From an uncultured Bacilli bacterium (GTDB lineage Bacteria; Bacillota_I; Bacilli_A; RFN20; CAG-449), in NCBI GenBank assembly GCA_947629415.1, contig CANRDP010000008.1:1-49689 (forward strand): a stretch of DNA of 49,689 bases, in the 5' to 3' direction. Every line of letters starts with the position of its first letter. Position 1 is the stretch's first letter. The translations under genes were made by a program, and so were the position numbers. Of the stretch, positions 1 through 49,689 are shown piece by piece. Below the pieces are notes generated by a model that saw nothing but the letters and a program-made list of their open reading frames with translations, made no database searches and was not told the DNA's origin.

Positions 1-299
1 TTTTCTTTCTAATTTATTACTCTAGTCCTTTTTCACCCTTTTATATCTTTAGATATAACTTCCTTTATTTTTGCTCTATTCTCCAAAAGTCAGGTTCTAT
101 TGTAACATTATTTTATTTTTTAATCTATGATTAAAACCATAGTTTTTTACATTCTCCTAAAATACGACAAATTATTATTGAAATGATTAAAACTACAATT
201 CTCATTATAAATTAAAAAATTGAATTTTATTTAAAAAACATACATACCTATATATATTTATCCTTTTTTTAAAAAAAATTACTCTAGCAAAATCAAGTG

Positions 300-2036
300 T
301 TAATTTTTGTCTTCTTGAAATTGTATAAGTTGTTCTTTTGATATAGTTTTATAATTTTCCATGTATTTAATAATAATGGAGTAATATCGGTCAATTAAAC
401 TATTGTTTTCTTTATTGCTAGAACATGTTTTTTTGGCGAAATCAAAGAATTTCTCTTCCAATTTTAAAAAAGAAATTATTTTGCCCATTTCATGGCAATA
501 TAACCACATAGATGCAGTTATGTCTTCTCCTAAATCTGGAAAGTAGAAATCGTGTTCTATTAAACATTCGGAAATTTCCTCTCTTTCGTCTTGTGTGAAT
601 TTATTCACATCTCTATTTGATTGGTTTCTTTCATCTGGCAAAAGAAAATAATTTTCATATCTTTTAAGAATGGAATATTTTTTATCAAAATTTATATTAG
701 CATTTGTTAACGTATTTAAAATATCTTTTTTAATTAATTGATTTACACATTTTACAACTGCATCACGAAATAATATATAATTTTCTGTTTTATAAAGATA
801 GGGAAAATCCAAAAATATCTCTTTTGAATTGTCTCTAACCCATTCTTTATTTTGACTATAATAACGAGCGGCAAGTGATTGAATAAATTCTTGCTTAAAT
901 TCATGTTTCTCATACTCTACTAAGTTAAGTGCCTTTTTTATTAATTGCTCATAATCATACTTACTTTTTTCATTTTTGACTTCTTCTTCTAACTTTTGAA
1001 TATATTTCTGTTTTCTCTCATCTGAAAGATAAAAATATGTTTGATCAAGTATAGATAAATGATCTTCAAAAAAGTTTTTATCTATTTCTGTAAAATCCGA
1101 ATTCAAAAATACTTTTGAAAGAGACAAAATAAGAGATTTAAATTCTTGTAAATTAAATTCCATATGTTCTTTAACATCTATTTTGTCAAAAAAATTGTAA
1201 TCATTTTGGTCTTTATTTTCTTGATTTATATTATCAAATCCTGTTGCTTCACTAAGACAAGCTTTGATGCAAAAAGCACATGCTTTCAAAATAAGGGAAT
1301 CCTCAAACATGTTTTCTCGAAATTTTTCCTTGTTATCATCATAATGTTTTTTTATTTCTTTATAAAAAGTTACAACTTTTTTGGCAAAACGAATATTGTT
1401 ATCGAAAATGGAATAAAAATTTGCAACTTTAGCCTCAGGAAAATCTGAAAACACATTATTAAAAATTTCTAAATCGTGTTCATTTACTTTATAAAATCTA
1501 TCAAAAACCTTTTCTTTGAATTTGTTAAAATCCTTTAATTTGCCCTTTCTAATATTTTCTGATGCTAACAAGCAAATAATTTTACATTTATTGAACGTTA
1601 AAGCGTTAAAATATCCTAACAGATCACTATATTTAATTTTTTCAGATATCCTTTCCAAATCATCAAAAACAACAATTATTTTTTTATTTTTAGGTTTTTC
1701 AATTTTTAATTGAAAATCTAAAGATTCGATGACATTATCTATATTTTTAATTGGATCCCATGGTTTTGCTACCTTGGATAATATTTTTATAGTTTTTGTC
1801 ATCAGCTTTCTAATTTTATGGGATATATTAAATAAGGCCAAATTAATTTCCCCAATTGATTCATATCCAAAAAGCGATAAATAATAAATTTTCTTTATTT
1901 TTTTGTTGCTTTTCATAAATTGAAGTATCTGATAAGTCTTCCCACATCCCCATGGCCCATCTATGGCTACCACATTATGCGTGCTTTCTTGACTACATTC
2001 TTTTTTAATAATTTCTTGAATTTCACTTATTTTCAT
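300..2036 (-). CDS. KAP-like P-loop NTPase (possible defence-associated ATPase)
   Basis: 578 aa ORF; Walker A GPWGCGKT near N-terminus, Walker B IIVVFDDLER; SD aaaggagg before ATG. Confidence 0.75.
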   Translation of the reverse strand: MKISEIQEIIKKECSQESTHNVVAIDGPWGCGKTYQILQFMKSNKKIKKIYYLSLFGYESIGEINLALFNISHKIRKLMTKTIKILSKVAKPWDPIKNIDNVIESLDFQLKIEKPKNKKIIVVFDDLERISEKIKYSDLLGYFNALTFNKCKIICLLASENIRKGKLKDFNKFKEKVFDRFYKVNEHDLEIFNNVFSDFPEAKVANFYSIFDNNIRFAKKVVTFYKEIKKHYDDNKEKFRENMFEDSLILKACAFCIKACLSEATGFDNINQENKDQNDYNFFDKIDVKEHMEFNLQEFKSLILSLSKVFLNSDFTEIDKNFFEDHLSILDQTYFYLSDERKQKYIQKLEEEVKNEKSKYDYEQLIKKALNLVEYEKHEFKQEFIQSLAARYYSQNKEWVRDNSKEIFLDFPYLYKTENYILFRDAVVKCVNQLIKKDILNTLTNANINFDKKYSILKRYENYFLLPDERNQSNRDVNKFTQDEREEISECLIEHDFYFPDLGEDITASMWLYCHEMGKIISFLKLEEKFFDFAKKTCSSNKENNSLIDRYYSIIIKYMENYKTISKEQLIQFQEDKN

Positions 2037-2082
2037 GCTTTATTTCCTCCTTTAATTTTTATTTTTTTGGTAATGATGCATC

Positions 2083-2457
2083 TTATATACTATTTAAATA
2101 CTTTCTACTAAATAAATCATTTTTTTTACATTTTTAAAATCAAATAAAGATACTAATATACTTTCTCGATATTGATTTTTACTAGTAAAATAAATTTGAT
2201 TTCTTCTTAAATCTTCATTCATTAAAGCTATATTATCTACAATGCAAACCAGTTGGACATTATTAGGATTTTTATCTATATAATTGAATAAACGAATCAA
2301 ATATTGAGAAATTATATGGTGAATTTTTAATTCTAAATTGCACGAACATAAATAAAATTCCCTTACTTTTTATATTGCTCTTAAAATATGTAAGAATCAA
2401 TTTCTTAACTGCCGAATTTGTAATTTTTTTACAAATTTTTAATTTAAGACTTGCCAA
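2083..2457 (-). pseudogene. Decayed C-terminal fragment of an AAA15/COG1106-type ATPase
   Basis: Reading across frames gives ...KSKGILF / LELKIHHIISQYLIRLFNYIDKNPNNVQLVCIVDNIALMNEDLRRNQIYFTSKNQYRESILVSLFDFKNVKK / DLFSRKYLNSI*, resembling the C-terminus of AbiLi/RloA-like ATPases; needs at least two frame changes. Confidence 0.65.
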
Positions 2458-2754
2458 GTGTTAATATTTAAAAATACGTATAAAAATCCAACCCTAAATT
2501 CAGGCGCTTTCTAAAAGTTTAGTATTTTTTGGAGTTCAACTCCAAATTTGTATAAATGTTTCTTTTATTTTTTTATTTACATCTTAAAAGCCAATGATTT
2601 TAAAAAAATATATAATTTCAGTTTCCACAAATTGTAATAAGTAAATTTACTTTGTCATTAAATTTAATTCTGAAAAACATTAAGAGAAAATTGATTTCAA
2701 ACTTTAAAAATGGGAGAATTGTTGTATATTGTCAACTAAAGGGAGGAACAAATT

Positions 2755-4056
2755 ATGAAAGAAAAATTGCAACAACTGAAATTATTTAATTGGAGATTAT
2801 TTATCGCTTTATGTGCTCTAGCGTTAATTCCAGCAATTTATCAAACCATAAGAACATTTATAATTTCTTCCAATACAAATAGTTCTGCATTTGATGTCAT
2901 TGGTCAAATGGAATGGTTTGATTTGATTAATGAAACACTTCAAGCGTTTCTAATTATTCCACTTTATTCTATATTAAATAAGATTTATAAAGATCAAAAA
3001 GAAAAATTTGGTCAATATACATTTAAAACAGGATTAATAGCTTTTATTCTATATACTCTATTTTCAATAGGAGTATTGATTTATGGTTCTGTGTTAGTCG
3101 GAGCAATGAATCCAAATGATGTTGATCTAACTGTAGCAAATAATTATCTTCAACTAGAAACAATTGCTTTTATGATCAATATTATCGTTAGTTTTGTGAG
3201 TGTTGTTTTCGTCGTCGTGGGTAAGGATAAAAATGTTTATATCTTTTTAGTCATTAATACCATATTAACAATTATTGCGGATTTACTTCTCATCCCAAAT
3301 ATGGGAGTATATGGAGTTGCAATATCCAATATCATCGTCAATTTACTTTTAGCGATTGCAAGTATTGCTCTGCTTATTTATGAAAAATACTTCAAGCTAA
3401 GTAAATTTACAAAAGAAGATTTACCGATATTTAAAAATTGGTGTAAAATCGGTGTATTTTCTGGGTTACAACAATTTATTGATAACTTAATTTATGCCGT
3501 GATGGTTTGCAAAATGGTCAATATGGTTGCAGAACAAGGAAATTATTGGATTGCAAATAATTTTATATGGGGATGGTTACTTATTCCAATCACCGCATTA
3601 AGCGAAATTATACGACGCGATTGCAGTGAAGATTATTTAAAATTAAAGCAATTTAATTATTATTTTGTCGCAGGTGCCGCAGTTCTTTTATGGGCAATAA
3701 CGATCCCTATTTGGACACCCTTTTATCAATACGCAGAAAATCTTTCAAATGCTTCGGATATTTTCCTTATTACCATTAAATTAGCACCATTCTATATTGC
3801 TTATGCCGGATGTGCCATCATTGACAATATCTTTGTAGGACTTGGAAAAACCTTATACAATGCCATAAATTCTTTGATTATTAACTTAGTATATTATGGT
3901 GTGTTTTATATTTTATATTTAACCGGTGCAATCAATTTTACCATGGATGTAATTATCCTCATGTTTGGTTTTGGTATGGTTGTACATCTCGTTATTTCCC
4001 TAATTGAAGAGAAATGTTTTTTACGTAAATTTGAATTAAAAAAGAAAGAAAACTAG
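2755..4056 (+). CDS. MATE-family multidrug/Na+ efflux transporter
   Basis: 433 aa polytopic protein with MATE-like repeats; SD gggagg before ATG. Confidence 0.75.
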   Translation: MKEKLQQLKLFNWRLFIALCALALIPAIYQTIRTFIISSNTNSSAFDVIGQMEWFDLINETLQAFLIIPLYSILNKIYKDQKEKFGQYTFKTGLIAFILYTLFSIGVLIYGSVLVGAMNPNDVDLTVANNYLQLETIAFMINIIVSFVSVVFVVVGKDKNVYIFLVINTILTIIADLLLIPNMGVYGVAISNIIVNLLLAIASIALLIYEKYFKLSKFTKEDLPIFKNWCKIGVFSGLQQFIDNLIYAVMVCKMVNMVAEQGNYWIANNFIWGWLLIPITALSEIIRRDCSEDYLKLKQFNYYFVAGAAVLLWAITIPIWTPFYQYAENLSNASDIFLITIKLAPFYIAYAGCAIIDNIFVGLGKTLYNAINSLIINLVYYGVFYILYLTGAINFTMDVIILMFGFGMVVHLVISLIEEKCFLRKFELKKKEN

Positions 4057-4099
4057 TCAATTCTAAAGTTATTTCTACAAATTTCCAATGAAAAATTTT

Positions 4100-4828
4100 C
4101 TATCGTTTGCTATTAATGATAATCACATTCACCCTATGCGTATATACCGTGCAAGTATCAAGAGCAATCATGTTTTTCGTTATGAATGGATGAAAACTTG
4201 CTTTTGGACCAAATTCTTCATATTTATCAGGATTTTGTTCATGCCATAATGCGCTACAATGCCAATGTCCGCAAACGATTATTTTCTTTGGTTCGAATAT
4301 TTCATATTTCAGCATATTAACCGGATTTTGCCATCTTGCTTTTTCCCATCGCTTTTTTCTAGCCTTTCGCCAATTTTTATCATATCGATAGCCATTTTCA
4401 ATGATGGGTATCCAACCATGCACAAAAACATACTTTTCCGTTTCAAAGTAATCAACGCACATATCCAAAACTTTCTGCAACCCTGTGATTCTTGCGATTT
4501 TTTTTAAATTAAATTCACTGATTTGCCACTCCGGATACAAATCCACAATTGTCTGCGCCGTTCCATTTACAAGATCATCATAGTCGTTATGGTTTCTATC
4601 CAGCATCCCTTGCATGAGATCTTCATGATTTCCGCGAATTAAAATGAACTTATCTTTGTGTGATAAAATAAAATCAATTATTTCTTTTGGCTGGCGACCG
4701 CGATCAAAAAGATCTCCGCAAATAATGATTTTGTGCCGATCATTATTTAAAGCAAACCCTTTTTCATTAAGAGCCTTCATCCATTCATCATAAAAGCCAT
4801 GAATATCCGCACAAACAAAATATTTCAT
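4100..4828 (-). CDS. Calcineurin-like metallophosphatase (Ser/Thr phosphatase/ApaH-like)
   Basis: Motifs ADIHG, GDLFDRG, RGNHED, GHWH. Confidence 0.85.
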   Translation of the reverse strand: MKYFVCADIHGFYDEWMKALNEKGFALNNDRHKIIICGDLFDRGRQPKEIIDFILSHKDKFILIRGNHEDLMQGMLDRNHNDYDDLVNGTAQTIVDLYPEWQISEFNLKKIARITGLQKVLDMCVDYFETEKYVFVHGWIPIIENGYRYDKNWRKARKKRWEKARWQNPVNMLKYEIFEPKKIIVCGHWHCSALWHEQNPDKYEEFGPKASFHPFITKNMIALDTCTVYTHRVNVIIINSKR

Positions 4829-4964
4829 ATTCCTTCCACAAATTACTTAATACAAAATACGGCATATAAAGGTACCGATTTTATATTATTTTCAAAACCA
4901 AAATTTTTAGTTGAAATGCGTATTGCCATAAGCTGATTTCAATTTATCCTTTGCAAAATCTATA

Positions 4965-5744
4965 TTACGAATCTAAATAAATTTCTTTTAATCTATTTAT
5001 ATCTACATGAAGAATATGGATTAAATAATTATCGAAACTACCGAAATGATCATCAATCGTTTTTAAAGCATAATCCAAATATTCTACTTTCGCCATAAAG
5101 ACATCTTTTAAAATCGGTAATAAACTATAATCACCTTGTGATTCTTTTATAACGACAGGAGATAATTCTTCGATTTTCAATTTCATTGCTTTATTCGTAT
5201 ATAAATAATCTTTATAACAATCTTCTTTAGATACACCCAAAGCATATTCAAAAAAGAAAGCACCCAATCCGGTTCGATCTTTACCCTGAGAACAATGAAA
5301 TAAAATAGAACCTTTATGATCTTCTTCTAAGATGTTAAAAAAATCTTGGTATGCTTTTATTCCTTCCGGTGCAATAATTAACTTTTCATAAGTTTCCATT
5401 AACATACGAAAACCACCGGTATCTTTATTCACTAATTCCAGTAAATTAGAATCACTGCGTTGATCTTTTGAATTCACATGTTCTTTTTTCGGCAAAGCAG
5501 GTAAATTTATATAGCGCACTCCTTGGATTCTTTTATCCGCTTTTCTTTCAAATTCTCTTTCACTTCGGAAATCAATAACAACTTCCAAATGATATCTTTT
5601 TAAAGTAGCCATATCTTTTTCCGTCAAAAACATTAATGATCCCGAACGGAGAACCTTTTTCTTTTTTAATCTCTCTCCGTTCTTTGTTTTTAAATATCCC
5701 AGATCTCTTGTATTATGGGTTGAATCCAAACTTATATTTCTCAT
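4965..5744 (-). CDS. Tyrosine-protein phosphatase family protein
   Basis: Active-site motif HCSQGKDRTG; TRDLG-like N-terminal motif. Confidence 0.85.
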   Translation of the reverse strand: MRNISLDSTHNTRDLGYLKTKNGERLKKKKVLRSGSLMFLTEKDMATLKRYHLEVVIDFRSEREFERKADKRIQGVRYINLPALPKKEHVNSKDQRSDSNLLELVNKDTGGFRMLMETYEKLIIAPEGIKAYQDFFNILEEDHKGSILFHCSQGKDRTGLGAFFFEYALGVSKEDCYKDYLYTNKAMKLKIEELSPVVIKESQGDYSLLPILKDVFMAKVEYLDYALKTIDDHFGSFDNYLIHILHVDINRLKEIYLDS

Positions 5745-5752
5745 AAAATACC

Positions 5753-7060
5753 TTACTGCAATTTCTTATTGATTTTTCTTAAACCTAATTCAAATCGATT
5801 GATTTTATCTTGAATGATATGAATATATTTTAAATTCATCTTATCGCATTGTTCATCAATTTTTTGACTTGCGTCACGAATTACTTTTGAATTTTTGCGA
5901 ATTTCTTCAATATCCTTAGCCAAACTTTCCAAAGGCTTATCCAGATATGTATTTTTAATCTCATTAAATTCTTTCATCAATGCTTCTTTTTCTTTCAACT
6001 CTACGATTTCTGTTTCTTGGCTTTGCAATAAATTGCTAAATCTTGTTGTTAAAGAAACCAGCATATTTAAAAATACCATTAAATACGCCGGACGAACAAC
6101 ATACATATCTTCATATTCCCGAACTTTAAAAATCGGTAAAACATTTGGTTTTTCTATTTCTAAATTACTGACCAATAAGGCATATTTACAGTTCTTTTTT
6201 ATTCGATTTTTATCTAGTTGTTTATAATAATCCGCATTATTCTTTTTATTCACGGAATCCGGATTTTCATCTTTCATATCCATACAAACACTGGCCAATA
6301 ATTCCTTATCGATATGCTTTTCATTTACATAGATATTAAAGATATAATCCGCTTTTGATCCTTTTTGTTCATCTTCCTCTTTTATCACTTTATTATCTTT
6401 TATCCAAGTGCAATTGAAAAAACCGTTTTGCATATAAGCAAGCACTTCATTATTACACCAGGATTCTAAATCCTCGCCTGTTTGTTTGACATTCATATTT
6501 GCCTTAGCTCTTTGCAATTGATTGATTTGATTCTCTTTTTCACTAAGCTTTTTATTGAATTCATCCTTTTGCAAAGATAAGGCTTTTTCTTTTTCTTTTT
6601 CAAAATTTGCCTGAAGAATTTCTTTATCTTTTTTAAAATTATAAATATCTTGTTCTAATTGCGTAATTCTTTTTTGATAATCTTTTTCTATCATCAATCT
6701 CGAATTATTTAATTGTAACTGAAATTGACTTTTCAAATTTTGATATTCATTATTCAATTTTTCATATTCTGTTTTTATTTCCTGTTCTTTTTTTATGTAC
6801 ACCAGTTCCTGATCTTTTTGATTTACTTCCATCTGATGTTTTAATTTATCCAATGCTACCAATTGATTCTCTTTATCTTGTTCTTTTACTTGCTTTAATC
6901 GATTTTCATATATTTTATCTTTTCCTTCATCAATCAATTGATTTAAAAAAGATTCATCAATTTCCATCACATCTTTTAAATCGATGATATCCCCTTTTTC
7001 AGCATCTTCTAAAAGTTCCAACAAATGCTTTTCTTTCACAATAACTTTTACTTTTTTCAT
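5753..7060 (-). CDS. DUF2130 domain protein with long N-terminal coiled coil
   Basis: Coiled coil followed by DLESWCNNEV...KGSKADYIF...MKDENPDSVNKKNNADYYKQLDKNR; start chosen at MKKVKVIV with SD GGAGG. Confidence 0.75.
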   Translation of the reverse strand: MKKVKVIVKEKHLLELLEDAEKGDIIDLKDVMEIDESFLNQLIDEGKDKIYENRLKQVKEQDKENQLVALDKLKHQMEVNQKDQELVYIKKEQEIKTEYEKLNNEYQNLKSQFQLQLNNSRLMIEKDYQKRITQLEQDIYNFKKDKEILQANFEKEKEKALSLQKDEFNKKLSEKENQINQLQRAKANMNVKQTGEDLESWCNNEVLAYMQNGFFNCTWIKDNKVIKEEDEQKGSKADYIFNIYVNEKHIDKELLASVCMDMKDENPDSVNKKNNADYYKQLDKNRIKKNCKYALLVSNLEIEKPNVLPIFKVREYEDMYVVRPAYLMVFLNMLVSLTTRFSNLLQSQETEIVELKEKEALMKEFNEIKNTYLDKPLESLAKDIEEIRKNSKVIRDASQKIDEQCDKMNLKYIHIIQDKINRFELGLRKINKKLQ

Positions 7061-7231
7061 TCGATCCTCCAAATCTTTAAAATTCTATTTTAAATTTTCA
7101 ATCGATGATAGAAAATATTTCTATTTTAATATTAACATAATTCTTTCTTCATTGAATATGTATTTCTTTTTAAATACCGAGAAATTTTAAAAATACGTTC
7201 TTAGATTTCTTTTAAAAAAATATAGTTAAGT

Positions 7232-8260
7232 ATGAAAAAAATCTTCTTTCTTCTTAGCATATTTTTTCTATTGCTTTTTGATGGTAATGGTTATGTAACC
7301 TATGCCGATACAACATATTATGCACGAAACTATATTGTTCTTGATGATTCTTCGCATGAAATTCTGGAAGGGGAAAATATCCATGCAAGTTATTCGGTTG
7401 CCTCTATTTCAAAAATTATGACCGCAATACTTGCTTTGGAAAGTGATTCACTTTTCGAAGTAATTCTTGTGGATGACATCATCAAAACCATCGAAGGTTC
7501 ATCTTTATATTTATCTATCGGAGATAAAATCACGATTCTCGATCTGGTATATGGTCTTTTATTAAGAAGTGGTAATGATGCCGCGGTATTAATTGCGAAT
7601 AATATTGGTAAAGATGTCGCTGATTTTGTAAACATGATGAATGTCAAAGCTCAGGAAATCGGTATGGAAAATACTATCTTTCATAATCCATCGGGATTAG
7701 ATATTTTCGATGAAGGAAATATTTCATCGTGCTATGATATGGCTATTTTGATGTCCTATTGTCTAAAAAACGAGTTATTCCGAACGATTATTCACACTCA
7801 ATCGTACACCAATCCGATCAAAGGCGTATGGAGTAATAAAAATAAACTCTTAAGGCAATATGATTTTTGTATCGGAGGAAAAACAGGTTATACCAAAAAA
7901 GCCCGCAGAACATTAATTAATGCCGCGGAAAAGGAAGGACAAACTTTAATTGTTGTGACTTTTGACTGCGGAAGCGATTTTGCCTTTCATAAAACATTAT
8001 TTGAAAAATATTTTAATAACTATTATTACATCATTGCATTAGAAAAAGGAAAGAACCAAATCGAACAATTCCAAATTGAAACCGAGAAAGTCATCGGAAT
8101 TCGAATACCGAAAAATATTGAACTAAAAGGAACATTGGTTTATGAAATTTTACGGGGAACAACAACCATTCATATTTATTTTCTTTTGGAAAGCGGAATT
8201 CGTTTTGAAGGAGGAAGTTATGATGTTAAAGAAATTCAAAAAGAAAAAATAAATACCTGA
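7232..8260 (+). CDS. D-alanyl-D-alanine carboxypeptidase (peptidase S11)
   Basis: Signal peptide; SISK (SxxK), SGND (SxN), KTGYT (KTG) motifs. Confidence 0.85.
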   Translation: MKKIFFLLSIFFLLLFDGNGYVTYADTTYYARNYIVLDDSSHEILEGENIHASYSVASISKIMTAILALESDSLFEVILVDDIIKTIEGSSLYLSIGDKITILDLVYGLLLRSGNDAAVLIANNIGKDVADFVNMMNVKAQEIGMENTIFHNPSGLDIFDEGNISSCYDMAILMSYCLKNELFRTIIHTQSYTNPIKGVWSNKNKLLRQYDFCIGGKTGYTKKARRTLINAAEKEGQTLIVVTFDCGSDFAFHKTLFEKYFNNYYYIIALEKGKNQIEQFQIETEKVIGIRIPKNIELKGTLVYEILRGTTTIHIYFLLESGIRFEGGSYDVKEIQKEKINT

Positions 8261-8288
8261 TTTTTTCTTTTTCATTCTTCTTTGTGTT

Positions 8289-8297
8289 TGTTAAAAT
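8289..8297 (+). promoter_or_regulatory. Extended -10 promoter element TGtTAAAAT for the pseudouridine synthase gene
   Basis: TG-n-TAAAAT located 17 bp before ATG 8315. Confidence 0.4.
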
Positions 8298-8314
8298 AAA
8301 AACGGAGTTGTCTT

Positions 8315-9091
8315 ATGGAAGAAGAAAAAAAAGAACGTTTGCAAAAAGTGATTGCTCAAAAAGGCTTTTGCAGCAGAAGAAAAGCCGAAGAGCTGATTGA
8401 ACAAGGAAAAGTCAAGGTAAACGGAGATATCGTTACCAAAATGGGTATGCTTGTTTCTTTAAAAGATTGTATTGAAATCGATGGTGTCTTATTAAAAGAA
8501 AAAGAGGTACCTTGTTCTTTCTTATTTTATAAACCGAAAGGAGTATTATCTACCGCTTTTGACGATCGAGGCCGCAAAACCGTTTTGGATTATTTCCGGG
8601 AGGAACCAATTCGCCTATATCCCGCGGGTCGATTAGATCAAGATACAACCGGTGCCCTTATTCTTACAAATGATGGAGAATTAAGCGAACTGATTACTCA
8701 TCCTTCCAGCCATTTGGAAAAAACGTATATTGCAACAATGAAAGGTAATTTTTCCCACTCCGACAAGATTCAATTAGAAAAAGGCCTTCTATTAGAAGAT
8801 GGAAGAACATCACCATGTAAAGCAAAGATTTTAGAACAAAACGAACGGCAAAGCAAAGTGGAAATTACCATTCATGAAGGAAGAAAAAGACAAGTAAAGC
8901 GAATGTTTGATGCACTGGGTTATAAGGTGATGGATTTGCATCGTTCTTCCATCGGATTTCTTACTTTACAAGGTCTAAAAGAAGGTGAATATCGTCTTTT
9001 AACAAATGAAGAAGTAAGCAAAATTAAAGAATTGTGTAAGGCAAGAAAAGCAAAAAATGTTATTCCTGAATATCGTAGAAAATCAAAATAA
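8315..9091 (+). CDS. rluB: RluB/RsuA-family pseudouridine synthase
   Basis: N-terminal S4 domain (KVIAQKGFCSRRKAEELI) and GRLDQDTTGALILTNDGEL catalytic motif. Confidence 0.9.
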   Translation: MEEEKKERLQKVIAQKGFCSRRKAEELIEQGKVKVNGDIVTKMGMLVSLKDCIEIDGVLLKEKEVPCSFLFYKPKGVLSTAFDDRGRKTVLDYFREEPIRLYPAGRLDQDTTGALILTNDGELSELITHPSSHLEKTYIATMKGNFSHSDKIQLEKGLLLEDGRTSPCKAKILEQNERQSKVEITIHEGRKRQVKRMFDALGYKVMDLHRSSIGFLTLQGLKEGEYRLLTNEEVSKIKELCKARKAKNVIPEYRRKSK

Positions 9092-9817
9092 TTTCGTAGT
9101 CTTATCATGCAAATAAACATATGTATTTTCCGTGGAATATTTAAGAGAAAATTTGAATTTATGTAATGAGATGTTTTTTAATTCCAAAGGATTTGTAATC
9201 GCATTTTTTATAATATAAAGTATATATTTTCCCCGTATCCACTTTATATTACTTGATGAAAAAGAATATATTTTATCCTTTTGTTCATAACCGAAAATAA
9301 AGGTAATTTTTTCTTTATGATCTTTTAATAATGGTGCATATTCTTGCGAAGCAAAATTCAAAAGAAATTCATCTTTTAAATAAAATGAAAGAAGATTTTT
9401 CCAATAATGAAGCAAGGAAAAATCTTTTTGTCGAAATCCCATATCCATCCGATGATAACGCATAGCATCTCTTATCCTTAATAAACCATAAATAGCATCA
9501 AAAATCAAAAGATGCTCTTCTGCATATTTCAACTCTTCCGAAGTCAAAGAAAAAGGATCTATGGTTTTATAAAGTGTGCCGGAAAAAGAAAAGAAAGCCG
9601 GATATTCTTCTAATTGATAAAAATGCGATAATCGGGCATAGTCTCTAGTTGCCAATGGTAAAGATATTTTTAATCCTTTTTGATAATCTTTTAAAGAAAA
9701 ATGTTTCAAAAGAAAAGCAATCAGATGGTTTGTCTCACGCAAGAAAAGAGGCTCACTCATTTCTTTATCCTTTTTGCAAGGAGAAATCATTTTACTTGGA
9801 GATAACAGAATTTTCAT
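9083..9817 (-). CDS. yaaA: YaaA family protein (peroxide stress, DUF328)
   Basis: Starts MKILLSPSK; YARLSHFY, FDAIYGLLR, MG motifs typical of YaaA; start moved to MKILL. Confidence 0.85.
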   Translation of the reverse strand: MKILLSPSKMISPCKKDKEMSEPLFLRETNHLIAFLLKHFSLKDYQKGLKISLPLATRDYARLSHFYQLEEYPAFFSFSGTLYKTIDPFSLTSEELKYAEEHLLIFDAIYGLLRIRDAMRYHRMDMGFRQKDFSLLHYWKNLLSFYLKDEFLLNFASQEYAPLLKDHKEKITFIFGYEQKDKIYSFSSSNIKWIRGKYILYIIKNAITNPLELKNISLHKFKFSLKYSTENTYVYLHDKTTKLF

Positions 9818-9882
9818 AAACTTACTATACCCATTTTTTGCAATGATTTGCAATTATTTCTTCTTTTTACATACGCTTTAAT

Positions 9883-10938
9883 GTGGCATCAGATCTTTTT
9901 CAATATGTACAAAAAACAAAGAATTTATCTTTTCAGAAACTTCCTTTTCATAGTGTTGATAGTTTAATTTTGTCTTGCTTAAGTTATTTACCATTTCAAA
10001 ATGAAGAAGTTCATCCGTGGGAAAAAGGATGGAAAAAAGATTGTTTTTCTTTAAAAGAGAAAATACAAAAATCACATCGTTTTTCTTTTTCCATCGGCTA
10101 TCCGATAGAAAAAAAAGATCCGCAAATAGAAAAACAATTTGCCGCGGTTTGTTATATTTTCGATGATTTTAATTATGTTTGTTTTCGCGGTACCGATGCA
10201 ACACTCACGGGATGGAAAGAAGATTTCAATTTATGTTTTATGGAAGAAATCCCGGCGCAGCAAGAAGCCAAAAAATATCTAGAGAAAATTTTCCAACTTT
10301 TCCCAAAGAAAAAATGTTTTGTCGGAGGACATTCAAAAGGAGGAAATTTGGCTATTTATGCCTCTGCTCATCAAAAAGAGGAAAATCAAATTTTCATCGA
10401 AAAAATATTTTGTCACGATGGGCCATCTTTTCTGCCTCGTTTTTTTGAAGAAAAAGGTTATGCTTCGATAAAGAATAAAATCGATAAAACCATCCCGGAA
10501 TCTTCTGTCATCGGATTATTGTTTCATAAAGACGAATATTATACCGTAATTAAATCTTCATCTTATTCTTTATTTCAACACAATCCTTTCAGTTGGGAAA
10601 TTGAAAATTTCGACTTTATCTCCTGCTCTTCGGTAAAAGAAATCTATTTAAAAATCAATCATATCATTAACACTTATATTTTCTCTTTAGAAAAAGAAGA
10701 ACGGCAAGAACTGGTCGATTTCTTTTTTCTTTTGATTCAAAAAACACAAAACAAAAACAAAAGAAAAGAAAGGGGTCTTTCTTCTTGGTTTCTTTCTTTC
10801 GCGGAAACAATTAAAGAAATACGAAGCGATGTCTCGGAAGAAAAAGAAAAAAGAATTCAGAAAAATGTTTTAAAATTGATGAATATTATCAAAAAAGAAA
10901 AAGAATGTTTTTCGACTTTAGAAAAAGAAAGCAAATAA
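9883..10938 (+). CDS. Mbeg1-like (DUF2974) alpha/beta hydrolase/lipase
   Basis: VCFRGTD and VGGHSKGGNLAIYA nucleophile elbow; GTG start. Confidence 0.8.
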   Translation: MASDLFQYVQKTKNLSFQKLPFHSVDSLILSCLSYLPFQNEEVHPWEKGWKKDCFSLKEKIQKSHRFSFSIGYPIEKKDPQIEKQFAAVCYIFDDFNYVCFRGTDATLTGWKEDFNLCFMEEIPAQQEAKKYLEKIFQLFPKKKCFVGGHSKGGNLAIYASAHQKEENQIFIEKIFCHDGPSFLPRFFEEKGYASIKNKIDKTIPESSVIGLLFHKDEYYTVIKSSSYSLFQHNPFSWEIENFDFISCSSVKEIYLKINHIINTYIFSLEKEERQELVDFFFLLIQKTQNKNKRKERGLSSWFLSFAETIKEIRSDVSEEKEKRIQKNVLKLMNIIKKEKECFSTLEKESK

Positions 10939-11643
10939 TTTCAAAAGTAAATTATTTTCATAAAAGAATTTAGAAATACGAAATTCTTGTTCTTGATTTA
11001 ATGCCATTTGCTCATTTAAAATCATTGAAAAATTATCAAAGAAAGGTACAGACATAATTCCCGTGAAAAGGATGCAAATAAAATCTACGACAACAATGCC
11101 GATAAAAGCTCCTAAAAGAAGTCCGAAGATGCGATCAATAATTTTGATTGTCGGTAATCGATTCAATAACATTTTGGTAAATCTTCTTAAAATCATTAAA
11201 AGAATCCGCACGGCAATAATTAAGATGATGAAACTAAAAATGGTCAATAACAACATCATCAAAACATCCGCGACCGTAACACCTAATTCAATTCCCCCGC
11301 TCGGTATGGATGGGGTAATTTTATCTGCCAAAAACGAAGCAAAAAAATCAGGAATAGATAAACTTTTTAAAGCATCCAACACCTTTTCTCTTTCCTCCGG
11401 ATAAAAAGTTTGACGAAATAAAGTATTTTGATTGTATAACCATTCCTGAATCGTTATTTTACCTTGTTGTACAAAAGATAACGATTGAAATAGGCTTGCC
11501 AAAGGTTGGCAAAAAATTAAAGCAATGAAAAAAGACAATATACCTCGGGCATAATATAATAGTGACCGCAAAAATCCTTTAATAAATCCAAAAAGAATAA
11601 AGGCAAGAATAAGAACAATAAAGATACAAGATATAATGTCCAT
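10918..11643 (-). CDS. CvpA family membrane protein
   Basis: MDIISCIFIVLILAFILFGFIKGFLRSL N-terminus; start at MDII with SD GGAGG. Confidence 0.8.
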   Translation of the reverse strand: MDIISCIFIVLILAFILFGFIKGFLRSLLYYARGILSFFIALIFCQPLASLFQSLSFVQQGKITIQEWLYNQNTLFRQTFYPEEREKVLDALKSLSIPDFFASFLADKITPSIPSGGIELGVTVADVLMMLLLTIFSFIILIIAVRILLMILRRFTKMLLNRLPTIKIIDRIFGLLLGAFIGIVVVDFICILFTGIMSVPFFDNFSMILNEQMALNQEQEFRISKFFYENNLLLKLFAFFF

Positions 11644-11663
11644 ATTTTCCTCCACTTAAAATT

Positions 11664-11672
11664 AGTATAGCA
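11664..11672 (-). promoter_or_regulatory. Extended -10 promoter element TGcTATACT for cvpA-like gene
   Basis: Minus strand TGCTATACT just upstream of the SD and start. Confidence 0.45.
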
Positions 11673-11757
11673 CAGTAAAAGAATTCTTATAAATAAAAGT
11701 GAAAATTTCGCCCCTTTTCAGAATGAGATTTTCATGTTAAAATAAGATTAAATTAAA

Positions 11758-11769
11758 GAAAGCGCTTTC
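11758..11769. promoter_or_regulatory. Palindrome GAAAGCGCTTTC, resembling a CcpA cre core
   Basis: Perfect 12-bp palindrome 19 bp upstream of ATG 11789. Confidence 0.35.
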
Positions 11770-11788
11770 GGCGCATGGAGGATATAAT

Positions 11789-13858
11789 ATGATGGATGAA
11801 CAATCACGCCTTTCCAAAATAAGAAATATTGCTTTTTTGGGTCACCAAGGCTCTGGAAAAACCACTTTATGTGAATCTTTGTATTGTTTGGCAGCAAATA
11901 AAGAGACGAAAGGAAGTATTGAAAAGAAAAATACCATTTCCGATTTCTTACCCGAAGAACAAAAAAGATTATCATCTATTTCGACTTCAATTCTACCCGT
12001 GGAATATCAAGGATATCGTTTCAATTTATTGGATGTCCCGGGAAGTGATGATTTTATTTCGGAAGTCTATGCTGTTACAAAAGTGGTAAAAGGCGCAGTG
12101 CTCTGTATTGATGCCACATCATCCGTGCAAGTTGGTACTATCCGTCATTGGGAAATTTTAAGAAAACGAAACATTCCGACCATTATTTATGTAAATAAAA
12201 TGGATAAGGAAAATATTCATTTTGATGATATATTGGATGATATTCGGGAAAAGTTAGGGAAAAATGCAGTTCCTTTTTGTTATCCTTTAGGCCATGAATA
12301 TGACTTCGATGGCTTTGTAAATGTTGTCGAATTGAAAGCAAGAATTTTTAATGGTAAAGAATGCGTGGATGCGGAAATTTATGACGATAAAAAACCAAAA
12401 ATTATGGAACTCCATAATGTCATCTGCGAAGCCGTCGCACAAACCGATGATGAATTATTGGAAAAATTCTTTTCCGAAGAACCTTTAACACACGAAGAAA
12501 TCAAACGTGGATTAAGAAAAGGAGTATTGGAAGGAGAATTAATTCCCGTTTTGGTTGGAAGTGCATCCAAAAATATCGGTCTTCATACCATGTTACAAAT
12601 GTTTGAAGATTATTTACCCGATCCCTCGGATTTAAAACCTTATATGGGTTCCAATGCCAAAGGGGAAAAATCAGAAAGAAAAACTTCCGTGGAAGAACCT
12701 TTTTCGGCATATGTTTTTAAAACCACTTGTGACGTTTATGCCGGTACCGTATCCTATATCAAAATTATCTCCGGAAAATTAAAAATCGGTGATGAAGTAG
12801 CAATTCCTTCACAAGATCGTACCGAAAAAATCAATAATATGTTCTATCTTTTGGGAAAGACACAGACACCGATCAATGAAGCAAAAGCCGGTGATATCAT
12901 TGCCATATCCAAAATAGATATTCGCAGCGGTGATACTTTATGCGATCCGAAAAATACTATTTTATTCGATCGAATTGATTATCCTTCTGCCTGTATTTTT
13001 AAAGGATTGGTTTTAAAATCCAGAAACGATGAAGGAAAATTAATGTCCGCATTGCAAAAACTTCAAATTGAAGATCCTTCCATTGACTTTCATCGGAATG
13101 CGGAAACCAAACAATTATTACTCGGTGGATTATCCATGTCTCACTTGGATTTTTTGATAAATAAATTAAGAAATATTTATCGTGTGGAAGTGGATATGGA
13201 AGATGAAAAGATCGGTTATCGTGAAAGTATTACTCGAAGTGCTGTCGGAGAAGGCCGATACATTAAACAATCCGGTGGCTCGGGATTCTATGGTGTCGTT
13301 TCTATGACTTTTGAACCTTGTGAAACCTCTACCTTTGAAGAAACCGTTTTCGGTGGCGCAGTACCAAAGAATTATTTCCCCGCTGTAGAAAAAGGATTTT
13401 ATGAAGCATTAGAACAAGGTTTGTTGGCAGGCTTCCCCGTAATCGGAGTAAAAGGTATTTTAACCGATGGAAAATATCATTCGGTTGATTCGAATGAATT
13501 ATCTTTTAAAATGGCAGCCATTTTAGCTTTCAAAGATGCATATATGAAATGCAAACCGGTAATTCTGGAACCGATTGATTGTGTTGTTGTTTCGGTACAT
13601 CAACAATATATCGGAGGAATTTTAAGTGATTTGAATACACGAAGAGGAAGAGTTCAATCCATTGAAGATGGTGAAAATAATCGCCAGGAAGTAACGGCTC
13701 TTGTCCCCGAAAGCGAAATCAAAGATTATGCCACCAGATTAAAAGCCATGACTCAGGGAATGGGTTATTTTACCAGAAAATTTGAAATGTACGATCGTTT
13801 GCCGGAAATGTTAAACGAAAAAGTCATTAAAGAAAATTCTTTATTGAAAAAAGAATAA
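11789..13858 (+). CDS. Elongation factor G-like translational GTPase (EF-G paralog)
   Basis: GHQGSGKTTL, DVPGSDDF, VNKMDKE; EF-G domains II-V; atypical GHQGSGKT P-loop. Confidence 0.9.
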   Translation: MMDEQSRLSKIRNIAFLGHQGSGKTTLCESLYCLAANKETKGSIEKKNTISDFLPEEQKRLSSISTSILPVEYQGYRFNLLDVPGSDDFISEVYAVTKVVKGAVLCIDATSSVQVGTIRHWEILRKRNIPTIIYVNKMDKENIHFDDILDDIREKLGKNAVPFCYPLGHEYDFDGFVNVVELKARIFNGKECVDAEIYDDKKPKIMELHNVICEAVAQTDDELLEKFFSEEPLTHEEIKRGLRKGVLEGELIPVLVGSASKNIGLHTMLQMFEDYLPDPSDLKPYMGSNAKGEKSERKTSVEEPFSAYVFKTTCDVYAGTVSYIKIISGKLKIGDEVAIPSQDRTEKINNMFYLLGKTQTPINEAKAGDIIAISKIDIRSGDTLCDPKNTILFDRIDYPSACIFKGLVLKSRNDEGKLMSALQKLQIEDPSIDFHRNAETKQLLLGGLSMSHLDFLINKLRNIYRVEVDMEDEKIGYRESITRSAVGEGRYIKQSGGSGFYGVVSMTFEPCETSTFEETVFGGAVPKNYFPAVEKGFYEALEQGLLAGFPVIGVKGILTDGKYHSVDSNELSFKMAAILAFKDAYMKCKPVILEPIDCVVVSVHQQYIGGILSDLNTRRGRVQSIEDGENNRQEVTALVPESEIKDYATRLKAMTQGMGYFTRKFEMYDRLPEMLNEKVIKENSLLKKE

Positions 13859-13941
13859 TTCTACAGGAAAAAATATTTTCATAATGGAAAAATACTGAAT
13901 TTGTTTTATACTTATATAAGTGTTGTTATAGGTTAAAATAA

Positions 13942-15318
13942 ATGAAGTTGGCAGAAAATCAAAATTCCATTATAGTTACATGTAAAGATCTTTCCAATGA
14001 AGGAAAAGGTGTTGTTTTTTATAATGGTCGAACCGGATTTGTCGATCATCTTTTAATCGGCGAAGAAGCAAAAATTATTATTACCTATCAAAAAAAAGAT
14101 ATCTTTTTCGGAAAAATACAATCTTTAATCACCAAAAACAGTGATCGAATAAAACCCCTTTGTCCTTATTTTTATGAATGCGGTGGTTGTCAGCTTATGC
14201 ATATGAATTATGAAGCCCAATTGCTTTATAAAAAGAATAAAGTCAAAGAATGCCTTTATCATATTGGTCATTTGAATATTGATGTTGATTCAACTATAGG
14301 AATGGAAGATCCGACACATTATCGAAATAAGATTCAAGTACCGATAAAACGAGTAAAAAAGAAAATTGTTTCCGGTTTTTATAAAGAGAAAAGTCATGAT
14401 ATCGTTCCGGTGGAACATTGTTCTATTGAAAATAAAAATGCCGATCAAATTTTAAATACCATTCGGAATTTAATGAAAAAATATCATATTGAACCATATA
14501 ATGAAGATCTTCGGAAGGGTGTATTACGACATGTGCTCATACGAAATTCCAGAAAAAGCAAAGAAAATATGGTGGTTCTTGTCACCAATTGCGATGCGTT
14601 CCCGGGAAGAAACGATTTTGTGAAAGAATTAAAGAAGTTGGAACCGAGCATTTCTACGGTTGTACAAAACATCAATTTACGAGATACCAATGTAATTTTA
14701 GGTGAAAAAGAACGTGTTTTAAGCGGCAAAGGGTTTATTGAAGATACTTTATGCGGAATTAAATTCAAAATATCACCGAAATCTTTTTTCCAAGTCAATC
14801 CCGTACAAACGGAAAAATTATATCAACTTGCCATATCTTCGGCAGAATTATCGGAAAACGATTTGATTTTAGATGCTTACTGCGGGATCGGTACCATTGG
14901 TTTAATTGCCGCGAGTAAAGTGAAAAAAGTCATCGGTGTTGAAATTGTAAAAGAAGCGGTTTTCGATGCAATCAAAAACGCAAAAGAGAATTCAATTTCA
15001 AATGCTTTTTTCTATTGCGGTGACGCCGGAGAATTTATTCAAGAAAAATTTGAAGAAGGCATTCATTTTGATGTTGTTTTTATGGATCCTCCTCGAAAAG
15101 GAAGCGATGAAAAATTTTTAAATATTTTAAGGAAAACGCATCCGAAAAAAATCGTATATATTTCTTGTGATCCTGCGACATTAGCTCGTGATTTGAATTT
15201 TTTATCACCGGATTATCAAATAAAAAAAGTGACACCCATAGATATGTTCCCCAATACCGCGCATATTGAAACAGTGGTTGTCCTTTCTTACAAAAATCCC
15301 GATCAACATAAAAATTAA
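13942..15318 (+). CDS. rlmD: 23S rRNA (uracil-5-)-methyltransferase RlmD/RumA family
   Basis: TRAM domain, CPYFYECGGCQLMH Fe-S motif, DAYCGIGTIGL, DPPRKG, YISCDPATLARD. Confidence 0.9.
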   Translation: MKLAENQNSIIVTCKDLSNEGKGVVFYNGRTGFVDHLLIGEEAKIIITYQKKDIFFGKIQSLITKNSDRIKPLCPYFYECGGCQLMHMNYEAQLLYKKNKVKECLYHIGHLNIDVDSTIGMEDPTHYRNKIQVPIKRVKKKIVSGFYKEKSHDIVPVEHCSIENKNADQILNTIRNLMKKYHIEPYNEDLRKGVLRHVLIRNSRKSKENMVVLVTNCDAFPGRNDFVKELKKLEPSISTVVQNINLRDTNVILGEKERVLSGKGFIEDTLCGIKFKISPKSFFQVNPVQTEKLYQLAISSAELSENDLILDAYCGIGTIGLIAASKVKKVIGVEIVKEAVFDAIKNAKENSISNAFFYCGDAGEFIQEKFEEGIHFDVVFMDPPRKGSDEKFLNILRKTHPKKIVYISCDPATLARDLNFLSPDYQIKKVTPIDMFPNTAHIETVVVLSYKNPDQHKN

Positions 15319-15465
15319 ATTCGATTTGGAGCGCACAAAAAACAACTCTTTCAGTAAAAAACGTAAATCAAAAAAATTACTTATAAAAAAAATAATATAC
15401 AAAACAATAAAACAAGCGATTATCGATTAAGATGTTCTCGTATATCCTTTTTCATCTATATTTTT

Positions 15466-16437
15466 TTATTCAATATCTTGATTCATAAGCAATCGATATA
15501 GGCGCATGAAGACAGCAAATAATATTCCGGCAACCGGCCAGACAACCCATGTAATTTCCCAATTCAAGGTCAGAAAACTCCAAATAAGATATACACTGGT
15601 GATAATTAACCAATAAATTGTAGAGACAGTCCTCATTCCTTGTATCTTTTTCCAATTTCTTTGCGTAGATTCATTCCCTTTTAAAAGTTTTTGCATACTG
15701 ATAAAGCGCACACCGGAAAAAACAAAAAGAAAAACGCCGAGGCCAACAAAAAACAACATGATAGCAAGCATTATTACCATAAAAAATTCTTTATCAATAA
15801 TTACGCCTACAAAAAGCGGAATCGGTGAAATAACACATAAAAATGCAGCAATAACATTACATTTTATATAAGTAGCTCGATATTCTTTCTGTTTTTCTTT
15901 GATTACTTCATCGACACCATACTCTAATGCAAAAGGCTCTTTATCAATAAATTCAAAAGGTGCATTCTTAAGACCACATAAAACGAAAAGTGCAACAGCT
16001 GCAGCAACAAAAAGAAGTAAAGCAACAAGACCAACACCACCAGCTAAGTTTTCCGAAATAGAATATTCCGGTTCTACCGCTGCTGCGCCTAAAATAAGCA
16101 ATGGAATCACAGCAATAATACATAAAAAAGTGCCAATGGCAATACGTAACGCTGCTTTTTTTCTCCACTCCAGAAATTCATTTGCTAAAGAAAGCGAAAT
16201 TTGTTTTATCGGAGTAGCGGTTATAAATTTTTCATCTTCGATTTCGTCTTTGAGAAGATAATCGGTCGTGACACCGAAAAGTTTACTCAGTGCTAAAATC
16301 TTCTCATAATCCGGAATGGTCTGAGCATTTTCCCATTTTGAAACTGCTTGTCTTGATACTTGCATTTTCTCTGCAAGTTCCTCTTGCGACCAACCATTCT
16401 TTTTTCTTAAATTTGTTATTTTATCCGCTAAGATCAT
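15466..16437 (-). CDS. XRE-family transcriptional regulator fused to a polytopic membrane domain
   Basis: HTH KNGWSQEELAEKMQVSRQAVSKWENAQTIPDYEKI followed by several TM helices. Confidence 0.85.
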   Translation of the reverse strand: MILADKITNLRKKNGWSQEELAEKMQVSRQAVSKWENAQTIPDYEKILALSKLFGVTTDYLLKDEIEDEKFITATPIKQISLSLANEFLEWRKKAALRIAIGTFLCIIAVIPLLILGAAAVEPEYSISENLAGGVGLVALLLFVAAAVALFVLCGLKNAPFEFIDKEPFALEYGVDEVIKEKQKEYRATYIKCNVIAAFLCVISPIPLFVGVIIDKEFFMVIMLAIMLFFVGLGVFLFVFSGVRFISMQKLLKGNESTQRNWKKIQGMRTVSTIYWLIITSVYLIWSFLTLNWEITWVVWPVAGILFAVFMRLYRLLMNQDIE

Positions 16438-16472
16438 TTCTCTATCCTCCGCATAAGATTTGTCCGATTAAC

Positions 16473-16560
16473 TCATCTTCCACTTTGATAATAGTCTATT
16501 TTCCAGTTGCCGTCTACCAAACGGAAGATGGAATTTTGTCAACCGACAGTTGCAAAACGA
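16473..16560 (-). promoter_or_regulatory. Candidate operator/leader region of the XRE gene
   Basis: 8-bp inverted repeat CATCTTCC/GGAAGATG (16474-16481, 16523-16530) and CAACcgacaGTTG palindrome (~16540-16552). Confidence 0.35.
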
Positions 16561-16691
16561 GTATAAATACATTTTCCACGAAACCGAAATATATCCTTTA
16601 TAAAAATTGCGATAAATATTCTTATTTTTTAAAATTTTAAAAAGATACAAAGGAAATAAATTTCCCTGAAAAAATTATAAAATATAAAAAA

Positions 16692-16718
16692 CGTTCTATT
16701 CTTTTCAGTAATAGAACG
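16692..16718 (-). terminator. Intrinsic terminator downstream of tRNA-Ala
   Basis: CGTTCTATT-cttttcagt-AATAGAACG, 9-bp stem, followed on the minus strand by TTTTTTATATTTTAT. Confidence 0.75.
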
Positions 16719-16730
16719 AAATTTTCTTTT

Positions 16731-16806
16731 TGGTGGAGCTGACGAGGATCGAACTCGCTACCTATTCGTTGCGAACGAATCGCTCTCCCAACTGAGCTAC
16801 AGCCCC
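16731..16806 (-). tRNA. tRNA-Ala (anticodon CGC), CCA encoded
   Basis: Complete cloverleaf: acceptor GGGGCTG/CAGCTCC with G3-U70, D-arm GCTCAGTTGGGAGAGC, anticodon arm ATTCG-TTCGCAA-CGAAT, T-arm GCGAGTTCGATCCTCGT, 3' ACCA. Confidence 0.93.
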
Positions 16807-16867
16807 GAAATAAAGCATTTTTATTCTACTGAATCTCTAATGCTTTTTCAATCGAAACTTTATATAT

Positions 16868-17599
16868 TTACTTTTTTTCAATTTCAAGAACCGCTATAAA
16901 ATTCGTTTGATTGCTCACTCCTTTAACACGGATAATATTTTCTTTTCGTTCATAATAAACTTTAACTTTTTGACCGAAAGATAATTCATGCACATAATCG
17001 ATTTCAAAAGTATGTATTCTTTCATTTTCCTCTAAAACGATGGAATTCATAATGTATTTTGCATATTGAATGTTATTAATATGTCGATTGTGATCTAAAT
17101 CACAATATTCCGTTTCAATTTCATGAAAAGGAAGATTTTCACAATCGAAATCTTCTAATTTAAAAAATGGTGTTTCAAATGTTTTTTCTTCACATATTTC
17201 CTTTATAGGATATTCAAAATTACGAGGAAGAATTATGCATCTTTTTACGACATCCAATATAACCCACTTGGATTGTATTTTGCAAAGAACATTTCCATTT
17301 AAATCTTCGATAATTGTATCACGATCAAAATCCGCTCGTCCTTTTTCTCTGGGCCATGTTTTTACATTTACCGTAGCATATAGCGGTGGATACTTTTCCA
17401 TGACAAATCGATTTCTCATAAGCACCCAAATACGATTTTGCTTTATAAAATCCTCAAATCCGATGTGTAAAATATCGGCATGTTTCCCGGCAACATCTTG
17501 TGCTAAATCCAAAACAGCCTGGGGTAACAAACAATCGTGACAATTGAAATCCGATACTCTCAGACGAAATTTTTCTTCATAAATTGCATTTTTATCCAT
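16868..17599 (-). CDS. Acyl-ACP thioesterase family protein
   Basis: Double hotdog-type sequence; WVLMRNRFVMEKYP, DLDHNRHINNIQYAKYI. Confidence 0.85.
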   Translation of the reverse strand: MDKNAIYEEKFRLRVSDFNCHDCLLPQAVLDLAQDVAGKHADILHIGFEDFIKQNRIWVLMRNRFVMEKYPPLYATVNVKTWPREKGRADFDRDTIIEDLNGNVLCKIQSKWVILDVVKRCIILPRNFEYPIKEICEEKTFETPFFKLEDFDCENLPFHEIETEYCDLDHNRHINNIQYAKYIMNSIVLEENERIHTFEIDYVHELSFGQKVKVYYERKENIIRVKGVSNQTNFIAVLEIEKK

Positions 17600-18248
17600 T
17601 GGATGGTATCCTCCCTCTTAAAATTCTTAGCCCAGGTATTAGAAGTTCTCCCAAAATATTTCCTAACAAAACCGAAAAGAATTTCCCTACTATTTCTCCG
17701 GAAAAAAGCGTTGCTCCAAGACAATAAATCTGAAACGAAACAAAGTAATTTCCAAGATAAGAAACAAGAACAAAGCAAAGAATTAATACCAGAAATCGGG
17801 CAATCGGTTGCTCTGCTTTTTTATAAGTATTCACACCAAAATAGATAAGAATCCCCGATAAAAACGACAATAAAATAATCTCCAGATAATTATATTGTAT
17901 TATTTGATTTTTCACAATTTCTACTGCATTCTTATAGATTTCAATAGATTCATAAGAAAACAAATTCATGAGCAATGAAAGTAAAATTATTCCCAAAAAA
18001 TTTCCTATTAAAGAGAAAATTGTTTCTATGATATTCCATAATTTATTTTCCAAAACATATGGCACTTTTATCATGAAATTATCATAGCCATAAAGCATCG
18101 TAATCAAGAAACCCACGCTTAAAGAAAGATATCCAATCCAAGTAGAAAAGCAAAAGAAATATCCAATAGAAAATATTCCGATAACAAGCCCTGCTATAAA
18201 AGCATTGACCGTTGTTTTTAAACACTTAAAAAAGAGAATCTTTTTCAT
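17592..18248 (-). CDS. Formate/nitrite transporter (FNT)-like membrane protein
   Basis: Six-TM-like protein; ILIYFGVNTYKKAEQPI and GNILGELLIPGL resemble FNT-family members. Confidence 0.5.
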   Translation of the reverse strand: MKKILFFKCLKTTVNAFIAGLVIGIFSIGYFFCFSTWIGYLSLSVGFLITMLYGYDNFMIKVPYVLENKLWNIIETIFSLIGNFLGIILLSLLMNLFSYESIEIYKNAVEIVKNQIIQYNYLEIILLSFLSGILIYFGVNTYKKAEQPIARFLVLILCFVLVSYLGNYFVSFQIYCLGATLFSGEIVGKFFSVLLGNILGELLIPGLRILRGRIPSNG

Positions 18249-18318
18249 AAATTTACCTCATGTTTAACTATACTATTTTTATGTTATCAAGTAAACAAGA
18301 ACTGAACATACTAATTCT

Positions 18319-19563
18319 ATGGAAAGAATTATTTTTTGTATTGATGTCCGTTCTTTTTACGCTTCTGTTGAATGTGTCGATCGCGGCTTAAATCCAAATA
18401 CTACACCTCTGGTAGTTTTAGATAAAGAGCGAGGCCCCGGATCCATTTGCTTAGCGGTCTCTCCTTATTTAAAAAAATTAGGTATTCCCTCCAGAATTCG
18501 TCGTTATGACTTACCCCATCTTCCCAATATTATCTATGCACGGCCGCGAATGTCCCGTTATATTGATGTCAGTGCCAAGATTGTTGCCACTTATTTAGAT
18601 TTCGTTGCTCCAGACGATTTACATGTCTATTCGATTGATGAAAGTTTTTTGGATGTCACTCATTATCAAAAACTATATAAATGTTCTCCGATCGAGTTGG
18701 CAAAGAAAATAAAACAAGAAATTTATAATCGTTTTTCTTTATCTTTATCCATAGGTATTGGACCAAATCTTCTTTTAAGTAAAATTGCTATGGATATTGA
18801 AGCCAAAAAGAAAAATGACGGTATTGCTTATTGGACGAAAGAAGATATCGAAACAAAATTATATCCTATCACTCCATTATCCGATTTTTTTGGTATCGGA
18901 AAGCGCATGGAAAAAAAATTAAATGCTTTAGGGCTATATAAAATCGGTGATATAGCAAATTACCCCAGAGAAAAATTAGTAAATTATTTCGGCGTAATCG
19001 GTGCAGAATTATATGATCATAGTCATGGCATTGATTTATCTAGAATTCAAGAACCTTATAAAATAAGTGAAAAATCCATTTCATCCTCACAAATTTTCTT
19101 TCGTGATTATAATTATACGGAAATTAATTTAATTCTTATGGAAACATTAGATGATCTTTTATATCGATTGGATAAAAGAAATGCGTTATGCAAAACCATT
19201 GCATTATCCATCGGATATAAAAATTCGCTTCTTCCGAATTTTCATAAACAAGGCTCTTTGATTCATCCTACCGCATCTTTTCAGGAAATTTATTCTGTTC
19301 TTATCTCTTTCTTTTCACTGGCATCTTCAAAATATCCGATTCGTTCTATGGGCATTCGATTGTCCGGATTAATTCCTGAAAATGCCGTCCCTTTGGATTT
19401 GTTTTATTCTCCGGATGAAATTGCCAAAGAAAGGACTTTAAGAAGAGTAACCAGTAAAATCAAAGAAAAATATGGCGCAAATGCAATTTTAAGAGCATCC
19501 TCTTTATTATCTCATTCCACCATAAAAGAACGGCACAACTTAATCGGAGGTCATAAGAAATGA
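18319..19563 (+). CDS. Y-family DNA polymerase (UmuC/UvrX type)
   Basis: IDVRSFYASVEC, AVSPYLKKLGI, VYSIDESFLDVT, SIGIGPNLLLSKIAMD, GIGKRMEKKLNALGL. Confidence 0.92.
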   Translation: MERIIFCIDVRSFYASVECVDRGLNPNTTPLVVLDKERGPGSICLAVSPYLKKLGIPSRIRRYDLPHLPNIIYARPRMSRYIDVSAKIVATYLDFVAPDDLHVYSIDESFLDVTHYQKLYKCSPIELAKKIKQEIYNRFSLSLSIGIGPNLLLSKIAMDIEAKKKNDGIAYWTKEDIETKLYPITPLSDFFGIGKRMEKKLNALGLYKIGDIANYPREKLVNYFGVIGAELYDHSHGIDLSRIQEPYKISEKSISSSQIFFRDYNYTEINLILMETLDDLLYRLDKRNALCKTIALSIGYKNSLLPNFHKQGSLIHPTASFQEIYSVLISFFSLASSKYPIRSMGIRLSGLIPENAVPLDLFYSPDEIAKERTLRRVTSKIKEKYGANAILRASSLLSHSTIKERHNLIGGHKK

Positions 19564-19868
19564 AAAAAAGTCATCATCGTGGCATGGAAAAATGGATTCC
19601 TTTTGATTCTTTGACGCCTTTTAAAGAAAAAATCGAAGAAGAAAAAAGAAAAAAGAAAAAAAAGGAGTGTATTTTAAGTGAAGATCAAATATCGGAAATA
19701 AATCAAACACTTCTTTCTTACCATAATCAAATAATTACGATTGAATATTTGAAAAACAATGAATTTTGCCAGATAAACGGGAGAATTTCACAAATTAATA
19801 TACAAGAACAATATCTTAAAATAAACTCCGAAAAAATTCTTTTTTCCGAAATAAAAAATATTTTTTAA
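19560..19868 (+). CDS. YolD-like family protein
   Basis: Overlaps stop of UmuC-like gene (aaATGA); H-x-R-G-M-x-K-W motif and C-terminal YolD-like fold. Confidence 0.75.
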   Translation: MKKSHHRGMEKWIPFDSLTPFKEKIEEEKRKKKKKECILSEDQISEINQTLLSYHNQIITIEYLKNNEFCQINGRISQINIQEQYLKINSEKILFSEIKNIF

Positions 19869-19901
19869 ATTTTTCCAATAAAACATCCATGATAATTTGT
19901 T

Positions 19902-19992
19902 TATATTATGGTGGCAGGAAACTGCTGCCGGGACGATGAGGTTTTTTAATCCCTTTACTTACCATAATAATTTTCTCCTCATCGTCTTTTTT
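19902..19992 (+). promoter_or_regulatory. Candidate structured RNA leader with terminator upstream of TrmH-family methyltransferase gene
   Basis: GGTGGCAG-GAAA-CTGCTGCC hairpin; ATTATGGT/ACCATAAT pairing; GACGATGAGG/CCTCATCGTC stem followed by TTTTTTATTT. Confidence 0.55.
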
Positions 19993-20008
19993 ATTTGAAG
20001 GAGTTTTC

Positions 20009-20728
20009 ATGGATTTTAAATCTTATAAAAAAGACGCTTTTTATTCTTATACTCTAGGAGCTTTCCCTACTTTAGAATTGATACATAAGCATCCGGAAAC
20101 TTTATTAAAAATTATTCTGCATTCTTCTTTTCAAAATGAAGATGTTCTAAAACAAATACAACAAATGACATCTCATTGCGAAATTCAAATAAATGATCGT
20201 TTGATTTCCCGTTTATCACCAAAAGAAAATTGCTATGTTCTTGGAATATTCAAAAAATATACCATGGAATTAAATGAAAAAGAAAATCACATTTTATTGG
20301 TAAATCCAATGAATATGGGTAATTTTGGCACCATTGTTCGTAGTGCCTTAGGTTTTAACTTCCAAAATATTGCTCTTCTTACTCCTTGTATTGATATTTT
20401 CGATCCAAAAGTTTTAAGAGCATCCATGGGTAGTTTCTTTCATGTATCTATACAAATATTTTCATCCTTTGAAAATTATAAAAAAACTTTTCCAAATCAT
20501 GAAATTCATAGTTTTATGTTGCAAGCCAAACAAAATTTACAACACTATACCTTTCCAAAAGAAAAAGCAGTGACTTTTGTATTTGGCAATGAATCCTCTG
20601 GATTGGATGCTTCTTATCTTGATGAAAATTCACTTATTATTTCTCATGAAAATAATATTGATTCTTTAAATTTGCCGACAGCCGTCGGTATAGCTTTATA
20701 CGAATATCAAAAACAAAAACATTCATGA
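20009..20728 (+). CDS. TrmH/SpoU-family RNA 2'-O-methyltransferase
   Basis: NPMNMGNFGTIVRSALGF, LRASMGSFFHV, FVFGNESSGLD, SLNLPTAVGIALYE. Confidence 0.9.
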   Translation: MDFKSYKKDAFYSYTLGAFPTLELIHKHPETLLKIILHSSFQNEDVLKQIQQMTSHCEIQINDRLISRLSPKENCYVLGIFKKYTMELNEKENHILLVNPMNMGNFGTIVRSALGFNFQNIALLTPCIDIFDPKVLRASMGSFFHVSIQIFSSFENYKKTFPNHEIHSFMLQAKQNLQHYTFPKEKAVTFVFGNESSGLDASYLDENSLIISHENNIDSLNLPTAVGIALYEYQKQKHS

Positions 20729-20736
20729 ACATGGAA

Positions 20737-20769
20737 CCTCCTTCATAAAAATGATTAGGAGGCTTTTTT
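20737..20769 (+). promoter_or_regulatory. Terminator-like hairpin overlapping the Shine-Dalgarno of glutamine synthetase
   Basis: CCTCCTTCAT-AAAA-ATGA-tt-AGGAGG then CTTTTTT; AGGAGG (20757-20762) is also the SD for ATG 20770. Confidence 0.7.
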
Positions 20770-21987
20770 ATGGATGTTTTAGCGCTTCAAAAACAAATGA
20801 AGGAACAAAATATTAAAACTTTGCGATTTGTTTGCTTTGATATTTTAGGTCATCCTCATTATTTATATATTCCGAGTTTCAAAATAGCCGATGTTCTGGA
20901 TCATAATATTCCTTTTGATGGTTCGTCCATTCCCGGATTCAGCACTTTATCTTCTTCCGATTTATACTTAAAACCCGATTGGAAAACGATACAACTATTA
21001 CATTTGGATTCTTTTCCCATTTTCAATGTTTTTTGTTCTATTGAATGTGAAGACGGTGCATTTCTTCATGATGGAAGGTATCGATTGGAACAATATTTAA
21101 ACGATTTAAAGCAAGAAGGTATACAAAATGTAAAATTAGGATTGGAAACCGAATTTTATTTATTGAATCAAAAAGAAAAATTAGACACATCATCCTATTT
21201 TGATTTGCCACATACTTTCGCCAATAATTTTTATCAACGGTTATTAAAAAAATTGGAAAACACTCCCATTCATATTCGATCCTTTCATCACGAAGTCGGT
21301 CCCGGGCAATATGAATTGAATTATGATGCCGATTCTGCAATAAAAACAATCGAAAACGAAACAATACTTTTGGAAGTTTTAAAGAAAACCGCGGAAGAAG
21401 AGAAATTAAAAGTTATTTTCTCTCCGAAGATGGAAATGGGAATTCCGGGAAGCGGATTACATATGAATTTATCTATTTGGAATGATCAAAACATGATGTT
21501 TTGTGAAAATTCCATTTCGTTATTTGCCCGCTATTTCATCAATGGTGTATTATCCAAAGCGAAAGAAATTACTTTATTTTCCAACACAACAAAGAATTCC
21601 TATCGTCGTTTAAAAGACGGATTGGAAGCCCCGAGAAAAATTTGTTACGGCAAAAAAAATCGTTCCTCTTTAATTCGTATTCCTATGTTTAAAGAGGCAG
21701 AAAGTGCACGAATTGAAATCCGCAACGTCGATTTATCTTGTTCGCCTTATTATTTGATTTTGCTCATTTTAGCGGCAGGATTGGAAGGTGTCAAGGAAAA
21801 GAATTTAACACATAAAGAATTATTTACTTCCGCGTATGAAACTTCATTAGAAGAATATGACGAATTACCTTTATCTATAGAAGATGCAATACATTTTACA
21901 GAACAAAGTATTTTTGTTAAAAAAGTTCTCGGGGAATCTACTTTATCTTCTTATCTTCATGCCATTAAAAAGCAAAATAATTTATAA
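20770..21987 (+). CDS. glnA: Glutamine synthetase (GSI-like, somewhat short)
   Basis: FDGSSIPGF, HHEVGPGQYELNYD, GSGLHMNLSIW, NSYRRLKDGLEAP, NRSSLIRIP, ARIEIRNVD. Confidence 0.88.
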   Translation: MDVLALQKQMKEQNIKTLRFVCFDILGHPHYLYIPSFKIADVLDHNIPFDGSSIPGFSTLSSSDLYLKPDWKTIQLLHLDSFPIFNVFCSIECEDGAFLHDGRYRLEQYLNDLKQEGIQNVKLGLETEFYLLNQKEKLDTSSYFDLPHTFANNFYQRLLKKLENTPIHIRSFHHEVGPGQYELNYDADSAIKTIENETILLEVLKKTAEEEKLKVIFSPKMEMGIPGSGLHMNLSIWNDQNMMFCENSISLFARYFINGVLSKAKEITLFSNTTKNSYRRLKDGLEAPRKICYGKKNRSSLIRIPMFKEAESARIEIRNVDLSCSPYYLILLILAAGLEGVKEKNLTHKELFTSAYETSLEEYDELPLSIEDAIHFTEQSIFVKKVLGESTLSSYLHAIKKQNNL

Positions 21988-22017
21988 CGTTTTTATGTTT
22001 TTGATAAAATTTTAGTA

Positions 22018-22056
22018 AAAAAAGAATTGCTCTTAAAAGAAAACAATTCTTTTTTT
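22018..22056 (+). terminator. Intrinsic terminator after glutamine synthetase
   Basis: AAAGAATTG-14 nt-CAATTCTTT followed by a T tract. Confidence 0.75.
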
Positions 22057-22070
22057 CGCGTTTTTGAATC

Positions 22071-22093
22071 AAAGAAAATAAAATATTTTCTTT
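22071..22093. repeat. Perfect inverted repeat AAAGAAAATA-AAA-TATTTTCTTT upstream of secA
   Basis: 10-bp arms, 3-nt spacer, about 25 bp upstream of a TATAAT box. Confidence 0.6.
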
Positions 22094-22167
22094 CCGATAA
22101 AGGGCAATCTATAGTATAATATTTTCGATGTATCAGTCGATACGATTTTTGTAATGAAAGGAGCATT

Positions 22168-24630
22168 ATGAGTTTTGTAGATAAATTATTACGTGTTGAT
22201 CAAAGAAGAATGAAAAAAATTCTTCGTAAAACAGATTTGGTTTTAGCCTATGAAGAAGAAATGAAAAATCTATCCGATGAGGAACTTCAAGCTAAAACTC
22301 CCTATTTTAAAGATTTATTGGCAAACGGAAAAACCTTGGATGATATTTTACCTGAGGCTTTTGCGGTTGTTCGTGAAGTTTCACGACGTGTGCGAAACGA
22401 ATTTCCATTTAAAGTACAAGTTATGGGAGGTATTGTTTTGCATGATGGCGATGTGGCCGAAATGAAAACCGGTGAAGGAAAGACTCTTACCGAAACCATG
22501 CCCGCATATTTAAATGCTTTGGAAGGAAAAGGTGTTCATATTGTTACGGTGAATGAATACTTGGCTTCTCGTGACGCGGAAAATATGGGAAAAATTTTTA
22601 ACTTTCTCGGTTTAACGGTTGGAGTGAATCTTCGGGAAAAAGATACAAAAGGAAAGCAAGAAGCTTATAATGCCGATATTACATATACCACCAATTCCGA
22701 ACTGGGATTTGATTACCTCCGGGATAATATGGCTCAAAGTGTGGATCGCCGTGTTTTACGCGGATTGAATTATGCTATCGTAGACGAAGCCGATTCTATT
22801 TTAATTGATGAATCCAGAACTCCTTTAATTATTTCCGGCGGAGAACGAGCCAGTGCATCTACTTATATTTTTGCGGATCGATTTTGTAAATCTCTTCGCA
22901 AAGATAAAGACTTTACCATTGATATTAAAACCAAAACCTGTTCTTTGACCGATTCCGGTGTAGATAAAGCAGAAAAGGCTTTTTCTGTAAAAAATATTTA
23001 CGATTCTTCAAATCCTGCAAATGCAGATTTGGTACACCGTATTACTCAGGCCTTAAAAGCAAACTATATCATGAAACGCGGCGTGGAATATATGGTAAAA
23101 GATGATGAAGTCTTATTAATCGATGCCTTCACCGGTCGTGTTTTGAAAGGTCGGGAATATAGTGATGGTTTACAACAAGCGCTTCAAGCCAAAGAAAATG
23201 TAAAAATCAAACAAGAAACAGTTACAATGGCGACGATAACTTATCAGAATTTCTTTGGTTTATATAATAAAATTGCCGGAATGACCGGTACCGCAAAAAC
23301 GGAAGAAGAAGAATTCCGAGAAATTTATAAAATGGATGTTACTTGTGTTCCAACAAATAAACCGGTAATTCGTTATGATGATATTGATATGGTTTATGGA
23401 AATGAAGCCGCTAAATATCGAGCCATCGTGGAAGAAATTAAAAAGCGTCATGCTTTGGGACAACCAATACTTATCGGTACCGTTTCCGTGGAAAAATCCG
23501 AAGTACTTTCCGAAATGCTCACAAAAGAAGGATTACCTCATGAAGTATTAAATGCAAAAAATCATGAACGTGAAGCACATATTATCGAGCATGCCGGAGA
23601 ATTGGGTTCCATTACCGTTGCTACAAATATGGCCGGACGTGGTACGGATATTAAACTAGGCCCCGGCGTTTTGGATGTAAAAGATACGGAAGAAATAAAA
23701 CACGCTGCCGGGTTATGTGTCATCGGCACTGAACGGCATGAAGCACGACGTATTGATAATCAATTAAGAGGTCGTTCGGGACGTCAAGGCGATCCGGGAT
23801 ATTCCAAGTTCTTCGTTTGCTGTGATGATGAACTTTTAATGCGTTTCGGTAGCGATTTATTACGAAAAGCTTTTGCGTCACTAAAGGACGAAGGATTAAA
23901 TAACAAGTTCGTAACTTCCGCAATTACATCGGCACAAAAGAAAATCGAAGGTCAAAATTTCGATACTCGTAAATCTTTAATTGATTACGATAATGTCATG
24001 AAAAAACAAAGAGAAGAAATTTATGAGCAAAGAGATAAAATTTTATATTCTCCTTCCATTTATGATGCCGTAAAAGATTATTTCACCAAAACAGCAAATA
24101 ATATTGTACATCAATCGGTGAAAGTCGATGGAAAAGATCAATGGTTAGATGCCGAATTATTAAAAGCGAATTTAACCGGAAAATATTTACCCGATGGAAA
24201 ATTTTCTACCGAAGGTTATCAAGAAGCACCTTTGGATGAAGCTGCTGAAGATATCGGAGATTCTTTGATTGCTTATTATGAGAAAAAAAGAAATTCTTGG
24301 CCGGAAGGAGTCGCCGATCAAATCGAAAAGACTTTAACCTTGCGGGCTATCGATAAAAATTGGACTAGTCATATTGATTCCATGTCCAAATTAAGAGATA
24401 GCATTCATCTTCGTTCTTATGCGCAAACAAATCCTTTACAAGAATATGTCCGTGAGGGTTACAAAATGTTTGATGAAATGGTATCTATTATTTCCGAAGA
24501 AGTTACTTCAACTTTATTGCGCGTACAACTGGAAATCCGAAAGAAAGAAGAAAATTCTCCAACGGAAAATCAAAATACAAACGAAACGGAAAATAAAGAT
24601 GAATCAAATCCTTCCGTAAATGAAAAATAA
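22168..24630 (+). CDS. secA: Preprotein translocase subunit SecA
   Basis: MKTGEGKTLTETMPAYLNAL, VDEADSILIDESRTPLIISG, TNMAGRGTDIKLG; no C-terminal Cys-rich zinc motif. Confidence 0.97.
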   Translation: MSFVDKLLRVDQRRMKKILRKTDLVLAYEEEMKNLSDEELQAKTPYFKDLLANGKTLDDILPEAFAVVREVSRRVRNEFPFKVQVMGGIVLHDGDVAEMKTGEGKTLTETMPAYLNALEGKGVHIVTVNEYLASRDAENMGKIFNFLGLTVGVNLREKDTKGKQEAYNADITYTTNSELGFDYLRDNMAQSVDRRVLRGLNYAIVDEADSILIDESRTPLIISGGERASASTYIFADRFCKSLRKDKDFTIDIKTKTCSLTDSGVDKAEKAFSVKNIYDSSNPANADLVHRITQALKANYIMKRGVEYMVKDDEVLLIDAFTGRVLKGREYSDGLQQALQAKENVKIKQETVTMATITYQNFFGLYNKIAGMTGTAKTEEEEFREIYKMDVTCVPTNKPVIRYDDIDMVYGNEAAKYRAIVEEIKKRHALGQPILIGTVSVEKSEVLSEMLTKEGLPHEVLNAKNHEREAHIIEHAGELGSITVATNMAGRGTDIKLGPGVLDVKDTEEIKHAAGLCVIGTERHEARRIDNQLRGRSGRQGDPGYSKFFVCCDDELLMRFGSDLLRKAFASLKDEGLNNKFVTSAITSAQKKIEGQNFDTRKSLIDYDNVMKKQREEIYEQRDKILYSPSIYDAVKDYFTKTANNIVHQSVKVDGKDQWLDAELLKANLTGKYLPDGKFSTEGYQEAPLDEAAEDIGDSLIAYYEKKRNSWPEGVADQIEKTLTLRAIDKNWTSHIDSMSKLRDSIHLRSYAQTNPLQEYVREGYKMFDEMVSIISEEVTSTLLRVQLEIRKKEENSPTENQNTNETENKDESNPSVNEK

Positions 24631-24645
24631 AGGAGCGTGAAATGT

Positions 24646-25762
24646 ATGATGGAATTATTTGAAATCAAAAATCGTCTCTCTGCGCTTTCTTCTATGTTAA
24701 AGGAATTAGGTGATTCACTTTGACATTCCTGCTCTGGAAAAAGAAAAAGCACATTATGACGAAAAAATGAATGTCGATGGCTTTTGGAATGACGCAAAAA
24801 GTGCTTTAAAAATTGTTAATATCGCCAATCAAATTAAAGAAAAGCTGGACGAATATCATCGTCTTTTTGAACGTATTCAAAGTACAGAAGATGTTTTTTT
24901 ACTTTTGAAAGAAGAAAAAGATGAAGAATTACAGGAATCCATTTCCGCGGAGGTTCTTCAATTAGAAAAAGATATAAAAAAGTTTGAAACAATCATTCTT
25001 CTTTCCGGCCCATACGATAATAATAATGCCATTATCGAATTACATCCCGGTGCCGGTGGAACCGAATCTCAAGATTGGGCAGATATGCTTTATCGTATGT
25101 ATATCCGTTACGCGGAAATGCATCATTTTAAAGTACAACCTTTAGACTATCAAGTCGGCGATGAAGCAGGAATTAAAAGTGCTTCTTTCATTATTAAAGG
25201 AAAAAATGCTTATGGCTTTTTAAAAGGAGAGAAAGGGGTTCATCGTCTTGTTCGTATTTCTCCTTTTGACGCATCGGGAAGAAGACATACGTCTTTTGCC
25301 TCTGTAGATGTAACACCGGAAGTTACCGATAGTATGGATATTGAAATACAAGAAAAAGATTTAAAAATTGATACCTATCGTTCCTCTGGTGCCGGAGGTC
25401 AAAATGTGAATAAAACCGAATCTGCTGTTCGGATTACGCATCTTCCTACCGGTATTGTCGTGTCTTGCCAAAATGAACGAAGTCAAATTCAAAATCGAGA
25501 AATTGCCATGAATATTTTAAAATCGCGTTTGATTTTGTTAAAAGAACAAGAAAAACAAAAAGAAATGAACAAATTAAGAGGAGAACAAAAAAATATCGAA
25601 TGGGGTTCTCAAATCCGTTCCTATGTTTTTTGCCCTTATACCATGGTAAAAGATCATCGTTCTTCTTTTGAAACTTCCGATGTTCAAGGAATTATGGATG
25701 GAAAATTAGATGATTTGATTGCCTCTTGTTTGCGATGGGAGGTGCAAAAAAATCATGCGTAA
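24646..25762 (+). CDS. prfB: Peptide chain release factor 2, programmed +1 frameshift at codon 26
   Basis: ATG 24646 frame stops at TGA 24721-24723 within CTT TGA C; +1 frame continues DIPALEKEKAHYDEKM...; GGQNVN motif. Confidence 0.95.
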
Positions 25763-26735
25763 AGAAAAATTACTTGCTAACATAAAAGATACTTCATTGG
25801 TAATTATCGGAAGTCTGATTCTGGCGTTTGGAGCAGCCGTTTTTTTCATACCAAATGAGATTGTTTCCGGAGGATCTTCCGGAATTGCAATTATTTTTCA
25901 CGCACTTTTTCAATGGGATGAATCGATAACAATCTTAGTTTTAACTTGGTCCTTATTTGTTATCGGTTTTCTTGTTTTAGGAAAAAAATTTGCTTTACAA
26001 ACTTTATGTTCTTCCATTGTTTATCCCTGTGGAATTGCACTTTTTTCTTATATTTATAAACAATACGATTTTTTACATCTCCAATCCTCAGCAATTTTAG
26101 GAAGCGAGCTAGCCAATATTAATGATCTTTTGGCGGCAATTTTCGGTGGAATATTTACTGGTGCCGGTGTTGCCATCACATTTTTAGGTCGCGGATCTAC
26201 CGGTGGTGTCGACATTCCTGCTTTGATTTTGCAAAAATATGCCAAAATCAAAGTGTCTCTCAGCTCCTTAGCCATTGATATCATTATTATTGTTCTTGGC
26301 TTAGTTTCTTTAAAACGCTTGGATTTGGCATTAATCGGAATTATCGGTGCCGTTATTACGGCCTTTGTTGTCGATAAAGTTTTTTTGGGAGAAAGACATT
26401 CTTATATTGCTTATATCATCTCGGAAAAATACGAGGATATCAACAACTTCATTTTAGAAGAAATGGAAAGAGGCACTACGTTAATCGATGTTATGGGTGG
26501 ATATTCCGGTAAAGATGCAAAAATGATTATTGTTTGCTTTGACTATCGAGAATACGCTACTTTGCAAGACGCGATTCGAAAGCTGGATCCAAAATCTTTT
26601 ATTTCTATCGTTAAGGCACATAAGATTCAAGGTAACGGATTTACCGGATTAAGCGAAATGTTTGATAAAACAAAATTGGATGAGTGGCTTGAAAATCATA
26701 AAAAAATAGAGGAAAAAGAAGATGGAAAAGAATAA
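25755..26735 (+). CDS. YitT family membrane protein (DUF2179 C-terminus)
   Basis: GGSSGIAIIFHALF, GRGSTGGVDIPALI, C-terminal DUF2179 domain; start overlaps prfB stop. Confidence 0.88.
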   Translation: MRKEKLLANIKDTSLVIIGSLILAFGAAVFFIPNEIVSGGSSGIAIIFHALFQWDESITILVLTWSLFVIGFLVLGKKFALQTLCSSIVYPCGIALFSYIYKQYDFLHLQSSAILGSELANINDLLAAIFGGIFTGAGVAITFLGRGSTGGVDIPALILQKYAKIKVSLSSLAIDIIIIVLGLVSLKRLDLALIGIIGAVITAFVVDKVFLGERHSYIAYIISEKYEDINNFILEEMERGTTLIDVMGGYSGKDAKMIIVCFDYREYATLQDAIRKLDPKSFISIVKAHKIQGNGFTGLSEMFDKTKLDEWLENHKKIEEKEDGKE

Positions 26736-28701
26736 ATTTCATCTTATTTCTCCTTATAAACCAACAGGAGATCAACCCGAGGCAATTCAAGCTTTAACGG
26801 AAGGCTTAAACGAAGGAAAAAAATTTCAAGTACTTCTCGGGGCAACCGGGACAGGAAAAACTTTTACCGTGGCCAATGTCATTGAAAAGGTAAATCGTCC
26901 TACGTTGGTTTTGGTACACAATAAAACTTTAGCCGGGCAACTTTATAGTGAATTTAAAGAATTATTTCCGGAGAATCGAGTAGAATATTTCGTATCCAAT
27001 TTCGATTTTTATCAACCGGAAGCATATATTCCTTCTTCGGACACCTACATTGATAAAAACGCTGTAATGAACGAAGAAATAGAAATTATGCGCGCATCGG
27101 CGATTAATTCCGTTTTGGAAAGAAGAGATACCATTATTGTAGCTTCCGTGGCTTCTATCTACGGATTAACGGATCCCGCGGAATATCGTTCTTTGGCCTT
27201 CTTTTTATATGTTGGAATGCCTTTGAATCGAAAGGAACTTTTTGCAAAATTAGTGGATGCGCAATATCTTCGTAATAACATGGATTTAACTCCGGGAACA
27301 TTTCGTGCCAACGGAGATGTGATTGAAATTGCTCCGCCATCGACTACCGAAAAAATTCTTCGCATTCTTTTGGATTTTGATGATAAGATCGAAGAAATTT
27401 TGGAATGTGATGCTTTAACCGGTGAAGTTTTACATCAATATAAAGAATATCCTATTTTCCCCGCTCATGAACACGCTTCTACAATGGATCGAATAGAAAA
27501 AGCAGTGCAAACGATTAAAGAAGAATTAAAAGAAAGATTATATTTTTTTCATAGTCAAGGAAAATATTTAGAGGAAGAACGCTTATCGCAACGAACAAAT
27601 CGAGATATAGAATCGCTATTAGAATTCGGTATTTGCCCCGGAATCGAAAATTATGCACGACATATTGATGGTCGAAAAGAAGGAGAAACACCTTATTGTC
27701 TTTTTGATTATTTACCCAAAGACTATCTTTTGATTGTCGATGAATCGCATGTTTCTTTTTCTCAAGTTCGCGGAATGTATAACGGGGATCGTTCCCGAAA
27801 AGAAACCTTGGTAGAATATGGTTTCCGTTTACCTTCTGCTTTAGATAATCGTCCTTTGAACTTTGAAGAATTCGAAGGAAAAATCCATCAAGTTATTTGT
27901 ACTTCCGCAACACCGGGAGATTATGAATTAAATAAAACCGGCGGTGAAGTCGTAGAACAAATTATTCGACCGACAGGACTTTTGGATCCTGTGGTGGAAG
28001 TAAGAAAAGTATCCAATCCAATTTATGATTTAATCGGTGAAATTGATAAAACGGTAGCAAATAATGAGCGTGTTATGATTGTTACGATGACAATTCGTGA
28101 CGCAGAAAACTTAACTTCTTATTTAAAAGAACAAGGAAAAAAAGTAGTTTATCTTCATAATGAAACGAAGACTTTGGAAAGAACTTCCATTATTTATCAA
28201 TTACGAAAAGGAAAATACGATGTACTGGTCGGAATTAATCTTTTGCGGGAAGGTTTGGATATTCCGGAAGTATCTTTAATTGCCATATTGGATGCCGATA
28301 AGGAGGGCTTTTTAAGATCGACGCGTTCACTTATCCAAATCATCGGACGCGCGGCAAGAAATGTTCATGGTCGTGTCTTAATGTATGCGCAAAAGATAAC
28401 AGATTCCATGCAATCTGCCATTCAGGAAACAAATCGAAGAAGAACCATTCAAGAAAAATATAATGAAGAGCATCATATTATTCCAAAAACCATTGTAAAA
28501 GAAATACGTCCACCGTTGAAAGTGATGGATGATCCTTTGGAAATGAAACCGAAGAAAAAAGTTAAATTAACTCGTAAAGAAAAAGAAATGGAAATTCGTC
28601 GTGTCGAAAAAGAAATGCGTGAAGCAGCCCGAAATATGGATTTTGAACGTGCTGCAACCTTACGGGATATTCTTTTTGAATTGCGCGATGAGTCTTATTG
28701 A
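26722..28701 (+). CDS. uvrB: Excinuclease ABC subunit B
   Basis: PYKPTGDQPEAI, GATGTGKTFTVANVI, YFVSNFDFYQPEAYIPSSDTYIDK, C-terminal UVR motif. Confidence 0.97.
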   Translation: MEKNKFHLISPYKPTGDQPEAIQALTEGLNEGKKFQVLLGATGTGKTFTVANVIEKVNRPTLVLVHNKTLAGQLYSEFKELFPENRVEYFVSNFDFYQPEAYIPSSDTYIDKNAVMNEEIEIMRASAINSVLERRDTIIVASVASIYGLTDPAEYRSLAFFLYVGMPLNRKELFAKLVDAQYLRNNMDLTPGTFRANGDVIEIAPPSTTEKILRILLDFDDKIEEILECDALTGEVLHQYKEYPIFPAHEHASTMDRIEKAVQTIKEELKERLYFFHSQGKYLEEERLSQRTNRDIESLLEFGICPGIENYARHIDGRKEGETPYCLFDYLPKDYLLIVDESHVSFSQVRGMYNGDRSRKETLVEYGFRLPSALDNRPLNFEEFEGKIHQVICTSATPGDYELNKTGGEVVEQIIRPTGLLDPVVEVRKVSNPIYDLIGEIDKTVANNERVMIVTMTIRDAENLTSYLKEQGKKVVYLHNETKTLERTSIIYQLRKGKYDVLVGINLLREGLDIPEVSLIAILDADKEGFLRSTRSLIQIIGRAARNVHGRVLMYAQKITDSMQSAIQETNRRRTIQEKYNEEHHIIPKTIVKEIRPPLKVMDDPLEMKPKKKVKLTRKEKEMEIRRVEKEMREAARNMDFERAATLRDILFELRDESY

Positions 28702-30485
28702 TATTGCGATTGATGCAAGGAATAATAAACGCCTTTTTTGGCCATTAAAGATTCATGTGTACCTTGTTCTACAATATCTCCGTCATAGACCACCAAAATT
28801 AAATCGGCATTACGTATGGTTGATAAGCGATGTGCAATGACAAAACAAGTTTTATCTTTCATTAATGCTAACATTGCATCTTGAATTCTTTTTTCTGTGC
28901 GTGTATCTACCGATGATGTTGCTTCGTCTAAAATAAGCATTTGCGACTGACTCAAAAAGGCACGGGCAATGGTTAACAATTGTTTTTGCCCTTTGGATAA
29001 ACTTCCTCCTTCTTCCGCGATTCTTTCTTCATATCCATTTTTTAATTTTGTGATAAAAGAATCCGCATGTGCCATTTTTGCTGCTTGAATGATTTGCTCT
29101 TCTGTGGCATTTTCATTTCCATAGGCGATATTTTCTTTAATCGTTCCTTCAAATAAAAAGCTATCCTGTAAAACCATAGAATAAAATCTTCTTAATTTAT
29201 CCGATGGAATTTGATTGATGTTTTGCCCATCCAAAAGAATTTTTCCCTGCTGGGGAATATAAAATTTCATTAAAAGATTTATAATGGTCGTTTTTCCCGC
29301 GCCTGTCGGACCTACTATTGCAGTCATACTGCCTTTCTTCGCATGGAAGGATAAATCATGTAAGATGGTACGACTTGAATTATAAGAGAATTGTACATGG
29401 TCGAACTCGACATCCCCCTCTGCTTTTGTTACATTCAAGATTGGTTCTTGATTAAAGTTTTCTTCTTTTTCATTGAGTAAAGTGAAAACTCTTTCTCCGG
29501 CAGCTAAGGCACTTTGAATTTCCGCAAACAAATTTAATGTTTCATTAATCGGCCCGGAAAATTTACGAGAATAAAATATAAAGGATGAAATTTGGCCTAA
29601 ACTCATCCATTTATATAAATACAAAAGAGCACCAAAAACCGCAATAAACGAAAGAGATAAATTATTGACAAAATTTACAAACGGACCTGTCTTGGAACTA
29701 TAATACTCTGCTTCATAAGCACGTGAAGTTGCTAATTCATTATATTCTTCAAATTGATTCAAAATTTGTTCTTCTCTTCCATAAGCTTTAATACTTCTTA
29801 ATCCACTGATTCGTTCTTCACTGAATCCACTATAACTTCCGTAGGCTTCGCTTCGCATACGGAAAAGTTTTTTTGATTTCCGAGACATCTTTCTTGTGAT
29901 GATAAAAGAAATCGGTATCGTAATTACAAATACCAATGTCAATAAAGGCATAATAAAGAGCATCATAATCAAAGATCCAATGACATTAACTGCTGCAGAA
30001 GCAATAGACACAACATCCGTGGAAAGACTTGTGGATATGGTATTAATATCATAACTGACAAGAGAAATAATATCTCCGGATTGATGACTATCATAAAAAG
30101 AAACCGGCAACTTTTTCAAATGTTCGAACACATCATATCGCATAGCTTCACCGATATGTTGTGCAATCGAAAGCATCGTCAAAGATAACAAATAAGATAA
30201 TAAAGAAGAAACAACATAGAAAATAATCAAAAGAACGATATAAAAATATACCTCAGGAAAGTTTACATTCCCTTCTCCTACGATCGCATCGATACACTTC
30301 CCGGATAAATAGGGACCGATTAAGGAAAAGAAAGACGAAGATAAAGAAAGAAACACTGCTAAGATTAATCGCATTTTGTAGCGCATTAAATATTTTGCCA
30401 AATTTTTTAATACGTATTTGGCATTTTTCGGCTTTGCATGTGCTTTGTTTCTTCCGGAATTGGAAAGAGGATTATAATTCGGCAT
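28695..30485 (-). CDS. ABC exporter (TMD-NBD), canonical NBD
   Basis: GPTGAGKTT, LSKGQKQLLTIARAFL, MLILDEATSSVDT, IAHRLST. Confidence 0.93.
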   Translation of the reverse strand: MPNYNPLSNSGRNKAHAKPKNAKYVLKNLAKYLMRYKMRLILAVFLSLSSSFFSLIGPYLSGKCIDAIVGEGNVNFPEVYFYIVLLIIFYVVSSLLSYLLSLTMLSIAQHIGEAMRYDVFEHLKKLPVSFYDSHQSGDIISLVSYDINTISTSLSTDVVSIASAAVNVIGSLIMMLFIMPLLTLVFVITIPISFIITRKMSRKSKKLFRMRSEAYGSYSGFSEERISGLRSIKAYGREEQILNQFEEYNELATSRAYEAEYYSSKTGPFVNFVNNLSLSFIAVFGALLYLYKWMSLGQISSFIFYSRKFSGPINETLNLFAEIQSALAAGERVFTLLNEKEENFNQEPILNVTKAEGDVEFDHVQFSYNSSRTILHDLSFHAKKGSMTAIVGPTGAGKTTIINLLMKFYIPQQGKILLDGQNINQIPSDKLRRFYSMVLQDSFLFEGTIKENIAYGNENATEEQIIQAAKMAHADSFITKLKNGYEERIAEEGGSLSKGQKQLLTIARAFLSQSQMLILDEATSSVDTRTEKRIQDAMLALMKDKTCFVIAHRLSTIRNADLILVVYDGDIVEQGTHESLMAKKGVYYSLHQSQYQ

Positions 30486-32187
30486 GATATCCTCCTTCTT
30501 GTAAAGTTAAAATTTCTCGGTATAAGCCCTTCTGTTCGGATAAGGAAGAATGATTTCCTTCTTCAATAATATATCCGTCATTCATCACTAAAATATGATC
30601 CATATCTTTTAAAGCCGTAGCACGAGAAGCAATTAAAATCATGGATGCCTTGGGATAATTCTTCTTTAATGCAAATCGGAATTTGGCATCTGTTTGAAAA
30701 TCCAAAGCGCTGGTGGAATCATCAAAAATAAGTATCTCCGGATTTCCATATAAAGCACGGGCCAATAAGATTCGTTGTTTTTGACCACCGGAAAGATTAC
30801 TTCCTTTTTGAGCTAATATTGTATTTTCTTTTTCTTTTAGTAAAGAAATAAATTCATCCGCTTGAGATGTCTCTATTGCCATTTTAAATCTTTCTTCATC
30901 ATATTCTCTTCCGAAAACAATATTATCTTTGATAGATTCGGAAAACAAAGAATCGTTTTGCATAGCAATTCCAAAACGCTTTCGATAAATCTTCGGATTC
31001 AAATCGGCAATATTTTTATTTTGATATCGGATGCTTCCTTTTGAAGGAGAATAAAAACCCAGCAAAAGTGAGATCAATGTTGTCTTTCCGCTTCCTGTTG
31101 GTCCGATAATTCCCAAAGTTTGTGATGGTTTTAAAGTAAAATTCAAATCAAAAACACAATCTTTATCCTCACCATAATGGAAGGAAACATGTTCAAACGA
31201 AATCTCTCCGTGAGAAGGAATTTCGTTATCCAAATTTTTTCTTTCTTCCGGAATGGCAAAAATATCTTCAATTCTTTTCAAAGATGCGTTTGCTCTTGAA
31301 ATATTCACAAATACTCTGGTTAAACTTAACGTAGCGTTTAAAATAATTGTGAAATAAGAAAGGAATGCCACGATAACCGGAGAATTGATATTTCCATCAA
31401 AAACACGATAGGCACCGAAAAGACATACACCTACAAGTCCCAAATTCAGCAATAAATTCATCAAAGGATTTATGGATGACATTAAGATACCGGTTTGAAT
31501 TTCTTTATTTTTAATATCCGCACTTTTACTTTGAAAACGTACAATTTCTTTATCTTCACGATTCAAAGCTTTAATAATTCTTACTCCATTATAATTTTCT
31601 CGCAATACAGCCACCATAAAGTCATTGGCTTTTTGAATATCACGATATTTCGGAATACCGTTTTTGGTAATTAGATATGAAAAAATCAATATCAGAGGAA
31701 TAAGAGCCAATAACAAAAGAGCTAACGGAACATCCAAGATAAAACACATGGCGAGCCCTCCGATTAATAAAATCGGAGCACGGATACCTAACCTTTGAAT
31801 CATACCGATAGCATTGTAAACATTAAAAATATCGGTTGAAATTCTCGTTGCCAATGTCGGTGCTCCTATTTTTGAAAAATCCTCGAAAGATAATTCTTCG
31901 ATTTTTTCAAATAAATCGTGTCTTAATTTTTTTGATGCAATTTTAGCAATAAATGCCGCGGATCGATTGGCCAATACATTAAAAAGAACACCGATAAAAG
32001 CACAAAAAATCATTAAAAGTCCCAAAAGTAAAATGGTAAGAATATCTTCTTTTGGAATAACTTGTTCGATAATATAATTTAAAATCAACGGTAAAATCAA
32101 ATCCATACATGTACCGATAATTTTAATTATGGTTTGTATGACTAATTTACCTTTATATGACGCTATATATTGCCAAATCCTTTTCAT
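30472..32187 (-). CDS. ABC exporter (TMD-NBD), degenerate catalytic site partner
   Basis: GPTGSGKTT, LSGGQKQRILLARAL, ILIFDDSTSALD (E to D), IASRATAL lacking switch His. Confidence 0.93.
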   Translation of the reverse strand: MKRIWQYIASYKGKLVIQTIIKIIGTCMDLILPLILNYIIEQVIPKEDILTILLLGLLMIFCAFIGVLFNVLANRSAAFIAKIASKKLRHDLFEKIEELSFEDFSKIGAPTLATRISTDIFNVYNAIGMIQRLGIRAPILLIGGLAMCFILDVPLALLLLALIPLILIFSYLITKNGIPKYRDIQKANDFMVAVLRENYNGVRIIKALNREDKEIVRFQSKSADIKNKEIQTGILMSSINPLMNLLLNLGLVGVCLFGAYRVFDGNINSPVIVAFLSYFTIILNATLSLTRVFVNISRANASLKRIEDIFAIPEERKNLDNEIPSHGEISFEHVSFHYGEDKDCVFDLNFTLKPSQTLGIIGPTGSGKTTLISLLLGFYSPSKGSIRYQNKNIADLNPKIYRKRFGIAMQNDSLFSESIKDNIVFGREYDEERFKMAIETSQADEFISLLKEKENTILAQKGSNLSGGQKQRILLARALYGNPEILIFDDSTSALDFQTDAKFRFALKKNYPKASMILIASRATALKDMDHILVMNDGYIIEEGNHSSLSEQKGLYREILTLQEGGYHAEL

Positions 32188-32231
32188 AAAATAAAGATAG
32201 CACTTGAATATTTAAAAATCAATTTTTACAT

Positions 32232-32256
32232 AAAAAAAAGGGGAAGCCCCCTTTTT
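32232..32256 (-). terminator. Intrinsic terminator (bidirectional-looking)
   Basis: AAAAAAAAGGGG-aag-CCCCCTTTTT; on the minus strand it follows the 76-aa membrane ORF. Confidence 0.8.
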
Positions 32257-32284
32257 CCTAAAATAAAAATAAAATGATCGGTAA

Positions 32285-32515
32285 TTAATCTGCCCAAAGA
32301 AGATGATTTGCAACTAAAACACAAACTAAATCTACCCAACCTAAAATCGTACCGGTAACTGGAATAATTGCAAGAATTAAACCTACGATATTTGTGGTTT
32401 TAGGCTTTTCAAGGACAGCAGTAACTCTTACAACAATTTCAGTAACCCAGTTGACAAATGGAACTAAAAGAAGAAGAATTTGGACTAATCTTGATTGTTT
32501 ATTAAACCATTTCAT
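32285..32515 (-). CDS. Small hydrophobic membrane protein, unknown function
   Basis: 76 aa, two TM segments, SD aggagg, own terminator. Confidence 0.65.
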   Translation of the reverse strand: MKWFNKQSRLVQILLLLVPFVNWVTEIVVRVTAVLEKPKTTNIVGLILAIIPVTGTILGWVDLVCVLVANHLLWAD

Positions 32516-32636
32516 ATTTTATTTCCTCCTATACATTAATAATAAATTTTTTATTCATCAATATCAATAATATTTCGCAATTTTGAATATAATTTCATTG
32601 GAAAAATATGATTTTTTATTTCTTTAAGAAGAAATA

Positions 32637-32645
32637 TGTTATACT
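32637..32645 (+). promoter_or_regulatory. Extended -10 element TGtTATACT
   Basis: Upstream of ATG 32668 and its SD aaggag. Confidence 0.5.
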
Positions 32646-32667
32646 TAATTTTAAGGAGTATCTTCCT

Positions 32668-33276
32668 ATGAAAAAAATTAAATTTAAAATTCCTTTTTTA
32701 AAAAAGAAGAAGGTCAAGAAACTTGAATCTGCGACTTTACAGGGCGAAAAAGTCCTTTTAAGAAAATTAAAAGTTACCGATGCTATTTTTGCTTATGATA
32801 CATTTGAAGAGTACAAAGGATTTTGCTATCACCCTTTTAATAATTTAAATACTGTGGATGATGTTACCCTTTATTTAATGAATTATGTTTCCCGCTATGA
32901 TCAGGGAATCTCTATCGGATGGGCGATTACTTCTTCAAAAACAAAAGAATTTATTGGTATGATTCAAGTTCCTTTCTGGTATCCGGAAGAACGAAATTGT
33001 TCTTTAAATTTTTATATTGTCAAAGGTTTGAAAAAATCTTATTTGGAAGAAGCCATAAAACTCGTTTGTGGTTATTTGTTTTCCACAAAACTTGTTCGTA
33101 GAATCCAAGTGAAAATCGATGCCGAAGATACTTTTAATGAAGAAGTATTGATTCATAGTGGTTTCTTTTATGAAGGAACGCAAAGAAAATATGCTTTTTA
33201 TCACGAGAAATATCATGATGTAAAACTTTATTCTCTTCTAGAAGATGAAGTAGTTGTTCAGGAGGAAAAACAATGA
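32668..33276 (+). CDS. GNAT-family N-acetyltransferase
   Basis: LRKLKVTDAIFAYDTFE...IGWAITSSKTKEFIGMIQV...IHSGFFYEGTQRKYAFYHEKYHDVKLYSLL; start moved to SD-preceded ATG. Confidence 0.75.
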   Translation: MKKIKFKIPFLKKKKVKKLESATLQGEKVLLRKLKVTDAIFAYDTFEEYKGFCYHPFNNLNTVDDVTLYLMNYVSRYDQGISIGWAITSSKTKEFIGMIQVPFWYPEERNCSLNFYIVKGLKKSYLEEAIKLVCGYLFSTKLVRRIQVKIDAEDTFNEEVLIHSGFFYEGTQRKYAFYHEKYHDVKLYSLLEDEVVVQEEKQ

Positions 33277-34235
33277 AAAAATTGATTTCTTTAATTGCTC
33301 CGATGTATAACGAAGAGGAAATGGCTCCGATTTTTTATGAAACCATTGTGAAAATCATGAATCAATTAAAAGACCGCTATAACACGGAACTTATTTTGGT
33401 AAATGATGGAAGTAAAGATCGAACTTGGGAAATTTTAAAAAATCTCTATGAAAAAGATAATCGAATTCATGCAATTTCTTTTTCTAGAAATTTTGGGCAA
33501 GAAGCAGCAGTCGCTGCAGGATTAGCTCTTTCCAAAGGTGATGCATGTATTTTAATGGATGCCGATTTACAAGATCCTCCGGAATTGATTTTGGAAATGT
33601 TAAAAAAATATGAAGAAGGCTATGAAGTGGTAAACGCCAAAAGAGTCGATCGAAAAAAAGATACGTTTCTCAAACGTTATACCGCAAAAAAATATTACGA
33701 TGTTATCCATACATTATCTGGAAAAATCCGTGTCCCGAAAAATGTTAATAATTTTCGCTTGATTTCCCGAAAAGTAGTTGATCAAATCAATGCTTTGCCA
33801 GAAAGGAATCGTGTATTTCGCGTTTTGGTGCCTTTCGTCGGATATAAAACAACGGAAATTGAATTTGTACGCCGCAAAAGACCAAAAGGAGAAACAAAAT
33901 ATAATTTTTCCAATATGTTTAAATTAGCGGGAGATTCCATTACTTCTTCCTCATTAAAGCCTTTAACCTGGCCTTTGAAATGTGGTATTTTTCTTTCTTC
34001 CGTTTCTTTTTTAGGACTTATCACGTTTATTGTTTTTTATATTTTGGAATGTTTGAAAGTGGAACCGTTTCTTTATCTTCCTAATGCTTTCTTTCTACTC
34101 ATATTCTTATTGCTCTTTTGCTTTGGAATTCTGTTTATTTTTACCGGAATTATCGCTCAATATGTTGGGAAAGCCTATATTGAAGCGCAAGACCGGCCCT
34201 TGTATATTATCGATGAAGAATTGAAAAACAAATAA
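33273..34235 (+). CDS. Family 2 glycosyltransferase with C-terminal TM helices (DPM1/GtrB-like)
   Basis: LIAPMYNEEEM, VNDGSKDRTWEIL, MDADLQDPPELI, two C-terminal TMs. Confidence 0.92.
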   Translation: MKKLISLIAPMYNEEEMAPIFYETIVKIMNQLKDRYNTELILVNDGSKDRTWEILKNLYEKDNRIHAISFSRNFGQEAAVAAGLALSKGDACILMDADLQDPPELILEMLKKYEEGYEVVNAKRVDRKKDTFLKRYTAKKYYDVIHTLSGKIRVPKNVNNFRLISRKVVDQINALPERNRVFRVLVPFVGYKTTEIEFVRRKRPKGETKYNFSNMFKLAGDSITSSSLKPLTWPLKCGIFLSSVSFLGLITFIVFYILECLKVEPFLYLPNAFFLLIFLLLFCFGILFIFTGIIAQYVGKAYIEAQDRPLYIIDEELKNK

Positions 34236-34265
34236 AAAATCCAAGAATATTCCTTGGATTTTTTT
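34236..34265. terminator. Bidirectional intrinsic terminator between convergent genes
   Basis: AAAAATCCAAG-aatatt-CCTTGGATTTTTTT. Confidence 0.85.
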
Positions 34266-34284
34266 ATACGTTTTTTTTGTTTTT

Positions 34285-35610
34285 TTAATTCCCGGATATC
34301 GCCATGGATTTAATGTACATAGAAGATGAAGTAAATCCGGAGGATAATAATTCCGAATCACTTCCGACTTCTTTGATATTTTGAATCATATCAAATAAAT
34401 TTCCCGCGACGGTAATCAGTGTTATCGGTCTTCCTTTCTTTCCGTTTTCAATCTGATATCCTTTTGCCTGTAAGGAAAAATTACCCGATTGTGCATTCAT
34501 TCCTGCATGCAAGCCTTCCACGGAAGTAATGTAAATTCCATCTTGAACAACTTGAAAAAGTTCATTTAATGATTTTTTTCCGGGTTTCAAATAAATATTG
34601 ACGAAGGATATTCCTGCTTTCCCATCTCCGCCTTTATAACCGTTTCCTGTCGGTTCAACATTAAATTTTCGAGCATTTTTTAAATCATAAAGATATGTTT
34701 TCAAAATACCTTTATCCACGATTTTTTTGTTCGAAGTGGCAACACCTTCATCATCAAAAGAACGGAAAAACATATTGCGGGTTAAAGGCCGTTCTTCAAT
34801 TGTTAATTTTTTTGAAGCAATTTTGGTATTTAACTTATCCACGAGCATACTCGACTTTTTACTGATGGCTTCCGCAGAAGCAGAAGATAAAAAGAAGGAA
34901 AGAAGACTTGCAACGACTTTTTTATCCAAAATCGTCTTATATTTCCCGGATTTACATGGTTTTCCTCCGAGTTGAGAAATTGTTTTATCCACGACTTCAC
35001 GAACAATTTCATTCGGATTAAATTTATCAAAGTCATTTTCAAAACTTATTTTATATCCGGATTTTGTTTCTCCACTTTCATCCGTGGCATGTGCACAAAC
35101 ATAATAAACAAGCGAATTGGATTTATTCTTCAGTTTTAATCCATAGGAATTCAATAATCCGATTTCCGACTCGGATTCCGAATATTCTATTTCGACTTCA
35201 CGTATCCTGGAATCCGCTTTTCTTAATGATCTTTCCATTTCTTTTGCCAAAGCAATTTTATGTTCTGTCGGAATCTTTTTATATTCGCCGTTATAGACAT
35301 TTTTCTTTACATATCGTGCGCTTCCTTTATAAATTTCGGCAATTTCTTTTGTTTCATTGATTCCTGCGTTTTCTTTTATTTGCTCTACAACATATTTCGG
35401 AGTGCAACGATCTTTTTTTTCTGTGGAACAATATCCGAATTTACCCTTGTAGATTCCTCGGGCAGTCAGAGCATAAGTATCGGAAACACGATACGATTCA
35501 ATTTCTTCATGGAATAAAGAAAAGGATAAGGAAGATTCTTTTTCATAATATAGTTCCAGAGCTTCCAATCCTATTTTTTCTGCTTCTTCAAAGTAAATAT
35601 CGAATTTCAT
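34285..35610 (-). CDS. TldD/PmbA family protein (TldE-like)
   Basis: Adjacent partner of TldD; FDDEGVATSNKKIVDKGILKTYLYD, GNFSLQAKGYQIENG. Confidence 0.88.
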   Translation of the reverse strand: MKFDIYFEEAEKIGLEALELYYEKESSLSFSLFHEEIESYRVSDTYALTARGIYKGKFGYCSTEKKDRCTPKYVVEQIKENAGINETKEIAEIYKGSARYVKKNVYNGEYKKIPTEHKIALAKEMERSLRKADSRIREVEIEYSESESEIGLLNSYGLKLKNKSNSLVYYVCAHATDESGETKSGYKISFENDFDKFNPNEIVREVVDKTISQLGGKPCKSGKYKTILDKKVVASLLSFFLSSASAEAISKKSSMLVDKLNTKIASKKLTIEERPLTRNMFFRSFDDEGVATSNKKIVDKGILKTYLYDLKNARKFNVEPTGNGYKGGDGKAGISFVNIYLKPGKKSLNELFQVVQDGIYITSVEGLHAGMNAQSGNFSLQAKGYQIENGKKGRPITLITVAGNLFDMIQNIKEVGSDSELLSSGFTSSSMYIKSMAISGN

Positions 35611-37001
35611 TGACGTACTCCTCCTCTTCCTCCGACGGTAATTTCACTGACACGGATTGTGGGCTGACCAACATCAACAGGAATACTTCCCGACGCGGCA
35701 CCACACATTCCCTGTGCCCTCTTCAAATCATTACCGACCATATCAATTTTTTTCAAAATTTCACTGCCGGAGCCAATTAAGGTGGCACCTTTTACGGGAT
35801 ATGTTATTTTTCCGTCTTCTATCATATAGGCTTCATCTACCGCAAAATTAAATTCACCGGTTGCCGGATTGACACTTCCGCCGCCTAAAGATTTCGCATA
35901 TAAACCATAGGGTGTGGCTTTTATCATTTCTTCTACCGTGCTTTTCCCGGGAAGAATAAACGTATTGGTCATTCGAGAGGTCGGTTCATAACGATAAGAT
36001 TCTCTTCTGGAGCTACCTGTTTCTTTTTCATTCATTCTTTTTCCGTTGAAAGGATCTACCATATAAGAAGTTAAAACACCGTTTTTAATCAACACATTTT
36101 TTTGACAACGATTTCCTTCATCATCAACATTTCCACTTCCCCATCCACCGGGAATGGTTCCGTCATCAACAGCAGAAACAAGTTTGGAAGCAATTTGCGT
36201 GCCTTTTTTCCCACTGAATACCGATAAATTTTTGGAAACGGAAGATGCTTCCAAAGAATGGCCGCATGCTTCATGGAAAATAACACCGCCAAAGCCATTT
36301 CCGATCACTACCGGCATTTTTCCGGAAGGACATTCTTTTGCTTTTAACATTGTTAAAGCAACTTCCGCCACTTCTTTTGCTTTTGCAACCAAATCGTTTT
36401 CTTCTAAGAAAAATTCCATTCCCTTCTGAGCACCCGGACCTTCATGACTTGTTTCAATACCATTTTCATCTTTAGCTACAGCCATCATGGAAATTCTTCC
36501 CCGAATGCGACAGTCATTTACTTCTTTACCATCCGAATTAAAAATTTGAACTTCTTGCATATTGCAATTTAAATTTACCAATGTCCGAACAATTTTTTCA
36601 TCGATTTCCATCGCAGAAGCAATTTTTTTCAAAAGGCGAACCCGTTCTTCTTTACTATAAGAAGCATAAGGAATTTTCGGTGCGTGACGATTATTGATAC
36701 GCATCTTTTTTATCGGAGCGCATTCTTTTTTTCTTTTTTCGTCAAAAGATTGCTTTAAAGAAAATGCCAATGACATCAATCCTTTTTTCGAAATATCATT
36801 GGTATATCCATAGACACTTTCCAGATCCCGAATCAAACGAATACCGGCACCATACGATGTCATACTGGACGCTGTTTCCACACAAAGATTATCAACCGAA
36901 AGCTTTTCTGTTTCTGTTTCCTCCAGAAAAATTTCCGCAAAATCACATCCGGTGGAAAGACATTCATTTAAAACTTGTTGTGCGAGTCTTTTTGTAATCA
37001 T
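35607..37001 (-). CDS. tldD: TldD metalloprotease family protein
   Basis: GVIFHEACGHSLEA zinc-binding HExxxH, DDEGNRCQKNVLIKNGVLTSYMVD, GGRGG. Confidence 0.92.
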   Translation of the reverse strand: MITKRLAQQVLNECLSTGCDFAEIFLEETETEKLSVDNLCVETASSMTSYGAGIRLIRDLESVYGYTNDISKKGLMSLAFSLKQSFDEKRKKECAPIKKMRINNRHAPKIPYASYSKEERVRLLKKIASAMEIDEKIVRTLVNLNCNMQEVQIFNSDGKEVNDCRIRGRISMMAVAKDENGIETSHEGPGAQKGMEFFLEENDLVAKAKEVAEVALTMLKAKECPSGKMPVVIGNGFGGVIFHEACGHSLEASSVSKNLSVFSGKKGTQIASKLVSAVDDGTIPGGWGSGNVDDEGNRCQKNVLIKNGVLTSYMVDPFNGKRMNEKETGSSRRESYRYEPTSRMTNTFILPGKSTVEEMIKATPYGLYAKSLGGGSVNPATGEFNFAVDEAYMIEDGKITYPVKGATLIGSGSEILKKIDMVGNDLKRAQGMCGAASGSIPVDVGQPTIRVSEITVGGRGGVRQ

Positions 37002-37011
37002 AAATCACCTG

Positions 37012-37085
37012 AGAATAAATCTTTATTCTTTCCCTTTCTTTGAGAACAAGATGTATCGCTATGTGTGTTCTCAATTTTCACATAG
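37012..37085 (-). promoter_or_regulatory. Candidate pseudoknot-forming leader upstream of tldD
   Basis: Minus strand CTATGTG-AAAA-TTGAGAACA-CACATAG-CGATACATCT-TGTTCTCAA followed by AGAATAAA-GA-TTTATTCT hairpin just before the SD. Confidence 0.5.
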
Positions 37086-37409
37086 TATTTATTGCTTTCT
37101 TTTTTTAACTTTTCAGCATATTTATCCATTTTCATTTTGCGAGCGTACAATTTTTCGTGCATTTTGAAAATTTTAAAATCGTGATGTAAGATTTTTTTGA
37201 AAGAAAAAGGAAAATGCCTTTTTTACTTCTATTGAAGAAAAATTCAATGCTTTTTTGATAAAATTTGAAAAAACACAAACCACTTCTTCAATTATTCTAA
37301 AATATTAGCATAAACCCTTTTTACTTTCATTCTTTTTTTCAAAACTTTATAATTCCTTGACTTCTAAATAAAAATTTTTTTGCATACGTTTAAAAAGGAG
37401 CGGAAAAAG

Positions 37410-38663
37410 ATGGAAACATGCATAGTTCGAGGAGGAAATAAATTAGAAGGAGAAGTAGAAATCTCCGGATCGAAAAACACCGCATTATGTCTTATTGCTG
37501 CGTGCCTTTCGATAAAGAAAAAAACCCGATTCCATAGAATTCCACATTTAAGTGATATTCATAATTTTTTAAATATTTTAAAATACCTTCATGTGTCTTT
37601 TGATTTTGATGAAGACGGAACGTTAACTCTTGATCCCACGCAGATAAAAATAACGGATTTAATCATGGATGAAGTACGCAATTTTCGCGCTTCTTATTAC
37701 TTAATCGGTGCGCTTTTAAAAGAAGCCGGGACATTGCGAATTGCTTATCCCGGTGGTTGTAGTTTCGATTATCGTCCGATAGATATTCATTTACAATTTT
37801 TTAAAGATATGGGAGTTTCTGTATCCGAAGAAAAAAATATTTTGCAATTTAAAAGAATACAAGAAAAAGTAAAAAAAGAAATTACATTGAAAAATATATC
37901 GTTCGGTGCAACAGTAAATGCAATTTTATTTTGTATGAAAAGTAAAGAAGAAATACAATTAAATAATGTTTCTCCGGAATGTGAAATTGATTTTCTCATA
38001 CAATACTTGAATAAAGCCGGAGCAAATATCGAAAAAAAGAAAAATTCAATATATATACATCCCGTGAAAGAATATCATGAAACAACTTTTACCAATATGT
38101 TTGATCGTATGGAGACGGGAACCTTTGCTTTCTTAGGCGGAGCTTTAGGTTCCTTACGATTAAAAGGAGTAGATAAAAGATATGTTGCGTCTTTGGAACG
38201 CGCATTATTTATGTCCGGTGCTCAACATTATTTTGCAGAAGATACTTTAGTGGTTCGCCATAGCAAAGAGCAACATTCCGTGATTATGGAAACCGGTATT
38301 TATCCCCTTTTCCCTACCGACTTGCAACCGATACTGACGGCATATCTTTTATCTATTCCCCGTATCCATGTTATCCGGGAAAATATATATCAGGAAAGAT
38401 TTTCACACGTGGAAGAATTAAAAAAAATGGGAGCCATGATTACAAGAGAACGGGACACTTTATTGATTAATGGCATTTTTACTCTTCATTCGGCAGAAAT
38501 GATGGCAAAAGATTTACGTTGCGGAGCGGCATTGCTTTTGGCCGGTTTACTCGTTCCGGAGGAAAGTCAAATTCATCATGCCGAAGTATTAAAAAGAGGC
38601 TATGAACGTATTTATGAGAAACTGCATCTTATTGGTGCCGATGTGGGGGTTAAAAAATGCTGA
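37410..38663 (+). CDS. murA: UDP-N-acetylglucosamine 1-carboxyvinyltransferase
   Basis: GGNKLEGEVEISGSKNTALCLIAACL, DRMETGTFAFLGGALG, FPTDLQPILTAYL, DLRCGAALLLAGLL; start after SD aaggag. Confidence 0.92.
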   Translation: METCIVRGGNKLEGEVEISGSKNTALCLIAACLSIKKKTRFHRIPHLSDIHNFLNILKYLHVSFDFDEDGTLTLDPTQIKITDLIMDEVRNFRASYYLIGALLKEAGTLRIAYPGGCSFDYRPIDIHLQFFKDMGVSVSEEKNILQFKRIQEKVKKEITLKNISFGATVNAILFCMKSKEEIQLNNVSPECEIDFLIQYLNKAGANIEKKKNSIYIHPVKEYHETTFTNMFDRMETGTFAFLGGALGSLRLKGVDKRYVASLERALFMSGAQHYFAEDTLVVRHSKEQHSVIMETGIYPLFPTDLQPILTAYLLSIPRIHVIRENIYQERFSHVEELKKMGAMITRERDTLLINGIFTLHSAEMMAKDLRCGAALLLAGLLVPEESQIHHAEVLKRGYERIYEKLHLIGADVGVKKC

Positions 38664-39286
38664 AAAAAATATTTTTATGTTTCACCATGTTTTTTCTTTT
38701 GTCTTGCCATACCTCTTCAAAAGAAATTGTTTATTTGGGAAATCAAATCGGAGATTTTACCGCGACCGAAATCTTAAATGAAGAAGTAAATGATATTTTT
38801 TCCATGCGTAACGGATATGCTTCCTATCTTTATAGCATGCTGGAACAAGATGCTTTGGAATTTCAAAGTGGAAAACATATTTTGGAAAGTATTTCCAATG
38901 CCTCAATCATTTATATTTTTCTCGGAAATCAAGAATTTTTAAGGGGACTAAATGACTCTTCTGTGGAAAATCAGGAAAACATACAAATTCAAAGTGAATT
39001 ATTTTCTTATTATTACTATTTGATTTTAGAGGAAATCCGTTTACATTATGACGGAAAAATAATTCTTTTATCCCCTTTCGTAGAAAAATACGGAACGAAA
39101 GAAGAAAAAAATATGTGGGATAAATTTTTTCTTCCTTTTTATTCCGCGTTAAAAGAAATCGGAGAATATTTTGATTGCCCTCTTATCGATTTAAGAGAAG
39201 TTTCCCTATTCATGAAGGAAAATCAAACTTTGGATACAAAAAGTTTATCCTTTATAAAAAACAGGATTCAAAATGGAACAGAATAA
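38657..39286 (+). CDS. Putative lipoprotein, possibly a degenerate SGNH/GDSL-like protein
   Basis: Signal peptide with lipobox LLSC; GNQIGDFTA and FLGNQEFLRG resemble SGNH blocks; overlaps murA stop. Confidence 0.5.
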   Translation: MLKKIFLCFTMFFLLSCHTSSKEIVYLGNQIGDFTATEILNEEVNDIFSMRNGYASYLYSMLEQDALEFQSGKHILESISNASIIYIFLGNQEFLRGLNDSSVENQENIQIQSELFSYYYYLILEEIRLHYDGKIILLSPFVEKYGTKEEKNMWDKFFLPFYSALKEIGEYFDCPLIDLREVSLFMKENQTLDTKSLSFIKNRIQNGTE

Positions 39287-39710
39287 ACAAATTTCTCATA
39301 TTTCATGGTTGATTTCTGCGTCGAAAGAACAGATGCAGTTTTTAACCAAAGAATTTAAAAATGCTTTTGAATCACCTTATATAAAAAAAGATCATGTTTT
39401 ATTGAAATCTTCTTATCATCTCAATTTAGCGAGAATTTTATTAACACAAGTAGAAAAAAATTATATTGCCATGATTCGCGGAGGGAGGTTTTTTTCTTCG
39501 GTATTGATGCATATCAAAAATACGTATCTACAGCGATCTTGCTTTCAATTATCCATGAGTTTTGATTATTTTAAAGAAGGTAGTTTCAAAATCGAACAAA
39601 TTTCTCCTGCTTTGCATAAATCTTTATTTTCAAAATGGTCGCAACTGACCATGATGCTCAATCAACTGGTTCGTGAATTTGACTGTTTATTATCTTCAAT
39701 GAAAGAATAA
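39273..39710 (+). CDS. Hypothetical alpha-helical protein
   Basis: Overlaps upstream ORF; no recognised motifs. Confidence 0.55.
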   Translation: MEQNKQISHISWLISASKEQMQFLTKEFKNAFESPYIKKDHVLLKSSYHLNLARILLTQVEKNYIAMIRGGRFFSSVLMHIKNTYLQRSCFQLSMSFDYFKEGSFKIEQISPALHKSLFSKWSQLTMMLNQLVREFDCLLSSMKE

Positions 39711-39729
39711 AAAAAACATCTTGCGATGG

Positions 39730-40224
39730 TTAATTTTTTTTGAATAAACGGAAAGCAATAATATTTCCGATTCCTTGCACAATCATCAAGGCCGCGGCTA
39801 AGACCTGTCCGGCACCGCATTGATATTCCGCCGCAGGAATTTTCCCGGCACCGCCTCCGACATTTAAACGAATCCAAGAAGCATGATAACTGCAAGTAAA
39901 AGCCACAGCAACGATTAATAAAATCGTAGAAAAAATATAAAATCCTCGTCCGTATTTCGACATAAATCCGGAACATAGACTGGCAAGCAATACCAAAATC
40001 AATATGGTAAGTCCCACCCCATTTATCGGTGAAAAGTTTAAAGTTAAAGTTGATCCGATTTTCACGGATAATCCGAAAACCGAACTGAATCCGTTAATTC
40101 CGCCATCATATAAAGCATTATTAATATAAGCTACTGGAAAAGCAAGAAATAATATGATGGAAACTATACCCATAATCGCAAGAATTAAAGGTACAAATTT
40201 TAATTCTTTTTGTAATTTATTCAT
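39730..40224 (-). CDS. Hypothetical four-TM membrane protein
   Basis: Start at MNKLQKELKF with SD TTGGAGG; four predicted TM helices. Confidence 0.65.
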   Translation of the reverse strand: MNKLQKELKFVPLILAIMGIVSIILFLAFPVAYINNALYDGGINGFSSVFGLSVKIGSTLTLNFSPINGVGLTILILVLLASLCSGFMSKYGRGFYIFSTILLIVAVAFTCSYHASWIRLNVGGGAGKIPAAEYQCGAGQVLAAALMIVQGIGNIIAFRLFKKN

Positions 40225-40375
40225 AGATTCAACCTCCAAATAAGTGATTGCTAAAATAATATACCATACTCCTTTTTTTTCTACAATAATTGAAAATAAA
40301 TTTTCATAAAAACGGGGGTAAATTGGCTCGAATTTACAAAAATCTATCATTTTTTCTTATGTTTTAGAAAAAACT

Positions 40376-40403
40376 TTGTAATCGGAACTTTAAATGCTAA
40401 AAT
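40376..40403 (+). promoter_or_regulatory. Promoter: -35 TTGTAA, 16 bp, extended -10 TGcTAAAAT
   Basis: Direct match upstream of ATG 40422. Confidence 0.5.
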
Positions 40404-40421
40404 AGATTTTAAGGTGAAACG

Positions 40422-40976
40422 ATGAAACTATATGATATGAGAATTTCCGAATACATCGATGAAGTTTCCAAAAAATCTTCCGTCCCCGGGGGTGGAAGCG
40501 TTTTAGCCTTGGTAAATGAATTGAGCGCTTCTTTATTGATTATGGTTTTTGAATTTACCCTTCATAAAAAAGGATATGAATCCATACAAGATAAAGTTCA
40601 GAATCACTTGAAAAGTTTAAAAGAAATACAAATTGCATGTCATGAATGGATTCAGTCGGATGCCGATGCATTCTCTGCTTTAATGAATGCTTATCACTTA
40701 AAAAAAGAAGAAATGATTGAAGAAGCTTCGTATAAAGCAGCCTGTATTCCAATGCATTTATATCAAAAAAGCATTCAATTAATGGAAATAGCAAAAGAAG
40801 CAATACAAACGGCAAATAAAAATTTAATTTCGGATGCACAAATTGCCTATCGTTTGGCAGAAGCATCTCTAGAAGGTTCTCTTCACCACGTTCAAGTGAA
40901 TATGCCTCATGTTACCGCAGAACATAAACAAGAACTAGAGGATTTTTTAAAAGGAGTTAAAAATGAAAAGTTATAA
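40422..40976 (+). CDS. Cyclodeaminase/cyclohydrolase family protein (FTCD C-terminal-like)
   Basis: ISEYIDEVSKKSSVPGGGSVLALVNELSASLL. Confidence 0.85.
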   Translation: MKLYDMRISEYIDEVSKKSSVPGGGSVLALVNELSASLLIMVFEFTLHKKGYESIQDKVQNHLKSLKEIQIACHEWIQSDADAFSALMNAYHLKKEEMIEEASYKAACIPMHLYQKSIQLMEIAKEAIQTANKNLISDAQIAYRLAEASLEGSLHHVQVNMPHVTAEHKQELEDFLKGVKNEKL

Positions 40977-41316
40977 AGAATGGTCGCATTTAAAGCAAAA
41001 AGAAGATAAAAAAAATCCTTTTTCTTCTTTATATCAATATGAAGATGAAAGTGAATTTTATATTGAACCGATTTTTTATTCCTATTTTCAATCTTTAATT
41101 CTTCATTATCCGGATAAAGTCCAAGAAATTTTAAAAACAATGGAAGAAATAGTGAAAAAAAATCGTCTCGTTATTTTTACGGGCATGGATGAAGAAGTGG
41201 ATACAGAACCTCTTACAAAAAAAGAAAATGCCATTTTAATAACAATTTATGATATTGCCGATCGTTTAAACTTATATATTGAAAATAAATCTCGTGGCTC
41301 GGATTATGGAGATTAA
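40963..41316 (+). CDS. Hypothetical protein
   Basis: Overlaps upstream gene by 14 nt, SD aaggag; no recognised family. Confidence 0.6.
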   Translation: MKSYKEWSHLKQKEDKKNPFSSLYQYEDESEFYIEPIFYSYFQSLILHYPDKVQEILKTMEEIVKKNRLVIFTGMDEEVDTEPLTKKENAILITIYDIADRLNLYIENKSRGSDYGD

Positions 41317-41327
41317 AGGAGGAAATT

Positions 41328-42245
41328 ATGGAAGCACAAAAATTTAAATTAGATACTTTGGAAGGTAGAACAAGAGTTGGTTATTATTGGAAAAGTAATC
41401 GGAAAGATGCCATAGGAAATGTAGTTATTTCTCACGGCATGTGTGAATACGCCATGCGATACGATGACTTTGCCAAATTTTTAGCAAAAAACGGTTATGA
41501 TGTTTTTGCATTAGATCAAATTGGTCATGGAGAAAATGCCCCGGATGGATATGGCGTCTGGGAAGAAGATACTTTTAAACAATGTGTAAAGAATTTACAT
41601 ACCATTATGCAACAATTGCGTGCTACTTCAAAACCGACATATTTAATCGGTCATTCTATGGGCTCGTTCATTTGCCAATATTATTTTGAAAAATATTCCA
41701 GAGAATTGCATATCAAAAAAGCAGTTTTAATCGGCACTTCCGGCCCCAGAACCATTTATCATTTTGCTTCTTTTCTTGCCAATGTACATGCGAAATTTCA
41801 TAAATTAAATAAACCATCCAAATTTTTAAATACATTATCCTTCGGTTCTTTCAATAAAAAAATTGCAAAAAAAGATCGTCGTACTCCTTACGATTGGATC
41901 TGTGGAAATGAAGAAATTATCGACAAATATGCCGCGGATGAAAGATGTACTTTCATTCCTTCAATTGGCTTTTTCAAATCTTTTTATAATTCTTTAACTC
42001 GCCTTTATATCAAAAAAAGATTGGAATGCATTCCAAAAGATTTACCTATTCTCATCCTAGGCGGTTCCGAAGATCCGGTAGCTCAATACGGAAAAGGGCT
42101 ACATAATTTACAAGCCCTCTACGGAAAATATGGTATTACAAGTCAATTAAAAGAATATAAAGATATGCGTCATGAAATTCTGAACGAAAAAGGTCATGAC
42201 GAAGTTTATCAAGATATTTTGAGTTTTTTGCAAGAAAATAATTGA
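41328..42245 (+). CDS. Alpha/beta hydrolase (monoacylglycerol lipase/lysophospholipase-like)
   Basis: HGMCEYAMRYDDFAKFLA, IGHSMGSFICQYY, catalytic Asp/His region GGSEDPV, MRHEILNE. Confidence 0.9.
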   Translation: MEAQKFKLDTLEGRTRVGYYWKSNRKDAIGNVVISHGMCEYAMRYDDFAKFLAKNGYDVFALDQIGHGENAPDGYGVWEEDTFKQCVKNLHTIMQQLRATSKPTYLIGHSMGSFICQYYFEKYSRELHIKKAVLIGTSGPRTIYHFASFLANVHAKFHKLNKPSKFLNTLSFGSFNKKIAKKDRRTPYDWICGNEEIIDKYAADERCTFIPSIGFFKSFYNSLTRLYIKKRLECIPKDLPILILGGSEDPVAQYGKGLHNLQALYGKYGITSQLKEYKDMRHEILNEKGHDEVYQDILSFLQENN

Positions 42246-42354
42246 TTCTTTGTTTACTTCGTAAACAAACTTCTCCGTGTAAATTGTGCCTTGCTTGCAT
42301 AAAATGTGTTTTTTGTGTACAATAAATTCGATAATTATTTAAGGATGTGTTTCT

Positions 42355-43686
42355 ATGAAAATTACCATTGTTGGAATCGGATTTATTGGTCTTGTTAATG
42401 CTTTAGGATTTACGGCACAAGGTCATAGTGTTTTTGCTTTGGACTCAGACAAGAAAAAAATTGCCGCATTAAGAAAAGGTGAAACTTCTATCTCGGAATA
42501 TAAATTGTCGGAATATTTACAAAAATATGGAGATAAAATTCGTTTTACTTCGGAATATCGTGATGCGATTTATGGTGCAGACATCATTATTTTTTGTAAT
42601 GAAATTCCGGAAAAAGAACCCGGAGTTTGTGACTTAGTTAATTTTTATTCTACCATCAAAGAATGTGCCAAACATATACAAAATGATGTTACCGTTGTCA
42701 TTCGTTCCACCGTTCCGGTCGGAACAAATGCCGAGGTAAAAGAATACTTGGATATTTTATTGAATCATCGTTATAAGGTCAATGTGGTGTCCAATCCGGA
42801 TTTCTGTGCTCAAGGTACTGCGATGAAAGACATGTTGCAACCGGCACGAATTGTTGTCGGTTTATCTTCCAAAGAAGCCCGTACTGCAATGGAAGCACTC
42901 TATACCGGAATTACCAGTAAAGAATGTCCGATGCTCGTTGTTTCTCCGGAAAGTGCGGAACTTATTAAATATGCTTCCAATGCTTATTTGGCAGTAAAAC
43001 TTTCTTATATTAATGAAATTGCCGATTTGTGTGATTTAATCGGAGCGGATATTCAAGAAGTAAGTTATGGTATCGGACTTGATCCGAGAATCGGAGGAAA
43101 ATACCTTTATTCCGGAGTTGGATTCGGTGGCCCTTCTTTACCTCAGGATACAAAAGTGCTTGCCGCTTTAGCCGAAGAACATAATGTGTCTTTAACCGTT
43201 CTCGACGCAGCTATGCGTGTAAACGATCGTAGACCTTCGCAAATTATTTTAAAAATCAAAAAAGTTTTAGGGGATAACCTTTCCGATAAAAGATTTGCCA
43301 TTCTCGGTTTATCTTATAAAGGGAATACCGATGATATTCGACAATCTCCTGCATTTAAGGTTATTGATGAGTTATTAAAAGAAGATAGTCGTATTATTGC
43401 TTTTGATCCGAAATCAACTTCTGCTTTCCGCAAAAAGATGAAATCCGATCAACATATCGCTTATGCCAATACGCTGGATGAAGCTTTGAAAACATGTGAT
43501 GTTGCCATCTTTTTAAATGAATCGGAAGAATTTAAAAAATTAACCAATGAAGATTTTGTAAACTATATGAAAAAACCTATTGTCTTTGATGGCAAAGGTG
43601 TTTTAAATCCCTATCAATTAAAAGATGTGCTTTATTTTGCAGTCGGAAAAAGAGTGCGAAAAAAGAAAACGGTTCCTCAAAATTAG
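42355..43686 (+). CDS. UDP-glucose/GDP-mannose dehydrogenase family (nucleotide sugar 6-dehydrogenase)
   Basis: GIGFIGLVNALGFTAQGHSV Rossmann motif, SNPDFCAQGTAMKD, ELIKYASNAYLAVKLSYINEIADLC, GFGGPSLPQD (Ser replaces usual catalytic Cys in GGxCxPKD). Confidence 0.85.
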   Translation: MKITIVGIGFIGLVNALGFTAQGHSVFALDSDKKKIAALRKGETSISEYKLSEYLQKYGDKIRFTSEYRDAIYGADIIIFCNEIPEKEPGVCDLVNFYSTIKECAKHIQNDVTVVIRSTVPVGTNAEVKEYLDILLNHRYKVNVVSNPDFCAQGTAMKDMLQPARIVVGLSSKEARTAMEALYTGITSKECPMLVVSPESAELIKYASNAYLAVKLSYINEIADLCDLIGADIQEVSYGIGLDPRIGGKYLYSGVGFGGPSLPQDTKVLAALAEEHNVSLTVLDAAMRVNDRRPSQIILKIKKVLGDNLSDKRFAILGLSYKGNTDDIRQSPAFKVIDELLKEDSRIIAFDPKSTSAFRKKMKSDQHIAYANTLDEALKTCDVAIFLNESEEFKKLTNEDFVNYMKKPIVFDGKGVLNPYQLKDVLYFAVGKRVRKKKTVPQN

Positions 43687-43697
43687 ACCATTAAAAT

Positions 43698-43736
43698 AAG
43701 ATAGTTACGATATCAAATCGAACTATCTTTTTTCTT
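43698..43736. terminator. Bidirectional intrinsic terminator between convergent genes
   Basis: AAGATAGTT-14 nt-AACTATCTTTTTT. Confidence 0.75.
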
Positions 43737-44856
43737 ATTTCTTTTTTTGGCTTTCTTTTTCCGCGGGGGCATTGGCCATTTCTCCGCGTGTCAATCTTGT
43801 CGATAAGAAGATACAACGGAAACCGACGAACATCAAAAATCCGATGGATTGCATTGTCGGAACAATAAAAGCCAAAAGCATTGCCAATAATGACGGACAC
43901 AAGGTAGCAAAAGTAATCAACTTTAAAGCGCCGCCGAAGCCGACTTTACCGCATTGTGCCGATTTAAATCGGGACATAATAACCACCGTCAATGCCATAA
44001 TCAATACAACCAAAACATTCAATGAAGCATAGATAATGCTATTTAACATCAGATTGGACATCTTGGTCGGCTGATAGGCTTGATCAAAAAAAGTCTTCCA
44101 TCTTTCCATTGTCTGACTCGGCATTGAAGAATTGAAAAATGTCGTTAAATTTCTGTTTCTTGTTTCGACATCGGAATAAACTCCTGTCATCCCGGAAGCC
44201 GACGCGGTTTCTTTTAAACTTAATGTTCCATCCGGTTGAACCAAGAATTTTGTCGTCGCATCATTTGGATAAACATGGAAATAGAAAAAATCTTCCGTGA
44301 ATAATAATGTTGTATACATTTTGGAAACCTGAAAACCTTCACTGTCTTTTGGTTCTGCCGTCGGATAGGAAACCGCAAGAGCATTTCGTACATCCACCAT
44401 CTTTTCATTAATATTGTTATATGTCGGATTTTTTTGTACGGAGAAATCAATATAACTTATCAACATCGTTGTTTGATTTTCTCTTCCTATTTCAATATAA
44501 GAAATTTCTTCATCGCCTTTTATCGTAATTTTTTTTGCAGTGTCGATGTCTGAAAATGTTTTTCCCTCTTCCATTTTCATTTTACCATCTTCGATTTTCA
44601 AAACAATTTTGGCTTCATCTCCATTCAAATATTCAAAAGAGAATCTTTCCAAAGAATAATCGACATTCTGCGTCATACTATTGGTAATGACCGCACTTCC
44701 ATTCGTATTTAATATAGAAACAAATGCAGGAATCAAAGAAATAAGAATGGAAAGCAACAACACCAAAACGGTAAGCCACCATTTTTGCTTTCTACCTTCT
44801 TTGATAATTACTTCATTTGAGAAAAGTCCACGGAGTAAAAATTTTAATGTATTCAT
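43735..44856 (-). CDS. Hypothetical membrane protein (possibly DUF1189-like)
   Basis: N-terminal TM, extracytoplasmic domain, C-terminal TM cluster. Confidence 0.55.
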   Translation of the reverse strand: MNTLKFLLRGLFSNEVIIKEGRKQKWWLTVLVLLLSILISLIPAFVSILNTNGSAVITNSMTQNVDYSLERFSFEYLNGDEAKIVLKIEDGKMKMEEGKTFSDIDTAKKITIKGDEEISYIEIGRENQTTMLISYIDFSVQKNPTYNNINEKMVDVRNALAVSYPTAEPKDSEGFQVSKMYTTLLFTEDFFYFHVYPNDATTKFLVQPDGTLSLKETASASGMTGVYSDVETRNRNLTTFFNSSMPSQTMERWKTFFDQAYQPTKMSNLMLNSIIYASLNVLVVLIMALTVVIMSRFKSAQCGKVGFGGALKLITFATLCPSLLAMLLAFIVPTMQSIGFLMFVGFRCIFLSTRLTRGEMANAPAEKESQKKK

Positions 44857-44962
44857 TTTTTCTTTCCTTTCTATGTTAAGATAGCATTTATCACTTCATT
44901 TTTCAATGAAAATTGTTTTTCCCTATTTTATAAAAAAATTGCCAAAAAGAAGATTTTTCTTT

Positions 44963-45322
44963 TTAACTCAAGGAATTATCTAACTCTTGAATCACCGTAA
45001 TAATTGCATTGTATTGTTTACTTACCATTTCAAAAAGGGAGATGGATTCTTCTATTTTTTTGGCACGTAATGCCTCGGTAAGTTGATAGACCGAATTATA
45101 AAAAGAAGTAAATCCCAAGTTCATGCATACACCCTTTAAAGTATGTGCTCCACGAAATGCCACATCATAATCTTTCATCGACATAGCTTCAGCCAAAATC
45201 TTATAGCTATCATCTTTTAAAAACATTAAGGCAAATCGTTTTACGCGCATCGGATCACGAAATCGATTTAATACTTCATTATAATCGCCACCGATTTTTT
45301 TATAACATTCTTCTATATTCAT
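44963..45322 (-). CDS. HPt (histidine phosphotransfer) domain protein
   Basis: RGAHTLKGVCMNLGF phospho-acceptor motif. Confidence 0.85.
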   Translation of the reverse strand: MNIEECYKKIGGDYNEVLNRFRDPMRVKRFALMFLKDDSYKILAEAMSMKDYDVAFRGAHTLKGVCMNLGFTSFYNSVYQLTEALRAKKIEESISLFEMVSKQYNAIITVIQELDNSLS

Positions 45323-46881
45323 TTTTCTGTTCCTTTTTCATTCAAATTATCGCTATATGTCAATAATTTTTTGACCTTATGAAGATCCAGCACTTTTCCG
45401 ATTGCTCCAATAAATTGGGGTGTCGATTCGTGAGACCATAAACTTTGCGCAATAACGCGACATAATTTCCATTTTTTCCCCATCAATAATTCGCAATCAA
45501 ACCGCACAATTGGATCTGTCGGTGTTGTTTTTCGAAGAATCGCAGAAAATTCTTTTAATTTGTCTTCTTTGATGATTTTCAATAATTCTTTGCTTTCCTT
45601 TGGATTGATAATTAATTCCGGTATGCGCAATTTATTTTGCCCGTAATCGCTAATCGTTACCATCGGAGGTTCGGGAGTATATTCAAAATGAATTTCTTCC
45701 GACATTTTTGCATAAAATTGATATTTAATTCTTTCTTTGTCCAATAATTCCAATGTTCTTCCCGATGCGGTCAGTTCGTTATCCGAAATTAAATTTCGCG
45801 CATAATTCATCGTTTCTTCTTTTGTTTCGGAACTTAAAGAAGATAATCTTAACTCTTTTCGAATCGTCTCCGAAATTTTTAAAAAGCAATCCAAAAGAAC
45901 CGGATTAAAAGTTCCGCATTCTCCGTTTTTTATCATCTGCACGGCTTGTGCATGGGAAAAGGCTTTTTTATACACTCTTTCGCTTGTCAAAGCATCATAA
46001 ACATCCGCGATAGAAACAAGTTGAGCCGAAATCGGAATTTCATCCCCTTTTAATCCATCCGGATATCCTCTTCCGTCATATCGTTCATGGTGATAACGAC
46101 ATATTTCCCGAGCATATTTCAAAAGGGGTTCTTCCATGGAAAACGGTAAATGCTCCAAGATTTTATAACCCTCGGTCGTATGTGTTTTCATAATTTCAAA
46201 TTCTTCCGGTGTTAATCTTCCCGGTTTATTCAGAATATTATCCGGAATTGCGATTTTTCCGATATCATGCAAGGCCGAAGCCGTTGCAATCAAATTAATT
46301 TCTTCATTGGTCAATTTATAATCGGTATAAGTATTGATAGCTTTTGCCAAAAGTTCCGTAATGGTATGAATGTGTAAAACATGCAACCCGCTTTCTCCGT
46401 TACGAAATTCGACAATATGGCTTAAAATCGCAATCATCATGTTGTTGCTTTTTTGCTTTTCAAAAATCTGATCTGCGACCATACCCACTAATTTTTTTTG
46501 CTTGGCATAAAGCATTATGGTATTTTTGACTCTGCGAAGAACCACATTGGTATCGAAAGGTCTTTTGATAAGATCCGTCGCACCTAAAGTATAAGCTCTT
46601 TCCACATAAGAAGAACCACTTTCCGCGGTAATCATAATCACGGGAATATCTTCTATCCAATGATACGCATTCATGGTAGCAAGAACATCAAATCCATCCA
46701 TATTCGGCATAACAATATCCAACAAAATAACCGATATCCCGGATCCGTTTTGTTTGATAATATTAATTGCTTTGAGCCCGTCTTCTGCTTCCAGAATTTC
46801 AAATTCCTCTCCAAGCATATCCGCTAATATCGATCGATTCATTTCCGAATCATCAACAATTAAAACTTTTTCTTTTTTCAT
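45319..46881 (-). CDS. Response regulator with HD-GYP domain and C-terminal PAS-like domain
   Basis: Receiver (VDDSEMNRSIL, LLDIVMPNMDG); HDIGKIAIPD, HHERYDGRGYPDGL; C-terminal PAS-like segment. Confidence 0.9.
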   Translation of the reverse strand: MKKEKVLIVDDSEMNRSILADMLGEEFEILEAEDGLKAINIIKQNGSGISVILLDIVMPNMDGFDVLATMNAYHWIEDIPVIMITAESGSSYVERAYTLGATDLIKRPFDTNVVLRRVKNTIMLYAKQKKLVGMVADQIFEKQKSNNMMIAILSHIVEFRNGESGLHVLHIHTITELLAKAINTYTDYKLTNEEINLIATASALHDIGKIAIPDNILNKPGRLTPEEFEIMKTHTTEGYKILEHLPFSMEEPLLKYAREICRYHHERYDGRGYPDGLKGDEIPISAQLVSIADVYDALTSERVYKKAFSHAQAVQMIKNGECGTFNPVLLDCFLKISETIRKELRLSSLSSETKEETMNYARNLISDNELTASGRTLELLDKERIKYQFYAKMSEEIHFEYTPEPPMVTISDYGQNKLRIPELIINPKESKELLKIIKEDKLKEFSAILRKTTPTDPIVRFDCELLMGKKWKLCRVIAQSLWSHESTPQFIGAIGKVLDLHKVKKLLTYSDNLNEKGTEK

Positions 46882-47005
46882 ATTTACTTCCTAATCAACA
46901 TTATTATAGTAAAACAAGAAACGAAACAAAACTATTTTTATTCCATTCGGAAAGAAAAGAAGAAATTTGTTTGATTCTTAATTTTTTATCAATACTTTCA
47001 GAAAA

Positions 47006-47422
47006 TTACAAAACTTGTTGCTCTTTATCATCGAGCATAATAACGATATCGACATCTTTCCAATTTTCTTTCAAAGAAAATCCCAGAATTTTGGTGTCTT
47101 CAAAAATTTGTTCCGGAGAAGAATAAAATTTGGATTCCAAAAAATATTTTGTTTTTTTCAAAACATTATTGTCTCCGTTTAATTTACCGAATAAAACTTT
47201 TTTACCATTTACATTGGCATAAATGGTTACCGAAATCGGTCGAGATAAAATTTCCATAATTTCTTCAAGATCATATGGCTTAGAAAAATATTGCCCTTTG
47301 TTCTTCAAATTTTGCAATACTTCTTCCATCTTTTGAATACTTCTTTTTTCAACAGTTGTTTCTATTGAATTGGTTTTTTCTACTTTCTTTTTTTTCTTTT
47401 TAAATAAACCCATATCCATCAC
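47006..47422 (-). CDS. Hypothetical protein with poly-Lys N-terminus
   Basis: ORF with SD GAGGTG and extended -10 upstream; no recognised family. Confidence 0.6.
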   Translation of the reverse strand: MMDMGLFKKKKKKVEKTNSIETTVEKRSIQKMEEVLQNLKNKGQYFSKPYDLEEIMEILSRPISVTIYANVNGKKVLFGKLNGDNNVLKKTKYFLESKFYSSPEQIFEDTKILGFSLKENWKDVDIVIMLDDKEQQVL

Positions 47423-47431
47423 CTCAAAATA

Positions 47432-47440
47432 AGTATAGCA
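47432..47440 (-). promoter_or_regulatory. Extended -10 element TGcTATACT
   Basis: Minus strand, immediately upstream of the 47006-47422 gene. Confidence 0.5.
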
Positions 47441-47497
47441 AAAACAAAAACGAAAGCAAAAAAAATCCGTTTTCTTTCGTAGATTCCTCTTCTCTTT

Positions 47498-49255
47498 TTA
47501 TTGTTCGATATAAGACCACATCCGATAATAATATCCCTTATTTTTCAAAAGTGTTTCATGATTTCCCTGCTCGATGATCTTACCATCCTCAATTACAATT
47601 ATTTTGTCGGCATCTTTAATCGTGGATAATCGATGTGCAACAATAAGCATGGTTCCGATGGATTTCATTTTGTGTAAAGATTCTTGGATTAAAAGCTCGG
47701 TTTCGCTATCGATATTCGCCGTAGCTTCATCCAAAATCAAAATAGAAGGTTTTCGTACAATTGTTCTTGCAAAAGATAATAATTGCCGTTGTCCCGCAGA
47801 AAAGTTCGTTCCGTTTTCCCGTACCTCTTCTTTTAAACCGCCGGGTGTTCCTTGAATAAAACGATCCGCATTGACATATTGACAGGCTTCCATGATTTGT
47901 TCCGTAGTAATATCTTCGTTTCGCAACCGAATATTACTTTCGATATTTCCGGAGAATAAGAATACATCCTGAAGCATTTGTCCAATACATTTGCGTAAAG
48001 AAGTAAGTCGTATTTTTCGGATATCGATTCCGTCAATCCGAATGGAACCTTTCTGAATATCATAATTGCGTACAAGCAAAGAAAGTATCGTTGTCTTTCC
48101 CGCCCCGGTTTTTCCGACAAATGCCGCAGTTTCTCCCGGTTGAATTTTGAAACTGACATCTTTTAAAATCCAATTATCTTTTTCATAAGCAAAATAAACA
48201 TGGTCAAATTCAATCAATCCTTGAAAAGAATTTATTTCAATGGCATCTTTTTCATCCACAACTGTCGGGGGAATATCCATTAAAGTAAATAATCGTTCGG
48301 ACGCAGATAAAGCTCTTTGAAAACCATTCAATAAATCGGATAAATTCTGAATCGGTCCGAAAAAATGATCCAAATACATATAAAAAAGCAAAAAAGTTCC
48401 CGCGGTAATATATCCTTGTTCTACATAAGGAATACCAATGGCAAAACAGGTGGCTACGGCCAGAATATATAAAAAACTGATTCCCGGACGATAGAAGGCA
48501 AAAGCCAAAGTTATTTTAAAAGCAGCACTTCTTAATTTTTTATTATGTACTTCAAATTCTTCTTTTTTTCTTTCTTCCTGATTGAATACTTGTGTGATTT
48601 TCATTCCGGATAGATTTTCCGAAAGGAAAGTATTCATTTGCGAAATTTCTTTTCTTTCTTCACGGAAAATTTTCTTTGAAACAAAACGGAAAACAAGAGA
48701 AATAATGGTAACAAGAACCACGAAAATAAGCATAAAAAGTGTTAATTTCCAAGAAACAAAAAACATAATCACAAATGTTCCGAGAATCAATAAAAGATTT
48801 TTTAAAAAATTTACAATCAAATTGGAAAATAAATCGGATACGGCTACCGTATCGTTTGTTACTCTTGTTACCAATTTTCCCACAGGAATTTCATTGAATT
48901 GTGCTAAGGAAAGAGATTCAATATGCGTGAAAACATCCTCTCTTAATTGTACAACGATTTGTTGCCCCGTTTTTTGTAAAAGAATTGATAAAACATAGGA
49001 AAAGCAAATATTGATGATGGATAAAATCAAATAAGTCCCGGCCAAAAGGAAAATCGCAACAATATTAATTTCGGTTAATTTCAATTCTTCCGTTGCTTGT
49101 GAAATAAGAATCGGTAAAATAATTTCCAAAGCAACATTTAAAAGAAGCAGAAAAAATGCAAGAAAAAATCTTGTCCAATGCGGTTTAATATATTGAAGCG
49201 CACGAGAAAAAACTTCCCTGTCTTTCATCATTCGTTGATCTTGTTCCTCAATCAT
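47498..49255 (-). CDS. ABC exporter (TMD-NBD), canonical NBD
   Basis: GKTGAGKTT, FSAGQRQLLSFAR, ILILDEATANIDS, VAHRLST. Confidence 0.93.
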   Translation of the reverse strand: MIEEQDQRMMKDREVFSRALQYIKPHWTRFFLAFFLLLLNVALEIILPILISQATEELKLTEINIVAIFLLAGTYLILSIINICFSYVLSILLQKTGQQIVVQLREDVFTHIESLSLAQFNEIPVGKLVTRVTNDTVAVSDLFSNLIVNFLKNLLLILGTFVIMFFVSWKLTLFMLIFVVLVTIISLVFRFVSKKIFREERKEISQMNTFLSENLSGMKITQVFNQEERKKEEFEVHNKKLRSAAFKITLAFAFYRPGISFLYILAVATCFAIGIPYVEQGYITAGTFLLFYMYLDHFFGPIQNLSDLLNGFQRALSASERLFTLMDIPPTVVDEKDAIEINSFQGLIEFDHVYFAYEKDNWILKDVSFKIQPGETAAFVGKTGAGKTTILSLLVRNYDIQKGSIRIDGIDIRKIRLTSLRKCIGQMLQDVFLFSGNIESNIRLRNEDITTEQIMEACQYVNADRFIQGTPGGLKEEVRENGTNFSAGQRQLLSFARTIVRKPSILILDEATANIDSETELLIQESLHKMKSIGTMLIVAHRLSTIKDADKIIVIEDGKIIEQGNHETLLKNKGYYYRMWSYIEQ

Positions 49256-49689
49256 GATTGTTTTCTTCCTTCCATAGAATCTTCGATTTTTTGTACCGAA
49301 ACCAATTTCCGATACAAGGGAGATTTTTTCAGCAACCCAACATGTGTATCAAATCCTTCGATTTCACCATCGTTTAAAACTAAAATTCGATCTAAATTCT
49401 CTACCGTGGATACTCTGGAAGCAATAATCAAAGTTGTCTTGGATTTTCTTTCCGTTTGAATATTTTCCAAAATCTTTTTTTCCGTTTCCATATCTACCGC
49501 CGAGACGGAATCATCTAAAATTAAAATCGGTGCATCTTTAATCGCGGCTCTGGCCAATGCTATCCTCTGTTTTTGTCCTCCCGATAAAGAAACTCCCCGT
49601 TCTCCTGTAATCGTTTCATATCCTTTTGAAAATTCCAATATATTTTCTTTTACCGCGGCAAAATTCGCAGCATAATCTATTCTTTCAAA
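49252..49689 (-). CDS. ABC exporter (C-terminal NBD part, gene runs off right edge), degenerate partner
   Basis: LSGGQKQRIALARAAI, ILILDDSVSAVDM (E to D), IASRVSTV lacking switch His; frame open to window end. Confidence 0.9.
   Translation of the reverse strand, partial: FERIDYAANFAAVKENILEFSKGYETITGERGVSLSGGQKQRIALARAAIKDAPILILDDSVSAVDMETEKKILENIQTERKSKTTLIIASRVSTVENLDRILVLNDGEIEGFDTHVGLLKKSPLYRKLVSVQKIEDSMEGRKQS

What the first reader, a model, noticed from the sequence alone, without database searches (positions are those of the whole stretch)
19902..20009. Switch-like RNA leader upstream of a TrmH-family RNA methyltransferase
Plus strand has GGTGGCAG-GAAA-CTGCTGCC, an 8-bp stem (two G-U pairs) closed by a GNRA loop. 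Outside it, ATTATGGT (19904-19911) can pair with ACCATAAT (19961-19968), enclosing the hairpin. A 10-bp stem GACGATGAGG (19932-19941)/CCTCATCGTC (19977-19986) runs into TTTTTTATTT. The outer stem and the terminator stem cross, so they are mutually exclusive or form a pseudoknot, which is the usual logic of a riboswitch with a terminator platform. The SD and start of the methyltransferase follow immediately. I could not match it to a riboswitch class I know. A simple terminator for the umuC-yolD operon is the conservative alternative; TATATTAT at 19903-19910 could also be a -10 box, which would remove the outer stem from a transcript starting there.
Basis: partly seen in the sequence, partly recalled or inferred. 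Interest (0 to 1): 0.62.

Follow-up and report, generated by a model that had tools for sequence, protein, structure and literature searches.

The report
Conserved small RNA upstream of trmH
Next to an RNA-methylating enzyme gene in an uncultured gut Bacillota there is a short structured RNA, conserved as tightly as a tRNA gene in a sister species and recognisable in a second genus, and it looks like a previously undescribed small RNA that sits beside the enzyme gene rather than a riboswitch for it.

Summary
The RNA is real, but it is probably not a riboswitch. The 5' hairpin (19910-19929) and the 10-bp stem running into T6 (19932-19941/19977-19992) are present and together fold far better than shuffled sequence (z = -5.5). 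A sister species carries the same RNA before its trmH: 62 of 62 nt are identical from the second hairpin to the U-tract (surrounding DNA ~69%), and the 5' hairpin differs in sequence but keeps its 8 bp and tetraloop. Longer identical blocks in the sampled genomes were only tRNAs and RNase P. A second genus has a diverged copy at the same site (yolD | RNA | trmH). Both helices show compensatory changes (10 pairs; no shuffle of 500 reaches the covariation score). The long loop keeps UCCCUUUACUUAYCA. Rfam and more distant genomes show nothing. The proposed outer stem ATTATGGT/ACCATAAT is not conserved. In the second genus the RNA has its own terminator, with a separate promoter-like site before trmH, so it reads as a free-standing small RNA. 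In the window's genus the second hairpin is an intrinsic terminator in front of trmH and may attenuate it. Best guess: a narrowly distributed small RNA acting through its C-rich loop; no target was found.

The parts
19900..19909 (+). TTTATATTAT, aligned with the -10 region of the sister species (TTTATATTATAAT); promoter in the window itself is unclear because about 9 bases present in the sister are missing between it and the hairpin
   Evidence: alignments; sequence; no promoter consensus match on + strand here
19910..19929 (+). 5' hairpin, 8 bp with GAAA tetraloop; sister species AGTAGTGA-TACG-TCACTACT; second genus GTAGA/TCTAC
   Evidence: 4 pairs with changes on both sides
19932..19941 (+). 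5' arm of long-loop hairpin 2
   Evidence: helix 2: 6 pairs with changes on both sides across two genera
19942..19976 (+). 35-nt loop holding the motif UCCCUUUACUUAYCA (19950-19964)
   Evidence: identical in sister species, motif identical but for one C/U in second genus
19977..19986 (+). 3' arm of hairpin 2
19987..19992 (+). U-tract: hairpin 2 is an intrinsic terminator in the window's genus (not in the second genus, where a separate terminator follows)
19931..19992 (+). 62-nt block identical in the sister species (flanking alignments about 69% identical)
20009..20728 (+). trmH/SpoU-family RNA methyltransferase, neighbour of the RNA in every genome that has it
18319..19563 (+). Y-family DNA polymerase (umuC-like), upstream neighbour, absent at this site in the sister species
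19560..19868 (+). YolD-like protein, upstream neighbour, absent at this site in the sister species

Best explanation
A small structured noncoding RNA gene (about 85 nt in the window's genus, about 130 nt with its terminator in the second genus) sits between yolD and trmH. Transcription most likely starts at the 5' hairpin. The RNA consists of a 5' hairpin and a second hairpin of 10-12 bp that presents a 35-41-nt loop with the invariant single-stranded sequence UCCCUUUACUUAYCA. The most likely action is in trans, through this C-rich loop, by base pairing with mRNA or by binding a protein, as in Gram-positive UCCC-motif sRNAs. In the window's genus hairpin 2 also ends in a U-tract directly before trmH, so trmH there would be transcribed by read-through of the small RNA's terminator. 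Shown: structure, conservation, synteny, covariation. Inferred: transcription start, free-standing nature, trans action. Target unknown.
For: 62/62 identical nt in the sister species against about 69% identity of flanking DNA; in 1.04 Mb x 0.78 Mb of the two genomes only five tRNA matches and RNase P gave longer exact matches. Block ends coincide with the hairpin foot and U-tract. Homologues in three genomes of a second genus plus one cut by a contig end, all beside trmH and, where visible, after yolD. Covariation: 10 pairs with double changes, score 0.53 against 0.26 +/- 0.05, 0 of 500 shuffles, slid controls at most 0.18. -10-like hexamers end 6 nt before the hairpin in G002 (TATAAT), G007/G004 (TGCTTTAAT with TTGAAA at -35) and, weaker, G012 (TGTTTTGAT). 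In the second genus the RNA is followed by its own terminator hairpin with T6, then a TATAAT box just before trmH. RNA present where umuC-yolD is absent. UCCC loops are a documented SD-binding motif of Gram-positive sRNAs (PMC4132741, PMC3861533).
Against: No transcription data. No target: the loop does not pair better than shuffled loops with 1,294 and 753 translation starts, and complements of the seed are not enriched there. Always beside trmH, which would fit a cis role. The promoter in the window itself is poor. The copies of G007 and G004 are nearly identical, so only four independent sequences exist.
Confidence: 0.55

Rival explanations
1. Cis-acting transcription attenuator of trmH: the long-loop hairpin is a terminator whose formation is controlled by a protein (perhaps TrmH itself), a ribosome or another RNA bound to the loop.
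For: In G000 and G002 only 16-22 nt separate the U-tract from the trmH start codon, with no promoter, and in G002 no same-strand gene lies upstream, so trmH depends on read-through. The RNA is always next to trmH.
Against: In the second genus hairpin 2 has no U-tract and trmH has a separate terminator and -10 box in front. No conserved anti-terminator pairing found.
Confidence: 0.25
2. Metabolite riboswitch with the outer-stem switch proposed by the first reader.
For: Outer stem lowers the energy of truncated transcripts in the window; the second genus has a 6-7 bp GUAGAG/CUCUAC pairing between the 5' arm and the loop, so a competing 5'-strand/loop helix is not fully excluded.
Against: Not kept in the sister species (2 of 8 pairs broken, none compensated); helices of 6-8 bp between such AT-rich stretches are near chance by a rough estimate; separate promoter-like site of trmH in the second genus; no Rfam riboswitch match.
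Confidence: 0.05
3. Leader-peptide attenuation: ATG 19937 starts MRFFNPFTYHNNFLLIVFFI*, whose translation would melt the terminator (as with some rRNA methyltransferase genes such as ermK, from general knowledge).
For: The frame is open in both congeners and Phe-rich (sequence).
Against: No usable SD (GGA is 2 nt from ATG, behind a hairpin); codon third positions show no freedom (0 changes in 62 nt); no equivalent frame is evident in the second genus; the C-terminus differs between congeners.
Confidence: 0.05
4. Ordinary intrinsic terminator of umuC-yolD.
For: It does end in a U-tract and lies after yolD in the window.
Against: Present in G002 without umuC-yolD; loop and 5' hairpin conserved; 35-nt loop is atypical; the second genus uses another terminator.
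Confidence: 0.07

Closest known systems
UCCC-motif trans-acting sRNAs of Firmicutes (Listeria LhrC, S. aureus RsaE/RNAIII, B. subtilis FsrA)
   Same: short RNA with a 5' hairpin and a terminator-type hairpin, unpaired UCCC with U-rich flank in a loop (PMC4132741)
   Different: no sequence or covariance match in Rfam; one copy per genome; loop of 35-41 nt with a 15-nt conserved motif; no SD-target enrichment found
Leader-type transcription attenuators (riboswitches, T-box, protein-binding antiterminators)
   Same: terminator hairpin in front of a gene in the window's genus
   Different: no conserved anti-terminator; in the second genus not in the trmH leader
Structured ncRNA motifs found by comparative analysis of intergenic regions (e.g. 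PMC11109978, PMC8632094; titles and abstracts seen)
   Same: conserved structured intergenic RNA with covariation and unknown role
   Different: restricted to two genera of one family of uncultured Bacilli; not found in Rfam and its motif not found in the papers searched

Membership tests
Metabolite riboswitch | match to a described aptamer class | tested here: not met
   Rfam 15 cmscan of window and homologous loci: no match at gathering score, only chance matches at E up to 10
Metabolite riboswitch | conserved mutually exclusive structures controlling the downstream gene | tested here: not met
   outer stem broken in sister species; no shared alternative fold; trmH has its own -10-like box after the RNA in the second genus
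Metabolite riboswitch | ligand binding | not testable with these tools
   needs in-line probing
Intrinsic terminator / attenuator | GC-containing stem followed by U-tract | tested here: met
   stem 19932-19941/19977-19986 then T6 in G000 and G002; not in the second genus
Intrinsic terminator / attenuator | regulated read-through | not testable with these tools
   needs a termination assay
UCCC-motif trans-acting sRNA | unpaired, conserved C-rich seed in a loop | tested here: met
   UCCCUUUACUUAYCA in the loop of all complete copies
UCCC-motif trans-acting sRNA | own promoter and terminator | tested here: inconclusive
   sequence-level promoters at fixed distance in G002 and the second genus, poor in the window
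UCCC-motif trans-acting sRNA | complementary SD-region targets | tested here: not met
   no enrichment over shuffles in 1,294 and 753 starts; coverage of the genomes partial
Terminator of umuC-yolD only | depends on presence of the upstream operon | tested here: not met
   RNA present in G002 where umuC-yolD is absent

The most novel reading that the evidence does not exclude
A new riboregulator in which the RNA is bound by the adjacent TrmH/SpoU methyltransferase (as substrate mimic, guide or autoregulator) through the invariant UCCCUUUACUUAYCA loop, which would explain why RNA and enzyme gene stay together across two genera.
Probability: 0.12. Interest if true: 0.7.

Novelty: new member of a known kind. 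Interest (0 to 1): 0.42.

Why it matters
It adds a small, strongly constrained RNA family to a poorly studied, uncultured group of gut Bacilli, with an unusual large-loop hairpin and a stable link to an RNA-methyltransferase gene of unknown substrate. If the RNA and the enzyme work together, it would offer a handle on what this methyltransferase modifies.

Tried and rejected
Rfam at gathering and relaxed thresholds: nothing. Phages, plasmids and viral contigs by BLAST and exact patterns: only chance-like matches; the viral contigs with the loop motif lack the hairpins; the five viral contigs matched the stem arms only and were not examined further. One scan of 84,980 species genomes for GACGATGAGGTTTTTTAATCCC: only the sister species. 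Covariance models over 279, 395, 273 and 39 genomes: nothing beyond the two genera; the next-best hits are at chance E-values and those looked at lack the motif or stems. Antisense to a translation start (the minus strand reads like SD-ATG, MVSKGIKKPHRP...): 12 codons shared but the remainder diverges in the two congeners, and no gene start examined in either genome matches. Antisense to mnmG (81% over 31 nt in G002) rejected because mnmG of the window's genome differs there. Pairing to own trmH mRNA is weak, -9.5 kcal/mol. First extraction of upstream regions missed the second-genus copies because those loci were not turned; redone.

Full report
OBSERVATION. The two hairpins described are in the sequence: GGTGGCAG-GAAA-CTGCTGCC at 19910-19929 and GACGATGAGG/CCTCATCGTC at 19932-19941/19977-19986 followed by T6. 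RNA folding of 19895-19996 returns both, at -30.4 kcal/mol and z = -5.5. The outer stem is one base off (ATTATGGT is 19905-19912) and shares GGT with the 5' hairpin, so the two compete. It appears only in truncated transcripts. Rfam 15 has no match.

NEIGHBOURHOOD. Pfam places a Y-family polymerase (18319-19563), a YolD-like protein (19560-19868), a SpoU-type RNA methyltransferase (20009-20728) and a glutamine synthetase-type enzyme (20770-21987) in a row. The methyltransferase is below every NCBIfam equivalog cut-off, so its substrate is not assigned.

SISTER SPECIES. The genome G002 (L046, CANQTY010000052.1, uncultured Bacilli bacterium isolate Lapin-008__bin59) has the element directly before its trmH orthologue (69% amino-acid identity). 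From 19931 to 19992, 62 of 62 bases are identical, while flanking DNA aligns at about 69%. The 5' hairpin has a different sequence (AGTAGTGA-TACG-TCACTACT) but the same register, 8 bp and a tetraloop; four pairs change on both sides. Comparing 1.04 Mb of the window's genome with 0.78 Mb of G002, longer exact matches than this block were only tRNAs and RNase P RNA; one other 62-nt match was equal in length. The conserved block begins at the foot of hairpin 2 and ends with the U-tract, which argues for constraint on an RNA rather than a random gene-conversion tract.

SECOND GENUS. After turning the minus-strand loci, three genomes of another genus of the family (G012, G007, G004) show a diverged copy between yolD and trmH, and a fourth (G010) a copy cut by the contig end. 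The copies share a 5' hairpin GTAGA/TCTAC, a stem of about 11 bp and a loop of roughly 37-41 nt with AAUUCCCUUUACUUAUCAAAA. On the four-sequence alignment, 89.7% of cells pair, 10 of 20 pairs have changes on both sides, and no shuffle of 500 reaches the covariation score. Synteny is thioesterase, FNT-like protein, umuC, yolD, RNA, trmH. In G002 umuC-yolD are missing but the RNA is there. The trmH tree does not join the two genera, so the RNA is probably ancestral to the family and lost in the third congener G001 and in the other two genera; transfer is not excluded.

DISTRIBUTION. Covariance models searched over the order (279 and 273 genomes) and class (395) and, with laxer filters, 39 nearest genomes found no other member. 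The exact motif over 395 genomes of the class hit only members and one chance site. Viral, phage and plasmid collections gave no homologue.

MECHANISM. In the second genus the RNA has no U-tract after hairpin 2. A separate hairpin with T6 follows, then TATAAT a few bases before trmH. A -10-like hexamer ends six bases before the 5' hairpin in G002, G007/G004 and, weaker, G012. This reads as a free-standing small RNA gene. In the window's genus hairpin 2 is the terminator, and trmH follows with no room for a promoter, so trmH must depend on read-through there; this is inference from sequence. A 6-7 bp pairing between the 5' arm and the loop in the second genus is of the size roughly expected by chance in such sequence.

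ACTION. The unpaired UCCCUUUACUUAYCA resembles the UCCC loops by which Gram-positive sRNAs bind SD regions (PMC4132741, PMC3861533). I tested this: the loop does not pair better than shuffled loops with 1,294 and 753 translation starts, and seed complements are not enriched. No target conserved between the genomes was found. Trans action by base pairing is therefore a hypothesis by analogy; protein binding, including binding by TrmH, is equally open.

VERDICT. A genuine, apparently undescribed, narrowly distributed structured RNA family; small RNA more likely than riboswitch; function not established.

Noticed in passing
L046:2, L111:47, L113:47, L126:44, L125, L121:314; L092:8227: A 27-28-base sequence TTTGTTGCACTTAGATTAATAATTAACC recurs, mostly near contig ends, in the sister genome and once in the sampled part of the window's genome; probably a repeat that breaks the assembly.
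   Followed up: no
window 18319-19868: The umuC-yolD pair lies between the FNT-like gene and trmH in the window and in the second genus but is missing at the same site in the sister species G002.
   Followed up: partly
L105:5192 and L116:6902: Another 62-base exact match between the two genomes (GAAATCAAAGGCATAAAGATATC...), as long as the RNA block; not identified.
   Followed up: no
window 19937-19999: An open frame MRFFNPFTYHNNFLLIVFFI on the plus strand starts inside hairpin 2; no ribosome-binding site, no codon-like variation.
   Followed up: partly
window 20770-21987: A glutamine synthetase-type protein of 405 aa that falls below all NCBIfam equivalog cut-offs.
   Followed up: no
L129:1500-1600: A short ORF MSKKDFIILLLFIIIFSLILIILEI in G611 next to a terminator-like hairpin resembles a small hydrophobic type I toxin (seen).
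   Followed up: no
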